Source: Actinostola sp. cb2023
Lineage: Eukaryota > Cnidaria > Anthozoa > Actiniaria > Actinostolidae
Length of the DNA: 64,000 nucleotides
NCBI GenBank assembly: GCA_033675265.1
Contig: JAUJYZ010001162.1
Coordinates: 676,001-740,000, forward strand
Direction: 5' to 3'
A program made the translations under genes and the position numbers. Below the pieces are notes generated by a model, which did not search any database, was not told the DNA's origin, and worked only from the letters and a program-made list of their open reading frames with translations. Shown here piece after piece: positions 1 through 64,000 of the stretch. Positions within the stretch are counted from its first letter, which is position 1. Each line of letters opens with the position of its first letter.

Positions 1-519
1 CACCCTTTTTAGTCAAGGTTATCAGTCAAAATGGGCGTTTGTTTCCTCAGAAAATAATTGTGATTAAAAAGGCATGTCTATACACGGATATCGACGCTTT
101 CCACAATCTCCGGTTTGACAAATTATTAAAACAAAACTTTGGTTTCCGTTAAATTCACTGAGCTTGAGAAATCAACCCGACAAAAATTATCTTAAAATCA
201 AGTATATCATGAAGTATCACTACCTTTTGTCGACTGCATGTATGTTCCAGATTGTACAAAGCTGTTGAAGTAGCTAGGTGCAAACACACATTCTGGAATA
301 CAGCTAGATGTTTCCTCCGTTACTGAACGTGTATCTCTAAAAACTGATTCCATTTCTGTAGCTAACTGATGGCGTTGTTTGCCCAGTGAATTTCCAAGTA
401 ACCACGATTATTAACGTTGTGCTATGTAGATGATAATCCCATTAATAAGTTCATCAATAATTGAAGAACAACATCCACTGTATTCTGTGTTTTAAGATAA
501 TAATCCTGCGTTGGTCCTT
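1..519. other. No gene seen upstream of the first exon
   Basis: AT-rich sequence downstream of the stop codon of the minus-strand gene that ends at 520. It probably holds that gene's 3' untranslated region. I see no splice-bounded exon, RNA gene or repeat here. Confidence 0.4.
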
Positions 520-1332
520 CTAACACAAACTCAAGCTTTCATCTTCGTCATCCGCTAAATAACTCGCCCGTCTTCCATCGAGCTCTGTTTGTTGTGAGCC
601 AATGATCGTTCGTGTTCTCGTATCTGAATGGGAGAGACGTGTAGTTTTTGGTGGAACTCCGCTGTCACGTCGGACTGCACTTTGTTTCTTCTCACGAGGG
701 GGTCTCGTTGTTTGGTTGTTTCTATTGTTGAATGTCTGGGAGGACATAAAGAACGAATTATGATCAGACACGTTTCCCTTGTTCTCTTCTAAAGTAGATT
801 AGTGATGTAGTCACGAACGCGCATATGACTTTAATTAATAGATTTAATTGCGTAAGAATTAATAACATGTATGAGGCTTAGCTCCCTTCCCAGCCCTCCC
901 CCCTGACAATCTTGAAGGGCAAGCAGAATGAGAATTTTCGCAAAAATAGATTTCAATTTCCAAAGAACTGAAAGATTATTGTCCTGTCCAAAGATAGATT
1001 AGTAATCGACTGTTCATTTCACCCCTGAGAGCTCGCGACAGTTTCTGGTACTTGTTTGGTGTCCCTCTCCGTGTATGCCTCAGACTAGGGGGGGGGGGGG
1101 GGGGGGGTGCTAGAATGGCTGCACATACACTAAAATTGAATATTGTAATGACCCATGTAATTGGCCTCGCCCTAAGATGATAACACTACTTGAGTTAATT
1201 TCACTGATTGGTTGCGGCGTTTGTACAGGCATATCGTCTGATATCTATTTTTAATTTTCTTCGCTAGTAGCTAGGATTAGATTGTAATGCGCATTAGATC
1301 ATTTTATGTATTTTGCGCAATATAAATTATTA

Positions 1333-1419
<87 letters not shown>

Positions 1420-4400
1420 CATCATTATCATTATTATACTTCAGTTCATTTTCTGATTAATTCTCAAGGGAAGAATTTGAAAGAATGGCTGATCTGTAAA
1501 ACGCATTGAGACCTAGTGATATGCGTTCTTTAAGAAATAAATTATTATTATTATTATTATTATTATTCATTAAAAGGCGCGCACTTGTTCAGGCCAAGTC
1601 ATGTTTGATTAATGAATTCTGTAAGTAGCCCTAGGGAATACCAGCAACTACGATGTTGGTCCAGCAAAACGGAGGCCACTTTGATATCATTAATTCCGTC
1701 ACCGTAATGGCCCAGACTGAACCTATAGCTGGGCGTAGTAACAGACACAGGGATCGCTAATCGTACTTCAAATATCGAGAAATTACGTCTTGGTTCTCTA
1801 GTTATCACCTTGTGTCTAATATCTAACATGCTACAAGGGTTAGTGAGTACACATGAATGGAGAGAGTGTCTAGACAAAATATTGATAACACAGCATCGAA
1901 ACAAGCTAAACACAACTTATAATATAGTTAACAGATTATCGGGTTCTGATAGACCATTTGTTTCACAAGTCAGACGTTTTAGCTTATCGAATGACCTGTA
2001 CATTCTATTTTACATTTATAGTCACTTCAAATTAGAAGAATTGCTGGTTTGCACGTGACATCATGGCGGCCATGTTGGATCCCGATAACAAAGCATTCCT
2101 CATTAGCTTCTCTTCAGTATTTGTACCTCCAAGTGGCCGCTGCGTCTTTGTACTTTAAATCTCCAGGGATTGATTGCACAAACCAGCAATAAGCGTTGTT
2201 TTTTTTTCGCATCACAAGCACTCCGTCATTCCATAGTTAGTAGAGGGAATGGTTAGGAAGGCTTTTGTTATATTTCTTTGTTCTAGTCCTGATGTCATTA
2301 TGAAGTTGAACGGGTCCTGACCATGCACAATGTTTGTTCAAATTCATTAGAAAATGGCTAAACGACTGAACCCAAATGTTCTCTATTGGATTACTTATTT
2401 AAATATTCTAATAGATTTAATTTTGAATTGGAATATATCGCACAAGCAGCCAAAAGAAAGGTTTGGGTTCAGTTGCTCAACCATAGCAAATTAAGGCAAA
2501 GCAATGACAAAACAAACGATTTGTGCACGGTCACGATGAAAAAAAAAAACGAACAAAAACATATAACAAAAGGTTTCCCAACCAGTCCCCTCTACTAACT
2601 ATGGTCATTCCTATCAGTCTCTCTCACTAATTAAGTTTCTCAGTGTTATTTGCGTAGTTTGTTTAGTTTGTTTGCCGTCGATTAACACAGTTGTTATGGT
2701 ATGTTTCAGACTTGAGCAAATCATCAAATCAAACTTAAAGGAGCACTCTCACAGGTAATGCATTGCGCGCCGTGTTATTGTTTACATACGGGATACTACT
2801 TAGATTTGACAAGAACGCACGTGAAAAGTACACGTGAAAAGTTCGCCTTTCGAATTCCGATACGGATCAGCATTGGCAAGTACGGAGTTCTCCAGAGAAT
2901 CTCTTCCTTCTCGTGTGGTAAGTAGAAATCTGCCATTTTCGTATCATACGAAAATGGCGCCGAGGGGTTCAAGGCGCGCAATGCATTATCTGTGAGAGTA
3001 CTCCTTTAATCAACGTTATTCAAAGAACAAGCAAATGACCAAAATAGTAAGTAAATTCTGATCTAGCCTAGGCCTGGGTTCCTGGCCGATTAGTGCTAAC
3101 CCAGGATTAAATCTATCATAACTGGAAAGGGCATGCTAAAGTTAGTAAAAGTGGAAAGTTTGAAGGGAAATACGTAGATAGGGCAATAGTTACAGGCATT
3201 CAAACTTTGCCTTTTTTGTATGGAAATGTATGTTGGAAGGCAACAGCTTGCCTTCCAAGCGAAAACCCATACAAATCCTTGTCAAAGCGGGAAACTTTGA
3301 AAGCCGTTAACTTTTTTCTTATTTGCTTGATTCTTTTCAAATTTTCAAATTTTACTAATTTTAGTATGCTCTTTCAAGTTATGGTATTTTCGTTTGTCTT
3401 CGGTGAAAATTTAAAAAGTCACGTGGCAGGTGTTACAAGCCCATTCTGTCTGGTTCGTTTCACATGACATACGTTTTTTATTCTTCGTCTTTCCCAAATA
3501 AACAAGTAAAAACCAGGCAGCCCAACCATTGCTTCTGATCTGAGGCTACTTTTAATTATTATGACCTACACAGGGAACCCAACAAAATACATATTGCGCG
3601 CGTGCGCTCTTCCACAGGAAACCCATCAAAAATGACGCGCGCGTACAAATATCTTTTTTATTAATTATAAGTAGCCTCAGAAGCAATGGTTGGGCTCCCT
3701 GTGTATAAAAACAGTCTTTGTGTCACTATTGAAAGGGTAGGACAGGAAACTAGGGGAATCCCCTTTTTGTGAATTCCTTATCGTTCGTACTTTAAAATGA
3801 AGGGATATCGAGAGGTGGACGCCATAAACAATCTAGAGAAAGTAGCTATTGGAATCTTCATCACCATCATTATTATCATCAAGATCAACGACTACAACAA
3901 CGAAAATCAGAAATCTAGACTTGCGCACACTGTTTCACTTACCCGTTGATGATCGTAGATTTCTTGATTGTTTCTTGATCTGTCGTCAACGTCTTGTTCT
4001 GCATTGTTTCTACGTCTTCTAGCAGCCTTCGATGGCTGATGTCGATAACCTAGCAATGGTTGTTCACGTTCGATGTCCTCACTGGTGCACTCGTCCTCGA
4101 AGCGCACTACAGAAGTTCGCTTTGGATAAACAAACGATGTACTTTCGCTGAGATCCTCAGATGAGCTCCCATAAGCTACAATGGTGTTACTTGCCGAATC
4201 AAAACTATCTCTGTGAGAAGAAGTTTCAAACGATCTACGTCTACTATACGAGGTTCGTTGAGGCACCGATGTACTATCCCGAGGGACATCCCGAGGTGAT
4301 TCGATCTCAACTGTGTCTAGCTCTCGCGAAGATCCCGATTGTAATTCGTGAGCGGATGATGAACTATCTCTGTGAGAAGTAGTTTCAAACGATCTACGTC

Positions 4401-7400
4401 TACTATCCGAGGTCCGTCGAGGCTCCGATATACTATCCCGAGGGACATCCCGAGGAGATTCGCTCTCAACTATGTCTAGATCTCGCGAAGATCCAGGTTG
4501 TAAGTCGTACCGAGCGGATGAAGAACTATCTCTGTAAGAAGAAGTGTCAAACGACCTCCCGTCCGCTCTACTATACGAAGTCCGTCGTGGCTCGGATGTA
4601 CTCCGTCGAGATTCATGCATATCTACGATAACCTCACGCAGACCTTGTGAAGAAGATCTCCTATCTTCACCGTATGAGGTCTGATCCGATTTGCTGCCTC
4701 GAGGGGATTTCTTTTGAACCTCGCTGAAACCAGACCCAGTTGGTGAAGAATCGAACTGTTTCGTTGTGAGTGAAAAATCATCCCGAAGGGTGTTTGTTCT
4801 TGTAAGGACGTCTTGTTCTACTACCATTGTCTTCTGTTTGTCGTCTGTAGTGCTGTCCATGTTTGATAAATGATCTGTTGGCTGCACATCTGAAGTCGGT
4901 GTATGTACCAGTACAGGGCCGTCAATATCTATTAGTATGGACCTAGACCCTTTTGTTCCCTCTGTAGAACTTTCCGATTTCGGATTCAATATCTGTAGTG
5001 TAATTCTGTTGGTTTGATTCAAAGAGACCCGTTTTGTGGAGTTCTCTTTGGCGACACGCTTAGGTGTTGCACTCTCTTGTATGGAACCATCGATGGAAGG
5101 TTGTTTGCTTGTTTCAGACGTCACGTCGTCAGGCGTATCATCAATAAGTGGCGTGCGGCCTGGATCAAGACCACGAACCCGGTCAACCAGACTACTGAGA
5201 GAAGCTGCTCCGTTATCAAATGCAACAACTTGAAGTTCTTCCATGATGCTCTTCAGCTCTTTTGTAAGGCTCTCTTCATTGTGCAAGTCCATCGTATCGT
5301 CAGCTACTAAACTGTCTTCCATTGTTGTTGCACGGTCAAGAATTGGTGTTTGTGTTGCTATAGACAAAAGAGACATGTCAGTCTGAGTTTCAATTTCTGT
5401 CGTCGGAAACTCCTCTCCACAATCGAAGAACTCATCGTCAGACATCTGGTCAATAGACACGTTCGAAGTATTCATGTCAGAAGGAGGAGTGCCCTTTTGT
5501 CCTCCTTTTAGTTTACTTATTAAGCGAACAAGTCTCACCACAACTCCGATAATGGCTCCAATTTGTCCTCCTTTGCCAGAACCTGCAGCTCCCGCTGCTA
5601 CCGTCGCAGCAGCGCCAGCAATATTGGCAGCGTCCCCACCCCCTTCGGCAGTTCTTTTCTCCTTGGATGGCTCCCCTTGGGAATCCATTCCACTTGCTGT
5701 GCTTCCACGATGAGACGAAGCTTGAGAGTTTGCAGCAGATTTTTTGCCTTTTCCAGCAACTCTCATAACAAGACGCATCAATCTCATAGCGATTGGTAGA
5801 AGTCCTTTTGATTTTTTCTGTGTCTGTGATAAACCCTCTTTTGCTTTGCTGTCAAGATTCTTAGCTTCAGACGCTAAAGAACCTGATGTCCCTGCAACTC
5901 CGTCCATAACATTTGCCGCCATGCTTGAATCTCCTGGTTGAGGCTCACTTGAAATGTGCTCAGGGTCCTGACTTGGGTCTTGGACTTCTTCAATTCCTTC
6001 TTTACTTTGGCCTGATCTTTTGTCTGCTTCTACATCGTTGCTAGTTGAACTAGTCTTACTGCTATCTTCAGGTTTAACTGGACCTTGTCTTTTCGTTGTA
6101 CCCTGATCTAGATCTTCTTCATCTATTTTACACGGTAGCTGTTCCCGTAACCCACTTGTCGTATCGTATGATAATTGGTGTTGTGATGTATCTGTCACAG
6201 AGACTTTGTTTATTTTGGTCTTCGTTTGGTAATCCTGTGTTGTTCCCTTAATCTGTTGGTTTTTGTCCTTTACTGTAGATCTGTATGCTTTCTCTACCGT
6301 TGCTGGACTTGCACCTTCCTTAACAGATCCTGAACTACAAGGACCCGGCTCCAGTGAACGTACAAGTTTTTGCTCTTCTTTTTGGATGGCGTTTTTAGTT
6401 CCTTGACCCAAATGACTACTCACGAAAGCAACCTCTCTGTACACTCCAGTACCTAGTTTGTCTACTCCAGTTCCTTTGACAACTTTATTTCCCTTCACTT
6501 GTTCGGCCACTCCAATTGTTTCATTTTCCAGCGACTTCCCAGCGGCTATTCCTTCCTTTTTCACGTGGCCAGATATGAAGTCCACTTCTCTATAAAGACC
6601 ATGTCCAGCTTTCAAAGCTCCAGATGATGCCAACACTTGTTTTGTATTGTCATGTACAACATTGCCAGTCTCAAGCGTTCCTTTTATGACCACCTCTGAA
6701 GCTCTAATGGCGTCGTCCTTGACAGCTTGAACGAGTTCAATTGACTCTTGTTTGAGATCCGTCGTTATCTCTGCGAGGGTCTCATTTTCAGATGAACTTG
6801 TATTGCAGGTATCACTTTTTGATTTTGATTTCTCATCAGTGGGGGGCACTTGGGCACCCGTAATTGTCCCCGCAGGGTTATTTTCGGATCCTTCACCAGC
6901 AGTTTTCATTGTTCCGCCTTCTTGATTTCCAGGAGACTCGTCTTCTGGTTGTGCGTCTTGTTGCTTTCCTTTCCCTGCCAGTTTTATAGCAATCCCTGCA
7001 ACAAGTATAGCCATTCCAACGGCTTTAGCGATTGAACTCTTGGGTGGTGCAGATTCAGCTGTAGCATCTTGCTGTGACGGTTCTTGGTTTTCAATGTCAA
7101 TAACAACATCTGAGGTTTCGCTTTCTTTGATTTCGGTTTTGTCCTGACCATCATCATCGTCGTCGCTGTCACTGTAATCACCCAATCCTAATCCACCAGG
7201 TTCACCTTCTACCTTCTCGACTTCATCTAAAACATCGCCTACCACGTCTAACACATCATCAAACATTTCCATAGCTTCTCCAAGTCCCTCCAACTCAGCT
7301 GCATCAGCTTTTCTCTTGCCTTTTCTCTTATTAGTGCCAAATAAGAAAACGCCTATCGTCACGATGAAGGAGAAAGTCGGGAAAAAGTTCATTTTCCATC

Positions 7401-7590
7401 CACCAAATCCCAACGTAGACAAAACGTCTTTAATGAGTCCCATCGATGAATCAATAACAGCCAGGAATGTAACGATTTCAAACATGAACTTATCGATGTA
7501 CTCTGCAAACTCCTCGACGATTTGCAGCAATTCCTCCGTCACAGTTGGCTGGTTAGGATCATCGAGATCCATGTTATCCACGTCCTCCAT
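520..7590 (-). CDS. Novel long, low-complexity, probable membrane-anchored protein (two exons)
   Basis: I do not recognise the family. Exon 1 runs 7590 to 3943 (1216 codons, one open frame) and ends at a perfect donor (CGG|GTAAGT). The frame continues only to a stop at 3907 inside the intron. A strong acceptor (CCTCCCAG) at 736 starts a phase-matched final exon 735-520 with the same Ser/Arg-rich style, giving about 1287 aa. The start is set at MEDVDNMDLDD because the paralogue at 12698 aligns from there. Residues 35-86 are hydrophobic (two segments) followed by a basic KRKGKRK stop-transfer-like stretch. Then come acidic linkers and three hydrophobic helices each closing with a basic tail (KLAGKGK, RVAGKGK, KLKGGQK). 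There are two copies of a roughly 50-residue unit containing GLYREV/GVYREV and FVSSH/FISGH, and a C-terminal series of roughly 45-residue repeats (RRRSFETSSHRDS, ESPRDVPRDS). It resembles no enzyme. Membrane anchoring is inferred from hydrophobicity. Intermediate exons in the 3.2-kb intron cannot be excluded. Confidence 0.65.
1089..1430. repeat. Poly-G run and (ATT)n microsatellite
   Basis: A homopolymer of G at about 1089-1107, and an ATT trinucleotide tract from about 1327 to 1430 with a short imperfect tail. Both lie in the intron of the minus-strand gene 520-7590. The apparent poly-tyrosine reading frame across it is an artefact. Confidence 0.9.
1431..2738. other. Intron sequence without recognised content
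   Basis: Intron of the minus-strand gene 520-7590. A second short ATT tract sits at about 1541-1566. The open frames at 1599-1913 (minus) and 1810-2058 (plus) overlap, are short and show no recognisable domain, so I do not call them. Confidence 0.4.
2739..3005. mobile_element. 267-bp MITE with TTAA target duplication
   Basis: Terminal inverted repeats of about 33 bp (AGGAGCACTCTCACAG at the left, CTGTGAGAGTACTCCT at the right, continuing to GCGCGCC) flanked on both sides by TTAA (2735-2738 and 3006-3009). TTAA duplications are typical of piggyBac and Kolobok families, so this is a non-autonomous member of one of them. No transposase is encoded. It lies in the intron of the gene at 520-7590. 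Confidence 0.8.
3518..3715. mobile_element. MITE with AGCCCAACCATTGCTTCTGA ends
   Basis: About 200-bp inverted-repeat element. The left end reads CAGCCCAACCATTGCTTCTG and the right end is its complement (CAGAAGCAATGGTTGGGCT). An internal CACAGGGAACCCAAC unit and GCGCGC-rich core recur in the related copies at 11751-12073. Ends are approximate and no clear target duplication is seen. Confidence 0.6.
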
Positions 7591-8346
7591 TGCGTATAAA
7601 GAAAGTGAAATGTGCAAAACTCAAATTTGTGCTTGTGCGACAACCAAGCTTGTTTTGGTGTTGTGAGTTTGCTATTACCTGTTTGAATGCGCGGTAATGA
7701 AGACGAGTAGCGTCTTCAACAAAACTCCGTCATACGCCCAGAAATATATGACTACATACATGACACACAGTTATACACAAAGAAATATGACAGTTTGGGA
7801 GAGATTTGCATGGGAAGTCCACATGAACCTCTGGCAGGGTTGGTTGGGTGTGACGGGAACATTGATTGTTCCTATCGTGGAATTCCACGTGCCGCACGGG
7901 GTCATGTTGAGGCATTTGGATTGCCGTCTGAATGAACTACACACCAATCAATCCAAACGCCATGAAGTTACCAGTATGAAATGATTCGCAAAATATATCA
8001 CTGAGGACTTTTTTGTCGCTCGGCACTGAAAATTTTGTTAAAAAAAACTATAATTAACCACAGGCGACACTTCTAGAAAGTTAAAAAGATATAACTGTTT
8101 TATTTGCTTCTAACAGGAAAATTATTTGTCTGAGTGAAGCTCGACACGAGTGTGAAACTATTCTACAGACGTAAATTATTATTATTATTAAATCGAGGTT
8201 TATTTCCAATAAAAGTTGCGGAAAACCTTTTCGACCAGACATGTATATTAATTATAAACACAATTAAAGTTTCATGCAACCAACAAAATTATATTTGTGT
8301 CTTTCACGGTTGATTCTATATATTTTTTATTTAAATGATCTTGCAG

Positions 8347-8422
8347 GTGTACAACACAGGTATCCCACTTGATTACATCAGTGCTGCTGGAGATGCCGCA
8401 GGGCTTGCAGACCATTTTTCTG
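8347..8422 (+). other. Orphan exon-like segment
   Basis: Seventy-six bases bounded by a good acceptor (GATCTTGCAG) and donor (GTACGTTC) on the plus strand, open throughout, and beginning VYNTGIPLDYISAAGDAAG. The composition looks coding and unlike its surroundings. No partner exons are visible on this strand nearby, so it may be a stray duplicated exon, a relic, or part of a gene with distant exons. Function unknown. Confidence 0.3.
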
Positions 8423-8565
8423 GTACGTTCAATTATGTTTAATTGATAACTGATTTAGAAACTCGAGTGTTTACACTTGGTGTTTAAACTTGGTGGTTTA
8501 CTGAAGTAAACGAGTTACCGAACCTTGGTAGATATTAGAAAACTATTGTTTCTTGAGCGGTGGTT

Positions 8566-8738
8566 AACCTTAGTCCACACGTATCCGGATATCTTTGAAT
8601 CCGCAACTTTTTCGATGCGGATTGGCCTCTCGTCCACACGTATCCACCTGCTACGTGTGGACGCGAATTTGTTTTAATCCGCATCAAAAAAGTGGCGGAT
8701 TCAAACAAATCCGGATATACGTGTGGACGGGGTCTTAG
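8566..8738. mobile_element. MITE with GTCCACACGTAT ends
   Basis: Palindromic element. GTCCACACGTATCCGGAT at the left is matched by its complement near the right end (ATCCGGATATACGTGTGGAC), and the centre carries more copies of the TCCACACGTA motif. Related copies lie at about 30895-31188 and possibly 51400-51560. Ends are approximate. Confidence 0.6.
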
Positions 8739-9255
8739 TTTTCTGATTTGTACCTTGGGAAAGCGCTCAAACATGACTTGAGTATTTGTTAAAGTAATTT
8801 GTCGCTTGGTAATAGTTAGCAATGTAGTTCGTAAGGTTTCGTCAAGCGTAAAAACACTTTAGTAGTCAGTAATCACGTTTAGTTCTTAATATGATAAGAG
8901 GCGTAAATGCAATTATTTATATTCCTGAACGTATCTTCAGTGCAGCTCACCAACTGAGTGAATTTCTATGTTGTAAAATCAAAAGACGCATTTACAACAT
9001 CTAGCCTTTAGGGCCTCTATTGATAACAGTTTTTTACAGCTTTGTAAATACTGATTGAGCTACCCTGTGTAAATAAAGGCATCTATCTATCTATCTAGCG
9101 AGGTGGATGAGTTCACAGCATCGATCTTGGGTTCAGTTATTAAGCGATCATCATTACTACGAACAGACTGTGGATGTTCTTCTCATAAGTACATCGTTTG
9201 TCTCTCAAGATCGATGAGATCAAGTAACGAGCGACTTTCAACACTATTATCTTCG

Positions 9256-12200
9256 TCAAAACTCTGGTTCTGGTTTGGAGATGGAATGAAGAACAATGGC
9301 GGAATCAGAATCAATCGTTTTTATTGTAAAAGATACAAAACTCTCATCATAGGTGACTGCTTTAGTCAATGACTGATCTGTTTTATTTAGTGTCCCTTCA
9401 GAAAGTATGGTGTTTCTTGCTGAAGAATATCCTTTGATGTTTTCCGTCAATACCATGTTGTCTTCCGTTTGGACAGAATCGCCTCGTACGTTCGCGTCTA
9501 GCTCGGATTCAATCCACATTGTACTTTGCGGTTTTAGTGCGTTCATATGCCTTTCCAAACTACTTGATTGAGAAGTATCAACTCTAAGTGTCTGCATAAC
9601 ATTCATGGACTGCTTACCACCACCAATGGCTGATTCATGAATCCATTCATCATTAGCAGGCACCAAGAATAGAGGTCTTTGTTCGGTTACCGTTTGCATC
9701 TCACAAGACAGAAATTCTTCATCGCAGTCGAAGTACACAGATTCCGATGTGGTTTCAGCGATGTTACTAGAGTGTACATCAGAACGCGAAATCATGCTCT
9801 TCTGTCTTGCAGCAAATCGGTAAAGCCTTATAAGGATGTCAAAAATCGTTCTTAACATTCCTTTCTGTGTGGTATGATCTTCAGCATCATCCATGTTGGA
9901 TGCCTCTTCCGTTCTGTTTTCTTTTTCTGGTGGATTTGTTTTATCAGGATTGGGAGGCGAGGTTTTACGCCGGCAAACAACCCTCATTATAAGACGACCA
10001 AGTCTCCTGAATATCTGCAAAAGACTCGTTGTTTTTTTACGTGCTCTTCGTAAACCCTTCTTTCTTTTTGCATTGAGATTTTTAGCTTTGGAAGACGCGC
10101 TGCGATGAATTACTTTAATTGCGATACGATTCTTGTGTTTTTGAGGTCCAGTGGTCTGTTCCATTCCTTCGCCATCAAGGGGAAAAGCCGCGGCTATCTC
10201 CAAGTTTACCGACTCGTTGTGTAAGGGTTCTTGTAGAGGCACATCTCTTCCACTTGATGTAAAATCCTCATTCAGAAAAATGCACTTTTGTCCTTCACTT
10301 CTCCAAACGCTCTTCTGTTTGTACCTAGTTTATCTAACTTGGACCTTATTTTTCTTCTTGTTCATTTTCCAGCGAACGGTCACTCCATATAAATGCAGCT
10401 GGGGGTTGCAACCCCCCCTATGGATATTTTTTAAATACTTGTATACACTCCAGTACTCTAGAATAATATAATTAATTATACTATTGCACACCGTTCCGGT
10501 TTGGATAACTACAACTTTTTTTTTTCTTCACTTGATTTTCGGAAAAACACCCACTTAAAGACCAATTGTTTCATTTTCCAGCGACTTCCCAGCGGCTATT
10601 CTTTCCTTTTTCACGTGCACAGCCTGATGCGTACGAATGAAAGTTTGCTAACTTGAAGGTCTTTTTATATGTCTTCGCTTTTCGAAACTTAGTTTTACAC
10701 ATAAGTCACCCAGGAAACCTTTCCAGCATCTTTGTTGGATGTCCAAAGACTCACTGAACATTGAGTTTTGTTGTGTTACTGTAATAAAACAAACTCCAGA
10801 TCTCTAAAATTGCATTTAGCATTTTCCTGCACACCCCCCTAGTAGTTCGCGGCTTCGCCGCTCTACAACCCCCTGTTTAAAAAAAACCTGGATCCGCCCC
10901 TGAGTGCACTTCGAGCTTTCCTTTTGAAAGTTTGCTTAGCATTTTCCTGCACAATACTTTCTACTCCAATCGAGCTTTCCTTTGAAAGTTTGTTAACTTT
11001 TTCAGAACTTTTCGTGGATATTTTCACTGGATCGTCTTCTTCGTTGATGAGCTCCAGTGTGTGATCTTCACGGCGTGTGGCATTTTTCCTGTCGCTAGAT
11101 TCTCTACCAAGGTTCCTTGCCGTTTGACAATCGAGCAACTGTCCATTGGGTATGTGGTCTTGATTTTGTTCTTCTTGATTCTTCGTGCACCTTCTAAATC
11201 TTGAATCTTTCCTTGCAATGTACACACCAACTCCATCGTGCTATGTTATAAATAATACCATGACAAGAGGGAAATGAGTGATTTTAATAATTTAATTTCC
11301 CGCAAGCTCCCAACGCCGCAGCAATAGCTTGTTCAAATAACATTTGTGAATCATTAAGAAAAAAAGAGAAAAAAAGAAAGTTTGTTTAAATTAACATAAC
11401 ATTCACAACAAGCTAAAGTCGTTTAGGTGTATAACGAAATGTATTTACAAACTATAATGAATATTTACATTCAGTTTGAAGTTTAACAAACATCAAAAAA
11501 CAAAAACTAATCATAAAGAGTTCATGAGACAGTTCCGTCAAACTCAACAAGAGTTATTTCCCTTTTTATTGCTTAGGATTGAGATTTGTGTTTTGGTTTG
11601 AAAATCGTTTCCTTGGGTACAGTTTTCATGCCGTTTACATACATACATACTACATACATACAATACAATTCAATGCGGGTTTTTTTCTTTGCCGGCTGTT
11701 CTTGTTCCAGATCGTTCGAGTCTGCTTGTTGTTCTTGAGATAATGTATCCACAGGCAGCCCAACCATTGCTTCTGAGGCTAGTAAATAATAAATACAAAT
11801 ATATTTGCATCTTTTTTGATGGGTTTCCTGTGGTAGGGCGCGCGCAATACGTATTATGTTGGGCTTCCTGTGCTTAGTAGCGTATTATGTTGGGCTCCCT
11901 GTGTGCACTTCAGCGGGCGCGTCCGCGTCTTGCGAGACGTCGACGCACACAGGGAGCCCAACATAATACGTCCCTAAGCACAGAAAGTCCAACAAACGTA
12001 TTGAACGCGCGCGCTCTACCACAGGAAATCCATTATTATTTACTGGCCTCAGAAGCAATGGTTGGGCTGTCTACGGTGGGTCATTTTAAGTCCTCTTCGA
12101 AACAATAGATTCCCTACCCACCCCTCCCCAGTTACATGTTGGGTCTTTAAATATATCATAATTATAGTAATTAATTCTATATATTTAGCACGAATAGTAT

Positions 12201-12698
12201 CACGTTAGCACGAATTCATGAAAACGCGAGTCCAACGGTCCCTCCTATACAACTTACATCACTGTTGGCTTGTTGTACAACTTCTTCATCTGTTGGGTAG
12301 CTGGATTCGTTTGCTTCATCACTTCCCTCCACATCCCTGGCATCATCTACTACCTCCAGTACATCATCAAACATGTCTATCGCTCCATCAAGATTTTCCA
12401 ACTCGGACGAAGCTTGAGCTAATTGCATCCTTTTTCTCTTGCGTTTCCTCTTTCTGCTACCGAACAAGAACAGTGCAATCGATACAATGAAAGGCAAAGC
12501 CGGAAAGAAAACCATTTTCCATCCACTAAATTCCAGCAATGATAAAATATCTTTGATGAGAATCATTAAGGAATTCACTACAGCCAAGAAGGTGACAATC
12601 TCAAACAAAAACTTGTCGATATAGTCTGCGAAATCCTCAGTGATCTCTAGCAACTCCTCGGTCACTGTTTGATGATGATCATCTATGTGTTCTTCCAT
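9256..12698 (-). pseudogene. Decayed tandem copy of the novel gene
   Basis: Homologous to the gene at 520-7590 in the same orientation. The first exon (12698-12258, 147 codons, phase 0, donor GAT|GTAAGT) closely matches its first 140 residues, including TVTEELL, DKF.FEIVTFLAV and the K/R-rich stretch after the hydrophobic segment. A middle fragment (11225 to about 10905) and a large frame (about 10310-9256, ending KPEPEF then stop) match later parts: DKLGT, a helix plus MRV, and FDCDEEF against FDCGEEF. The frame is not continuous. Stops and frame changes lie between pieces, and repeat insertions sit at about 10390-10560 and 10815-10905. The first exon could still be expressed as a short membrane protein. 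Pseudogene is the likeliest reading, but a rearranged functional paralogue is possible. Confidence 0.6.
11751..12073. mobile_element. Paired inverted MITEs (AGCCCAACC family)
   Basis: Two copies of the element seen at 3518-3715 lie in opposite orientation around a GC-rich centre (11910-11945). The outer ends carry GCCCAACCATTGCTTCTGAG and its complement, and the inner ends carry CACAGGGAGCCCAACA. Together they form a palindrome of about 320 bp inside the decayed gene copy. Confidence 0.6.
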
Positions 12699-13070
12699 AA
12701 TGCACTATGTCAGACAGAAGACGCCGAGGTTCAATACAATTTTACACTTTCAGCAAACGTTGAAGATTAAATTAATCAGTTACCCGAACTGGCACAAGTC
12801 TGAACAGCAATTAAAGGGGAGTGTACACAGTTGTCAAGTACCTGATGGAAAAGTGTGAAGTGTTTCAACTTCTTTGACAGCATTCGTCTAAATCACATTA
12901 AAACTTCATTTAAGGACGAGGTGTTTAGCGGTAACTGGAAAGTATACTTAGACTAAGAATTCGTATTGTTAGTGATGGAAGTGATCAAAGACATCGTTGA
13001 CTTAGTTTAACTAGGGCATAATATTGGGGGTAACATGTTAACTTATAGGTACAGCATATTTTCATTTTAA
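12699..13070. other. Spacer, nothing recognised
   Basis: Lies just upstream of the minus-strand copy starting at 12698, so it may contain its promoter. I see no conserved element or coding exon. Confidence 0.3.
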
Positions 13071-13459
13071 GGTGGTTCCCGCATAATGAATGACCGTTTT
13101 GCCGTATTTTTTAACTCGCTCGCTCCGCGTCAATATTGCTTGGATTTTATTGTGCTTAACACAAATACTAATTCAACTATTCTGCCTTTCGACGGTGTAT
13201 TCAAAATTATCATTAAGCCGCGTTTGTGAATGCCAGCTGATATTCAAACGACACTATTTTCACTAAAACTGCTGCCAAGCGTTTTAATATCAGCTGGCAT
13301 TCACAAACGCGGCTTAATGATAATTTTGAATACACCGTCCAAAGGCAGAATGGTTGAATTAGTATATGTGTTAAGCACAATAAAATCCAAGCAATATTGA
13401 CGCGGAGCGAGCGAGTTAAAAAATATGGCAAACCGGTCATTCATTATGCGGGAACCACC
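13071..13459. mobile_element. 389-bp hairpin MITE with TTAA target duplication
   Basis: Near-perfect inverted repeat with arms of about 180 bp. The outer ends are GGTGGTTCCCGCATAATG and its complement, and both sides are flanked by TTAA (13067-13070 and 13460-13463). The arms differ at only a few positions, suggesting recent insertion. Non-autonomous; piggyBac- or Kolobok-like by its TTAA target. Confidence 0.85.
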
Positions 13460-13980
13460 TTAAATACTAGTTGGACCTGTTCCACGACGCAATGTCATAT
13501 GTTTTCGTCGTTTTTCCACCTGTGAAAACTGGCATTACCTAACTCCTAATGGTCACTTACAAGGGGTAATAATTACAGTTAGACAAATTGTAACGCGGTA
13601 GTTTACAGAAGTGGTCGCTATCAAAGGTTTCAATTTCCTTTGTCTTTTGTTACTCTTTCTTTGTGTTACAATGGTCTACATCTACATAAGGGGGTCCTGC
13701 AAAGGGGGGCCCGATACCCATCACTGCAAGACATCGGGGGTTTGCTTTATCACTGACCACGATTATTCAAATCGTGGTGATGCATTCTCAGAATTTGGAA
13801 AGCTTTTGGGTCATGTTATCTTTATTTCTTTTCACAAAAATTTTATTATGTATCCTCAATAGTTATATATTCTTCATAATCTTCTCATTTCATTCACTTT
13901 CTCATGAATTGTTCCAGGTATTCTTATAACCATGCTTGATTGTCTATATGATACTATATATAGTCTATTATACATGTACT

Positions 13981-16900
13981 TTAAACCATAATAACACGAG
14001 CCTGGTCATCACCATCATCACCATCATCATCATCTTCTTCAAGACATTCCGTCCCAGTTCTTCCATAGTGGTCTTCTTTAAAAGCCGTATAAATATCCAC
14101 ATCGCTTAGGTCTATATTAGACTGTAGACTCATTGGACCTTGAAAATGCGTCTCCTCTGCACCTATGACTTCTCGTCGTCCAGGTATGCGTACTGGACTG
14201 GAGTAATCGTGCGTAGTCTTGACAACTTCTCGTGAATGACATGTTTCGGTCATGCGCACTGGATGGGAAGACTCTCCATTGCTTGCGTCTTTAACGACGT
14301 CAATCCCTTTCTCCACGTCGTCAGACTCTGCGTCGCTGTCAATCTCGATTTGTTTCGCAGCTGAACGGTCAGCACGTGCACATATCGTCCACCAGTTATC
14401 CTAAAGAACACAATCAGATAATGAATGAATTAATGAATAGACTTTATTTATCGAGGGTAGCACGTGACAGTTTGTATAAACTGATGACCCTGTGGCCCTC
14501 CAATAACTATACTTGATAAGCGATGGTGTCGACAGAGAACGCTTGTATATTAAACCACAATCTTAATACTCCAGCTTCGAGTTGTTTACACACTGCTGTA
14601 CTCCTTGATAAAAGACGTGTTTGCTCAGGCTTAGCCTCAATCCAGAGAATAACCCGTGCAATTAAAAATGGTTTCTATTGTTGAACGTCAACACTTTTTC
14701 GCGTTCTCGTTGGTATTTGTGCATAATTTACACTGAATTGAGGCTAAGCCTGAGCAAATGCGTCTTTTGTCAAGGACAGCGGTCATCGCTTAACAACTCG
14801 AAACTGGAGTATTACATCTACAAACTGTCTGTTGTCGTCTTCAGGTGTTTCTAAAAGGTACATACGCGCAATGTACAACCTTTACTGATGATAATAATTA
14901 ATGTTTGACGTGATACTTACATACAGAGCAGTTTCCCATTGCGAGGCAGCGAGGTCTTCAGAGTTTGAATGGACCTTCTTCTTGATGCTTCCTTCGTGAC
15001 ATACGTAAAGCTGTAGATGCAAATATTATTAGTAATATTACACTGGACATCAGTCTGTGGCCAATGTTGGAAGGCTGGGTTCGAGTGTTTTCATTGGCTG
15101 AATTAGTTACAAGATTTTTGAGGCGTTTGCCCTCGATGAAAGACTAGTGGAAATATCACTTGCATGGATTCAACGTTCTTTCTTCAGCACATTGGATAGG
15201 CTATGCAGTTTTTAAATTATACACTCGTACCCAGTCTTCCAATGAATTTGCCACAGATTAGTTTGACTAGCATAACGTCACACCTGACATGCGCAGTGGT
15301 GTCATCGGCTTTCTTATATACCCAATATCATAACTCTTTTGTCTCCTGAGCCGCATACACAGAATTGTTATGTTTCAGTCTAAATGCCTTCAAGTACCTG
15401 GTTATGGGGACCTGTCGATAGATAGGACACGCTGCCTTCTTGCATTTTCCATGCCGTCCCTTCAGGGTACGTGTCTGTGATGTTTATACGGAACCACAGT
15501 GCGTCTAAACACAAACGAATAATAGCAACATCAACAACACTTTACTTTATCTGTAATCATTTGATATGAATACGTTATTCGTACCATCGGTATCTCTTGC
15601 CCAAACGGACGGTGTTCCTGCCGACACTTGTACAAGATATGGAGGCTTCTCCCCGATATGAAACCAACAACTACCTACATGAGAAACATCAACATTATAC
15701 TCGATACAATGTATCTAATCAAGTGTTTTTTTAGAAAAAAATGGGTGCACAGATAGACATGCAGACAGACATGCAGACGGACATACAGACAGTCATGCAG
15801 ACAGACATGCAGACAGACAAACAAACAGACATGCAGACAGACATGCAGACGGACATGCAGACAGACAGACAGACATACAGACATGCAGACAGACAAACAA
15901 ACAGACATGCAGACAGACATACATGCAGACATACATGCAGACACACATACAGACAGACATGCAGACAGACATGCAGACAGACAAACAAACAGACATACAT
16001 ACAGACATGCAGACAGACAGACATGCAGACAGACATGCAGACGGACATACAGACAGACATACAGACAGTCATGCAGACAGACATGCAGACAGACATGCAG
16101 ACAGACAAACAAACAGACATGCAGACATACATGCAGACAGACATGCAGACAGACATACAGACATGCAGACAGACATGCAGACAGACAGACAAACAGACAG
16201 ACATACAGACAGGCAGACAGACATGCAGACAGACATGCAGACGGACATACAGACAGACAGACAGACATACAGACAGTCATGCAGACAAACATGCAGACGG
16301 ACATACAGACAGACATGCAGACAGACAAACAAACAGACATGCATGCAGACAGACACAAACAGACATACATACAGACAGACATGCAGACAGATAGACATGC
16401 AGACAGACATGCAGACGGACAGACATGCAGATGGGAGCATAGACGGAAGTAGTTAGCCCGAAGATATATATACAATAGACAGACCAGACCAATACAAAGA
16501 CAGACAGTACAGGCAAATACCAAGCAAGTAGTGATTAATAAAACGACTGACTCATATGCAGACAGACAGATACATGTAGATAGACAGACAGACAGGCAGA
16601 CAGACAGACAGACGGGAGCATAGACAGACAGGCAGATAGACAGACAGGCAGACAGACGGGAGCATAGACAGGCAGGCAGACAGACAGATAGACAGGCAGA
16701 CAGATAGATATAGATAGACAGACAGGCAGACAGACAGACGGGAGCATAGACAGACCAGACCAGACAAATCAGAGTGAGGTATTCTATACCTGTCATTTTG
16801 CTTTCAGCAAAGCCTGCCCTGAAGTATGTGGTGCCATTCTGAGCCACACCCCACACACGACCCTCGCCACCAATTGATATACTGACAAAGGGAACATCTG

Positions 16901-19900
16901 TGATAATGTGCTGCCATGACTGACCCTGTATAGACAACCATTATGCAATGGTAAGTGAAATACAATTAAGGTATTGATATCTCCTGCGAACAACTACACA
17001 AAAACTGTTGGGTTAAGCCTGGTTTTCACTAGCGACACAAGCATAAGAGGTCTTATGTCACTGTGAAAACGGATCCAGCGCAAATATAAGTGCAAGCACA
17101 AGAGGTGTTATGTCATGGGCCTCACGCAAGCATAAGCACAAGCACAGTATTTTCACAGTGACATAACATCTCTTGTGCTTATGCTTGTGTGAGGTCTGTG
17201 ACATAACACCTCTAGTGCTTGCGCTTATGCTTGCATGTCTCGTCAGAGGTGTGGGTTCTAATCCTACCACTGCCACCATGTTAGGTGAGCTCTTTATTGC
17301 AGTAAAGAAGAATGATACATGATACATCGTATTACATTACATTACTTAACACCTTGTGCTTGCGATAACCAGACTCAACTTAAAAGTTCACATCAAAGAA
17401 AATGTGAGATAGAAGCACTCTGATTGGCCAATAACTAGGAGCGCATGGATGACAATATTATAATTTATGCACTATGAACTACGTTTTCAAACTGACACTA
17501 TTGATGACCAATCAGAGTGTGGCCTTTCCTAACGCAAGGTACCTGAGGACAAGCCTTGGTAACACCGTGTCTGTACAATACATCTCCTTGACTACCAACT
17601 ACCCATACAGAGACTTGATCATCAGTAGTATCATCTATCTGTACAGACACATCACGTAGTTTGACTGAAGGTGTTACAGGTAACCATGGTCCTGTTGTAG
17701 TCAGTTTACAGCGTCTAAATGCAGTCAACAGATGGTATTAGTTTTAATGGTTTGTTTATGAGCGCTGAAGTAGTTTCATACCTTTTCCATCGTCGTCTTC
17801 TGACATAGTCGTTCCAGTTTTTCACCGCATGGTAATGTCTGCAACCAAATTACAAATTATTATTTGTAATCATATTACTTTATTACTATGTGGAAATAAA
17901 TGAACCTTTGAACCATACATAGGGAACGTTAATAGAAGATAACAAACTTCTAAATATAAAACAAGAACCAAGGCTTGAAAATGTGCAATGTCATCATCAT
18001 CAACAACAACATCAGCAACAACATCATCATCATCAACGACATCAACAACATCATCAGCAATGACAACGCCATCATCATCATCAACAACACCATCATCATC
18101 ATCAACAACACCATCATCATCAGCAACGACAACACCATCATCATCATCGACATCAACAACACCATCATCATCATCATCAACAACACCATCATCATCAGCA
18201 ACGACAACACCATCATCATCAACGACATCAACAACACCATCATCATCATCATCAGCAACGACAACACCATCATCATCATCATCAACAACAGCAACAACGA
18301 CATCAACAATGATGGCAACAACAACAAAATCACTGAATAACAACAAGAACATGATTTATCGATACTAACAGTTCATATTACTTATTTTGCAGGCATATTT
18401 CACCTTGGAAAGTCTACAGCATACTGCCATCCCTCTATGTCCGTCACCTCGGGTCGAGTGTCAATTTGCCATTGCCCCACCCACTGCCACTGACTTGAGG
18501 GTAACAAGAAACCTTCCTTACTCTGCTCGTATACACCACTTTTATCACTCCATATATAACGGTCACTTGGAAGACGTCTGATTGATAGAATGTATGTGTT
18601 CAGACTGACTAATAACAAACTCTCAGTTAGACAGGCAGACAGACAGACAGACTAATAACAAAATCACTGCTAGACAGACAGACAAACAGATTGATTAATA
18701 ACAAAATCACTGCTAGACAGACAGACAGATTGACTAATAACAAAATCACTGCTAGACAGACAGACAGACTGACTAATAACAAAATCACTGCTAGACAGAC
18801 AGACAGACTGACTAATAACAAACTCTCAGTTAGACAGACAGACAGATTGACTGACTAATAACAAACTCTCAGTTAGACAGACAGACAGACAGACCGACTG
18901 ACTAATAACAAAATCACTGCTAGACAGACAGACAGACAGATTGACTAATAACAAAATCACTGCTAGACAGACAGACAGACAGATTGACTAATAACAAACT
19001 CTCAGTTAGACAGACAGACAGACAGACCGACTAATAACAAAATCACTGCTAGACAGACAGACAGACTGACTAATAACAAAATCACTGCTAGACACAGACA
19101 GACAGACTGACTAACTAATAACAAACACTGTTAGACAGACAGACAGACAGATTGACTAATAACAAAATCACTGCTAGACAGACAGACAGACTGACTAATA
19201 ACAAAATCACTGCTAGACAGACAGACAGACTGACTAATAACAAAATCACTGCTAGACAGACAGACAGACAGATTGACTAATAACAAACTCTCAGTTAGAC
19301 AGACAGACAGACAGATTGACTAATAACAAAATCACTGCTAGACAGACAGACAGACTGACTAATAACAAACTCTCAGTTAGACAGACAGACAGACAGATTG
19401 ACTAATAACAAAATCACTGCTAGACAGACAGACAGACTGACTAATAACAAAATCACTGCTAGACGACAGACAGACAGATTGACTAATAACAAAATCACTG
19501 CTAGACAGACAGACAGACTGACTAATAACAAAATCACTGCTAGACAGACAGACAGACTGACTAATAACAAAATCACTGCTAGACAGACAGACAGACAGAT
19601 TGACTAATAACAAACTCTCAGTTAGACAGACAGACAGATTGACTAATAACAAAATCACTGCTAGACAGACAGACAGACTAATAACAAACTCTCAGTTAGA
19701 CAGACAGACAGACAGATTGACTAATAACAAAATCACTGCTAGACAGACAGACAGACTGACTAATAACAAACTCTCAGTTAGACAGACAGACAGATTGACT
19801 AATAACAAAATCACTGCTAGACAGACAGACAGACAGACCGACTCACTAATAACAAACTCTCAGTTAGACAGACAGACAGACTGACTAATAACAAAATCAC

Positions 19901-22900
19901 TGCTAGACAGACAGACAGACAGACAGACAGACCGACTCACTAATAACAAACTCTCAGTTAGACAGACAGACAGACTGACTAATAACAAAATCACTGCTAG
20001 ACAGACAGACAGATTGACTAATAACAAACTCTCAGTTAGACAGACAGACCGACTCACTAATAACAAACTCTCAGTTAGACAGACAGACAGACAGACCGAC
20101 TGACTAATAACAAACTCTTAGTTAGACAGACAGACAGACAGACTGATAACAAACTCTTAGTTACAGACAGACAGACAGACAGACCGACTGACTAATAACA
20201 AACTCTTAGTTAGACAGACAGACAGACAGACCGACTGACTAATAACAAACTCTCAGTTAGACAGACAGACAGACAGACCGACTGACTAATAACAAAATCA
20301 CTGCTAGACAGACAGACAGACAGATTGACTAATAACAAAATCACTGCTAGACAGACAGACAGACAGACAGACAGACTAATAACAAACTCTTAGTTAGACA
20401 GACAGACAGACTGACTAATGACTAACTCTCAATCACTGCTAGACAGACAGACAGACTGACTAATAACAAAATCACTGCTAGACAGACAGACAGACAGATT
20501 GACTAATAACAAAATCACTGCTAGACAGACAGACAGACTGACTAATAACAAAATCACTGCTAGACAGACAGGCAGACAGACAGACAGACAGACAGACTAA
20601 TAACAAAATCACTGCTAGACAGACAGATTGACTAATAACAAACTCTCAGTTAGACAGACAGACAGACAGATTGACTAATAACAAAATCACTGCTAGACAG
20701 ACAGACAGACAGATTGACTAATAACAAACTCTCAGTTAGACAGACAGACAGACTGACTAATAACAAAATCACTGCTAGACAGACAGACAGACAGATTGAC
20801 TAATAACAAACTCTTAGTTAGACAGACAGACAGACAGACTGACTAATAACAAAATCACTGCTAGACAGACAGGGACTGACTAATAACAAAATCACTGCTA
20901 GACAGACAGACAGACAGATTGACTAATAACAAAATCACTGCTAGACAGACAGACAGACTGACTAATAACAAAATCACTGCTAGACAGACAGGCAGACAGA
21001 CAGACAGACAGACAGACAGACTGACTAATAACAAAATCACTGCTAGACAGACAGACAGACAGATTGACTAATAACAAACTCTCAGTTAGACAGACAGACA
21101 GACAGATTGACTAATAACAAAATCACTGCTAGACAGACAGACAGACAGATTGACTAATAACAAACTCTCAGTTAGACAGACAGACACCGACATAACAAAA
21201 ATCACTGCTAGACAGACAGACAGACTGACTAATAACAAAATCACTGCTAGACAGACAGACAGACAGATTGACTAATAACAAACTCTCAGTTAGACAGACA
21301 GACAGACAGACTGACTAATAACAAAATCACTGCTAGACAGACAGACAGACTGACTAATAACAAACTCTCAGTTAGACAGACAGACAGATTGACTAATAAC
21401 AAAATCACTGCTAGACAGACAGACAGACAGACCGACTCACTAATAACAAACTCTCAGTTAGACAGACAGACAGACTGACTAATAACAAAATCTAGCTAGA
21501 CAGACAGACAGACAGACAGACCGACTCACTAATAACAAACTCTCAGTTAGACAGACAGACAGACTGACTAATAACAAAATCACTGCTAGACAGACAGACA
21601 GATTGACTAATAACAAACTCTCAGTTAGACAGACAGACCGACTAATAACAAACTCTCAGTTAGACAGACAGACAGACAGACCGACTGACTAATAACAAAC
21701 TCTTAGTTAGACAGACAGACAGACCGACTGATAACAAACTCTTAGTTACAGACAGACAGACAGACCGACTGACTAATAACAAACTCTTAGTTAGACAGAC
21801 AGACAGACAGACCGACTGACTAATAACAAACTCTCAGTTAGACAGACAGACAGACAGACCGACTGACTAATAACAAACTCTTACTTAGACAGACAGACAG
21901 ACAGACTGACTAATAACAAATTCTTAGTTAGACAGACAGACAGACAGACAGACAGACCGACTGACTAATAACAAACTCTTAGTTACAGACAGACAGACAG
22001 ACAGACCGACTGACTAATAACAAACTCTTAGTTACAGACAGACAGACAGACTGACTAATAACAAACTCTCAGTTAGACAGACAGACAGACAGACTGACTG
22101 ATTAATAACAAATTCTTAGTTATACAGACAGACAGACAGACAGACTGACTAATAACAAACTCTTAGTTACAGACAGACAGACAGACTGACTAATAACAAA
22201 CTCTCAGTTAGACAGACAGACAGACCAACTGACAGACAGACAGACAGACCGACTGACTAATAACAAACTCTTAGTTACAGACAGACAGACAGACTGACTA
22301 ATAACAAACTCTCAGTTAGACAGACAGACAGACAGACCGACTGACTAATAACAAATTCTTAGTTAGACAGACAGACAGACCGACTGATAACAAACTCTTA
22401 GTTACAGACAGACAGACAGACAGACCGACTGACTAATAACAAACTCTTAGTTAGACAGACAGACAGACAGACTCTAAACACTAAGTATAATCATATCAGT
22501 TCATCACTAATGGCAGTGTTTGGCTTACCTGTCAGAGAATCCTTCTATTGGGTTCCATCGCTGGTTTTCATAGATATAATGAACATCATAATCTTCTTGA
22601 GTGTGAAGATCACAAGAACTGCTAGAAAAACTACTCAAAACACCCCCACCATACCCCCCTGTGTAAACATATGGATTGCCATCAAAACCAATACCCCACA
22701 CCACCCCTGAAGTTCCTGTTTCAACAGTGTAAAGATGGCCACCGATTTGGCGCCAAAATCTATCAGAAGGCGCACAAATTCCAACATCCTGGACATTGCT
22801 GGCAAAAACATCCCCGCACGTGGAGGTAGCCCATAATGCATTAGGAGGTACTGGTCCTTTACAGCCACGGGCTTGCATTGTAGCTACAGACAGGCACGTT

Positions 22901-25900
22901 AACCAGTCATTGAGTTCCTTTTCAATTGGAAATGACATAAACAGTGGATTGCCATCAAGGGTTCTTCTTGAAGTATAAACTGCCAAACAGCTATGGCGAG
23001 CCATTTTATGGACGATGCTGACACATGTGATGTCACTGAATGGAATCCTTAACTCAGCATAGCTTTGATAAGGGGAGATTTTCTCATAATAACACAATAA
23101 CGCACTGCCACTCTCTTTGTCTTCTTGACTTAATTTGATGAGACTATCGCACCATAAGTTGTACTGGATGTCCATGAGGATTTCACAACGAGTTTTCTTG
23201 GACCAGGAACCCTTGAAATGAAAGCAAACAGGCAATAAACAAGCGATACTCACATTTCATCTAGTCTTTGTTGCGGTAAAACCTCAACGTTACTTGATAG
23301 TCTACGATACAGTGGATGTGTGTGGATGTGTGTGGATGTGATGCAACTATGCTCAAGCTAGCAAAACTTCGATGTTACTTCAAAATATACATGTAGTTTA
23401 TGGCATGTGTGTGGATGTGATGCAACTATGCACAAGCTAGCAAAACTTCGATGTTACTTCAAAAGATACATGTAGTTTATGGCATGTGTGTGGATGTGAT
23501 GCAACTATGCACAAGCTAGCAAAACTTCGATGTTACTTCAAAATATACATGTAGTTTATGGCATGTGTGTGGATGTGATGCAACTATGCACAAGCAAGTG
23601 GATGTGATGCAACTATGCAAAAGCAAAAGCAAGCAAAACTTCGATGTTACTTCAAAAGATACATGTAGTTTATGGCATGTGTGTGGATGTGATGCAACTA
23701 TGCAAAAAAGCAAAACTTCGAGCAAAACTTCGATGTTACTTCAAAAGCAAAATTATTTTATGGCATGTGTGTGCATGTGTGTGGATGTGATGCAACTATG
23801 CACAAGCAAGCAAAACTTCGATGTTACTTCAAAATATACATGTAGTTTATGGCATGTGCACATGTGGATGTGATGCAACTATGCACAAGCAAGCAAAACT
23901 TCGATGTTACTTCAAAAGATACATGTAGTTTATGGCATTTGTGTGGATGTGCAACTATGCACAACAAGCAAAACTTCGATGTTACTTCAAAAGATACATG
24001 TAGTTTATGGCATGTGTGTGGATGTGATGCAACTATGCACAAGCTAGCAAAACTTCGATGTTACTTCAAAAGATACATGTAGTTTATGGCATGTGCACAT
24101 GTGTGGATGTGATGCAACTATGCACAAGCTAGCAAAACTTCGATGTTACTTAGCAAAATATACATGTAGTTTTGGCATGTGTGTGGATGTGATGCAACTA
24201 TGCACAAACTAGCAAAACTTCGATGTTACTTCAAAAGATACATGTAGTTTATGGCATGTGTGTGGATGTGATGCAACTATGCAAAAAAAGCAAAACTTCG
24301 ATGTTACTTCAAAAGATACATGTAGTTTATGGCATGTGTGTGGATGTGATGCAACTATGCTCAAGCTAGCAAAACTTCGATGTTACTTCAAAAGATACAT
24401 GTAGTTTATTTGTGTGGATGTGATGCAACTATGTGTGTCGATGTGAAAGATACATGTAGTTTATGGCTATGGATGTGATGCAACTAGCACAAAAGCTTCG
24501 ATGTTACTTCAAAAGATACATGTAGTTTATGGCATGTGTGTGGATGTGATGCAACTATGCACAAGCTAGCAAAACTTCGATGTTACTTCAAAAGATACAT
24601 GTAGTTTATGGCATGTGTGTGATGTGATGCAACTATGCACAAGCTAGCAAAAAGTTACTTCAAAAGATACATGTAATGGCATTTGTGTGGATGTGATGCA
24701 ACTATGCAAAACTAGCAAAACTACATGTACTTCAAAAGATACATGTAGTTTATGGCATGTGTGTGGATGTGATGCAACTATGCAAAAGCTAGCAAAACTT
24801 CGATGTTACTTCAAAAGATACATGTAGTTTATGGCATGTGTGTGGATGTGATGCAACTATGCAAAAGCTAGCAAAACTTCGATGTTACTTCAAAAGATAC
24901 ATGTAGTTTATGGCATGTGTGTGGATGTGATGCAACTATGCAAAAGCAAGCAAAACTTCATTTCTCAACACCGTTTTTGTTGTATAATTATGTGGATGTG
25001 ACACCAGAGAAACTTTATTACAACTGAGATCAAGGCATGGAAGTCACAGGAATGGTATTTTCCAGGATTATTAATGATCAGTGGAATATTCAATTCAGCA
25101 ATTGATTTAACCCAGCCCTGGTCGTCTGAGATTCACGTTCGAAACACCTACCTGCGATATCGCTTCCTCGTAAGTCTCATACTTGCTACTCTCACACTGA
25201 TCACGTGATCGCAATCGTTGTAAGATCTCTTTTCTCCAAGATGCATCACGATCATCAATGGTACTTAGACTCATGGTACTAAACGTTGATAGGAGCCCAC
25301 CATGGGCACCATTGAAGAAGATAGCATCTACGTCACATGCTCCACTGCTTATCCACGTTAGGAACTCAACGTATCGTGGTAATGAATGGGTGTCAGGGCC
25401 AGTAGAATATACTTCGTTTGTATCTGAATATCAATAAAAGTTCATTGACATCCAACTCACCCATCACAAACATACAGTGTTACCTTGTACGCAATATTGT
25501 TGGCAATAAATGCACGATTACAGTGTGTGCACAGCAGACATTCCTTTGCGAGTCTGGCAGAAAAAATTATCCATATATTGCCGGTAATGTAAAATAACCC
25601 AGGTGTACACCACTGTAATTTTTGCAGTCAAAATAGTCAATGTGATTGGTAAAGTAAGAAGTGGTGTACATAGCTGTACATAGTCACTGACAACATAATT
25701 ACATGCAATCTCTTACTTGTTGTGCACGAATGAATGGAATTAATACACAGAAATGATCATGGGAATTGGTTACCTTCAGTGGTATTGTTGCTTGTCATTG
25801 TGGACATAAAATTCTGTGTTCTGCTTGTACGAAGGGCACGCCACTGACGACCACACAATTCATCTGGTTTAACGTCTGTTCTGAAGTAGATATGATCACC

Positions 25901-28900
25901 GCATGTACTTAACGCAAATACCTGAAATACATAAATGACCATTTATACTAACAAGTATTGTTGCTACAGATATGATGAGCATGGTGATGATGATGGTAGT
26001 GGTAATGATGATTATAATGTTTTAAATGGAGTTAAGGTCATGGTACTAATTCAACCAATCACAGTGCGCAAAATCATTGCTCAACCAATCAGAATGCTTG
26101 GACATGGCACGGTCACCACATGGCATAATCACTGCATTGATGATTATGATGGTGATCATACTAGAATACTATACTAACTAGAAACATACCTGGTCATTAG
26201 GACCCACAGAAAGCAGTAAGAATCTCCCAACCATTTCAATCCAGCTTGTTCCTGTTACGTCTTTTGTACTTGACCTTACGTCACCAGTATTAACACCTTT
26301 TCTAAACCAAACCTGCTCATCTTTTGTTAATGCCCATAAACTATGGACACCTGCAGCAATTTGTAGCAAAGGACAAATCTCTCCACTGGATGACAATGAT
26401 GGAGCATTCACCTCAACCCACTGGGTACCTATAAACAGCAACGATTTGAGTAATGGACACCTCCTGTAAACAGACACCTCCTGTAAGCAGACACCTCCTG
26501 TAAGCAGATACATGTACATGTACCTCCCATAAGCAGACACCTCCCATAAGCAGACACCTCCCATAAGCAGACTCCTCCCATAAGCAGACACCTCCCATAA
26601 GCAGACACCTCCCATAAGCAGACACCTCTCATAATCATAAGCAGACACCTCTCATAAGCAGACACCTCCCATAAGCAGACACCTCCCATAAGCAGACACC
26701 TCTCATGATCATAAGCAGACACCTCCCATAAGCAGACACCTCCCATAAGCAGACACCTCCCATAAGCAGACACCTCCCATAAGCAGACACCTCCCATAAG
26801 CAGACACCTCCCATAAGCAGACACCTCCCATAAGAAGACACCTCCCATAAGCAGACACCTCCCATAAGCAGACACCTCCCATAAGCAGACACCTCCCATA
26901 AGCAGACACCTCCCATAATAAGCAGACACCTCCCATAAGCAGACACCTCCCATAAGCAGACACCTCCCATAAGCAGACACCTCCCATAAGCAGACACCTC
27001 TCATGATCATAAGCAGACACCTCCCATAAGCAGGCCTTCCCATAAGCAGACACCTCCCATAAGCAGACACCTCCCATAAGCAGACACTTCCCAAAGGTCC
27101 TGAACATTTCTTTCTCCACTAAAATAATACTTTGTATAACCCTCTTGGTTCCAAGGGTGTCCGTTTACAGGACGTCAACTCAATATCATCCATTATATTC
27201 TATATACACAACCAATGAATATACATGTACATACAATGTACCTGTGGGTTGATAATATGTGACACCATTATGTTATACAACCAATGAATATACATGTACA
27301 TACAATGTACCTGTGGGTTGATAATATGTGACACCATTATGTTATACAACCAATGAATATACATGTACATACAATGTACCTGTGGGTTGATAATATGTGA
27401 CACCATTATGTTATACAACCAATGAATATACATGTACATACAGTCATTTGCAAAAATTCTGGCCGTCACGAAATATCAATATATCTTTATATCGGGTGCA
27501 TTATGGGTAATTAAATAATCGAAAATTTTCCTTAAAGCGGGTTAACGCCAGCAAAGTTGGTAGAAATATTTAGTATAATGTTTATTTTAGTCTTACGTTT
27601 GTTATTTATAAATGTTGCTTCATTTAATAAGTTAGGAAACTCAAAATAGTATTATTTAATTACCCATAATGCACCCGATATATTGATATATTGATATATC
27701 GCGGGCGGCCAGAATTTTTGCAAATGACTGTACAATGTATTTTAGTGTGGGTTATTTATATATGTGACACCATTATGTTATAAAACAAAATGAATATTTA
27801 TGTACCCACAATGTACCTGATATATTGATAATATGTGACACCATTATGGTTATACAACCAATGAATATACATGTACATACAATGTACCTGTGGGTTGATA
27901 ATATGTGACACCATTATGTTATACAACCAATGAATATACATGTACATACAATGTACCTGTGGGTTGATAATATGTGACACCATTATGTTATACAACCAAT
28001 GAATATACATGTACATACAATGTACCTGTGGGTTGATAATATGTGACACCATTATGTTATACAACCAATGAATATACATGTACATACAATGTACCTGTGG
28101 GTTGATAATATGTGACACCATTATGTTATACAACCAATGAATATACATGTACATACAATGTACCTGTGGGTTGATAATATGTGACACCATTATGTTATAC
28201 AACCAATGAATATACATGTACATACAATGTACCTGTGGGTTGATAATATGTGACACCATTATGTTATACAACCAATGAATATACATGTACATACAATGTA
28301 CCTGTGGGTTGATAATATGTGACACCATTATGTTATACAACCAATGAATATACATGTACATACAATGTACCTGTGGGTTGATAATATGTGACACCAACAC
28401 GTACAACTGCTGTACCATACCTATGTACCATACCTATATACCATACCTATATACCATACCTATATACCATACCTATATACCATACCTATATACATGTACA
28501 TACAATGTACCTGTGGGTTGATACATGTGACACCATACAATGTACCTGTACCATACCTATATAATATGTGACACCATACACGTACATACTATATACCATA
28601 CCTATATACCATACCTATATACCATACATACCTATATACCATACCTATATACCATACCTATATACCATACCTATATACCATACCTATATACCATACCTAT
28701 ATACCATACCTATATACCATACCTATATACCATACCTATATACCATACCTATATACCATACCTATATACATGTACATACAATGTACCTGTGGGTTGATAA
28801 TATGTGACACCAACACGTACAACTGCCACACCTTCCCAGGTAACTCCCCACAAGATACCAGTCTTGCTGACAGACAGCTGTGTGATAGTTCCATTAGGGG

Positions 28901-31900
28901 GTGGTATTTCCTCCCATTTGGTTCCCTCTGGGTTCTTGCTTGTAATTCCAGTACGAAAAAGAACCTACAAATAAACATTAAATGTGTACCACATAAAGTG
29001 CTAGATTCTGTAGTTAACTTGTGGATGTACATTGTGTATGGGTTAAACTACTAGCATGAAGGATGAGAATGATGATGTTGTCCTTTGAAAATTGAGACCG
29101 GGCATGAATTTGATTTCGAGGATGTCACGATAGTGGAGGAACGTTTTGGAAGCGTGGCACTAACCAAGACAAGAATGCAGGGAATGATAGAATGGCTCTA
29201 CAGAAATATACAGTGCGCTCATATGATAACGCGAGCAATGATTTTCAAACTATTCCTCTCGCGCAGCTAAGTTATTTTGACTTTCACTGAAGAAGGCTAA
29301 AGAACTAGCCGAAATGTCTGTCAATTTTAATTTAAGTCAGAGACAGAAACTTTTGTAATGATGTTGTCGTTTATTGGCAACATTTTTTACTTTGCATATA
29401 CATGTAGGACTAATAACAAAACAGAGACATTCATGGCGCTCAACAATCCATATCTTACTTGGCCATGGAATGTGACAGCCCAAACTGATAGTTGTCCAGG
29501 TTTTAGTCCAGGAATCATGGTACCACCAACTGTTAGGTCCTGGAAGGGTTGTTTGACAGGATCAGCTGTTAAACCTGGAATCTAATCACAACTTGACATG
29601 TCATTTGATGTGCTGCAAAGACTTACGAAACATTGAGAGTCATATTGTCAACAATGAAACCAATTCCTTGGTTCTATCGACCATGGAAATTGCAAAGTCT
29701 TCAGCAAATTATCGAACTTCAATTCTTTCAATTCACCAAAATAGTCTACTATAACAATTTGATATATGAATGATGCTTACCAGTAGCCATCGATCATAAC
29801 CATCAAATTTATAGTATCTGGACCAGCATCTCCTCCTGACACAAGAAAATGAGCTCTTTTCTTCGTGATAAGTCCGTGGAAAGTCAACTGCATATTGCCA
29901 ACCCTGGAGATGATTTAATTTACACCAGACACTTTTGCATGGTCCATATTATATACAATAAACTATTCTATCCTCATATCTTATCAAATTCATAAATAAT
30001 TAATGAGGGAAATACAATAGAAATCATAAGCGTAGCAGACATTTGTAAATTGGATACAGAATCGTCCTCATTTGCATTCAACTTTAACTTGGATTTTCTT
30101 GGCCAAACTGTTTCCTATCATCCAAATTACAGTAAAACATCCACTTATACGTCGTTGGATTCGATAAGTCAGATACAATATTCGCGTCCGATCTGTATGG
30201 GATTTACAAACTCGAGCCGTAAATCCCATACAGATCGGCTGCTCATATTGTATCTATTACTTAACCTACCAGTATCTACCAACTGGTGTATGTTTTTCGA
30301 CCCGTGATTGTACATTATTTTATATCTTATACAACACAGCTGCTCACTTAATATATGTTCTCCTTGATACTTGTATTATTTTGCTCTTTTGTTTGTAAAT
30401 TTAGTACCAGGTTTTTTGCATGGTGTTCAATTTTAATTCAACACACTTGCATTCCTTGTTTAATTCACACTTTCTTACTGTTTCTTTATACTTGACACAA
30501 GTGACACTAACATACCACAGGGTTCCCAATAATATTATCTATTTCCATTCATTTATTGGAAATCATGATTTGTTGTATATTATTATAATGAATGTACTTA
30601 CCTCAACATCACCAGGCACACTTCTATCAATTATCCAATCACCCTCCCAAACCCAGTGCTTTGATGGCAATGGAAATCCTGATTTTGGTAGGTGGACTTT
30701 ACCATCTTTACTGCTGAAGTCAAATCTGTCACTGCTAAACATCTAGGGGGAAAATAAACATAAGCTTAGTGCTTAGCAGGGATGGATCCAGGAATGTTTG
30801 AGAAGGGGGTCCAAACATATACTAGGCATAAAAAACAATCAATAAAATATAAAACAATCAATTGATCCTCAGGTATGACAGGGGGGTCCGGACCCTCCAA
30901 ATCGTATTGGCCCGTCCACACATAACCGGATTTTTTTTTAATCCGCAACTTTTTCGATGCGGATTGGCCTCCTGTCCACACGTATCCTGTGAATACGGTC
31001 AATGAATCCGCGTGGTAAAGACTGGATCTGATACCGTGACGTCAAAGTATTCAAAAATATATGGTTTCGACCATCCACACGAGGCCGTATTCACAGTGTA
31101 TTAAAAAAAAATCCACTCTGGAGAGCGTATTAAAAAAGATGCGGATTCATCGACCGTATTACCCGCATACGTGTGGATGGGGCCTTAGTGAATCATATCG
31201 GTGTTTATAAGAGGGCACTGACCAATAGTAAAGATATAAATCAATGAGAATGGTGGTCAAAAATGCATTTGACTTGCTACTCCAAATACTGCTGAAACTG
31301 TAAATCTATGGGTCAAAGTGACAAACATAAGCTTGGTGCTTAGAAGGGATGATGATCCTGTCACTGCTGCACAACATTTAGTTGGTTTAAAATGATTCCT
31401 TGGTTCAAACATAAGCTTGGTGCTTAAAGGAATGGATTAGGGGGGGGGGGGGAGGGGGGGGGGGGGGGGCCTCAAAAAAGAACTACATAATTTTGACCTC
31501 CCTCCCTTCTCTCTCTCTCTCTCTATCTATCTTCTCCCCTCTCATCTACCTAACTGTCTGTCTGTCTAACTATATCTACAACTAATATAGGGGAAAATAA
31601 ATATCCTACCTGACTGGTAGAACCTCTTACCTTTAGTGCTTAGACCTTAACCACTTGGATTTCTTTGGTAGTAATGATGCACATTATTAATAAACCTAAA
31701 CCTAAATGTCTCCCCTAATACTAACCCTAAACATAACCCCAAGATACAAATATACTTGGTATAGTCTTCCCCAATACTAACCCTAAACCTAACCCCAAGG
31801 TACTTCATTACTGTATAGTCTTCCCTAATACTAACCCTAAACCTAACCCCAAGGTACTTCATTACTGTATAGTCTTCCCTAATACTAACCCTAAACCTAA

Positions 31901-32515
31901 CCCCAAGGTACTTCATTACTGTATAGTCTTCCCTAATACTAACCCTAAACCTAATCCCAAGGTACTTCATTACTGTATAGTCTTCCCTAATACTAACCCT
32001 AAACCTAATCCCAAGGTACTTCATTACTGTATAGTCTTCCCTAATACTAACCCTAAACCTAATCCCAAGGTACTTCATTACTATAAAGTCTTCCCTAATA
32101 CCAACCCTAAACTTGAACCGGTTCAATTTAAATTAAACCAGTTCAATTTAAATTAAAACAAAGATCATTTTGAACTACAACATTTCCCTAAAAGTATTTC
32201 AGAATTAAAAATCAATTTGATTTGCTACTATTTGTGTCATACCGATTTGCAAGACCATCCATTGATCATTCCCCATCGTTGATTTTGCCAGGTTTCGGCT
32301 CTGTTTCTAATAACTACCTGAGTTGAGTGAACATACAGACATGGTTGTTGGTTAGCATTGATTGCCCATGCACAGAAATTCACAGCAGAAACACGCTTAA
32401 AACAGTTTCTTGATTTAAGCTCTGGTGTCGAAACTTCCTTCCATGAGTTGTCACGCAGTTCTACTAGGAAAGTGCGACCATCACGGTCAATAACCCACAA
32501 ATGTGGTGACTCCAT
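13981..32515 (-). CDS. TECPR1: Tectonin beta-propeller repeat-containing protein 1
   Basis: TECPR1 is a lysosomal/autophagosomal tether that binds ATG5-ATG12 and phosphoinositides during selective autophagy. Seventeen coding exons, all GT..AG and phase-consistent: 32515-32243, 30742-30602, 29903-29781, 29581-29459, 28964-28787, 26428-26190, 25921-25774, 25423-25152, 23211-22529, 18577-18404, 17838-17782, 17714-17543, 16925-16790, 15674-15585, 15504-15398, 15010-14921, 14400-13981 (1141 aa; human about 1165). Tectonin repeats lie at both ends (LWVIDRDGRTF, VWFRKGVN, VWGVAQNGTTYFR). Two dysferlin motifs are present (NQRW, EGWQYAVDFP, VRRR in exons 3 and 10-11). A PH-like region in exon 9 precedes GGHLYTVETG and VYTGGYGGG. 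The long linker of the human protein before the ATG5-binding region is much shorter here. The C terminus instead has a 140-residue acidic tail (EEDDDDGDDGDD). The start is the first ATG before ESPHLWVID. It lies head-to-head with NUDT1. Confidence 0.93.
14430..14530. mobile_element. Repeat fragment with CTTTATTTATCGAGGGTA motif
   Basis: A short interspersed fragment in TECPR1 intron 16. It shares CTTTATTTA.CGAGGGTA and a downstream GTGGCCCTC with the fragment at about 46738-46795 in HAGH intron 4, so it is a dispersed repeat, probably a LINE or SINE tail. Confidence 0.4.
14563..14815. mobile_element. Hairpin MITE in TECPR1 intron 16
   Basis: Inverted repeat with TAATACTCCAGCTTCGAGTT at the left and AACTCGAAACTGGAGTATTA at the right. 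Internal arms share GCTCAGGCTTAGCCTCAAT. Arms are about 75 bp. No target duplication is clear, so the ends are approximate. Confidence 0.65.
15741..16770. repeat. (AGAC)-based minisatellite in TECPR1 intron 13
   Basis: Imperfect array of AGAC and ATGCAGACAGAC units, interrupted at about 16440-16555 and ending 20 bp from the exon 13 donor. It reads open in several frames on both strands as Cys/Val/Ser-rich or Thr/Asp/Gln-rich peptide, which is an effect of the 12-bp periodicity. Confidence 0.95.
17020..17290. mobile_element. Inverted repeat with tRNA-like B box in TECPR1 intron 12
   Basis: Complementary segments of the form CATAAGAGGTCTTATGTCAC and AAGCATAAGCACAAG occur several times in both orientations. 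At its edge is GGTTCTAATCC, close to a polymerase III B box, followed by CCACTGCCACCA. This could be a tRNA-derived SINE end. Weak call. Confidence 0.35.
17990..18330. repeat. (ATC/AAC)n microsatellite in TECPR1 intron 10
   Basis: Mixed trinucleotide tract of ATC, AAC and short ACGACATC interruptions, with higher-order repetition of about 50 bp. Intronic. The Asp/Val-rich and Ser/Thr-rich open frames across it are artefacts. Confidence 0.95.
18617..22471. repeat. 3.9-kb higher-order satellite in TECPR1 intron 9
   Basis: About a hundred units of (AGAC)n plus a GACTAATAACAAA linker, ending in one of three variants: ATCACTGCT, CTCTCAGTT or CTCTTAGTT. Variants are not random. The first two alternate in the left three-quarters and the CTCTTAGTT form dominates the right end. 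Blocks of several units recur, for example the CCGACTCACTAATAAC cluster near 19836-20060 and again near 21432-21530. Confidence 0.95.
23315..24960. repeat. 79-bp minisatellite in TECPR1 intron 8
   Basis: About twenty copies of a 79-bp unit (CATGTGTGTGGATGTGATGC, then AACTATGCACAAGCTAGCAA and ACTTCGATGTTACTTC) with many small deletions. It begins about 100 bp from the acceptor of exon 9. Confidence 0.95.
26457..27098. repeat. 17-bp minisatellite in TECPR1 intron 5
   Basis: About 35 copies of ATAAGCAGACACCTCCC, with a few CATGATC interruptions, beginning only about 30 bp upstream (in transcript terms) of the exon 6 acceptor at 26429. Its complement GGGAGGTGTCTGCTTAT is not pyrimidine-rich, so the branch-point region of this intron is squeezed. 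Confidence 0.95.
27233..28410 (-). repeat. 69-bp minisatellite carrying copies of the TECPR1 exon 5 end and donor
   Basis: Each 69-bp unit contains, on the minus strand, the last 26 nt of TECPR1 exon 5 (ending ATCAACCCACAG) joined to its donor GTACATTGTATG and about 43 nt of intron. Eleven intact copies are at about 27240, 27309, 27378 and every 69 bp from 27882 to 28365, plus degenerate ones. The copy nearest the true exon (28371-28410) shares about 40 nt of exon. The unit is 23 codons long, so it reads open. A mariner-like MITE interrupts the array at 27441-27730. Confidence 0.9.
27441..27730. mobile_element. 290-bp mariner-like MITE (TA duplication)
   Basis: Ends CAGTCATTTGCAAAAATTCT and its complement, with further inner symmetry (CCCATAATGCACCCGATAT). 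It is flanked by TA on both sides (27439-27440, 27731-27732), which in the uninterrupted minisatellite unit is the single TA of ACATACAATG. Non-autonomous Tc1/mariner type by target and size. Confidence 0.85.
28410..28770. repeat. 13-bp minisatellite (CCATACCTATATA)n
   Basis: About twenty copies of CCATACCTATATA lying between the 69-bp array and the genuine exon 5 donor at 28786, broken at 28495-28560 by partial copies of the exon-5-end unit. Confidence 0.95.
29075..29350 (+). mobile_element. Fragment resembling a Penelope-like element tail
   Basis: Reads TGHEFDFEDVTIVEE in one frame, similar in style to the region near the endonuclease of Penelope-like elements, then a 3' tail containing GAAGAAGGCTAAAGAACTAG and CCGAAATGTCTG. 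A similar tail (GACGTTTCGGTCTTTGATC) lies at about 40505-40560. Truncated and non-functional. Family call is inference. Confidence 0.4.
30895..31188. mobile_element. MITE with GTCCACACGTAT ends in TECPR1 intron 1
   Basis: Starts near GGCCCGTCCACACATAACCG and ends near CGTGTGGATGGGGCC. It shares AATCCGCAACTTTTTCGATG with the element at 8566-8738. It sits beside a CAGGGGGGTCCGGACC stretch that may belong to another repeat. Confidence 0.55.
31440..31470. repeat. Poly-G tract
   Basis: A nearly pure G run in TECPR1 intron 1. Similar G runs occur at about 37653-37673, 38888-38929 and 54850-54873. Confidence 0.9.
31690..32115. repeat. 54-bp minisatellite with telomere-like core in TECPR1 intron 1
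   Basis: About seven copies of a 54-bp unit containing CTAACCCTAAACCTAACCCC followed by AAGGTACTTCATTACTG. The core resembles two to three degenerate CCCTAA telomere units. The rest of the unit is unrelated. Confidence 0.9.
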
Positions 32516-33045
32516 TGGCAACAAGTTGTTGGCCCTCTTCTCTTTCTTAAAACCCGAATTATTTCTTTATCGATCTTTGACAGGCTTCCCAAGAAGCCTT
32601 GAAGTCTTCCTCGGTGAACGATGAAGAGATGTCATAGCGAGATGTGAAAGGAAAGGAGAATTTAAAATTTAAACAACAAAAACAAATACGTGAAGCAGGA
32701 AAGTACAGGAAGTAAATGTGGCATTATGTCATTCGCATTGTTTATAATGAGCAACCGCTGGCAATGAATACCGTGTTTTTTATTATCGTGATTTATCAGA
32801 AATTATCCTAATTTTAATAAAGAAATACAAAATATATATTTCTTTCGAGGTTTTTATTCAAAAAAGATTGCAATATTTTATTGCTAAAATTACTGTCCAG
32901 CTCGATGAACAAAATGTGCTAAATTTCTTGTCATTTTATTTCCTGATTGGGTTTCCTGTGTTATTGATGACCATATTAGGAACATAGACATAAATGAGTT
33001 TTGCGAATTTCACGTACACGTAAGTTTAGTTCATTTTTCGCTCAA
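32516..33045. promoter_or_regulatory. Divergent promoter interval, TECPR1 / NUDT1
   Basis: The start codons of TECPR1 (minus, 32515) and NUDT1 (plus, 33046) are 530 bp apart with no other exon between them, so both 5' untranslated regions and promoters must lie here unless distant 5' exons exist. I see no clear TATA box. Confidence 0.6.
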
Positions 33046-36031
33046 ATGAACATGGCTAAAAACAAGATCCTTACGCTTGTCCTCGTTCATAACACCACAA
33101 AAGTTTTACTCGGGATGAAGAAACGTGGATTCGGCGTTGGACGATGGAATGGTTTTGGCGGGAAAGTGGAGGCAAATGAAACTATCATGGAAGGCGCCAA
33201 AAGGTACGTGGAACCACGTGCGCGCTGGCCTTTCCTTGAATCGTGCCTGCTTGTTGGCACAGAGATTAAAAAGTCTGTATGGACCTTCTAGGATTAGCGT
33301 ATAAAGCTATTTTACTAATCGTATTTAGATTTAGCAAGGCACCAGTACGTTAATTAGACACGTGACAAAAATAACTCAATATTACGTTTTGTCTGGCAGT
33401 TCAAACTTCCTTTAAAAACCTTTGACTGACAAGACTATCACTGTCATGTACTAACAACACAAGAGAACCGATAGGCTATTATTATAGGTATTTATGGGTT
33501 TCCTTTGGTTTGACACAGGGAGCCCACACACCAGGGGTTGAGCACATATACATACTGTATTTATTAATCCTTGTAGTCAAAAACTATGCAGGATGTTAAA
33601 AATAGTCAACATGCTCACTATTATAATGTAAACAACATTGCATAATTTATATAATTTTATATTCAGTTTCTGTATATATATTGACATCATATTATAATTA
33701 TTCTTATTATTAATATTTAAACTTCTAGTGTAGTTATGCTGTTCTAGAAGTAACTCATTAAAGATTAAAGCTGGTAATCACACTATTTTGAGCGTGTGCC
33801 CAATTGCTCTGCAATTTATTGCACATAATACATCCTCGGGAACCCAGGGGTATATTCTGTTGCTCGTTACTCGCTCCCAGAGAAATACCCCTGGGAACGA
33901 AGTCTGTTGGAACTTGTTCCGGAAGTCAAAATTCAAAATCGCATCTGTCCTATTCAAACCAGAATGGTATACTTGATACTGATTGGTCGAACGAGAGTAA
34001 TTTTGACTTCCGGAACAAGTTCCAACAGACTTTGTTCCCAGGGGTATTTCTTTGAGAGCGAGTAACGAGCAACAGAATATACCCCTGGGTTCCTGAGGAT
34101 GCACATAATATTGCCAAAGTACAAACATAGTCATATCACATTGTACTTCAATAAGGGACATTTCATGAGGGACACTTCATGAGGGACATTTAGACTAAAT
34201 ATCCGTCATTACTATGCATGAGGATGCAAGTCAGTCCCTTATATACACCAGGTGTACACACAATCATTGGGACCCAAGAGCAAACCAAAGAGTATTTAAT
34301 CACTCTCTACTTATGGTAACTCGAGCATTCAAGATGTGTGGGACAATTGTTTTGCTTAATTACGCATGCGTTAACGATGTTCTGAATATCAAAACAGAAG
34401 GAAATCTGCAAAAGCCAATGCAAAGAATATTCTATTTCACTTATTTTCTCTATTTTTCACACAATGAAGTATTATATTATTCGGCAATTTTCTCCGATTT
34501 TCAGTATGCTCTACTTCGGCGGCGTAAACCGACCTTCCTCCATTTCTGATCTGTGTACCTTCAGGTACTCTGCTTATTAATATATACTCTTTCATTGTGT
34601 AAATGAAACAAAGATGTGCAACTTGAAGCATTCCCCAGAGTAAATGTCTAATCAAGAGTCTTTCACAAAACATATATGGAAAATATTATTCTCCTTTGCG
34701 CCGGAAATTGGACGAACTCAAGCCTGTATTTTTATTCATTTTTCCTCGGTGATCATGGTATTTACAAAAACTAAAATACATCGCTTGGGAAAACTTTTTT
34801 GTTTGAAAACATTTTAGCCCCATACTTAGCGTATTGGAAGAACTATGACCTGCGGACATTTTTGTTGGTTTTAGAATTTTGATTTTTTGAGTTAGTAGTT
34901 CCTCGGTAGAGTCAGTAAAAGTCCCGAGGCCTAACCCTCCCTTGGCTTCGGGGACATTTAATCACTAATATCCCTCAGTGCCATGATATTACTTAGAGTG
35001 ATTCCAATAAAAACCCGAAGGCACTACTTTAATTACTTTATTTTGTCAGTGTCTAAATTTTAGATGCTTTTTATTATGACGAACATTGCGTCAGATTTTA
35101 CCAACGAAAGTTTAAAATACCACACTACCTTCAATAAAGAAACTCTGAAAGTTGTATTTCATTTCATGGAAGATTTTGTCTAATGATTTTGGAAAAAGAG
35201 ACGTTTTCAATTTAGAAATTTTGGGTCATTTATGCCCACCGTAGTATATTCTCCTTTTTAATAGTACTAAATAGTGCTATTTCTATTGTTTTCTATTGTG
35301 AATAAATGCCCCCTTAGCCTCGTTAGTAGCTAGTTTAGTACTAATTAGTGATATTATTTAGTGATTTCAAGCTTTTCTAATTTGAACAAAAGACAACAAA
35401 AGAGTGAGTGTAATAGTGTGTATTGGTGTAGTTAGTAATGCCCAGGTTTATTGGAATCACTCCATAATAATACAAACTCTGCTCTATTGCATGCAGTGCT
35501 AGGTGCACCAACATGTTTCTGCACTTTGTTTTAGGGAACTACAAGAGGAGTGTTGCTTGCATGCCAAAAGTCTTGCAGAGGTTGGAATATTACTGTTTGA
35601 ATTTGTTGGAGATCCAGTGATTTTGGAAGTCCATGTATTTAGAACAGAAGAATATCAAGGCGAGCCAACAGAAACGGAAGGTATTTCATGTTAAAATGGT
35701 TTTCAAATGTACTTTATTGTTCAAAACTATTATATTAAGTTAGTATAAAACTGAACCCTAAATAAAATCCTTTTCTAAATAAGTTAGTGTTAAAAAATAC
35801 ATTTTTGACAAAAAATACAATAAAAATATCAATACAAAAGTTTGCCTTATTTCTATTATAGAAATGCGTCCTCAGTGGTTTGACCATGACAAAATACCAT
35901 TCAACGACATGTGGCCTGATGATGTATTTTGGCTTCCAAGTCTTCTTGAGAAGAAGAGGTTTCATTGTTATTTTAAATTTGAAGGACATTCAAAAATCTT
36001 AGAATCCAGAATAGATATTAGTGATAATTAG
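33046..36031 (+). CDS. NUDT1: Oxidised purine nucleoside triphosphate hydrolase (MTH1)
   Basis: Hydrolyses 8-oxo-dGTP, 2-OH-dATP and related oxidised purine triphosphates to monophosphates, keeping them out of DNA. Three exons: 33046-33203, 35535-35680, 35862-36031 (phases 2 and 1), giving 157 aa from MNMAKNK or 155 aa from the second ATG at 33052; human MTH1 is 156 aa. The Nudix box GX5EX7REUXEEXGU spans the first junction: [15 protein letters not shown], then R-ELQEEC. The usual Gly after EE is Cys here, as the sequence reads EECCLHAK. Substrate-pocket features are kept: [13 protein letters not shown], the WPDD motif in [11 protein letters not shown] (base recognition by the paired Asp residues) and FHCYFKFEG near the end. 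Head-to-head with TECPR1 and tail-to-tail with the RING gene at 37086-39893. Confidence 0.96.
33831..34101. mobile_element. 271-bp MITE with 9-bp target duplication (MULE-like)
   Basis: Inverted-repeat arms of about 100 bp with ends CATCCTCGGGAACCCAGGGG and CCCCTGGGTTCCTGAGGATG. Flanked by identical CACATAATA copies (33822-33830 and 34102-34110). A 9-bp duplication with long inverted repeats suggests a Mutator-like family. Located in NUDT1 intron 1. Confidence 0.85.
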
Positions 36032-37085
36032 TACTATGTACAAAGGCTTATACTCCAGCAAAAATTGAGTTCAAGTGTTACAACACCAAAACATATATAA
36101 TATTCCTTTTTTATGAAAGGAAACATTTCTCATAAATATTTGTCTATTTTACTCTCCTCCATGGGCATAGTAAAATATAGTTAATGGTGTAACCCGAGCC
36201 AGCAGGTCACGCATTACGTCTATCAGGTTTCAGGCTAAGCGCACACGTTCAAGGCCGATCAAGGTCACTTTCATTACCCTATTCTTGTCTGGCTTTCGGG
36301 TTTTCCCAACTTCTATCACTGCCTTGCATTGGTCAGTAATTTGCGTTTATAAACTATAAAGCATTCATGTCTCTCTCATAGCGCACGTGCCGTCTAGGTT
36401 TACTTTAGTACAGCCTTTAGCATTGGCTAGGTCTTTGCACCTATTGAACAACTGTCTGGCTATAAAAGCAAGTCAATATAGAATAAATACTCATATCTGC
36501 AAGCCTTGCTGCACAGTAACAATATAGTTCAAATAATTTTCCCTCCCACCCTCCCTAGTTTGGGTGCCAATCATTGATATTGTAATATTGTAAATGGAGA
36601 TTGTTATTGCTTAATAAACCGGGGTTACCCCTTCAGTTGGCGGTTAAGTCTGTCTGGCGACTTTCCCAAGCGTATTTTGCTAGCTGGTTAGCATGCTATA
36701 GTGACGTCATTAGTACGTCATTGCGTTCGACCTGCCAATACCCTTGTCCGATCCAGCACGCGGAGTGCTGGGGAGATGAGTGAGGCTTTAAAAGGTCATG
36801 TTTGTTGTTATGTTTTGCACTAAGGGAGTCGTCACGCCAGGCTTGCCACGCCATCAGTTGGGCTCATTCCCCCAATTATACGCCACAAATACGTGTACTG
36901 TTTTTGATGCATAATAACGGGTGATTGTTAAATACTGCGAGAAGTGACATTAAGCTTAATTACCAAGTTTTTTTCTTTGAAGTGCTTTTTGTTCTACAAA
37001 GTATATGTATTGATGTTGTACACTAATTTGTGTTTTAACAGTTAAAGAATAATCTTGGTAGAGAAATAGTTAGATAGATGTTGAA
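36032..37085. other. Convergent 3' interval between NUDT1 and the RING gene
   Basis: Holds both 3' untranslated regions. From 36188 (TGTAACCCGAGCC) there is a stretch with TATAAAAG at 36461 and AATAAA at 36482 and 36613 that could be a solo LTR, but I cannot find a matching end or target duplication. No coding exon is seen. Confidence 0.3.
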
Positions 37086-39893
37086 TTATGATGTTAAAAA
37101 GGTAGTAGTAGGTGATTGTCTGGGGCTCTTCTTATGTTGAGGTTGTTGAGGAATGGCAACATGAAATCCTCTGATGCAGCCTTCCAGGTTGTCAAGCTTT
37201 CCACATGACTGACACTGAAAGAGTAAGAACTGTCATTACTAAAACATCATCATCTTGGGGCTGCCACTGAATTTCCATTTTGCTGGACTGACACTGACTG
37301 GTCTGATTTAATAACACGTACAACTCAAGCATCTTGCATTGGACATGATTTACATCAAGGAGCAGTCAGTCCAATAAAATGAAAGTGCCCTTGTTGACAA
37401 CTCTAGGCAGGCATATCACAACTTACTTACCATCTATTTTGTTGTGATGTACATTTGCATTCGATGAAGAAAACCAAGTCATACAGAGAAAATAAAGGAA
37501 ACTTAAACATTAGATTTTGATATTATTAATCCACAACTCATTGTATCTCAACCATTCTGTTACTCAAGTTGATACCTTCCTAGTCCTAGTTGTTTTAAAT
37601 TTAAAGCATATATAATCTTGAGTGTCTGCCTCAAGAGCTGATGGCTCATTTGGGGGGGGGGGGAGGGGGGGGGGTCACAAGCTCGCACTGTATAGTGTAT
37701 TTCAGCATATTTAGTAATGAACTTGGTAAATAAATTGAGTGTGCATTACATGTACTTACCCCCTGTAGACAGTGGATACAATAGATCATGTAGAAAAAAG
37801 GGAAAATATTTGCAGGTTAGTGACTTCCACAACAAGAATACAATATTATTCTCATAAAACAAATAAAACTTACCCCCTTTGCACACCAAGTGAAGGGAAA
37901 TATGAAAAAGAAAAGCATTTTAAAATCAATTTCTTAGATACATGTTCAATAGTCATAACAATTCAGTGAGTTTAGTTTTGGTTTTACATGTAGAATACTT
38001 ACAAACTGATGAAAAATGGAACATGAAAAGAGAAAAATAAATTTGTCAGTACATTGATAGCCTACTGTATTCACAACATACAGATCAGAACATTGATAGC
38101 CTACTGTATTCACAACATAGAGATGTTTTTGTATGAGTGGGAAGGTTATGGTACTGTTCCGTGCTGGATTGAAAGAGTTTGATTGGTTGAGATACATCTG
38201 CACACTTTTTGATTCATTGAGAAAGGAAGCCACTACAATACACACAGGTCAGGGGTGTCGAATGGTCCCCGCAAAAAGTCAGTCTTGCAAAACTTTGGTC
38301 AAATTTCGCAGATCTCGTGTTTTCGCTAAAAGCCGTCTCAGAGTCTCGAATTTTGAAAACAAAGGAAACCGGTGAAAAAGCGTCTCAGGCTCGCAAAAGT
38401 ATGCCTTGTTTCGGAGTCTCGCAAAGTCTCACCTTGACCATTCGATACCCCTACACACATACACATGTATTTTGTTTTCAAAAATAATGTTTAGTTACAG
38501 ACACTCACCACATCTATGATCTTGAATATCAAATATGAAAAATTAAAAACAGATATGTTAGTATCTTTTAAGTTTAAAATTGTTGGATAGAAACACAAAT
38601 GGCATGCAAGCATTATGCTTACCGGCTAGTTGAACATAGTACATGCAATGAGAAATTTATGAAAGAAAAGAGAGAGAAAATAAGATTAGTGAATGAAACT
38701 TGGGTACTTTGGTCAAAGAGTGATGGGGAGATGAGAAGGATTTTTGGGGGTTCAGGAAACTAATTAAGTTATTTTGTGGGGGGTGGGGGGGATTATTTTG
38801 GGGTAGTGAGATCCTGGCAGGTTTTTTGGAATGTTTAAATCAATTGTTAATACTGTTAGCAATTTCATGTTAAACAAGCACTTTTTTTTTGGGGGGGGGG
38901 GGGAGGGGGGGGGGGGGGGGGGGGGGGGCATGAGTATTTTTCATGGATCCATTCATACCTCCCCATCACTGATTCCTCCCCTCCTGAAGTCCCAGGTCAA
39001 AACCGTTAGTTATCAATTATGTATAAATGGACATACGTACTCCTTCATGACACTGGCACGCTTGATCATTATTTGTTTCCTCAACGAAGAGCTTTCTGCA
39101 ATTCAAACACAGCATTACAGTATCTGGAGATGCTGCAGCACTGCTTCCGCTTGACCTCAACCTGCCTGAATAAGTGCTCAGTCTACTGAGAGGGGGAGAG
39201 GCACGTTCCTCCTCCATTCTGATTGGACTAGGGCTGCGTGATCCAGTCCTGGTTGGGTTATTTCGATATATTGCAGACCATAATTTGTTTTTTTCCACTT
39301 CCCTCTCATCCAGTGTTCTTCTAAAGGTGTCTTGATCTACTTGTCGCTTGTGTTCTCTGACTAAGGCATTCATTTCCCGTCTGTTTTGAACGATCATATG
39401 AAGATTTCTCTTCATCCCACACTTCGTTACCAACTGATGCGTTCTCAAGTTCAAAAAACTGCGTTTGGAAAGCACAATTTTCACACTTCATAACTCTATA
39501 ATCGCAAACACTCAAATGTTGAGGTAAATCTCGCCTTCTAACTTTCTTGGTGCACCCAATGTTTGTACACAACGTGAAGGTTAGTGGACATTCGTTGCTT
39601 AAATGGTTCTGCAGCTCTCCCACTGTAATCGCCATCTCACAGCCCTTGGTACAGTTCATTCGCAATGCCTCATAACGCTTCAACCACGATGTATCAAGCT
39701 GGTTATGTCCATTGCCCATTGAACACCCACACACATGACATTTGAGTCGTTTCTTTACTCTTTTGTTGAAGCATTTTGCACACAAAATATGCAAGCAATC
39801 GGTTACTATGGGCGAATGCAACACTTTTCGACAACTGGTACAAATGAATTCTTGTGGAACATTGTCATCAAAATTATCCAAATCTATCCCCAT
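37086..39893 (-). CDS. RING finger and TRAF-type zinc-finger protein, frameshifted, with candidate microexons
   Basis: Probable E3 ubiquitin ligase. The N terminus (MGIDLDNFDDNVPQEFICTS) with CTSCRKVL, DCLHILCAKC and CHVC is a RING finger like those of the NRDP1/RNF41 and PDZRN families. TRAF-type zinc fingers follow (CTKGCEMA..HLSNEC, CTNIGC..HLSVC, CENC..H-x5-C). Exon 1 (39893-39041) is out of frame by one base: the first frame fails after a run of six T on the coding strand (39458-39453). Reading five T restores the TRAF-type His/Cys spacing and a long open tail rich in Ser/Pro/Arg to CLNCRKLF and CQCHEG at the donor (GGA|GTACGT). The last exon (37214-37086) opens CQSCGKL, has GC and GFH, and ends at TAA. 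Between them are candidate microexons (separate entry). Head-to-head with HAGH. Confidence 0.75.
38050..38128. repeat. 39-bp direct duplication
   Basis: Two adjacent copies of a unit containing ATTGATAGCCTACTGTATTC and ACAACATA, differing at one or two bases, within the RING-gene intron between two candidate microexons. Confidence 0.8.
38248..38452. mobile_element. MITE with AGGGGTGTCGAATGGTC ends
   Basis: Left end AGGGGTGTCGAATGGTC, right end GACCATTCGATACCCCT. Interior is rich in GTCTCGCAAA-type repeats. About 205 bp in the RING-gene intron. No convincing target duplication seen. Confidence 0.7.
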
Positions 39894-40078
39894 ATTATCT
39901 TGATGCCAGCTTTGATTTCAGACTATTTCGTGTTTATTGGAAACAGAATACATTTGTGCATTGGAATGCAATCCCTCGAGTGTAAAACAATATACAGATA
40001 TCCACTAGGCGTTCCTAGTAAGAACAGAGCGCGCTTGGAACTAGTTACCAGTCTCTTCCACTGTTGGATGAACTACTC
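39894..40078. promoter_or_regulatory. Divergent promoter interval, RING gene / HAGH
   Basis: Only 185 bp separate the RING gene start (39893, minus) from the mitochondrial-form start of HAGH (40079, plus), so the two genes very probably share a bidirectional promoter. It contains GAACAGAGCGCGCTTGGAAC. No TATA box is evident. Confidence 0.6.
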
Positions 40079-43000
40079 ATGCTTCGTGTTTGCAGAAAAC
40101 TTGTCAAGTTTTCCAACGATTATTTTGTTGTTTACAGAGGACAGCACTGCAGTTCACTTCTTTCTTGTGTAAGAAAAGGTAGGATACTTTTATATAAACA
40201 ACAAAGCAATGATATCGACGTGCAAATAAAACACACAATCTGCATGTCGTTTTTTCACGAAAATGCAATTGAATGACAAGGGTTTTCCATCCAACACATT
40301 TCTCCATGTGAATCCTAATAACATTTTCGATTTATTTTTTGTGACATTTCTCCTGCACCCAACATTATGAGCTCAAAATCACTCTATCTCTCCAAAGTTT
40401 CCCATAATACATCAGTGTTGATTGAATTAATTAGTTCCTATATAACCCTCCACATATTTGGAATTTGCAGTCAGTGGATTTGTATCTTATAAAAACTTTA
40501 AGATTAAGTTATAGACGTTTCGGTCTTTGATCAAAAAGACCTTCATCAGTATGGAAAAACGTTGATATTTTTGTGCACTCATATCTTGAAACTAGCAGCG
40601 TGCTGTCAGAACTATGAACAATACTTTTGTAAACATCAGGGATCATGACACAATCATTCCTTGATCTTATGTCTTAATTTGAGATATGCGCACACAAAAA
40701 TGTCAACGTTTTTCCATACAAAATACTAAAGAATTAATACCCTGCACATATGAAATTCTTTTATAGTGCGGTGAAAGATATTCACAAAGACTTCTTTATT
40801 GCTGTTTAATATGGTTACATATTTGAATAGGAAATGCAAACACTGTTAAGTACATAGTGATTGAAATATCTCTCTAATATTGATGCTCCACAGGAGTGAT
40901 AACACCCATTTGCTTAGCAAGACATTTTACCTCTGATATTAACAGTCACTCGCAACAGATTGTCATATCTCAAGACGACATGAAAGTGAGACTAATTCCA
41001 GCTTTGTCCGATAACTACATGTACCTTGTGATTGATGAAAAGACGAAGGAGGCTGCTATTATAGACCCAGTAGAACCTAAAAAGGTATTAAAACTAGATA
41101 AGTAGTCAACATGCTGTATATGTACATATAGCTTGTGATTGATGAAAAGACGAAGGAGGCTGCTATTATAGACCCAGTAGAACCTAAAAAGGTATTAAAA
41201 CTAGATATATAGTCAACATGCATGTACATAGCCTGGAAATGCAGCCAACAGGGTAATAGGGGACTTGCACTAAGAGGTCATGTGACTGTAACTCCCATAA
41301 ATCAAACAACAGTGTCAAAATTAACTCCAGAAATGAAAAGAGCAGTTCCACATGAGTAAAAGGGTGAAGTTTCAGCACATAATGTCTGACACAGGAGAAA
41401 TGACATTAAAAATAGAATAGATCGTTTTATAAGATTTTGTTTGGAAAATGCATTGGATGGCACGTACAGCTCTGCTGTTCCATTTAAGGGAGTTGTTGCA
41501 GGGGCGTAGCATGCTTTTTTTCCAATGTACGCACATAACAACGAGCGCCGAAGGCGTGAGCATCTAGGGGAGTGAGGGGGCATGCCCCCCCTAAAAATGT
41601 AGAAATCTAGAGCCTTGGAAATACCATTTTCTTTGCTTTCCAGCGGACTTTCTCGCTGCATTAATACATAGTAAAATGCATTTATCACTCAGTTTTTTTG
41701 GGGGGATTTATGTAAAGGTTGTGTAAATGATTTATGTATAGGTTATGTAAAGGATGTAAATGGGTTATATATATATAGCGCTATGCTAATAGCGATATAA
41801 CAACCCGAGGCGAAGCCAGTTTTTTGGTGTTTATTTTGTTTGAGACTGCACTAACTACAATAATATTATCATTATACATGCCTACAATGACTGACTGCGA
41901 GGGGAAATTTATTGGGGACACAATCTGACGAGCGGCGAAGGCACAAGCTAGTATGGGGATGCGGTGGCCCCCCGAAAAATTTTGAGGTATAGGGTCTCCA
42001 AAATAGCATTTTCCTGCCTTCTGTGAGTAGTTTCCAGGAAGTTTAAACTGATTCAGCTGTTAAGATTTTGTCTTAGATTTCTTTTTTTTTAAATATTTTT
42101 ATGTTTCTTATAATATATATATTTTAAGGATTTTAAATTGTACGCACATGCATACGTGCGTATATGCACGCTACGCCCCTGTGTTGGTCACGCGACCTGT
42201 TAGTGCAAGTTGCCTACAGTTGTATTCCAGCACCAACCTTGATGCAGCCGTGTTTGCACACTAGTAACCAATAGCCCACAAGATACCCAAAGTCTTGCAT
42301 GTTTTTTTTTTCAATCTAGGTTGTGTCAGCAGTGGAATCAGAAAATGTGAAATTGACAACAGTATTGACAACTCACCATCACTGGTATAACAAATACTCT
42401 ACCACTGTTTATATCACTACATGGTCACTGAGTCATGACTAGCCTGCGTAGCAAGCGTTTTTTAGGCCGCGCAGAAGAGTTTTCGTTTCTTAGGCCGCGC
42501 GGAAGTTGGGGCGAGAGCAAAAAGGGGAAGGAAGGGGAGGGGGAAGGGCGAGAAGGAAACGCTTGCAGGCAAACCCTGTGATTTTGAAAAATGCCCCTTG
42601 ACATTTGACGGTTGAATGAATTCATATCGTGACAGCTTATCAGTGAAGTAGCCAATCCCAATTAAGGTTTCAGGGTACCCCAAAAACCCTCTCAAACCAC
42701 CGGTTTTGAGATTTTTTGACAATCAAATAAAATTGAATATTATCTATCATCTCCAAAAAACAGAATCTAAAAATATTAGTTTCCTAGAAAGTTAGAATCA
42801 AAAAACGAATTTTGGATTTCATGTGAAGTGAAAAGCTGTTGACAAGCGAGCACTCACACACCTACATCACAGTGTGGTAATTAGTCACGCAACAGACTTC
42901 CCGCAAAGATTTCACAATTATTTACATGAAATTACGTATGTTTGAATACCGTACCAATGTGTACCAACAATGTATGTAATTTCCAGCAAGCACGAAATGA

Positions 43001-46000
43001 TTAGGCAACAAGTACTGCACGTTGTGTGATTGCAACTGATACTCTGGTCACTATCTGGTCACAATCTGTCAGTGAGTAATTAGACTCCATTGTCATGGTA
43101 TGGACTAATCTACTTATGTAAACAGAGGCACATTGACCTTCTTTCGGCTTTTTCTCAAAAGACGAAATGCCAACAAATAGGCTCACATTTTGAGTTCCTT
43201 GCCAAAGGGATTTTAGCGGATTTATTTGAAACTTCACAAAGCCCATGTCTGATAATTGATCTTCAAAAGGTTGTCTCCGATTTTTGATATTTTATTTTTT
43301 TGTTGAGTTATTAACTGATTAGTAAAAAACAATGTTTATTTAGCGTACTGAAAGTTTAGCGGCAAATAAAAAAGCAATGGGGCAACTTATCGGAAATCGG
43401 AGACACCCTTTTGATAATTGATATCTCTTGAGTGCATAAAGATAATTATCTTGAATTTCCGATAAAATGCGACTGCCAAGGAACTCACCGTTTAATGCTA
43501 CATGAAAATTCATTGAACTCGACTTATTTCTAAAACGCTTGTTTCTTTTTTGTTAATAGACCATTAGTTGGAATCTCCATTTATTTAGCTTTCAGAAAAT
43601 GTATACTTTATTGGGGTTTAAATGGACAGATTATGTGTTGAGGCGACTTGAATGCATACCGGTCGGTTAGGGTACCCTACGGAAGCCCAGGAGGGCCACT
43701 GGTGGGTTTTCGTTTTTGTTTTCGGTTTTTTGCTTTTCATTTTTCGCTTTTTGCTTTTCATTTTTCGCTTTTTGGTTTTTGTTTTTGTTTTCGGTTTTTT
43801 GCTTTTCATTTTTCGCTTTTTGCTTTTCATTTTTTGCTTTTTGGTTTTGGTTTTTGTTTTCGGTTTTTTGCTTTTCATTTTTCGCTTTTTGCTTTTCAAG
43901 CTTTTTAAGCTATTATACGGCGGAAGTGAAATTTCATTTTGGATCTGTCACAAATAGTCTCCCTCGCATAAAAATCTCATCGATCGAAGGAAGTGTTTAG
44001 AATTTAGAGATAACACTAATAAACTACAGCACGCACAAAACGATCTAGCAGTCGTGCTTCAACAGTTGATGACCTATAAACTGGAGGTGGAGAACTTCAA
44101 GTTAAAGCAGTAATCGTAAATTCAAGTGGGAATGTTGTGGTAAGAATATTCCTCGCGATGAAGAAAGTAAACAAGAATTGGCAAGCTGCCTCTCATACTT
44201 CTTCAAAATTATTTATTTTTGAAGGGCATCTTCCGCCGAGGCGAACAGCAACTGAAATTTCCCGCTTACGATGTCATATATTATTATTACTCGGGCCCAG
44301 GCCGCAGGCCGCCCGAGTTAGAAAATGCGGATTTCGGTAGTAGTAGTAGTAGTAGTAGTTTTGTTCGGCTCCAAAATGACGAGTATGCGACGTATTTAAT
44401 CGTATCCGGAGTTTCAAGATTACTCAGCAGATTTGAAAAGATAAACGAGAAACAGGACTCAAGTAGATTTTGAATCTTAGTTTTGAAAGCAGCTGTAGAT
44501 CTTCAAGCTATTAAAAGGTCAGGATTCTAGTTCATCGTTCAATGACTAGAAGTGGTAAAAGGACTAGAAGCTCGCTTAAATATTTTTTTTTTTAAACAAA
44601 CGCGAGGCCGTTATCGGAACCATCTGACCTATGCAACCTCAAGACGTATCATGTTCGTACTCACCGGACTAATAGTCTCCCTCGTCACTCAACTGTCACT
44701 GATTGTCATGACGTCAGAGAAATGATATTGTATTGAAGAAGATGTCCTTGTTTTATTCGACGTTCGAACCGTAACTCGAACCCGAACTCGATTCCAAACT
44801 CGACGTTTCGGGATCTGAAGCTAGAGAGGGGGCCTTTACACAAACTCATCAAAATCAAATCAATTGAACTCAAAGTCAAAAGGTAATCAAATGAACTCAA
44901 AGGCAAATCAAATGAACTCGACACATACATGTATATACATAGTCTCCCTCGTCACGCAACTGTCAGTCATTGTCAGGTCTCTCCTCGCGCAGCTGACATT
45001 GTCCTTGTTCTTCAACCAACTGGCATTCATTTTCAAGTACTTCCTCGAACAACTGACATTTTCCTTTTCACAATGCCCGAGTGAACGCTCATTGAGCGTC
45101 TTGTTATATTTAGATTATTAGATTATATTTATTTTACTCATTGTAAAGCGCCATTGGGCTATAAGGAAATGGCGCTTTATAAATTTTTGATTATTATTAT
45201 TATTATTATTATATAGATCGCATTCAGGTATTGAGCTGGCACTGTTTAATCCGATGGAGGACGCCTCTAGTATCTGATCTTTTATTATACTTTTGATCGG
45301 GCAAATTACCAAGTGTTTACACATGCATGTTGCTTCGCCATCGCCAGAGTCTGAAAAATTAAACTTTTTCCGAAGCCAGTCGGAAGAACAGCAAGCAATT
45401 CTCCTCCACGCATTAGTTGTGTAATCGAGGACATCTGTTCAGGATGCAAAATGCAGTTAAATTCTAGCTCCGAAAGAGAATTCAATGCTCTATTTATTTC
45501 TTCATGAACACTCGATGAAATGTATCACCTGATGGGTTGTCAATCAACAGTACCACGCCACACCAATCAGAAACCCCGTTCGCTCACGAACAGAGTTTTT
45601 CAAAATCACAGGGTTTGCCTGCAAGCGTTTCCTTCTCGCCCTTCCCCCTCCCCCTCCTTCCCCTTTTTGCTCTCGCCCCAACCTCCGCGTGGCCTAAAAA
45701 ACGAAAACTCTTCCGCGCGGCCTAAAAAACGCTTGCTACGCAGGCTAAGTCATGACTGGTAATTAGTTTACAATAGACTTCCATCAATCGTAAATTCAAA
45801 CATGCCGAGTGCAGCCTCTTTGATGTCTTAGTCTAATTATTACAAACTAATAGAACAGTCATGACTTTTGACTTGAGTGGTCTCACAGTAATACATATGC
45901 CATGGTGGTTAGAGTCGTTTTCCTATGAATGGGAAGTAGTTTAATATGGTATGGTTTGTGCCGTGCCGTGATGGTTATGTGCCATGACCGTACCGTGTCT

Positions 46001-49000
46001 AAGCATTCTGATTGGTTGAGCAATGTTTTTGTGCACTGTGGTTGGTTGAATAAAGATGTCTTGGATTCCATACCATTACTGTATCTCCGTGCCATAGTAA
46101 TTCCCACTCATACGAAATGACTCTATTGAATGCTGTGTGGTATTACGTCTAGCTGCATAAAGTACATGTATGCCTTGCTTGATTTAGGGACCATGCTGGT
46201 GGAAATGTGGAGCTTGCGTCACTTGTCCAAGGATTAACTGTTTGCGGTGGTGATGACAGGATTGGTGCATTGAACAAAAAGGTTTCTCATGGAGATGAAT
46301 TGAAGGTACAAACACTGCAGGCACTAACATCGATATAAATGTTACGGTACATATGTACATATACTGTAGTCACCCCCCTCCCCTCCCCTCTCTGTCATTT
46401 AACAATCTTGCTTTGTTATCTGCAATAATTTCTTATCAATGGTTGTATGGCCAACCACCAGATAGCAATGTCTTCCCATTTCAAACCCCTTTGGTATTAT
46501 CCATTCTTTGTTCAAAGGTTCTTCGATATACATGACTGTACAGTATTGGTTATTTTAACAAGAAAGAAAAGATTTATCACATATTCTACAAATGTATGCT
46601 CTAAAATATGAAACATTGATCCAGTAGAAAGGTGCATTACTAGCCTACTCCATAGTCAACTCACTCTAATGGGATTCCTGTGTTTGAACACAGGCATAAT
46701 AATAATATTATTATTATTAATAGTAACAATAATAATAACGTCTTTATTTAACGAGGGTAACAGTGACGTAATAAACTTGTGGCCCTCAAAATAAGACTAA
46801 TACCAAGCCAGAGAGAGAAAAAAAACATATGTTGCAAGAAGATGAAGCTACGTGTAACATTGAATTTAGTATACATTTTACTTGTTCACTGTCTCACTTG
46901 TTATTGGCCAAGAACACAACCAAAATCCAGCTTTGTCTGTGTTATCAGCCTAAGCCTTTACTTCAACTGATATCACAGACCTCAGCCTTCACTTCAACTG
47001 ATATCACAGACCTCAGCATTTGCTTTGGCTGATATTACAGACCTCAGCCTTCACTTCAACTGATATCACAGACCTCAGCCTTCACTTCAACTGATATCAC
47101 AGACCTCAGCCTTCACTTCAACTGATATCACAGACCTCAGTGTTTGCTTTGGCTGATATCAAAGACCTCAGCCTTCACTTCAACTGATATCACAGACCTC
47201 AGCCTTCACTTCAACTGATATCACAGACCTCAGTGTTTGCTTTGGCTGATGTCACAGACCTCAGCGTTTGCTTTGGCTGATATCAAAGACCTCAGACTTC
47301 ACTTTGGCTGATATCACAGACCTCAGCTTTCATTTCAACTGATATCACAGACCCCAGCCTTCACTTCAACTGGTATCACAGACCTCAGCCTTCACTCCAA
47401 CTGGTATCACAGACCTCAGCCTTCACTTCAACTGGTATCACAGACCTCAGTGTTTGATTTGGCTGATGTCACAGACCTAAGCGTTTGCTTTGGCTGATGT
47501 CACAGACCTCAGCCTTCACTTTGGCTGATATCACAGACCTCAGCCTTCACTTCAACTGATATCACAGACCCCAGCCTTCACTTTGGCTGACATCACAGAC
47601 CTCAGCCTTCACTTCAACTGATATCACAGACCTGAGCCTTCACTTCAACTGATATCACAGACCTCAGCCTTCACTTCAACTGATATCACAGACCTCAGCG
47701 TTTGCTTTGGCTGACATCACAGACCTCAGCCTTCACTTCAACTGATATCACATACCTCAGCCTTCACTTTGGTTGATATCACAGACCTCAGCGTTTGCTT
47801 TGGCTGACATCACAGACCTCAGCCTTCACTTCAACTGATATCACATACCTCAGCCTTCACTTCAGCCTTCAGCCTTCACAGATTTCAGTCTTTGCTTTGG
47901 CTGATATCACAGACCTCAGCCTTTGCTTCAGCTGATATCACATACCTCAGCCTTCGCATTGGCTGATATCACAGACCTCAGCCTTTGCTTCAGCTGATAT
48001 CACAGACAGAGGATAACGTATGCTAATAGTATGTTAATTAATGTGTTTCTATTACTGTTAGATTGGTTCTCTTCGTGTGAAATGCCTGTTTACTCCATGT
48101 CATACCAGTGGACATATCTGTTATTACATTAATGGTGATGATGATCAACCTAGTGCTGTTTTCACAGGTATAACCTTCTTTGTTCTTTTTTATTCTGTTT
48201 TGCTGATGGCAGTGTTATCAAAATAACATGATAATTGCCACATTTTAATGACAGTTAATGTCAAACATTCTGCCAGCTCTTCCAAATGCTAAAGTACATC
48301 ATGCCTTAAGTACTGCTTTGTGTCTACTTGTACATGTGCCGCGATAACCCTGCTACTGTATGTTTGTATATGTTTTTGTACATAATTATGTAAGATAATT
48401 ATCATGTCTCATCTGATTCCTTTACTAAATGTTCCCCATTACTGATCCCTATTCGAACTAGCAAAGTTGCATCATACTTACATGATCCTTACCCCCACCA
48501 ATAGTGATCCCCATCATAACTGATAGGACCCTTATTACTGAACATGATTCCTTACCCCCACCAATAGCAACCCCCATCATAACTGATAGGACCCTTATTA
48601 CTGAACATGATCCCTACCCCCACCAATAGCAACCCCCATCATAACTGATAGGACCCTTATTACTGAACATGATCCCTACCCCCACCAATAGCAACCCCCA
48701 TCATAACTGATAGGACCCTTATTACTGAACATGATTCCTTACCCCCACCAATAGCAACCCCCATCATAACTGATAGGACCCTTATTACTGAACATGATTC
48801 CTTACCCCCACGAATAGCAACCCCAATCATAACTGATAGGACCCTTATTACTGAACATGATCCCTACCCCCACCAATAGCAACCCCCATCATAACTGATA
48901 GGACCCTTATTACTGAACATGATTCCTTACCCCCACGAATAGCAACCCCAATCATAACTGATAGGACCCTTATTACTGAACATGATTCCTACCCCCACCA

Positions 49001-52000
49001 ATAGCAACCCCCATCATAACTGATAGGACCCTTATTACTGAACATGATCCCTACCCCCACCAATAGTGATCCCCATCATAACTGATAGGACCCTTATTAC
49101 TGAACATGATTCCTGCCAGATTCAAGTATATGATATTGCAGTATGTTTTTATAATATATCATGTGTTTTGTATGATTTTTTTAGGGGATACATTATTCAG
49201 TGGAGGGTGTGGTCGTTTCTTTGAAGGAAGTCCACCAGAAATGTACAGAGCACTGATAGAAATCTTGGGTAGTCTTCCTAGTGATACAGTAAGCATCAAG
49301 TTGTTTGTTACCTGTCACTATGCCTGCTATAAACAGGGTCTGGAAGGGGTTTTGTGTGACTCAGGAATTGATTTGAATTGATTTAAAACCATTTGTTGTG
49401 ATTTGGGAATTATATAATGCTTGTGACGCATGATCTGCTCAATCTGAGGGTCATGGTTCGGGATTTTCACTGTCAAACTTTTGGGATGCTGTTACATTCT
49501 ATTACATGATGCACCGGCCTTGGTTCATATATGTCTTATGTCTTTGGGACTATCTGTCAACATGCCTTAGTTATTTGCACGATTCAGGAATTTGAGATTC
49601 GTGATGCAGACCCCCCCCTTCCAGACCATGTATAAACTGAGGTTGGAAACAAATTACAACCTTGGCAACTGAAAAGCAAGCCTTATTGTTATCCCGTTAT
49701 CCACAGAAAAAGAACTATCTTTGCAATGGGGACATTATTGATGGGGTGGCAAATGGCCAGGCTGAGAAATATTAAAAGAGTCTTGCGAAATTTACCCAAA
49801 TCTCAAATTCTTGAATTTTTTTCTGATGTGTATCAGTGCCTTGGATTTCCAAAATGTTGAGTCTATATTGTCTTACAAGCCAAAAGATCTCAGGATCTTG
49901 TAAAGTCTTGCTTATACCATACACCATCCCTGGACAGAGGAGAAATGACATTGGGGAATATATTTATTCAAGTACTACTAGTAGTTAGACTATATATGGA
50001 GAATACTCAATGTCGATCAGTCCAATCCTTTATCTATTCAACACTTTGTCTTTTCAGATGGTTTATTGTGGACATGAATACACTATACAAAATCTACGTT
50101 TTGCCCAACATGTGGAACCAGACAACCCACATGTCAAGGAAAGATTGGCATGGGCTCAGGTTAGACCTTACTTCCCTTCCCTTCCCTTCCCTTCCCTTCC
50201 CTTCCCTTCCCTTCCCTTCCCTTTCCCTTCCCTTCCCTTCCCTTCCCTTCCCTTCCCTTCCCTTCCCTTCCCTTCCCTTCCCCCTTCCCTTCCCTTCCCT
50301 TCCCTTCCCTTCCCTTCCCTTCCCTTCCCTTCCCTTCCCTTCCCTTCCCTTCCCTTCCCTTCCCTTCCCTTCCCTTCCCTTCCCTTCCCTTCCCTTCCCT
50401 TCCCTTCCCTTCCCTTCCCTTCCCTTCCCTTTTCCTTTTCCCTTTTCCTTCCCTTCCCTTCCCTTCCCTTCCCTTCCCTTCCCTCCCTTCCCTTCCTTCC
50501 CTTTTCCTTTCCTTTCCTTTCCTTCCCTTTCCTTCCCATTCCATCCCTTTCCTTCCCATTCCATCCCTTTCCTTCCCATTCCATCCCTTTCCTTCCCATC
50601 CCATCCCTACCCTTTCCTTCCCATCCCTACCCTTTCCTTCCCATCCCTTTCCTTCCGAATGTTGAAAACTACATATTCCACACACATGTATAATTTTGAA
50701 GATACGAATAAATATCGCGGAGAAAACCGCTGTTAAAGTTTATGCAAATGAAGACGATTTTCTATCAGATTTACAACACTCGTCACGGTTATGATTTCAT
50801 TTGTGTTTTCCTCATGAATTATAATAATAATAATTAGTAATAATAACAGTAATAATAATACTAATCATAATAAAGATGGTGATGGATGATCACAGATATG
50901 ATGATGATAACACCATAAAACAGGCTATTGGGGAATAGTCACCTGCCAGACATCCTTTACTTCATTACTTTATTGTGTTCAAAATCACGGTGGGTAGCGC
51001 ATGCGTCACGTAGTTTCATCCGTGTAAATAAAACATTTTTGACTCCTGGATCTTGTAAATACGACTTAGTTTTCTTTACGATTGTAATTAGGAATTTCCT
51101 TCCCCAAGTCTTCGTTTTATTAATTACTTACACACAGACGCCGCGTAGACCATTTGTAATTTGTTAGTTTAATAGCTGATAATAACGACGTTCATGTTTG
51201 GCAAACATTCATTCAATCAATCAATCCGACCCGCAGGCACCGCCAGGGCCACATAACATCATTTACGTTTACGAGTAAATCATTTGTATAAAAACACACA
51301 AGCAGCACATTACTACCTTATTTGGGGATTTAGACTTCATTGTTTACCCAAGGAATGATTTCAATAGCACACGAAGTCTCCTACGACTAACAGATACACA
51401 AATACACTGTGCCAAAATACGCATTTTGAAAAGTCTGCTATTTTGCCCGTCCCTACGGAGACGATGGATTTGCGCTTTCAAAGGTGTCTACTTTGGAAAG
51501 CGTATTCAAAAGATCGCGTTTTTAGTGAAAACGATCTCGTCGCCATGTGGACGGGACACGAAAACACATAAACTACTCTGCGTCTTCGAATAGAAGCCTG
51601 AGGGTGGTCACTGCCAGAGGTTTCTTTAATCACACTTTAATTTCCCCCGAAATTTCTCTTCTTTTTTAAAATTTAAATTTAGATGCGCGGACTTGGATTT
51701 TTTATATTTAGACCTGAGTCGGCCCGCAAACGTATGCCAAATCAATTTCCTGTTGTTTGCCAAGAATAACTACTGTTTTTAGATAGAACACTTAACGCAC
51801 TATAAATAGCGCTATAGAAATCAATTTCTGTCATCGTTATGATAACACAAATTAGTATGTTGCGGATAAGCTGAGTGTTTGTTATAAAGCCTGTTTGCCA
51901 GTAGTCGTATAACACCAATACAGGACGGCTGTATAGAGGCTGCGGTATTTGGTTCATTTATTGTACAAGTTATCGTATCATTTATAGTCACGCTATTGTT

Positions 52001-55000
52001 ACGTAGGGGTTACCTGGGGGGAGGGGAAGGGGTACACTTTCTTTATAAGTAAATGTGTAAATCTCTAGCGATGCAACCATAAAAATAAAAATGTCATGTG
52101 AAAACGGGACCGACGCAAGCAGAAGCAGAAGCGATGGACAAATCGTGATCCTTGTGCTTATGAATGCGTCAGGCCCGGTTTTACCACAGTATAACGTTCG
52201 CTTCTTGTGCTCGTGCTTATGAATGCGTCAGGCCCCGTTTTACAACAGTATAACATTCGCTTCTTGTGCTCGCGCTTATGAATATGTCAGGCCCCGTTTT
52301 ACCGCAATATAACGTTCGCTTCTTGTGCTCGCGCTTATGAATATGTCAGGCCCCGTTTTACCGCAATATAACGTTCGCATCTTGTGCTCGCGCTTATGAA
52401 TGCGTCAGGCCCGGTTTTACCGCAATATAACATTCGCTTCTTGTAAAACCAGGCATAACTGATACTTTGTATTGTAATCATTATATTTTATCTTGGTTGT
52501 CATAGTTGGCTTAATAAATCCCTCACCTCCCTGGATAGTATACAGTCGTGCAATTATTCACCTTCAATCCATCTGTTTTCGATTGAGTATTTTTTTTTTT
52601 ATTCTCAGAAAGCAAGACAGGAAGATAAACCCACCATTCCATCAACGATCACACAGGAATTCCAGTTCAACCCATTTATGCGTGTTAGGTAAGGTTACGC
52701 GGTATTGACGTATCATAGTAGGTCAAACCAGCGTATCATGCATGGACTAAATATAAACGTAGAACAAAAGCGCCGCCCACCACAGGGCGTATTTACATGG
52801 ATGGTGGACTCACAAAGAGATGGATGGATGGATGGGAATTCAGTTTGGCGTCACGTGTTCTGTCGAAACAAGCGAGCGTGGAGTGCACACTAGGTTTTTG
52901 TCGACCAAGGAAAGAACGAATCGATTGAATTCCTGAATGCACATCTGGATCGCAATTCATGTGGTGGCAATGACCTTACTGTACGATATCGTTAATCAGA
53001 AATCAAATCCCGCTATTCTTGTGATATAGTATGAGAAAGGGCACTGGCTATTTCTGTCTGTGCCACACAAAGCGCGGTTTAGTTAGCTGCCTATCATCAC
53101 GTGGAGACTGTTGTCAATCGCCCTAAACGCAGCTTAGACGGCGATAACACGATTAGACGTCCTTGGTCTTCCCTCCCATGGATAGATAAACTGCATTTTC
53201 AGAACGCGATGATTTTCGATTGTCAAGGCATGCTGCGGTGGACATGATAGTGTGTGCAAGCGATATCCCTCCTTCAAGGGATGAAGGAATGGAGTAGAGG
53301 GCACATTGTCCATGGAGCACTGATGAAGGGATGGAGTAGAGGACACATTGTCCATGGAGCACTGATGAAGGGATGGAGTAGAGGGCACACTGTCCATGGA
53401 GCACTGATGAATGGATGGAGTAGAGGGCACATTGTCCATGGAGCACTGATGAAGGGATGAAGTAGAGGGCACACTGTCCATGAAGCACTGATGAAGGATT
53501 GGAGTAGAGGGCACATTGTCCATGGAGCACTAATGAATGGATGGAGTAGAGGGCACATTGTCCATGGAGCACTGATGAATGGATGGAGTAGAGGGCACAC
53601 TGTCCATGGAGCACTGATGAATGGATGGAGTAGAGGGCACATTGTCCATAGAGCACTGATGAATGGATGGAGTAGTAGAGGGCACACTGTCCATGGAGCA
53701 CTGATGAATGGATGGAGTAGAGGGCACATTGTCCATGGAGCACTGATGAATGGATGGAGTAGAGGGCACATTGTCCATGGAGCACTGATGAAGGGATGGA
53801 GTAGAGGGCACACTGTCCATGGAGCACTGATGAAGGGATGGAGTAGAGGGCACATTGTCCATGGAGCACTAATGAATGGATGGAGTAGAGGGCACATTGT
53901 CCATGGAGCACTGATGAATGGATGGAGTAGAGGGCACACTGTCCATGGAGCACTGATGAATGGATGGAGTAGAGAGCACATTGTCCATGGAGCACTGATG
54001 AAGGGATGGAGTAGAGGGCACATTGTCCATGGAGCACTGATGAATGGATGGAGTAGAGGGCACATTGTCCATGGAGCACTGATGAAGGGATGGAGTAGAG
54101 GGCACACTGTCCATGGAGCACTGATGAAGGATTGGAGTAGAGGGCACATTGTCCATGGAGCACTAATGGATGGATGGAGTAGAGGGCACATTGTCCATGG
54201 AGCACTGATGAATGGATGGAGTAGAGGGCACACTGTCCATGGAGCACTGATGAATGGATGGAGTAGAGAGCACATTGTCCATGGAGCACTGATGAATGGA
54301 TGGAGTAGAGAGCACATTGTCCATGGAGCACTGATGAAGGGATGGAGTAGAGGGCACATTGTCCATGGAGCACTGATGAATGGATGGAGTAGAGGGCACA
54401 TTGTCCATGGAGCACTGATGAATGGATGGAGTAGAGGGCACATTGTCCATGGAGCACTGATGAAGGGATGGAGTAGAGGGCACACTGTCCATGGAGCACT
54501 GATGAATGGATGAAGTAGAGGGCACATTGTCCATGGAGCACTGATGAAGGGATGGAGTAGAGGGCACACTGTTCATGGAGCACTGATGAAGGTGTAGCAA
54601 CTGAAGCCAACTTCACTTACAATTTCCTTTATTTATTCAGTAGGTTTCTCTGTGTTCTTTACATTTTCTATCTCTCTACTTATGGGGATAGAGAGTGTAC
54701 TTGGAGACGTTTAAGGACCTTTTTGATATGCACCGGACTGTTCTCTTTTGCAGAGTACTCGTATCCCTTCGCGCATGCGATCCCGCCTTAAGTACCCCTT
54801 CCCTCCCATGGGACCTCCCAAATACCCATGACATCCTTCCCTCTCGAAATGGGGGGGGGGGGGGGGGGGGGGGGAGAGAAAATGAGAAATAAGCAGGTAG
54901 AATACAAAGATGTGGAAAGAACACGTGGATGATGGTGGATGTGGCAGGCATGGTGGGGACCGTATGTTGGTAGCAGACCCAATTTGGATCTGCCATCCAT

Positions 55001-57590
55001 CTCGGTGGATGTCTCACTCGTCTAGGTCGAGGTTCACTTTCTAATTGACTCCCAGGTTGACTTTCCACTTCTAATGGACTTTCTCTTTCGGAGACATTAC
55101 TAAAGGCTGTCTCTTGAGCTCCACTGGGGCTTTGTCCATTGCGACTCGTACTAACATCCCCTGGAGTTCCGCTGAGAATTTCTCTGTCGAATGGGCTAGT
55201 GTGAGTCGCACTGACGCCCCCTGGAGTTCCGCTTGGGATTTCTCTGTCGAATGGGCTAGTGTGAGTCGTGCTGGCGTCTTTTGGAGTTCCGCTTGGGATT
55301 TCTCTGTCGAATGGGCTAGTGTGAGTCGTGCTGACATCTTCCGTCGATGCCATTAATGGCGTGTTTTCATTCCCCCCATGTCCCTCTCTCAATCCTATCG
55401 CGTACTGATTATTATCTTCCTCGTCACTTTCAGGGATCTCTACAGATTTAGGAGATCTGACAGTAAACTCTTTACACGGGCGTTGACTTGTCGATTTTTG
55501 CTCCATTTCATATAACGGTAGCAGAGGGTTCTTTTCCTCCCCACTCCATCTTCTCTGCGATTGATGTACACAGGGATGTCTTCGTTTCGGCTTCTGTCTG
55601 CTGACTTATCTCGGCCTCGAGTGCGTTTACTTTCCTCATCACCTCTTCAACTGTCGATTTCATTGAAGAGAACTCCGATGGAGTATTTGCTAATGTTGCT
55701 CTTGCTCTTTCTTGCAGCGGTAAATGGACGACTTGTGCTCGCCTTGTTGATTTACCCCACAATTTATCACTTTCTAACCTCTTGCTCAGCAGCTCTTACT
55801 TCGGCCAGTAGGGAGTCAAAATCTCTTATGTGGTCTAATCTATGTCTTGTCACATTTTTGACTCTGTAACATTTCGTCTGCCTGATGTCTTGAAACCATT
55901 CCACGGTCAATTGCACTACTGATTGTATCTTCAAGTCGGCAACCATAAGCAGGAACTCCTTCGCCATCTTCCTGGTGGCTATTGTAAAACCGTTGTAGAA
56001 TAGCAGCTCCACTTTTTACGACACCATAAACTCTTTCTAGTTTTCTTAGGATCTCATCCACTGATGCACCTTCGCCGAGGTGCACGACTAGTTTTCTGGC
56101 TTCACCCTTTAATGATCGTCGTACACTTTGAGTAATGAGGTCCTTTGGATAAAGACCATCTTTTACCAGACATTTTACTTGCCAGGCTTCAAACGATATG
56201 TCTGTCTTCGTTGCACAGCCAGAAAAAGTAGACAGTCGTGGAGGTTGAGGAAATATCTGGGCATCGAGGAATCTGCTATGGCCAGAAGCACTTCCACAGG
56301 GCGGCAAATTTGGAGGTGGTGAAAAGAGTTTACTGTCGCGGAATTCTCCACCAATAGCGTAGCGGTCCACCGGTTCAATATTGAATAATCCAGATCGTTG
56401 AAGTAAGTTGGCAGCTTTTGTGAGTTCTTCAGTCTCTTCCGTTGGGCGCCAAATGTAGCAACTGAAGCCAACTTCACTTACAATTTCCTTTATTTATTCA
56501 GTAGGTTTCTCTGTGTTCTTTACATTTTCTATCTCTCTACTTATGGGGATAGAGAGTGTACTTGGAGACGTTTAAGGACCTTTTTGATACGCACCGGACT
56601 GTTCTCTTTTGCAGATTACTCGTATCCCTTCGCGCATTCGATCCTGCCTTAACTACCCCTTCCCTCCCATGGGACCTCCCAAATACCCACGACCCTTACA
56701 AAGGGATGGAGTAGATGGCACACTGTCCATGGAGCACTGATGAATGGATGGAGTAGAGGGCACACTGTCCATAGAGCACTGATGAAGGGATGGAGTAGAG
56801 GGCACACTGTCCATGGAGCACTGATGAAGGGATGGAGTAGAGGGCACACTGTCCATGGAGCACTGATGAATGGATGGAGTAGAGGGCACACTGTCCATAG
56901 AGCACTGATGAAGGGATGGAGTAGAGGGCACACTGTCCATGGAGCACTGATGAAGGGATGGAGTAGAGGGCACACTGTCCATGGAACACTGATGAATGGA
57001 TGGAGTAGAGGGCACTGTCCATGGAGCACTGATGAAGGGATGGAGTAGAGGGCACACTGTCCATGGAGCACTGATGAAGGGATGGAGTAGAGGGCACACT
57101 GTCCATGGAACACTGATGAATGGATGGAGTAGAGGGCACATTGTCCATGGAGCACTGATGAAGGGATGGAGTAGAGGGCACACTGTCCATGGAGCACTGA
57201 TGAAGGGATGGAGTAGAGGGCACACTGTCCATGGAGCACTGATGAATGGAGTAGAGGGCACATTGTCCATGCTGTTTTAGAAGTAACTGATTAAAGATTA
57301 AAGAATAAAGCACTGATGAAGGGATGGAATATAGAGGGCACACTGTCCATGGAGCACTGATGAACGGATGGAGTAGAGGGCACACAGTCCACCCCTTGGA
57401 AGACCAGCCTTTTGGGTGAAGGGGCATGGACGTTAAATAGTGACATTTACATTCAATATCACTGTCTGTGGAGCTTTAACCATTTCTTTTGTACTTTAGG
57501 GAAGAAAGTGTACAGAAACACACATGCAAAGCAGACCCCATAGAGGTCATGGGAGCACTTAGGAAAGAAAAGGATCATTTCAAGGCTTGA
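40079..57590 (+). CDS. HAGH: Hydroxyacylglutathione hydrolase (glyoxalase II), mitochondrial and cytosolic forms
   Basis: Hydrolyses S-lactoylglutathione to D-lactate and glutathione, the last step of methylglyoxal detoxification. Nine coding exons, all GT..AG and phase-consistent: 40079-40178, 40894-41084, 42320-42384, 46188-46305, 48062-48167, 49185-49288, 50058-50159, 52609-52688, 57500-57590. Initiation at 40079 gives about 318 aa with a basic leader ([15 protein letters not shown]) typical of mitochondrial import. Initiation at the ATG at 40980 in exon 2 ([17 protein letters not shown]) gives 256 aa, matching the human cytosolic form (260). In that numbering the dinuclear metal site THHHWDH has H54, H56, D58 and H59, with H110 (TPCHTSGH), D133 (TGDTLF) and H172 (CGHEY): the full ligand set. 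FNPFMRVR and the C-terminal [10 protein letters not shown] are the conserved glutathione-binding end. Introns carry many repeats and transposons. Confidence 0.96.
41025..41209 (+). repeat. 107-bp tandem duplication of the HAGH exon 2 end with its donor
   Basis: The last 60 nt of exon 2 (from CTTGTGATTGATGAAAAGAC) plus the donor and about 20 intron bases recur identically 107 bp downstream (41132 onwards), so two identical donors follow each other (41085 and 41192). Using the second one would retain an in-frame TAG, so the first is presumably the functional site. Confidence 0.9.
41263..42215. mobile_element. MITE of the ACTTGCACTAAGAGGTCA family, split by a hAT-like element
   Basis: The left part (41263-41498) matches the family copy at 57702-58162 in order: GACTTGCACTAAGAGGTCA, AACTCCAGAAATGAAAAGAG, then GGAAAATGCATTGGATGGCA. 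The right end GTCACGCGACCTGTTAGTGC appears only after the inserted element at 41499-42181. So the hAT-like element jumped into an older MITE in HAGH intron 2. Confidence 0.7.
41499..42181. mobile_element. 683-bp hAT-like non-autonomous element
   Basis: Ends CAGGGGCGTAGCATGC and GCACGCTACGCCCCTG (16 bp, one mismatch), with a 5-bp flanking duplication TGTTG (41494-41498, 42182-42186). CAGGGGCG...CGCCCCTG ends are typical of hAT elements. Most hATs make 8-bp duplications, but some lineages make 5 bp. No transposase frame is present. Confidence 0.8.
43710..43900. repeat. Imperfect GCTTTTTGCTTTTCATTTTTC repeat
   Basis: Tandem units of about 21 bp grouped into roughly 69-bp blocks by a GGTTTTTGTTTTCGG spacer, within the MULE-like element. 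The Phe/Leu-rich and Lys-rich open frames across it are artefacts. Confidence 0.85.
45121..45213 (+). mobile_element. LINE/SINE 3' tail
   Basis: TTGTAAAGCGCCATTGGGCT followed by GGAAATGGCGCTTTATAAA and an (ATT)n tail is the common 3' end of L2/CR1-type retrotransposons and dependent SINEs in marine invertebrates. Nested within the MULE-like element. Confidence 0.6.
46957..48005. repeat. 31-bp minisatellite in HAGH intron 4
   Basis: About 33 copies of CACAGACCTCAGCCTTCACT plus TCAACTGATAT. Variants TTTGCTTTGGCTGAT alternate with TTCACTTCAACTGAT. It ends about 55 bp before the exon 5 acceptor. Confidence 0.95.
48455..49110. repeat. 62-bp minisatellite in HAGH intron 5
   Basis: About ten copies of a 61-62 bp unit containing CATAACTGATAGGACCCTTA and CCCCCACCAATAGC, nearly identical to one another, ending about 75 bp before the exon 6 acceptor. 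Confidence 0.95.
50164..50655. repeat. (TTCCC)n pyrimidine tract abutting the HAGH exon 7 donor
   Basis: A 490-bp TTCCC array, degenerating to TTTCC and CCATCC units, starts within 10 bp of the exon 7 donor (CAG|GTTAGACC at 50160). This is a pure polypyrimidine strand and a candidate for triplex or slipped structures. Confidence 0.95.
52150..52445. repeat. 59-bp minisatellite in HAGH intron 7
   Basis: About five copies of a 59-bp unit containing GCGCTTATGAATATGTCAGG and TATAACGTTCGCTTCTTGTG. The GTGCTCGCGCTTATG part resembles pieces of the inverted repeat at 17020-17290, so it may have grown from a transposon. Confidence 0.85.
53274..54592. repeat. 42-bp minisatellite in HAGH intron 8, left block
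   Basis: About 31 copies of a 42-bp unit (TGGAGCACTGATGAAGGGAT, GGAGTAGAGGGCACATTGTC). Unit length is 14 codons, so long open frames appear on both strands but are not genes. The array continues after an LTR element at 56701. Confidence 0.95.
54593..56700 (-). mobile_element. 2.1-kb non-autonomous LTR retrotransposon (Ty3/Gypsy-like)
   Basis: LTRs 56700-56454 (5' LTR) and 54833-54593 (3' LTR), TG...CA ends, nearly identical. The primer-binding site begins 56451 (TGGCGCCCAACG, as for a tRNA-Lys). A purine tract (GAGAGGGAAGGA) precedes the 3' LTR. The 4-bp flanking AAGG comes from the minisatellite unit. The interior has a Gag-like region (56370 to about 55510) broken by a frameshift and a stop, then an open frame 55506-54676 with three copies of a 60-bp Ser/Thr repeat and a basic RRVRHPPRW segment like the end of Pol polyproteins. 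Protease, reverse transcriptase and integrase are absent, so it is an internally deleted, dead copy. Located in HAGH intron 8. Confidence 0.88.
54850..54873. repeat. Poly-G tract inside the LTR element
   Basis: A G run beside the purine-rich tract that precedes the 3' LTR (in element orientation a C run). Confidence 0.85.
56701..57395. repeat. 42-bp minisatellite in HAGH intron 8, right block
   Basis: Continuation of the array at 53274, about 16 copies, with a different variant mix (mostly GGCACACTGTCC). A 40-bp foreign piece at 57270-57309 (AGAAGTAACTGATTAAAGAT) also occurs at about 33747, so it is probably a retrotransposon tail. The array ends about 105 bp before the last HAGH exon. Confidence 0.95.
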
Positions 57591-60500
57591 ATTGATCAAA
57601 GTGGGAAAAAACAGTATTGATAGTCTAGGCAGTTACAAGCAGCAGTGAGTAACACATTAAAGTCTGTAGTGTAAAGAAGCTGTTCCTTTCTAATCCAATA
57701 GGGCACTTGCACTAAGAGGTCACGTGACCCTAAACCCCTTAAATCGAACAGTAGTGTCGAAATGAACTCCAGAAATGAAAAGAGCAGATCGAAATTAGTG
57801 AAAGGGCGAAGTTTCAGCTCATAATGTATGACACAGGAAAAATGACATAAAAAATAAAATCGTAAATTAGGATTCGTATAGGAAAATGTGCTGGATTACA
57901 AGCTCTTGCCATCCAATGCATTTTCCAAACAAAATCTTAGAAAACGTTTGATTATATTTTTAATGTAATTTATCCTGCGTCAGACATTATGAGCTGAAAC
58001 TCCGCCCTTTTACTAATTTCCAGCTGCTCATTTCATTTCTGGAGTTCGTTTTGACACTGCTGTTCAATTTAAGGAGTTGGGGTCACGTGACCTCATATTT
58101 TGACACTGCTGTTCAATTTAAGGAGTTGGGGTCACGTGACCTCATAATGCAAGTAGCCCATTAACCCCAGGATGTCCTTGAACAGAAAAGTAAAAACTAG
58201 TGTAAATAATGTCAATATTCTGTCATCTGGACATGAAGTTCATTGGGGTCCATTTCCAGGTAGGTGTGGCATGGCCCCCCACACAAACAAACCCCCTTTG
58301 GATATGTTCCCAGATAGCAGACTGTGGCACATGCTTGGAATAGAGAAGAATAGACAATCCAATTAGTAGATTTTAAACTATGGTAGCTCAGATAGGAAGG
58401 TAGATATAATAATACAGTCTTGGTGGAACCAACAGCTGGTGGAATGAAAGATTATCACAATGATTGATCTTAATGCACTGACCTCCTGGATGGCTTAAAA
58501 ATTCAAATTTCAGATGAAAATTAGGGTTACAAATAATGTTGTTAATAATAAAGTTAATGCCATCTGGTTTTATTGGTAGTCGCAATGAAAATATTGAAAC
58601 TTTTTTGAAAAAAACCCCAAGCAACTCAGTGACAGGTACTGAGTTACTGGTTAGCATCTTTGGAAAGGTGATAATCTTGGTAATCAGTACAAATAATTGA
58701 ATTATATTTCAATGTTAATTTTCATGTATTTTAAAGGATTTTTTATTCTTTGGTGTAGTAATTTGTATTTATGTTGACTGTGATAATAATAGTTTATTCA
58801 CTGCACATGTACATTCAAGTGAAAAAGAGATTTAATGTAGTTACCGTATCTCCTGAATAATATTGTTTGTGTACAATGCTAAAGACATTATCCTGTGGTT
58901 TTACTTGTTGCAATCAGTAAGTTAACCAGCCGAAAAAGTATAAAAAATTATTTCATTAATTCGCCTTCAATAAAAAAACACAGTATTAACATGTTCATTT
59001 CACTGCTGATTTAGCTTTAGAATAACCACCATACAAATGATTCAATTAAACTTTTAACAATCATTTTTATTATCGTTTCCACATTCATTTAATTTGTTTA
59101 CCATTGTTATTTAATGTCTTCATTTCCTATGTCTTTTAAAAAACAAACAATGATTTTATACTTAGTTTGCTTCTAAACTGTTCATATTTTCATCTATTCA
59201 TCCGATGCATTTCATGTCAAACAAGTCGTAGACTTTGAAGACAGTTTTATACTCACATTTTATTAAAATTAAAGTTCTTTAGAAACATCTTATCATGGAG
59301 ATTTTACTGAAAAGAAAACAATTTAATAGAGAATGTATAATGAGATGTTGTTATGTTAACAGTTTTGTATTTTAAAAGACATGTTTTTATGTTATTTTTC
59401 TTTGCGCTTAACAGCAACTATTTTAGTTAATAATGAGTTTCTTCATCCAACCAACATCTACTGCTGTTATCTCCCAGGGATGGATAGTAAACATGAAATA
59501 TATATATATATATATATGAACCTGATCAACTAAGCCAATCTCACTACTATGTAGCCACATATTAACAGGAAAGAAAAAAGGAAATAATTATCATTTTCAT
59601 AGCCCAATATCCATGTAATTTAATCACGTGTGCTTTAGAGAGTTCAATATTACTTCAAAGTTTTAAATCATTATCTTACTTTTACTGCAGTTAGCTTGTC
59701 CAAGAAATTAGTATTACATGAATACCACTAGTATGTGATATAAGATATCATTTTTGATTGTATTTTTTAAATTTAATATTTGATTCAGACCATCAGACAA
59801 CTATTCCATAATAAACAATGCTCAAAAAGCATAAAATATTCAAATGTCTGGAGCTTCTTACCATTGCATTACTGCATAGTGTTATTTGTCTCGGCGCACA
59901 CCTAAAAACATCTAGATTACTATAGACTTCATTAGTAAAGAACCATCATAAACAAGGAAATTGTGAGTAAGTTTTCCAACCCATAAAAAGGTTTATTGTA
60001 TAAAGCACAGAAGCCTGATACACTGACAATATTATAGATATTTTGCTTGTTCAAGTGAAAATCTCTATTTGCACTTCATTTAAACTCGTTTAACCTCACT
60101 GTTTATACTTGATCAGGCATTGTTTAACTATGATATTGGTCACTGTTAATACTCCTTGACACTGATAGGAGATGAAAGTTGTTTAAAGAATAATTAACTT
60201 CTACTATGACTTCAACAATAAACATTCAATAATAGTTCTTTGAACGAACAACAAATGCATCATGTGTTACTCAGGACTATCATCAAACTCTTTCTTTTGT
60301 TTAATATACATTGATAACTAAGATGCCATCTACATGTAGGGCACATGTTGATAGGCATTTATAATCATAAATTAAATTCTACCCCCATTTGCATTATCAA
60401 AATTCTTCTTGTAAGACTTCCATATAAAACAAATACAATTTCTTTGAAAATGTTGGTCTAACACTGATATCTGTACTTGTAATTCTGCAAGATGTGTATG

Positions 60501-61673
60501 TATACTTCAGAGTGATCATTGAGCAACATAAATCACACAGTAATTCTATGACCTCCTTTTCCAATTACATACATTTATTTGGTCCACTCCTGAAGACATG
60601 AGTGGCTTTTTGACATAAAAATATAAGAAAAAGATAATATATTGATCTACACAGTATTCATCATAAACAGCTTTGGGGTTCACACAACAGACATGTTAAT
60701 CACTGTCAGCATTCTACTAAACATTCCATGATTCATTGCTTTTTAAGACTTCAAATACAAATCAAATACCAAACAAATCACCCTAAACAAGCTCTACATG
60801 ATTTCTATACTTCCTTTTAAAAGATAACTAAGCTGAAAGACCTACACATGCTGTACATGCAGAACTTGTGTTGTAAAATAAGTGCACATTTTCTCCCAAG
60901 TCAAGGATAATTGCATACATTCCTGGAACTATTTCAAAGTAAAAACATTTGGCTCTGCACAGCAATTTGCATGCTGAAAGTACCACCTACATTAACATAC
61001 AGACTTGTTATTTCTACCAGGAATTATATAGTTCTTGTAGACATTCTTAGAGCTAAAGTTGATGAAACAAACATATGTTACAGTTGACACAAACGTTGTT
61101 TTTAGAACATTGAAGGTAAATACATGTATTAAAAATTGAGAACTAAAATGAGTTATGAAACTATGATGGTGCAATACTGGCATTTATGCAAGCACACCTA
61201 ATCCACTGCGACCATAGGTTGACATTCCTAGCATTGCATAACTATACATCACCTGAGATGAATTGTGAACAGGTGTAACTTATCCACAAAGCAAAGTTAT
61301 TGGCAATGACGGCCTTTAACAGTCTCTGTACATTGTAAATACAATGAGACAGCAGTGATGACCATACCATGTTGGTTTGATGACAAAGTCATCAAATTTG
61401 TGCACAACTGACTGGGAATTGTTTCAATGTCATGAAACACTCATTTGGTACAAAATCCCAGGAGATAATGTATACAGTACTTGGGAAGGTTATCACCACA
61501 ATGAGGTATGTACACTATTCCACGACACCCAAGTGTTAATGCCAATCTTGTAAGACACTATGACGTACCATTGTCAGTACAATAAATCTATTTGTACCGA
61601 GTTCATTGTTTGATTGCTTCTTTTGTCAAAATAGAGGATATTTCTTCTAATAGCACATCTCTTTGCACTTCAA
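57591..61673. other. Convergent 3' interval between HAGH and the G-alpha gene
   Basis: AT-rich (about 70% A+T by eye), with one MITE at 57702-58162 and otherwise unusually free of repeats for this window. The stretch 58700-61670 probably includes a long 3' untranslated region of the minus-strand G-alpha gene. No coding exon recognised. Confidence 0.4.
57702..58162. mobile_element. MITE of the ACTTGCACTAAGAGGTCA family
   Basis: Left end GGGCACTTGCACTAAGAGGT and right end ACCTCATAATGCAAGTAGCC form an inverted repeat of about 28 bp that includes GGTCACGTGACC. The interior is partly symmetrical around 57900 and a 55-bp piece at the right end is duplicated. Same family as 41263-42215. Confidence 0.75.
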
Positions 61674-62243
61674 TCATTGCAACATTAAAGCCTTCAGATT
61701 CTCTTGTAAAATTGTATCCTTAACGGCGTGGAACACAAACTTGATATTTTCTGTGTCTACTGCGGTGGTGAAGTGATGGAAAAGAGCTTTCGACCTCTCG
61801 CGCCTCTTACTATCGAACATTTGTAATATAAAGTTCTGCACATCCTCCAACTTATGAGGGTTCCCTTGGAATGCTGGGAAGAAGTCCTTGATGCTAGTAT
61901 GTTTGACCTTTTCTGTCAAAAGATCTGTTTTATTGAGGAACAGGATGATGGAGACATTGGCAAAGAATTTATTGTTGACAATTGTCTCAAATATATTGCA
62001 GGACTCAACAAGGCGATTGGTTGTTCTATCTTCCATCAAGACCTGGTCATAGGCACTGGATGAGACGAGGAAGACAATTGATGTCACCTCATCAAAACAC
62101 TGAAACCACTTGGCTCTTTGTGATCTCTGGCCTCCAACATCAACCATTTTGAAAGGGATGTTCTTAATGATGAACTCATGTTCAACAATTCCCTTTGTTG
62201 CCTTTCTGGAGTGTAGCATGTCCTGCTTGGTGGGGATGTAGTC
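61674..62243 (-). CDS. GNA12/13: G-protein alpha subunit, G12/13 class, last coding exon (partial gene)
   Basis: Couples receptors to RhoGEFs and thus to Rho-driven actin change. This exon (62243-61674, acceptor TTTTTTCAG, phase 0, 189 codons plus stop) begins [18 protein letters not shown], the same junction as the last exon of vertebrate GNA12/GNA13. It holds switch I Thr ([10 protein letters not shown]), switch II ([18 protein letters not shown]), the guanine-specifying NKTD ([10 protein letters not shown]) and the TTA motif in [10 protein letters not shown], ending [14 protein letters not shown]. The sequence is closer to human GNA12 than GNA13 in [18 protein letters not shown] and [13 protein letters not shown], but a single pre-duplication gene is expected outside vertebrates. 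The N-terminal exons with the P-loop are not found in the remaining 1.7 kb and must lie past 64000. Confidence 0.95.
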
Positions 62244-62377
62244 CTGAAAAAAGAATGATTATAACCAATCAAACAATAATTGAATACGCTCAACCATGTC
62301 TGGGTGGTCAATCCCAATGCAACCACTTTGCAAAGCTCATTTCCTATTTTCTCAGTCAAACAATTTATTGTAATATT

Positions 62378-62577
62378 GGGTAAACAACCACCACCCATAG
62401 ACAACCACTGCTCTGACAACAAGCAGCAGGGCGGTCATTGTAACTTTGGGTAAACAACCACCACCCATAGACAACCACTGCTCTGAAAACAAGCAGCAGG
62501 GTGGTCATTGTAACTTTGGGTAAACAACCACCACCCATAGACAACCACTGCTCTGACAACAAGCAGCATTTCAGTAA
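62378..62577. repeat. Three copies of a 70-bp unit in the G-alpha intron
   Basis: Exact 70-bp spacing of GGGTAAACAACCACCACCCA at 62378, 62448 and 62518, with downstream GACAACCACTGCTCTGA. Only two to four differences between copies. Confidence 0.9.
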
Positions 62578-62869
62578 TGAGGAACTGCTGAATGTGAAAC
62601 TCTCTTGAGTCCAGAAATTGAAAACCTCTTGTTCACATGCACACATCAATAAGTGTGCCAACACCAGACAGACTCTAAAATAGCCACTAATTATTATTCA
62701 TAAAGAAATCAAGTAGAGTTGAAACAGGTTGGATGCTTGAGACTGAGAAGAATAAAATAAGAGAAGGATGCAAGGCAAGAATCACTAGCAAGTCAGTCTA
62801 TAGTAACAATGATTTCTATAAACAAGGCCATAATTCACTAGCAACCAAGCCTGCAGCCGAAATGTGGTA

Positions 62870-63123
62870 TAATAATAATAGTAATAATATTATTGAACAA
62901 TTATTCCCCGAAGTGGAGGTGAGTAGTGGTGGATATTTACCGAGCTGCGAGTCCTCGAGCGGCAAGGTAAATATTCACCATTACTCACCAACACTTGAGG
63001 GGGATAATTGTTTTAGTATTTACCAAATCAGTTGGATAAAATAGGCACTTTATTAAACAAATAAATTTGGAGACTGTAGCGAAAGGAGACGCCATTTTGA
63101 ATCTTGTCCCAAAACAGCGAATG

Positions 63124-63160
<37 letters not shown>

Positions 63161-63205
63161 ACGTCAAAATTGCTATCCACTGATTTGATAAATACTAATA
63201 TTATT
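62870..63205. mobile_element. Inverted-repeat element with TATTCCCCGAAG motif
   Basis: ATAATATTATTGAACAATTA with TTCCCCGAAGTGGAGGTGAG and GTGGATATTTACCGAG at the left are mirrored by GTAAATATTCACC, CTCACCAACACTTG and GGGGGATAATTG. Outer symmetry extends to AATACTAATATTATTTAT. A MITE of a type I associate with cnidarian genomes. Ends are approximate. Confidence 0.55.
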
Positions 63206-64000
63206 TATACCATGCAAACTTAATGTTTTGAAATGTGCCTTACAGAATACAAATAGAAGATATATACCAAAAACAACTAGTCCATTATAAAATTTCAAAC
63301 CTATAAGCTTAATGATAAAACTACGACATAATCCAGGAAAAAGTCATGCATGAGTGAATACAACCTTCTAAAGCTGCAAAGTGACCAGGATGAAGATATA
63401 AAACTGAAGCTTGATTTAATCAACATAGATAGGAATGGATCGCCCAATAACAGTCAACACTAATACAATATTACTTTTCAAAAATGAATATGGCCTTCTT
63501 ATGATTCAAGGCAATTAATGGCTTTTGGATTTAATACTAAGACATATTAATTAAATGATAAACTTTCTGGCAACATCATGGATTAGATGAAAGCCACAGG
63601 AGTGGCTACCTTGAAACTGAGGTTTTTCCTTTTTAGTGAGATTCAGTTGATTACTACTCCAGATGAGACACAACAATATTTCATGGCTCGACGACCACAC
63701 AATTATATATATTATACACAAACTACAACCTTTTGCCTTTAGGTTGGAATTACCCAGCTATATGTATATACTGATTGCGGTTGGATTAAAGCTAAAAACT
63801 CAGTTTAGAGACATTAAAACTACTGTCTCTAAGCATCCTTGAAAAACCAATCATCTGGTAATATACATATTATACAGTATACATACATGTATATACATGG
63901 CTATATAGCACATGAAATGCATTACAACTGTCATTCTCCTAATCCTAAAACTGTGTTCCCCAAGACTCATTGATTGAAATAGTAATTAAACCATAAAAAC
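63206..64000. other. Intron sequence without recognised content
   Basis: AT-rich, presumably inside the intron upstream of the last G-alpha exon. No exon, repeat array or element that I can support. Confidence 0.4.

Follow-up and report, generated by a model that had tools for sequence, protein, structure and literature searches.

Exons of one codon (3 nt), short runs of microexons and micro-exon genes have all been described before. One-codon exons were reported in Ncam and TnT (PMC8042270), in homothorax (PMC7392893) and in PICALM (PMC4148152), and RPS24 has microexons of 3, 18 and 22 bp in succession (PMC11162997). In Schistosoma, the exons of micro-exon genes (MEGs) are mostly 15 bp long, with a range given as 3-81 bp and, in the text of the same source, as 6-81 bp; the encoded proteins are secreted (PMC10526429). 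For a tapeworm, a micro-exon gene was defined as having seven or more exons, of which half or more are micro (<70 nt and divisible by 3), with a run of at least four (PMC7653826). Plant microexon tags include adjacent exons of 5 and 12 nt, which have been read as gradual intronization (PMC8831610, PMC11096116). In recursive splicing, acceptor and donor are nearly superposed at a ratchet point and a larger interval is removed stepwise (PMC8605326). Assembly on a 3-nt exon under exon definition is held to be sterically infeasible, and microexons of worm and of mouse cells need PRP-40/PRPF40A, a proposed bridge from U1 to the branch point, a requirement that is relieved by a short flanking intron (PMC8378409). 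Searches of the open-licence literature showed no run of single-codon exons; absence there does not mean absence in print.

The stretch of DNA analysed here (64 kb, hereafter the window) carries a gene on its minus strand, at 39893-37086, for a RING/TRAF-zinc-finger product. Exon 1 (39041..39893) encodes RING-like and TRAF-type zinc fingers, a linker and the first half of a CHORD-like zinc domain, with matches to zf-TRAF (2.8e-08) and zf-RING_5 (0.0011, under the curated cut-off). It extends over 853 nt without a visible intron and ends in phase 0 with ...CQCHEG (LCLNCRKLFVEETNNDQACQCHEG), followed by the donor gtacgt. The last exon (37086..37214) starts with CQSCGKLDNLEGCIRGFHV and runs to the stop codon; its identity to residues 306-329 of P0006, a relative described below, is 71%. 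A gap of 1,826 nt separates the two exons. Rfam returned three matches in this interval (E 0.43-0.67), all in a poly-C tract and far under the gathering scores, by which a non-coding RNA in the interval was ruled out. Relative to two other proteins of the family, P0001 and P0007, exon 1 contains a one-base frame slip in a T run near 39441-39461, across which P0007 (95% identical) is continuous. The slip may reflect an erroneous base in the assembly or a damaged allele, and the gene copy in the window could hence be damaged.

In the interval, an earlier note on this DNA had listed five minus-strand sites reading AG-NNN-GTAAG and one reading AG-12nt-GTGAGT, and scanning the interval gave exactly these sites. 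The chain of sites is thus real. From 5' to 3' on the minus strand, the predicted microexons are CCG (38623..38625, encoding P), ATCATAGATGTG (38509..38520, IIDV), TTT (38003..38005, F), GGG (37874..37876, G), a further GGG (37760..37762, G) and ATG (37431..37433, M), with sizes of 3, 12, 3, 3, 3 and 3 nt and a total of 27 nt. When exon 1 (to 39041), the six pieces and the last exon (from 37214) are joined, phase 0 is kept throughout and the product reads ...CHEG-P-IIDV-F-G-G-M-CQSCGK..., so that the ordered, in-frame products proposed in the note were recovered. The predicted introns measure 415, 102, 503, 126, 111, 326 and 216 nt, which would place seven phase-0 introns within nine codons. 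We consider it highly probable that the six microexons are spliced in this order, most likely by stepwise intron definition, and add PIIDVFGGM between the two CHORD-like halves. According to this explanation, the gene product would be a RING/TRAF-zinc-finger protein with a C-terminal CHORD-like zinc domain.

With RPS24, homothorax, PICALM, Ncam and TnT the locus shares a one-codon exon between ordinary splice sites. However, those 3-nt exons stand alone or among longer ones, whereas the chain in the window consists of five single-codon exons and one four-codon exon in one run, and the six appear to be needed together. Like flatworm micro-exon genes, the predicted gene has consecutive short exons divisible by three, and with eight exons, six of them micro and in a run of six, it falls within the tapeworm definition. 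Unlike the flatworm MEGs, it encodes a protein with RING-like and TRAF-type fingers and has microexons of, for the most part, 3 nt. Read by eye, the protein has no evident signal peptide. Adjacent microexons within one coding stretch are also a feature of the plant microexon tags; there, however, the cases described comprise two microexons and no run of single codons, compared with six microexons in the window. Finally, the nearly superposed acceptors and donors and the stepwise removal of a larger interval are akin to recursive splicing at ratchet points (PMC8605326). Ratchet points leave nothing behind, while each site in the window would leave one codon: the AG is followed not directly by GT (0 nt) but by 3 nt at five sites and by 12 nt at one.

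The donors of the chain are GTAAGT (four, behind TTT, both GGG and ATG), GTAAGC (behind CCG) and GTGAGT (behind the 12-nt exon). A full match over the six donor positions is shown by only 5 of the 105 GT dinucleotides in the interval, namely by four chain donors and by the overlapping repeat behind ATG, where the sequence reads gtaagtaagt. The AG-free stretches before the six acceptors are 42 to 71 nt long, compared with a mean of 20 over the 83 scored AGs, and rank 2, 3, 5, 8, 9 and 16 of 83. The note had described each site as preceded by an AG-free, pyrimidine-rich stretch. The AG-free part of this description holds for all six; pyrimidine enrichment is seen at four acceptors (ranks 2, 5, 6 and 9 of 83) but is weaker at the ATG site (a fraction of 0.52 over 50 nt, rank 37) and at the 12-nt site (0.60, rank 20). 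All six pieces are of microexon size, 3-30 nt, between consensus acceptors and donors, with the qualification that two acceptors are off consensus before the AG, where an A immediately precedes it. Four of the six microexons have a candidate branch-point-like motif (ACTAAC, ACTGAC or ACTAAT) at a distance of 35-58 nt: ACTAAT 58 nt upstream of CCG, ACTAAC 35 nt upstream of the 12-nt exon, ACTGAC 38 nt upstream of TTT and ACTAAC 52 nt upstream of the GGG at 37760..37762.

Of the six GTAAG in the interval, all but one are preceded by an AG at exactly -5; the exception (37426), which overlaps the ATG donor, is not. In the whole window, AG-NNN-GTAAG is found five times on the minus strand, always in the interval, and twice on the plus strand. 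That such a chain could arise by chance, from low-complexity sequence or by tandem duplication of one intron piece is a reading to which we give practically no weight. Dinucleotide shuffles of the interval (5,000) contained on average 0.05 such sites and at most 3, and when the best of 61 spacings was taken for each of 1,000 shuffles the maximum was again 3, reached in 2 of the 1,000. As a control, 200 kb of the contig on which the window lies (20 of 20 stretches, both strands) held 15 AG-NNN-GTAAG sites, which predicts 0.045 in 1.2 kb, and no cluster of at least three within 1,250 nt at this spacing. Neither the shuffles nor the control matched the five of the chain at this spacing, and the view of the note that chance hardly accounts for the chain is thereby upheld. 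Clusters at different spacings exist both in the window (6 sites at spacing 38 and 3 at spacing 58, in minus-strand stretches starting 50500 to 48700) and in the control, where 25 combinations of a stretch, a strand and a spacing reach three sites or more, the largest 54. This clustering favours the chance or duplication reading; we take these clusters to be tandem repeats. It is further favoured by a loose core shared by the units, 'TTTTCTTTTTCAT', a T-rich 19-nt stretch with two further copies at 79%. The note had suggested that such a core might be a common enhancer or a trace of duplicated units. The core is indeed loosely present, but 30 pairwise comparisons of the unit flanks gave a smallest p of 0.040 and no clear homology, and the closest pair around the microexons, that of the two GGG exons (18 nt at 83%), consists mostly of the splice motif itself. 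Since the flanks are not homologous, neither a common enhancer nor an origin by duplication is supported, and duplication of one intron unit was ruled out. Chance or duplication would also not yield the match to P0006 described below, by which this reading is already contradicted.

Two patterns were also searched genome-wide. The first, which asked for two sites and a strict pyrimidine tract, had 0 matches (reversed control, 5 and 5), a count that says little because this pattern excludes the window's own pairs. The second pattern gave 2,576 and 3,057 matches (reversed control, 11,162 and 11,044), and among the matches listed every place was one GTAA simple repeat, so that the window's triple is not singled out by it.

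A profile search seeded with the window protein and two relatives yielded eight proteins (P0001-P0008). Six of them (P0001, P0003, P0004, P0005, P0007 and P0008) leave the family right after H-E-G, H-K-G or H-R-G and continue with V..., as translation into a phase-0 GT donor would. P0002 ends before H-x-G, and P0006 alone reads on past it. P0006 is a stored database protein that comprises 24 sequences, with contigs of up to 1,283 nt, and is 46% identical to the window's product. It reads ACSWHKG-PVVDVFGGM-CQTCGRLDNLEGCIRGWHV (CQTCG...) without interruption, whereas the chain in the window predicts ACQCHEG-PIIDVFGGM-CQSCGKLDNLEGCIRGFHV (CQSCG...). The two spacers agree in seven of nine residues and differ by I-to-V at the other two. 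Thus, the claim that PIIDVFGGM would stand between CHEG and CQSCGK finds its counterpart at exactly the same place in P0006. The search profile's first sequence included the predicted spacer, and the result was therefore checked for circularity: the P0006 match covers 94% of the query and the nine spacer residues are P0006's own. A spliced alignment, built from in-frame AG...GT pieces, of the nine-residue spacer of P0006 against the interval recovered exactly the six predicted exons with a score of 46 out of a perfect 48, with P, VVDV, F, G, G and M of P0006 each aligned to the corresponding piece. Shuffled intervals scored at most 2 with GTRAG donors (300 shuffles), 18 with GTRNG donors (300) and 21 with any GT (40). 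The case that the six pieces are exons, as predicted from the DNA, is strong.

When P0006 was compared with the 424-Mb genome from which the window comes, 38 matches were obtained. The window gene was the best (E 2.5e-45, next other locus 4.7e-17), residues 306-329 of P0006 fell at the last exon (E 3.1e-4), and hence the window gene is the probable orthologue of P0006. The best non-self match was a RING/TRAF-type frame covering residues 5-197 only. Querying the same genome with the C-terminal domain gave two matches, both of them exons of the window gene, and no second copy, in protein searches of a kind that could not detect a lone 27-nt exon. The first half of P0006 matches structures of TRAF5 and TRAF6 (7.9e-11 and 6.4e-07). 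Its nearest relatives, 58, 68 and 70% identical, all have the intron, for which reason we infer that the P0006 sequence is an mRNA; P0006's own species may, however, encode the spacer in one exon. A search for relatives with the C-terminal domain alone gave zero matches, and none were confirmed in viral and GTDB contigs.

The completed domain weakly resembles CHORD. Like CHORD, it has C..C, F, N, AC..H.G, P and C..CG in the same order; unlike CHORD, it has no match to the Pfam CHORD family (PF04968) at E up to 10, and neither has P0006 at E up to 1. The best PDB match by phmmer, obtained with a query that included the predicted residues, was a weak one to CHORD-containing protein 1 (2yrt, E 0.022), followed by RAR1 (0.3) and coagulation factor VII chains (0.36 and up). 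With the nine residues, the C-terminal domain also gave a weak match to PF10418, below cut-off (E 0.028), and without them none. In the same genome, Pfam CHORD gave seven matches. Four on C1283 read as CHORDC1, while those on C1554, C584 and C667 looked spurious when the frames were read by eye. The CHORDC1 exons, as joined here, read HPGIPVFHDALK|GWSCC and HPGEPIFHEG|YKFWTCC, and in both CHORDs 12 residues lie between HPG and CC. In the window gene, the distance from HEG to the C of SCG is likewise 12 residues with the microexons and falls to 3 without them. A direct junction of 39041 to 37214 would therefore be expected to break the domain.

The same nine residues could in principle be supplied by one ordinary small exon elsewhere, with the AG-NNN-GTAAG sites being decoys. 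A precedent for such an error is at hand, as a spliced aligner has been reported to return a false series of consecutive micro-exons over one simple coding region (PMC10166558). In the window, however, P[IVL][IVL]D[VI]FGGM is nowhere encoded contiguously on either strand, even with three substitutions, and this warning therefore has no support inside the window. The interval holds only four three-residue scraps (GGM at 38962, VVD at 37537, and IID at 39020 and at 38520), of which the IID at 38520 is the 12-nt exon itself. As the six blocks stand in order, each between consensus splice sites, we judge a single exon elsewhere very unlikely. About equally improbable is that the sites are recursive ratchet points that remove the intron piecewise, the codons being absent from the mRNA. 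Tandem acceptor-donor sites are held to mark ratchet points (PMC8605326), and the spans from an acceptor to the next donor are of ordinary exon size in three pairs (117, 132 and 117 nt; 518 and 332 nt in the others), which would suit them. In ratchet points, however, AG and GT are juxtaposed; here three bases stand between them at five sites, so that use of a site keeps a codon, and the codons retained agree with P0006. A recursive route that retains the codons belongs to the stepwise microexon splicing favoured here and not to piecewise removal of the intron.

A less remote alternative, though still an unlikely one, accepts the chain as real but alternative, with isoforms containing different subsets of codons that tune the zinc domain in the manner of neural microexons. 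Every unit is a multiple of three and in phase 0, so that any subset of codons keeps the frame. Furthermore, microexon 1 is flanked on both sides by GCATG, which we take to be an Rbfox-type motif. Set against this, the nine residues are nearly unchanged in the 46%-identical P0006, and the spacing of the domain seems to require all nine. The microexon reading of the chain, with the codons spliced together in order, is very probably right, with support from the protein of a relative; the use of the chain in Actinostola sp., the order of intron removal, a near-constitutive inclusion and the involvement of a helper are inferences.

A 3-nt exon would be too small for the spliceosome to assemble across it, and the most likely route would be intron definition, with the introns removed one by one. 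At each step, the upstream exon would be lengthened by splicing to an acceptor, and the donor immediately behind the newly added codon would then serve the following step. This would amount to a recursive-like splicing in which one codon is left behind per step. In a recursive variant, the acceptor would be recognised together with the donor of the next unit. A dedicated factor is in principle not required; if there is a helper, a bridge of the PRP-40/PRPF40A type would be the obvious candidate. Rather tentatively, we consider that such a codon-by-codon ratchet could be constitutive and old, each step adding one codon, and kept across the P0001-P0008 lineages. If the chain is used as predicted, splicing would place seven introns in nine codons, with single-codon exons in series, and the chain suggests that a protein can be put together residue by residue through splicing. 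The locus would then be a severe natural test of the spliceosome on exons below the size that exon definition can handle, and a convenient system in which to study the order of splicing and the factors at work (PRP-40/PRPF40A, recursive steps). Exons of this kind would probably escape gene predictors and ordinary RNA-seq mappers, and the gene would be called broken or domain-less. A further question is how one 27-nt stretch came to carry seven introns when the 853 nt of exon 1 show none. Three of the predicted introns are short (102, 111 and 126 nt), and the rest measure 216-503 nt.

All seven predicted introns in the coding part of the RING gene (37086-39893) are held within nine codons. Zero introns were seen in its first exon, 853 nt in length, and this exon is likewise undivided in relatives. 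The confinement of the predicted introns to these codons, together with the undivided first exon, suggests that the RING gene is intron-poor, with introns gained at one spot; it possibly originated as a retro-copy. At a six-T run within exon 1 (39441-39461, minus strand), the reading frame is shifted by one base relative to the related database proteins P0001 and P0007 (95% identical), reflecting either a base error or a damaged allele.

The predicted CCG microexon is flanked on both sides by GCATG, an Rbfox-type motif: one copy lies some 20 nt upstream of it, the other some 15 nt downstream (38600-38650, minus strand). In the control DNA, a lone AG-TCT-GTAAGTA preceded by a T-rich stretch was found at L017:2049 (plus strand), possibly another 3-nt exon or a chance occurrence. 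Any search of this genome for GTAAGT patterns is swamped by a long GTAA/GTGA simple repeat (G000:C37:261634-262669).

A search with the related protein P0006 placed the second-closest RING/TRAF-type frame of the genome at G000:C675:533280-533888 (318 aa open), matching P0006 at residues 5-197 only. Adjoining the RING gene is a NUDT1/MTH1-like gene of about three exons, named by eye (33041-36030, plus strand). Window ORF lists are swollen by repetitive stretches with long open frames (15700-16500, 26200-27100, 27800-28400, 50000-50700 and 53100-57400), in several of which such frames occur on both strands.
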